Program-made: the position numbers and the translations under genes
Shown: piece after piece, positions 1-12,611 of the stretch
Numbering within the stretch: the stretch's first letter is position 1
Layout: each line of letters begins with the position of its first letter
From: Candidatus Eiseniibacteriota bacterium
GTDB taxonomy: Bacteria > Arandabacterota > Arandabacteria > JAGLYR01
Reading direction: 5' to 3'
Assembly: GCA_023132135.1 (NCBI GenBank)
Contig: JAGLYR010000263.1
Coordinates: forward strand, 1 to 12,611
Length of the DNA: 12,611 nt
The notes under the pieces: model-generated
Told to the model about the DNA's origin: nothing
Seen by the model: the letters and a program-made list of their open reading frames with translations, nothing else
The model's database searches: none

Positions 1-402
1 TCGCGTAGAGCACGCAGGCAACGCCAGCTATGTCAGCCAATTGGCTAAGCAGCCTCTTTTCGCGAGGGGTCTTATGCGGATCTTTATAACCCACCTCTCT
101 CTCGGGCTCACAGCGAATCTGCCGGGCTGCGGACTCGGGCCGGTCACCGGAAGTCAATCCACCCATCACTCCGCGTCCTTCCCACCCCAGCTCCAAATTC
201 TAACGCTACTTTCAGTGTCACACAAAGTCAAGCATGAACATCCCGCGCGGAATGCCGGGCCTCATCGGATAAACGCGCCGATTCGGGTCTTGGGACAAGA
301 GAGACACGCTTCGTAATCAGGGGTTGACAGATCTCCGGTGGGCACACTGGACTGCCGCCGGGCGCGTGGTGTTACAATCTTAGAAGACACCGAGCTAGAC
401 CC
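1..402. other. Left flank without a convincing gene
   Basis: I see no gene I can defend here. One plus-strand frame is open from the left edge to a TAA at 314-316. Its first codons read AGNASYVSQLAKQPLF, faintly like the AYV(S/K)QQLGH stretch near the C-terminus of tyrosine recombinases. The resemblance stops before the catalytic H/Y residues, so at most it is a degenerate remnant. A short segment GGTTGACAGATCT at 322-334 recurs at 10412-10424. An extended -10 promoter candidate lies at 370-378. Confidence 0.5.
370..378 (+). promoter_or_regulatory. Candidate extended -10 promoter upstream of the hsd operon
   Basis: TGTTACAAT is an extended -10 element (TGn plus TACAAT, four of six matches to TATAAT in good positions). 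There is no good -35 at 16-18 nt; the best is TGGACT at 348-353 with a 19-nt spacer. A TTGACA at 324-329 is too far away (43 nt) to pair with it. If used, the hsd transcript would carry a ~300-nt leader containing the 403-516 repeat and its hairpin. Confidence 0.3.
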
Positions 403-516
403 CAGAATGTGTCATCGAAAGACCTGATCCGAAAGCGGAAAACGTGCGCGAGCCGTGAGACCGGCGATCGCGTTTTCCCCTATTTCCGATTTCCCATTTC
501 CTTGCCTATTCCCTCG
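403..516 (+). repeat. Long direct repeat, copy 1, with hairpin and heptad tract
   Basis: This ~114-nt segment matches 12171-12286 in the same orientation at about 89% identity, with no gap over the first 100 nt and one 2-nt gap after that. Two parts are visible. The first is a hairpin: arms GGAAAACGTG at 437-446 and CGCGTTTTCC at 469-478 (one G-U pair), with an inner GCCG/CGGC stem at 452-455 and 462-465. The second is a degenerate tandem of 7-nt units, consensus CCYATTT, at 479-511. No coding frame is preserved between the copies, which fits a non-coding intergenic repeat family or a recombination or attachment boundary better than a gene. Confidence 0.85.
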
Positions 517-619
517 AAGTTGTCCCCGACCATGGGAAAACTGGCCGAGATTCGAGGAGCCGTGCCCCACCACCTTGCCGTTAGAACCGAGAAATGAGGA
601 TTCGTGTGTCACTGAAGGC

Positions 620-648
620 TTGAAGGTGAGCCACAACTAGGATATTGT
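620..648 (+). promoter_or_regulatory. Candidate sigma70-type promoter just before hsdM
   Basis: TTGAAG at 620-625 and TATTGT at 643-648 are separated by exactly 17 nt. Transcription would start near 655, giving a ~30-nt leader with the hsdM Shine-Dalgarno GGAGGTG at 671-677. Both hexamers are imperfect, so this is one of two plausible promoters for the operon. Confidence 0.35.
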
Positions 649-685
649 AGGAGATTATAGGCGAAGACGTGGAGGTGGACACCTG

Positions 686-2275
686 ATGGCGAGAGCACGG
701 AAGGGCAAGGTCAAGGTACCTAGGAACAACGGGGCAAATCTTGGGTTCGAGGCAAAGCTCTGGACAGCGGCCGACAAGATGCGGGGACACATGGACCCGG
801 GGGAGTACAAGCACGTGGCCCTCGGACTCATCTTTCTCAAGTATGTTTCCGACGCCTTCGAGGAGCGCCATGCCCACCTGTTGAACCGGGTTGACCGAGG
901 GGCGGATCCTGAGGATCCGGATGAGTACCGTGCCAAGAACATTTTCTGGGTGCCGAAGGAGGCTCGCTGGGGCCAGCTCCAGAGCAGCGCTAAGCAACCA
1001 GAGATCGGGAAGCTCATCGACGATGCCATGGTGGCCATCGAGCGGGACAACCCGTCCCTGAAGGGGGTCTTGTCCAAGGACTACGCCCGACCTGCCCTGG
1101 ACAAGCGCCGGCTGGGCGAACTGATCGACCTGATCGGTACCATCGGCCTCGGTGACGAGGAGAGCCGCTCGAAGGACATCCTTGGCCGGGTCTACGAGTA
1201 TTTCCTCGGGCAGTTCGCCAGCAAGGAGGGCAAGAAGGGCGGCGAGTTCTACACCCCCAGGTGCATCGTCAAACTCCTGGTCGAGATGATCGAGCCTTAC
1301 AAAGGTCGTGTCTACGACCCCTGTTGTGGATCCTCGGGGATGTTCGTCCAGAGCAAGGAGTTCATCCGTGCCCACGACGGCGGCCTCGGCGACATCTCAA
1401 TCTACGGGCAGGAATCGAATCCGACCACTTGGCGGCTGGCCAAGATGAACCTGGCGATCAGGGGAATCGAAGCTAACCTCGGACCGCACAACGCCGACAG
1501 CTTCCACCGGGATCTCCACAAGGACCTTAAGGCCGACTTCATCCTTGCCAATCCGCCCTTCAACATGAGCGACTGGGGCGGCGATCGCCTCCGGGAGGAT
1601 GTACGCTGGAAGCACGGCGTCCCGCCCGTCGGCAACGCCAACTTCGCCTGGGTCCAGCACATGATTCACCATCTGGCGCCGACCGGCATTGTCGGCTTCG
1701 TTTTGGCCAACGGCTCCATGTCCTCGAATCAGTCCGGCGAGGGCGAGATTCGGAAGAACGTCATCGAGGCCGACCTCGTGGACTGCATGATAGCCTTGCC
1801 TGGCCAGCTCTTCTATGGCACGGGCATCCCGGCCTGTCTCTGGTTCCTAGGGAGAGACAGATCTGGGAAACCCACTCGCGGCGGGAAACCCCTCAGCGAT
1901 CGTCGGGGGAAGACTCTTTTCATTGATGCCCGCAAGCTTGGGTACTTGGTGGATCGGGTCCACCGTGAGCTCTGTGACGAAGACATCCAGCGCATCGCAG
2001 GTACCTACCACGCGTGGCGCGGGGAGAAGGGGGCGGGCAAATACGAGGACATCCCGGGCTTCTGTAAGAGCGCGACCTTAGAGGATATCTGTGGTCATGG
2101 CCATGCGCTGACCCCTGGGCGTTATGTGGGAGCGGAGGAGACGGATGACGACGATGAGCCATTTGAAGAGAAGCTTCCTAGGCTGGTAAGGAGTCTAGAG
2201 GAGCAATTCTCCGAGGCGGGGAAGCTGGAAGAGACAATACTCAAGAATCTCGCAGAGGTGCATCTTGGGCGATGA
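686..2275 (+). CDS. hsdM: Type I restriction-modification system, DNA methyltransferase subunit HsdM
   Basis: This is the modification subunit of a type I RM enzyme. With HsdS it methylates adenine at N6 in the recognition site, and it is also needed for restriction. The 529-aa protein has an alpha-helical HsdM N-terminal domain (about residues 20-175, including [20 protein letters not shown]). Next come FYTP at 188-191, the SAM-binding motif [11 protein letters not shown] at 211-220, and the catalytic motif IV NPPF at 289-292 (the N/DPPY/F class). Length is normal for the family (about 500-540). Motif I has GSSG where GSGG is usual. The ATG is supported by GGAGGTG 8 nt upstream. The stop overlaps the start of hsdS by 11 nt, so the two are translationally coupled. 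Function is secure; the DNA target is unknown. Confidence 0.97.
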
Positions 2276-3590
2276 CGGGCCTCTCTTTTCCGTGGCAGAG
2301 CTTCAAGATGCAGGATGCCTGCATGTTGAGGACGGAAACCACGGAGAGTATCGACCCCGACCACACGAGTTCGGGAGCGGTGACACTGCGTTCATTCGCG
2401 CAGCGAACATAGCGGATGGCCGGATTCTCTTCCAGTCGGCCGACCGAATCAGCGACACGGCTTTGGCGAGAATTCGGAAAGGGAAGGGTCGCGGCGGGGA
2501 TGTTTTGTTCTCCCACAAGGGTACCATCGGCAAACTCGCTCTTGCGCCAATGGACGCTCCTCCCTACGTGTGCTCTCCGCAGACCACGTTCTGGCGGACA
2601 CTTGATCCTAGCCGTCTAGACAGGCGGTTCCTGTACTACTTCATGCACTCCAAGACGTTCAGGAATCAGTGGCAATCCTGTAAGGGCGAGACAGACATGG
2701 CGGACTATGTCAGTCTCACCGCTCAGCGCCGCCTTCGCATAGCAGTGCCAAGCATGGGAGAGCAACGCTCCATTGCCCGTATCCTTGGTACGCTCGACGA
2801 CAAGATCGAGCTCAACCGCCGTATGAACGAGACCTTGGAGGCCATCGCCAGGGCAATCTTCAAGTCGTGGTTCGTGGACTTCGATCCCGTACGGGCCAAG
2901 GCGGAAGGTCGAGAGCCAGTGGGGATGGATGCGGAGCTGGCGGCGATGTTTCCGGACTCATTCGAGGACTCACCCATCGGCAAGATTCCAAAGGGGTGGA
3001 CAGCAGGAACCATCGGGGATCTAGCCGAGAATCTGCGCCGCGGAGTCCACCCTAGGGACATCGATGGTGAGACTCCCTACATCGCCTTGGAGCACATGCC
3101 CCGGAGGAGCATCGCCCTCGGAGAGTGGGGTCATGCCGAAGGCTTGGCAAGTGGCAAGTTGGAGTTCAAGCACGGCGAGATCCTGTTCGGAAAGCTCCGC
3201 CCCTACTTCCACAAGGTTGGCGTCGCCCCAGTCGATGGTGTCTGTTCGACGGACATCCTCGTGGTTGTACCCAAACGACCGAGCCTTCTTGGTCTAGTGT
3301 TAGGTCACATGTCCAGTGACGAGTTTGTCCAGCATGCTGACGCCACATCGAGCGGCACCAAGATGCCTCGCACTAACTGGAAGGATCTGGCTCGGTATGA
3401 GACAGCCTTACCCCCGGCGGAGCTTGCCTCGCTTTTCGACACCAGGGTCAAACCGCTTGTCGGAATGATCCTGTCCAACATCCATGAATCGCGGACTCTT
3501 GGCACGATTAGGGACGCTCTGTTGCCAAGACTAATCTCGGGCGACCTGGCAGTCGCCCGGGCTTCAGGTTTTGTCGGAGAGGGGACCTGA
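2265..3590 (+). CDS. hsdS: Type I restriction-modification system, specificity subunit HsdS
   Basis: HsdS recognises the bipartite DNA target and holds HsdM and HsdR together. The 441-aa protein has the usual two-half layout. Target-recognition domain 1 spans about residues 1-160. A central conserved helix at about 165-212 includes [20 protein letters not shown] and [14 protein letters not shown]. Target-recognition domain 2 spans about 235-395, opening with [13 protein letters not shown]. The C-terminal conserved helix is at about 400-430 ([20 protein letters not shown]). The start is TTG at 2265, chosen because GAGGTG at 2254-2259 sits 5 nt upstream and the frame begins inside the hsdM end. 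The stop TGA shares one base with the ATG of the next gene. Both halves look intact, so a functional two-part specificity is expected; the sequence recognised cannot be read from this. Confidence 0.96.
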
Positions 3591-5389
3591 TGCTCTTTCG
3601 CAGGAAGAAGGCTGAGAGAGAGGAGAAGCCGACTAGGACGCAACCTGCAGAGACGGCGAAGACCTGCAAGTACCCCAAGCCCAAGATCCTCTTGGTGGAC
3701 ATGCCGCCAAAGTGCGCACAGGTTCTGAGCCAGGCAGGGTACAACGTCTCGGTCGGAACCTTCGGAATCCCGCGGGCAGTGGACAAGTGCGATAATCTCT
3801 TCCCGATGCCTTCAGCCTCAGCGGATCTTCCAGATTACGAGGAACAGGAGATCGTCATAGCGAACCTGGCACGCCCCGAACCTGCCGACACACCTCTCGA
3901 GGGGCTGCCGGGCAGGGGCGTTGGGATCGTCTGTCAGGAGGGAACAGAAGGTGTCATTGACCAGCGACCATTGGTGATGACCCGCGTCTGCCCTGCGTTC
4001 GACCGCATAAGGGAATACGGCGGAATCTTCATCTTCTTTGCCTCTGAGCCGTACGAAGTGGAGTACGCGATCGGTCAAGTTGGCCCGTACGACACTCCAC
4101 ACGTCGAGAAGCGCATAACGTTCTCAAACCACTGCTGCTTGACTGAACTGGAATCCGTGGCAATGGAACCCCAGCGGGGATCAGAGATCACGTTCGAATC
4201 CTCGTCCGACGAGTTCAGGGACTTGCTGAGAAAAGGAGCCAAGGATGCCAGGTACCATTGCACGCTGCGCGTGAAGCCGTGGGGTGAGAGCGAGTGGATT
4301 CCGCTTGCCGAGAACAAGTATGGACAGGACGTTGGCGGACTGCTCGCATATCCACAGCCACAGGGTCACGTGCTCCTGCTCCCGCAAATGCCGCAGGTGC
4401 ATAGAATTCTCGTGGAGCTCGTTGGTAAGTGGTGCTCGTCGTGGAAACCGTTTCTGTTCCCATACGCGGACGCGACGCAGTGGATACAGCGCCCAGAGTA
4501 CGACCTCCCCAAGGTCCAAGAGCTGCATAGGCAGATCGAGAGCATCGAGCGGGCGGCAGCCGATCAAGTCCAGAACCTGAAAGATAAAATCGAAGAGGAA
4601 CGAGCAGCGCACCGGCACTGGCAGACCCTTCTGACTGGGACAGGTCATGACCTAAAACAGGCTGTCATTCTGGCCTTGCAGAATCTTGGGTTCGAGAAGG
4701 TCACCGATGTGGACAAGGACGCGGAGCAGCGAGGCGAGGGAAGAGCCCTTCGTGAGGATATCCGGATTCATGACCGAGCACCTGTTCTGATAGTGGACGT
4801 GAAAGGTCTGCAGGGGCACCCATCCGATGACGATGCTCGCCAGGCAGAGAAGCACGCGACTCTTCGTAGAGCGGAGTGGAGTAATGTGGAAGTCCGCGGG
4901 CTCACTATCATCAATCATCAGCGTCAGCAGCCACCGAGAAACAGAGACGCCAAGGCTTTCCGGGATGAGATTGTCAAGTACGCAGAAGAAGCTGGGCTAG
5001 GTCTCATGACAACATGGGATTTATTCAGGCTTCTGTCGAATGCAAGCAGACTGGGGTGGTCTCCAGAGGTCGTGAGGCCGATCTTCTATCGGGCTGGCAA
5101 GATTGAGCCGATCCCAGACCACTACGACGAGGTCGGGAGAATAGAGAAACTCTGGCAGCCGGCCTTCACAGTCAACCCTTCCCAGCCCCTACGTGTCGGA
5201 GAACGCCTTGCTGTAGAGACGGAGGATACGTTCGAGGAACTCACCATCCCCTCACTCCAGATCGATGGTCAGCCAGTTCAGGAGGCCCCTGCAGACACGA
5301 GATGCGGTATTGGCTGCGAAGGTGCCTCAGAGCGATTCCATGAAGGAGCACGCGTGTTCATAGTGCGCATGCAGAGCGGCCAATCATGA
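3590..5389 (+). CDS. Unrecognised accessory protein with predicted PD-(D/E)xK nuclease-like C-terminal domain
   Basis: I do not recognise this 599-aa protein as a named family. Residues ~31-165 look like an alpha/beta Rossmann-type fold: strand KILLVDMP at 32-39, strand EIVIANL at 87-93, strand GIFIFFAS at 145-152. This could be a receiver-like or glutamine-amidotransferase-like domain. Residues ~305-345 are charged and heptad-like, probably a coiled coil. Residues ~354-480 resemble a restriction-endonuclease fold: helix [11 protein letters not shown], then REDIRI with D390, then VLIVDVKG with D403 and K405 forming a (D/E)xK core, then a strand at 437-443 and a helix ending in TTWDLFRLL. The C-terminal ~80 residues are beta-rich. 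It sits inside the operon, sharing one base with hsdS and overlapping hsdR by ATGA, so it is almost certainly co-produced with the RM subunits. No transmembrane segment is seen. The role is inferred: accessory nuclease or sensor. Confidence 0.85.
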
Positions 5390-8300
5390 GCGAAGTACTA
5401 AGGGAATCCGATGTAGAAGCAGCTGCCCTTTCGTGGTTTGAGGAGCTGGGTTACTCCATCCTCCACGGTCCACACATCGCTCCGAATGAGATATTCGCGG
5501 AGCGGCAGGGCTACGATCAAGTCGCCCTGGAAGGCCGCCTGCGCGAGGCGCTGGAGCGACTGAATCCGGAAGCACCGCCCGCCGCCCTCGATGAAGCCTC
5601 CCGGAAGATCCTCCATCCCGACTCGCCATCGCTGGTCGTCAACAACCGCCGCTTCCACAGGATGCTGGTGGATGGAGTCACCGTCGAAGTGCCCTGGCAG
5701 GGCGGAGGCGTAAAGGGGGAGCGAGTACGTCTTGTCGACTTCAACGATCCGGACGCCAACGACTGGCTGGTGGTCAACCAGTTCACAGTGATCGAAGGAC
5801 AGGTCAACCGACGGCCGGACGCGCTGGTCTTCCTGAACGGCCTACCGCTGGCCGTGATCGAGTTGAAAAACCCAGCGGACGAGGAGGCCACAATCTGGAC
5901 GGCCTTCAACCAGCTCCAGACGTACAAGGCCCAGATCTCCTCCCTATTCACCTACAACGAGATCCTGCTCGTGTCTGACGGACTCGAGGCTCGCTTCGGG
6001 TCCCTGACCGCCAGCAAGGAGTGGTTCCTTCCCTGGCGGACTATCGAGGGAGAGGATCTCGCTCCGGCCACGATGCTCCGACTCGAGGTCCTGATCCGGG
6101 GCATGTTCGAGAAGGGACGCTTCCTTGATCTGATCCGGCACTTCGTCATCTTCGAAGAGGACGGGGAGGACATTATCAAGAAGATCGCCGGCTACCACCA
6201 GTTCCACGCAACGAGGAAGGCGGTGGAAACTACCGTCCTGGCGGCTAGCCCAAAGGGCGATCGCCGAGCTGGAGTCGTTTGGCACACCCAGGGGTCCGGC
6301 AAGAGCCTGACGATGCTCTGCCTGGCGGGCAAGTTGATTGTCCAGCCCGAGATGGAGAACCCCACCATCGTGCTTCTGACTGACCGGAACGACCTCGACG
6401 ATCAGTTGTTCGGAATCTTCGCCCGCTCAGCGGACCTCCTGAGACAGGCCCCAATCAACGCGGACAACCGGGCACATCTCCGAGAACTCCTGAAGGTGGC
6501 CTCGGGCGGTGTCGTGTTCACCACCATCCAGAAATTCTTCCCCGACGAGCGGGGCGACCGCCATCCATTGCTCTCCGACAGGCGGAACATCGTCGTGATC
6601 GCCGACGAGGCTCACCGGAGCCAGTACGACTTCATCGACGGCTTCGCCCGACACATGCGGGATGCTCTTCCCAATGCCACCTTCATAGGTTTCACCGGAA
6701 CCCCGATCGAGCTCGGAGACAGGAATACTCAGGCCGTCTTCGGCGACCACATCAGCATCTACGACATCCAGCGGGCAGTCGAGGACGGAGCAACGGTTCC
6801 GATCTACTACGAGAGCCGGCTGGCCGACCTGGTGCTAGACGAGAAAGAGAAGCCTCGCATCGATGAAGAGTTCGAAGAAGTCACTGAGGGTCAGGAACAG
6901 GAGCACAAGGAGAAGCTCAAGACCAAGTGGGCGGCGCTGGAAAAGATCGTCGGCAGTGAGAGGCGCTTGAACCTGATCGCCAGGGATCTGGTCAGGCACT
7001 TTGACGAGCGGCAGGACGCGATGGTTGGGAAGGCCATGGTCGTCTGTATGAGCCGGCGGATCTGCGTTGATCTCTACAACGCCATTACCGCACTTCGTCC
7101 GGAATGGCACTCGAAGGATGACGGGCAGGGCAGAATCAAAATCGTGATGACGGGCTCTGCCTCCGATCCGGTGGAGTGGCAGGATCACATCCGTAACAAG
7201 CCCCGCCGGGGAGCGCTGGCCAAACGGTTCAAGGACGCTGATGATTCCCTTACGATTGGCATCGTGAGGGATATGTGGCTGACGGGCTTCAACGCCCCTT
7301 CCCTCCACACGATGTATGTGGACAAGCCCATGCGAGGGCACGGTCTGATGCAGGCCATTGCCCGAGTCAATCGTGTCTTCAGGGACAAGCCCGGTGGCCT
7401 GGTGGTCGACTACCTAGGGTTGGCGGACAGTCTACGGCACGCCATGGCAGTCTACACCCAGAGCGGCGGCAAAGGGCAGACTGCGGTCAACCAGAGCGAG
7501 GCCGTGGCCGTCATGCTCGAGCGCTACGAGATCTGCCGCGACCTCTTCCATGGCTTCGACTACTCCGGGTACCTCCAGGGCACCCAACAGGAGAAGCTAG
7601 GCTTCCTTCCCTCTGCGCAGGAGTACATCCTCGCGCAGGAGGACGGCAAGGATCGGTTCACCAAGGCTGTAGTGGATCTGTCAAAGGCTTTTGCCCTGGC
7701 TGTCCCGAGGCAAGAGGCTCTGGACATCCGGGATGAAGTCGCCTTCTTCCAGACAGTGAAGGCGGCGCTCGTCAAGCGGGTCAACGGGCCTGTCCGGCGT
7801 GCTGAGGAAATCGACCACGCGATCCGGCAGATCCTCTCCAAGGCAATCGTCTCCGAAGAGGTTATCGACATCTTCCAAGCCGCTGGGCTGAAGAAGCCGG
7901 ACATCTCGCTTCTCTCCGAGGAGTTCTTAGCCGAGGTCAAAGGACTGCCCCACAAGAATCTGGCGGTGGAGCTCCTGCGGAAACTCCTGAACGATGAGAT
8001 CAGGACCCGGACTCGCAAGAATCTCGTCCAGTCCCGCTCCTTCGCCGACATGCTCGAGCAGACCCTTCAACGCTACCGGAACCGGGCCATCGAGACAGCC
8101 CAGGTGATCGAGGAACTGATCGCACTTGCCAAGCAGATGAGGGAGGCCCACCGTCGAGGAGAGGATCTCGGGCTGACCGAAGAGGAGCTGGCCTTCTACG
8201 ATGCATTGGAGACCAACGACAGCGCCGTCAGAGTGTTGGGGGATGAGGTCCTCCGGAAGATTGCCCAGGAACTTGCCACCACCGTCCGAAAGAACGCTAC

Positions 8301-9030
8301 CATCGACTGGACCCTCAAGGAAAGCACCCGGGCCAACCTCCGTCGACTCGTGAAGAGGCTCCTCCGCAAGTACAAATACCCTCCGGACAAGCAGGAGAAG
8401 GCCACCCAGACCGTGTTATCCCAGGCGGAGCTCTTTGGCTATGAGGTCGCAGAGGGAACCGTGGCCGGCCCATGGCCTGGCGACCAGGATCAGACCCTCC
8501 CGCTTCGCCGGCTGCCGACCGATGAGGTGCGACCCTTCGAGAACTGCGTGCCGCTCTACGATCTCAAGGTGGCTGCGGGTCGATTCAGCGAGGAGCAGCA
8601 GGTTGACGAGGTTCCCCAGGAGGACGAGATCCGGAGTCCCGAGAACTACGAGTGGGTCGAGCTGCCCGGCAGGTTTCGCCCTGAACGAGGCCTCTTCGTC
8701 GCCCAGGTCGTCGGTGAGTCCATGAACCGCCGCATCCCCAACGGATCCTGGTGTCTCTTCCGGCTGAATCCAGCAGGGACCCGCCAAGGCAAAATCGTCC
8801 TCGTCCAGCACCGGGACATCCACGACGCCGACCTCGGCGGCCAGTTCACCATAAAGCGGTACGAGAGTGAAAAGGAACAGCTGCCGGATGGGTCCTGGCG
8901 ACATACGAAGATTGTTCTGAAACCCGACACCGACGCGTACGGGTACGAGGACATCGTGCTTGCAGCTGACCAGGAGGGTGGAGTCCTAGTCGTCGCCGAG
9001 CTGGTGGCTCCGCTCGCGGATTCCTCATGA
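5386..9030 (+). CDS. hsdR: Type I restriction subunit HsdR fused to a C-terminal LexA-like S24 peptidase domain
   Basis: This is the ATP-dependent DNA translocase and nuclease of the type I system. In the 1214-aa protein the nuclease core is RRPDALVF with D145 and AVIELK with E159 and K161 (the PD-ExK pattern). SF2 helicase motifs follow: Walker A TQGSGKS at 301-307, DEAH at 407-410, FTGTP at 436-440, and motif [10 protein letters not shown] at 656-663. Residues ~670-1000 are the usual helical C-terminal part. HsdR of this kind normally ends near 1000-1050. Here residues ~1040-1214 form an S24-like domain: [17 protein letters not shown] with candidate scissile bond A1064-G1065, [13 protein letters not shown] with nucleophile S1112, and FTIKRY with general base K1157. 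The order AG, Ser, Lys matches LexA and UmuD. The start ATG overlaps the upstream stop (ATGA) with only a weak Shine-Dalgarno, so translation is likely coupled. The fusion is one uninterrupted frame. Confidence 0.96.
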
Positions 9031-9185
9031 CGGAGATGGAGAGCCTCGCTTTTAAGTGTGAGGCAATGCCCGATAGCTCTCACCTTAGGATCATCACTAG
9101 AGTGGAGCATTCTACTCAACGGAAGTCCGACTGCCCGCTAGCATTGGGGGTTTGTCGGGTGAGAACTGTGAATCCTGACACGTAG
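9027..9185 (+). CDS. Possible small or truncated fifth operon ORF
   Basis: A 52-codon frame opens with an ATG that overlaps the hsdR stop as ATGA, the same junction style as the accessory gene and hsdR. It begins [20 protein letters not shown] and ends at a TAG at 9183-9185. No domain, signal peptide or known family is apparent. There is no clear Shine-Dalgarno, so expression would depend on coupling to hsdR. It could be a real small protein, the 5' stump of a lost fifth gene, or a chance frame. A weak 7-bp hairpin (9043-9049 with 9058-9064, one G-U) lies inside it. Confidence 0.3.
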
Positions 9186-9204
9186 AGACAGGCCGAATCG
9201 CCAA

Positions 9205-9235
9205 CACCGGCTACTGGCCGCCAGTGCCAACGGTG
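9205..9235 (+). promoter_or_regulatory. Hairpin abutting the ribosome binding site of the YD-repeat gene
   Basis: CACC at 9205-9208 can pair with GGTG at 9232-9235. GGC at 9209-9211 can pair with GCC at 9226-9228, and ACTGG at 9213-9217 with CCAGT at 9221-9225, leaving small bulges and a CCG loop. The 3' arm ends where the Shine-Dalgarno GGGGAG (9235-9240) begins. No T-run follows, so it is not a classic terminator. It may stabilise the mRNA or modulate translation. Confidence 0.3.
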
Positions 9236-9246
9236 GGGAGAACCCA

Positions 9247-10299
9247 ATGAAGCACTTCATCCCTTTTTTCATTCTGGGTGGGTCCATGCTATGTGGTGCG
9301 TTCCCGACGGAGGGGCAGAAGGGTGCGATCTTTGACGCTTCTCCGGCCAGGTACGAGCGTGATGCAGCGTTCGGACGGTATGGCTTCCGGGGATTGGTCT
9401 CCACAGTTGTGGTGGAAAGTGCTCTGCTCGAGCGAGTAAAGGGCAACTGGGTCGAGACTCACAGAGAGTGGGTAGAGACTATCCGGTTCGACATGCAAGG
9501 AAGGCGCACCGAATTGGATCGGGAGGAATGCAGGTGGATGTACGAGTGGGACTCGACTGCCAGAGCAAACCGGGCGAGGATCGTCGAGAAGCCTGAGATG
9601 ACCGCAGGGGGTGAGCAAGTGACCCGGCATGATCAGCTCGGGAGAGTTACGGAGATCTTGTCCTATTACAGTGGCCAGATGACGATGAGAAAAACTTTCA
9701 CGTATGATTCGAGCGGAAAGCGAGTGAGTCAGCTTTTGGATGAGTATCCGGAAAGCGAGAAGGGATTTCTGTGGAAGGACGTGCTCTCGTATGGGGAGGA
9801 TGGATCTCTCGCCAACGTGACGCATCTATTCTTCGACTCCGAGAGCTCGACGTGGATCTCTACAGGTAAGGACGAGTACATCTACGATGGGTTTGGCAAC
9901 TTGATGAAGACGATTACCCACAAGCCCCGCAGTCTGGTGCTATCTGTGTACACTTACGACCGGTGGGGAAACGAAACGGGATACGCGCGATTCGAGTCTG
10001 AACAGCACATGCTAGTGGACCGGGCGTCAAAGAGGAGATTTTTCTACTACGAGTACGATAGTGAGGGGAACTGGACGAAGAAAACTCAATTCGTTAGCCT
10101 CCACGAGGGGCCGATGAAACCAAATAGGTTCCACGGAGTCTTTCACCGCACAGTTGATTACTACTCCGAGGAGGAAGTCCTCCAAGACAGTGGGATCGAG
10201 GAGGTCAACATAGATGGTGACAATCCCGAGGTGAACAGTGGTTGGAGGTCGCGCAAAACCGACTGGCGATCCCCAAATGATGATGGCCCTACGGATTAG
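9247..10299 (+). CDS. Secreted YD-repeat (RHS-like) protein
   Basis: The 350-aa protein has a probable signal peptide (residues 1 to about 23, MKHFIPFFILGGSMLCGAFP then TEGQ). About seven degenerate YD-type units follow: FDMQGRRTE near 81, HDQLGRVTEIL near 128, FTYDSSGKRVSQLL near 151, SYGEDGSLANVT near 181, YIYDGFGNLMKTI near 211, YTYDRWGNETGYA near 235 and YEYDSEGNWTKKT near 268. YD repeats in RHS/Tc proteins form beta-sheet shells that bind carbohydrate or encase toxins. This protein is far too short for a shell and has no RHS core motif or C-terminal toxin. It more likely belongs to the small periplasmic or surface YD-like proteins of FCB bacteria. The ATG has GGGGAG 6 nt upstream. It lies 216 nt beyond hsdR, so it is probably a separate transcription unit. 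The function is unknown. Confidence 0.85.
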   Translation: MKHFIPFFILGGSMLCGAFPTEGQKGAIFDASPARYERDAAFGRYGFRGLVSTVVVESALLERVKGNWVETHREWVETIRFDMQGRRTELDREECRWMYEWDSTARANRARIVEKPEMTAGGEQVTRHDQLGRVTEILSYYSGQMTMRKTFTYDSSGKRVSQLLDEYPESEKGFLWKDVLSYGEDGSLANVTHLFFDSESSTWISTGKDEYIYDGFGNLMKTITHKPRSLVLSVYTYDRWGNETGYARFESEQHMLVDRASKRRFFYYEYDSEGNWTKKTQFVSLHEGPMKPNRFHGVFHRTVDYYSEEEVLQDSGIEEVNIDGDNPEVNSGWRSRKTDWRSPNDDGPTD

Positions 10300-10460
10300 C
10301 GGCCAACTGTCCCCAGATGTTCGTCACCCAGCTGATACCTGGCGATGCGTGTGCTGCTGGGGTCAGGTCCTGCAATGCAACAAAACCGAACGTAAGTATT
10401 GGAATAGCAGAGGTTGACAGATCTTCTCCGAGTACCTCCGGCACCGCGCCGGTCTGGCCT
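10300..10460. repeat. Intergenic REP-like fragments
   Basis: Two short segments look like pieces of dispersed intergenic repeats. ACTGTCCCCAG at 10306-10316 occurs in reverse complement at 12150-12160. At 10357-10386 lies CTGGGGTCAGGTCCTGCAAT followed by GCAACAAAACC. From memory, its reverse complement (TTGCAGGACCTGACCCC) resembles sequences often seen near REP-associated (RAYT/IS200-type) transposases. No transposase gene is present here. Confidence 0.3.
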
Positions 10461-10488
10461 TGTGGCCGGCGCAGGACTTTGCTATCAT
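10460..10488 (+). promoter_or_regulatory. Promoter of the FlgD-like-domain gene
   Basis: TTGTGG at 10460-10465 and TATCAT at 10483-10488 are 17 nt apart, and TGC immediately before TATCAT makes an extended -10. Transcription would start near 10495, about 65 nt before the chosen ATG at 10561. Confidence 0.5.
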
Positions 10489-10560
10489 AGGGATTGGAGA
10501 CGATGCAGATTCCCGCCTCGCGGAATAGCCTCGTCACCGATCCTCCCCGGGAGAAGCGTG

Positions 10561-11277
10561 ATGAAACGCCGAACCCTGACAAGTGCAATCTTTTTCTCCA
10601 TCCTCGGCAGTCTGTTGACTCCATTGCCTGCTGACTCTAACCTCGAATCCGTTGAGCTGCTTCCAGCAAGACCGACGGTCGTGGATTCGCTGCGGGTCTT
10701 GGTTCACGGTTTCCTGTACGATGGCTGTTGGAATCTTCCGTCTTTCGAGTTCTGTGATCACGGGGTCTGCGCATTTCCCGAATCCACCGGTGTCTCCGAT
10801 CACACGCTCTACATACATATCCTCGCAGTTGACTTCTGGCATGCGGGGGCCGCTTGCTGGGATGTGTGGACCGACTATGTGTGCAGCCACAACTTCGGCC
10901 CGCTCCCGCCAGGGCACTACTCGGTGATCGTTACCGAGCATCACGAATCGTTGCGAGATCCTGACCCAGAGGTGTTGACCACCGAGTTCGATGTCATCGC
11001 CTACGCCCTTCTTCAGAACATGCCGAATCCCTTCAATCCAGCCACAAGAATTCGGTACGTCCTCCCTCGAATGGGTCTAGTGGATCTACGAGTCTGGGAT
11101 GCGGGGGGGCACCTGGTCCGGACGCTTGTTCGATCTCAGCAGTCCGCCGGATGGAATGAAGTCACGTGGTTGGGGGATGACAACAACGGTAACCCGGTTG
11201 CCAGCGGTATCTACTTCTACCGGCTTGGGGTGGATGGCAGGGATTGGCAGACGCGGAAGATGGTGCTCCTTCGATAG
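10561..11277 (+). CDS. Secreted protein with C-terminal FlgD-Ig-like / type IX-style sorting domain
   Basis: The 238-aa protein starts at ATG 10561, behind GGGAG 7 nt upstream. A longer TTG-started frame from 10414 is unlikely, because it would bury the signal peptide (MKRRTLTSAIFFSILGSLLT). Residues ~27-147 form an unrecognised beta-rich domain with five cysteines (C56, C65, C70, C99, C108), which may form disulphides outside the cytoplasm. Residues ~149-238 match the FlgD-Ig-like / T9SS type A-like C-terminal domain: LLQNMPNPFNPATRIRY, VDLRVWDAGGHLVRTL, the glycine- and asparagine-rich turn WLGDDNNGNPVASG, then IYFYRL and a terminal KMVLLR. In FCB-group bacteria this domain marks proteins for secretion or surface attachment. 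The substrate or role is not visible. It has its own promoter. Confidence 0.88.
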   Translation: MKRRTLTSAIFFSILGSLLTPLPADSNLESVELLPARPTVVDSLRVLVHGFLYDGCWNLPSFEFCDHGVCAFPESTGVSDHTLYIHILAVDFWHAGAACWDVWTDYVCSHNFGPLPPGHYSVIVTEHHESLRDPDPEVLTTEFDVIAYALLQNMPNPFNPATRIRYVLPRMGLVDLRVWDAGGHLVRTLVRSQQSAGWNEVTWLGDDNNGNPVASGIYFYRLGVDGRDWQTRKMVLLR

Positions 11278-11337
11278 TATCATATGACCCTTAGAGGGCG
11301 TCGGTATTTCGATTTTCCTCACCTATGTTTGACCCTC

Positions 11338-11366
11338 TTGACACTGCCCCTTGCCCGTTGTATGCT
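11338..11366 (+). promoter_or_regulatory. Strong sigma70-type promoter for the uORF-lipoprotein unit
   Basis: A perfect TTGACA (11338-11343) is followed after exactly 17 nt by TATGCT (11361-11366). Transcription would start near 11373, almost on top of the Shine-Dalgarno TAGGAGGTG at 11374-11382. The leader is therefore very short. Confidence 0.8.
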
Positions 11367-11386
11367 TGGTGCGTAGGAGGTGCCCC

Positions 11387-11452
11387 ATGTTCACTGTGTT
11401 CCGTCCTGGATGGCTTCCGAGCGCACTGGCATTTCTGGTCTTTGCTTCCTGA
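11387..11452 (+). CDS. 21-codon hydrophobic leader ORF (uORF)
   Basis: An ATG 6 nt after a near-perfect Shine-Dalgarno (TAGGAGGTG) opens a 21-residue frame that reads MFTVFRPGWLPS followed by a short hydrophobic tail, ending in TGA at 11450-11452. The lipoprotein ATG at 11462 is in the same frame, 3 codons past this stop, and its own Shine-Dalgarno (GAGGTGAT) overlaps the uORF stop. This predicts translational coupling. Alternatives are the stump of an older signal peptide or a gene with a premature stop. The strong promoter and ribosome site argue that ribosomes do load here. Confidence 0.5.
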   Translation: MFTVFRPGWLPSALAFLVFAS

Positions 11453-11461
11453 GGTGATGTC

Positions 11462-12112
11462 ATGAATCCCATTGTGTCAGGACGTTTGTTCCTCCCGGTG
11501 CTCGTGGGCGGGTTGCTTGTGCTTGCCGGTTGCTCGGAGGACGCGACCAAGCCGGAGCCGCCCGGGCCCGAACCTCATGCCCGTTCAACGCTGGCGGGCA
11601 CCATCGAGTACTTTGCCCAGGCGCATGAGAACAGGGATCTTGAGGCCTACGGAGAGTGCCTCGTCTCTGACTACACGTTCTGGTTTCCCGAGGATGACTA
11701 CGCGCACCCCACTTGGGGTTGGAGCTTGGCCATAGACCTCACCGAGGATTTGGATGTCATGGATGGGATGTTTGCGGCTGAGTGCGTGATGGACATCCGC
11801 ATGACTTTGACGAACTACGTTGCGATCCCGGACTCCTTGGATTTCTACGTGGCAGAAGAGGTAATCGGTGTCGACACAGTCACTGTCTTCTGGGCTCTTT
11901 TCGGCGTCGACCTGCACGTCGTCGAGGAGACGCAGGATCAGGAGATTGACCACTGGGTCGACGGCCGGGCCAACATCTATCTTCGGGAAGATCCGAACGC
12001 CAACGATCTCTGGACCATCTGGAAGATCGAGGATCTGGGCAACGATCATAAGAGTATGGCCGCCACCGAATCCACCACGTGGTCGGGCGTAAAGGAGATG
12101 TACCGGAAGTGA
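11462..12112 (+). CDS. Predicted lipoprotein with NTF2/SnoaL-like fold
   Basis: The 216-aa protein opens with a lipoprotein signal peptide: hydrophobic core LFLPVLVGGLLVLAGC with lipobox LAGC and lipidated C24. A proline-rich spacer (KPEPPGPEP) follows. Residues ~45-200 look like an NTF2/SnoaL-type domain: a first helix STLAGTIEYFAQAHENRDLEAYGECL, then DYTFWFPEDD, then strands ending in WTIWKIEDLG, typical of the last strand of this cone-shaped fold. Such lipoproteins are common in Eisenbacteria-like genomes. The family binds varied small ligands, and no substrate can be named here. The ATG has GAGGTGAT upstream. It is preceded by a strong promoter and a coupled uORF and is followed by a strong hairpin at 12131-12156. 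Confidence 0.85.
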   Translation: MNPIVSGRLFLPVLVGGLLVLAGCSEDATKPEPPGPEPHARSTLAGTIEYFAQAHENRDLEAYGECLVSDYTFWFPEDDYAHPTWGWSLAIDLTEDLDVMDGMFAAECVMDIRMTLTNYVAIPDSLDFYVAEEVIGVDTVTVFWALFGVDLHVVEETQDQEIDHWVDGRANIYLREDPNANDLWTIWKIEDLGNDHKSMAATESTTWSGVKEMYRK

Positions 12113-12130
12113 GGTTCTCGTCCGTGGCGC

Positions 12131-12156
12131 TCTCCAGCCGGCTGGCCGGCTGGGGA
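12131..12156 (+). terminator. Strong GC hairpin after the lipoprotein gene
   Basis: The arms at 12131-12141 and 12146-12156 pair over 11 bp with one G-U, around a CTGG loop; the core CCAGCCGG/CCGGCTGG is perfect. No T-run follows, so this is at best a non-canonical terminator or an mRNA 3' stabiliser. It may also be part of a REP-like repeat, since CTGGGGACAGT at its 3' edge recurs inverted at 10306-10316. Confidence 0.4.
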
Positions 12157-12170
12157 CAGTATACCAATTT

Positions 12171-12286
12171 CAGAAGGTGTCATCGCAAGACCTGAGCTGA
12201 AAGCGGAAAACGTGCGCGAGCCGTGAGGCCGGCGATCACGTTTCCCCCTATTGCCCATTTCCCATTTCCTATTACCTATTCCCCCG
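12171..12286 (+). repeat. Long direct repeat, copy 2
   Basis: This is the second copy of the 403-516 repeat, in the same orientation and about 89% identical. The hairpin arms lie at 12205-12214 and 12237-12246. The G-U pair of copy 1 is a T-A pair here, while one A-T pair is lost to A-C. The heptad tract (12247-12281) holds five full 7-nt units; in copy 1 the fourth unit lacks 2 nt. It starts 15 nt after the hairpin at 12131-12156 and ends ~175 nt before a tRNA gene. Confidence 0.85.
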
Positions 12287-12304
12287 CGCTCAAGCGCTTC
12301 AAGT

Positions 12305-12335
12305 ACGGACAGGCCAGCGGCGCCCGGCTGTCCGT
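12305..12335. repeat. Perfect 8-bp inverted repeat
   Basis: ACGGACAG at 12305-12312 is the reverse complement of CTGTCCGT at 12328-12335, with a 15-nt GC-rich loop. It lies between the long repeat and the tRNA promoter. It could be a terminator-like hairpin without a T-run, or a protein-binding site. Confidence 0.4.
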
Positions 12336-12359
12336 GCCGCGGTCGAATTCACAAAAGGC

Positions 12360-12414
12360 TTGACCTGCAGCGAAGCCAATTCTATCTTGCAATTGAAGGG
12401 CAATCTGCCATAAT
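12360..12414 (+). promoter_or_regulatory. Promoter region of the tRNA transcript
   Basis: TTGACC (12360-12365) and TATCTT (12383-12388) are separated by exactly 17 nt. A second pair, TTGCAA (12387-12392) and CATAAT (12409-12414) with a 16-nt spacer, lies just downstream. Either or both could drive the tRNAs. A hairpin (TTCCCC at 12421-12426 with GGGGAA at 12447-12452) lies in the leader before the first tRNA. Confidence 0.55.
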
Positions 12415-12462
12415 GAAAAATTCCCCGTTGCGGCAGGCGGGTAGCGGGGGAAAAGGGCAAGT

Positions 12463-12535
12463 GGGCCCATAGCTCAGTGGTTAGAGCCGCCGGCTCATAA
12501 CCGGAAGGTCCTTGGTTCAAACCCAAGTGGGCCCA
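12463..12535 (+). tRNA. tRNA with anticodon CAU (Met elongator or Ile2)
   Basis: A full cloverleaf is visible. The acceptor stem is GGGCCCA with TGGGCCC, the D stem GCTC/GAGC, and the anticodon loop CTCATAA with CAT at 12496-12498. The T arm is CTTGG-TTCAAAC-CCAAG. One anticodon-stem pair (G-A at the base) is mismatched. The discriminator A is followed by CCCCA, so the CCA end is not clearly encoded. CAU is shared by elongator Met and by Ile2 (lysidine-modified). The overall pattern recalls Ile2, but this cannot be settled by eye. Confidence 0.94.
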
Positions 12536-12565
12536 CCCCATAGCGGTATGGTGAAGGGGTACCGT

Positions 12566-12611
12566 GGGCGATTAGCTCAGTGGTTTAGAGCGCCCGCCTC
12601 ACACGCGGGAG
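12566..12611 (+). tRNA. tRNA-Val(CAC), 3' end cut by the window
   Basis: The 5' part of a tRNA is seen: acceptor strand GGGCGAT, D stem GCTC/GAGC, anticodon stem CCCGC/GCGGG around CTCACAC with anticodon CAC at 12600-12602. The variable loop, T arm and 3' acceptor lie beyond the edge. It starts 30 nt after the preceding tRNA, so the two are probably co-transcribed. Confidence 0.88.

Follow-up and report, generated by a model that had tools for sequence, protein, structure and literature searches.

The restriction subunit (HsdR) of a type I restriction-modification operon in Candidatus Eiseniibacteriota ends in what is, judging by both its sequence and its predicted structure, a real LexA/UmuD-type S24 domain. 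The gene lies in the window, by which we mean the whole stretch of 12,611 nucleotides that was analysed. HsdR and S24 are each known families, and their combination appears undescribed: in the open-access literature searched, we found neither an HsdR-S24 protein nor an S24 tail common to several defence enzymes, although some such architectures may already be recorded in domain databases. Two large reviews, which deal with type I or host-dependent restriction, do not use the term S24 (PMC3874165, PMC12707154). An HsdR with a built-in candidate protease, a defined bond and two candidate catalytic residues makes it possible to ask, by point mutants, how type I restriction is held in check once host DNA loses its protection.

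A type I restriction-modification operon with a tailed HsdR

On its + strand, the window carries a single type I restriction-modification operon, hsdM-hsdS-599-aa gene-hsdR (686-9030), in which each gene overlaps the next by a few bases. Its genes and the parts of HsdR are as follows:

686-2275, + strand: hsdM, type I modification methyltransferase, 529 aa (Pfam HsdM_N and N6_Mtase; PADLOC MTase_I, 764.6 bits)
2265-3590, + strand: hsdS, type I specificity subunit, 441 aa, with a TTG start overlapping hsdM (Pfam Methylase_S; PADLOC Specificity_I, 307 bits)
3590-5389, + strand: protein of 599 aa, family unassigned, between hsdS and hsdR and overlapping both
5386-9030, + strand: hsdR, type I restriction subunit with C-terminal S24 tail, 1214 aa (ORF, Pfam, NCBIfam, PADLOC)
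5386-8445, + strand: HsdR core, residues 1-1020, comprising nuclease, SWI2/SNF2 motor and C-terminal helical domain
8464-8493, + strand: low-confidence, probably flexible linker from core to tail, residues about 1027-1036 (pLDDT <50, residues 338-347 of the model of HsdR 690-1214)
8491-9027, + strand: S24 (LexA/UmuD-like) module, residues about 1036-1214 (Pfam, AlphaFold model, LexA superposition, hhalign to LexA)

Within residues 5-1017 of HsdR, Pfam detected HSDR_N, SWI2_SNF2, T1R_D3-like and T1RH-like_C (PF04313, PF18766, PF22679 and PF11867), and the protein scored 606.7 bits against TIGR00348. With its HSDR_N nuclease, SWI2/SNF2 motor, C-terminal helical domain and an operon shared with hsdM and hsdS, it has the whole core and the gene context of type I HsdR (PADLOC REase_I PDLC03040). 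It differs from its bare relatives by about 190 extra C-terminal residues, including the S24 module. The bare HsdRs examined stop 3-10 residues past the homologous core end, at about window residue 1020, so that the S24 tail has been appended cleanly to an enzyme that is already whole. This agrees with an earlier reading of the sequence alone, which had held that a cut, here placed at residue 1064, would remove the C-terminal domain from an otherwise full HsdR.

The 599-aa protein had no matches in Pfam, NCBIfam or PADLOC, and only weak partial ones in 2 of 193 other genomes; inspected by eye, one stretch of it resembles a coiled coil, and a D-x-R...VLIVDVK segment recalls PD-(D/E)XK nucleases. 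Downstream of the operon, the window also encodes, on the + strand, a probably secreted protein with a FlgD Ig-like C-terminal domain (10414-11277) and, near the right edge, a tRNA-Met gene (12462-12538).

The sequence-only reading had described the S24 domain as complete-looking and had named a PF00717 search and a superposition on LexA/UmuD as checks; both came out in its favour. Peptidase_S24 (PF00717) matched HsdR residues 1056-1165 with 29.6 bits, above the Pfam cut-off of 23.3. An AlphaFold model of the tail, built from an alignment of 55 tails, had a mean pLDDT of 82.6 and a pTM of 0.80, and VIA-align superposed it on Thermotoga LexA (3k2z; Z 12.1, 122 residues, rmsd 2.9) and on E. coli LexA S119A (1jhh; Z 11.3, 115 residues, rmsd 2.8). 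The next matches were RecA-bound LexA, lambda CI and UmuD' structures, followed by signal peptidases (Z 5-6.5), with unrelated folds only at about Z 3. Aligned stretches begin at model residues 22-26; the superposition on these two LexA structures runs from residues 22-24 to 184-185 and includes the cleavage-site segment (bond at model residues 36-37). Among PDB sequences, a phmmer search with the tail alone retrieved nothing beyond designed repeat proteins and weak matches attributable to chance, whereas a tail profile gave weak matches to LexA; the structural case for the tail therefore rests on the model. The earlier delimitation of the domain holds apart from its start (8503), which was slightly late, as the conserved module begins at about residue 1036, near nucleotide 8491. 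In the model of HsdR 690-1214 (pTM 0.50), the tail is not confidently packed on the core.

Candidate active site and its conservation

Three candidate elements of a self-cleaving protease are present in the tail, in LexA order and exactly where they had been reported from the sequence:

8575-8580, + strand: candidate scissile bond Ala1064-Gly1065 in LKVAA/GRF
8719-8721, + strand: candidate nucleophile Ser1112 (GESM)
8854-8856, + strand: candidate general base Lys1157 (TIKRY)

When compared with E. coli LexA by hhalign, the AAG of the tail falls on A84-G85, the Ser on S119 and the Lys on K156. Conservation was assessed in 99 related tails from many phyla and many host enzymes. Both Ser (99/99) and Lys (98/98) are invariant, P1 is Ala in 96 of 98 tails and P1' is Gly in 91 of 97, the remainder being five Ser and one Thr. 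The expected conservation in homologues was thus found for Ser, Lys and, nearly always, Ala, and failed in part for Gly, the replaced tails including those of two HsdR proteins (L071, Ser; L166, Thr). The Ser-Lys spacing of 45 had been called close to the 37-43 of LexA and phage repressors, and these reference values proved correct (LexA 37, UmuD 37, lambda CI 43); among related tails, it is exactly 45 in 96 of 98. Given this constant spacing, the invariance of Ser and Lys and the superposition of the model on LexA, the predicted Ser-Lys arrangement is more than chance. The persistence of these residues on changing hosts would be accounted for best if the protease, and not only the fold, is in use. 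Between Ala-Gly and Ser, the window tail carries an insert of about 10-12 residues (48 residues versus the usual 36-38 in most relatives).

The tail thus shows the marks of the S24 family, namely a PF00717 match, a LexA-like fold in the model, a conserved and ordered Ser-Lys pair and an Ala-Gly N-terminal to the Ser, while the architecture is not that of LexA (TIGR00498), given that the partner N-terminal to S24 is HsdR and not a winged-helix DNA-binding domain. With the C-terminal S24 domain of LexA, it has in common the modelled fold (Z 11-12), the VAA/G bond and the ordered dyad. In contrast to LexA, the window HsdR has no DNA-binding HTH and its S24 follows a 1020-aa restriction motor; the tail also has a spacing of 45 instead of 37 and an extra conserved segment before the bond, and belongs to a distinct subfamily. 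UmuD and lambda CI share the Ser-Lys dyad and an Ala/Cys-Gly bond with the tail, and CI has the same AG.FS pattern after the bond; however, their partner domains differ, and P2 is Gln in both, whereas it is Ala in the window tail and in LexA. A cut at Ala-Gly would leave an x-Ala-Ala end in 94 of 98 tails and, given the Gln at P2 in UmuD and CI, such an end is not simply demanded by S24 chemistry.

Distribution of the tail among defence enzymes

The tail is a distinct S24 subfamily that moved among unrelated enzymes, several of which carry it in frame at their C-terminal side. Scanning 84,980 species genomes, we confirmed 275 loci and examined 80 of them in detail. The suspicion, voiced from the sequence alone, that the module is general on other defence enzymes was well founded: we detected it on T1RH-like HsdR (the window, L067, L071, L159 and L162), on a second HsdR class (L063, L128, L158 and L166), on a type ISP enzyme (L165), on type III-like Res proteins (L014 and L163), on Druantia DruE-like or MZB helicases (L015 and L160), on an IIG/DrmMI-like methyltransferase from the same genome as the window (L012) and on about 80 Schlafen-group-3 helicases (PF09848), one of them with a GIY-YIG domain. 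The Schlafen-group-3 tails belong to the same subfamily and are up to 69% identical to the window tail, although the N-terminal enzyme is unrelated to the window HsdR. In a broad sample, the tail was matched in 18 of 386 genomes, the weakest of these matches being marginal. On viral contigs, a single-sequence scan gave no matches and an alignment-based scan gave one locus (L128); none was found in the phage records scanned, and only one, from Halomonas, in the plasmid records.

The same S24 subfamily was also seen in HTH repressors (L123, 7641-8489; L161, 364-1410; L168, 6165-6911). The repressor RptR was rejected as a possible relation, being a 79-aa helical protein without S24.

In a tree of the tails, branches with strong support require at least 3 host changes for those of T1RH-like HsdR; the window tail clusters with Schlafen-type tails and shares 69% identity with one of them. 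The tree of HsdR cores mixes tailed with bare proteins and forces at least 2 changes. Both trees count host changes and do not tell gain from loss, and repeated acquisition of the tail would be the simplest reading of them. The occurrence of the same tail on unrelated defence enzymes suggests a shared route for switching them on or off. There is perhaps a little less than an even chance that this single mobile tail, self-cleaving in the manner of LexA, serves antiphage systems of unrelated kinds (type I, ISP, type III-like, IIG/DISARM-like, Druantia-like and Schlafen-type) as a common regulatory cassette. All of them would then answer to the same RecA-ssDNA or similar signal, which would act on the proteins themselves and involve neither LexA nor transcription. 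If so, the repeated gain of one self-cleaving tail by unrelated defence enzymes would amount to post-translational control of immunity by a DNA-damage-type signal. The tail also offers a sequence by which more regulated defence enzymes could be recognised.

The source genome (96% complete, 345 contigs) has three S24 matches, in the window HsdR, in the IIG/DrmMI-like enzyme and in a short protein with a weak match below the cut-off, and the clear S24 proteins detected in it are therefore only the tails of two defence enzymes. It encodes RecA and ClpX. LexA was not found in a TIGR00498 search, a provisional result given the incomplete assembly. A search for tmRNA brought up only tRNAs and no confident tmRNA, which gaps in the assembly may explain, and the genome's own ssrA tag therefore offers no comparison. 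The IIG/DrmMI-like methyltransferase, with the same S24 tail, belongs to a second defence-like operon (L012, C168:14000-28589 of the source genome, 249-11148 within it), alongside two helicases, one DruE-like and the other an SNF2 helicase resembling DpdE/DrmD.

Self-cleavage as a possible switch of restriction

Cleavage within the same chain is, from the conserved residues, most likely the activity of the tail. We tentatively favour the reading that it acts as an off-switch, self-cleavage exposing a C-terminal degron similar to those of LexA and ssrA. A LexA-type self-protease would sit on a probably flexible linker behind a complete HsdR, and its trigger would most likely be the RecA-ssDNA filament, a first guess made because the same filament triggers the cleavage of LexA, UmuD and CI. 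Ser1112 and Lys1157 would then cut Ala1064-Gly1065 in the same chain and release the tail, and HsdR(1-1064) would end in Leu-Lys-Val-Ala-Ala-COOH, resembling the N-terminal fragment of LexA, whose VAA end is a ClpX signal, and the ssrA tag, which ends in LAA. This product would most likely be handed to ClpXP, turning restriction off while HsdM and HsdS continue methylation, that is, restriction alleviation. We infer the cleavage itself, its triggering by RecA, the degron and the direction of the switch; in their support are the LexA-like model, the Val-Ala-Ala end left by the cut, the RecA and ClpX encoded in the genome, the intact conserved residues, the complete HsdR upstream and the presence of the same subfamily on HTH repressors. 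Because HsdR would still be complete after a cut at 1064, alleviation would need a second step, either degradation through the Val-Ala-Ala end or a requirement of the tail for activity. The x-Ala-Ala end may itself serve cleavage and not degradation, since the subfamily's HTH repressors conserve it just as well, and given that LexA was not found in the genome, a RecA-S24 axis cannot be assumed. The replacement of Gly by Ser or Thr in 6 of 97 tails also counts against the off-switch; in LexA, changing Gly85 to Asp blocks cleavage.

A functional parallel is EcoKI, whose HsdR is degraded by ClpXP in restriction alleviation; the target would be common to both systems and the protease possibly so. 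However, the HsdR of EcoKI becomes a target while DNA is being translocated, the search for its degron was unsuccessful, and no self-cleavage domain has been described in it (PMC4231737). In the plasmid-induced case tested, alleviation of EcoKI does not need SOS induction (PMC11109961).

The same anatomy suits activation equally well, as the product of the cut has the length of an ordinary active HsdR plus a short stub. The intact tail might restrain the enzyme, and self-cleavage induced by damage or infection might free a fully active ordinary HsdR, restriction rising when phage replication exposes ssDNA and RecA filaments. UmuD, activated by S24 cleavage, is a precedent, and the tail is also present on nucleases and helicases without obvious self-protection, such as the DruE-like and Schlafen-group-3 enzymes, including the one with GIY-YIG; for hosts that lack obvious methylation protection, such as Schlafen-group-3 helicases, an on-switch seems at least as natural. 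For the window HsdR, we consider activation the less likely direction: silencing is unnecessary when HsdM protects host DNA, no inhibitory packing of tail on core is confidently predicted (low-confidence linker, pTM 0.50), and an enzyme that is to be retained would be put at risk by its new Ala-Ala end.

It is rather improbable that the tail acts without cleaving itself, as a module for dimerisation or for binding RecA or a partner, or as a protease on another protein. The S24 domains of LexA, UmuD and CI do dimerise, the segment directly before Ala-Gly is conserved and well predicted, and the tails with a replaced Gly still keep Ser and Lys, all of which would fit such a role; an idle active site, however, would not be expected to hold its Ser, Lys and bond Ala at the observed frequencies over so many hosts. 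A chance fusion, an assembly artefact or a decayed domain without function is barely credible. The source genome is fragmented, but the reading frame is uninterrupted, and no fewer than 8 other loci (L067, L071, L063, L128, L158, L159, L162 and L166) encode HsdR-S24 fusions with this layout; these independent fusions contradict an origin by chance or artefact, which we therefore rejected.

Ala-Thr or Ala-Ser in place of Ala-Gly, with Ser intact, was observed in L166 (5394-8903, - strand), L071, L165, L014, L016 and L169, and the Lys of these tails is intact where the sequence is readable. Such tails are natural tests of whether the bond needs Gly.
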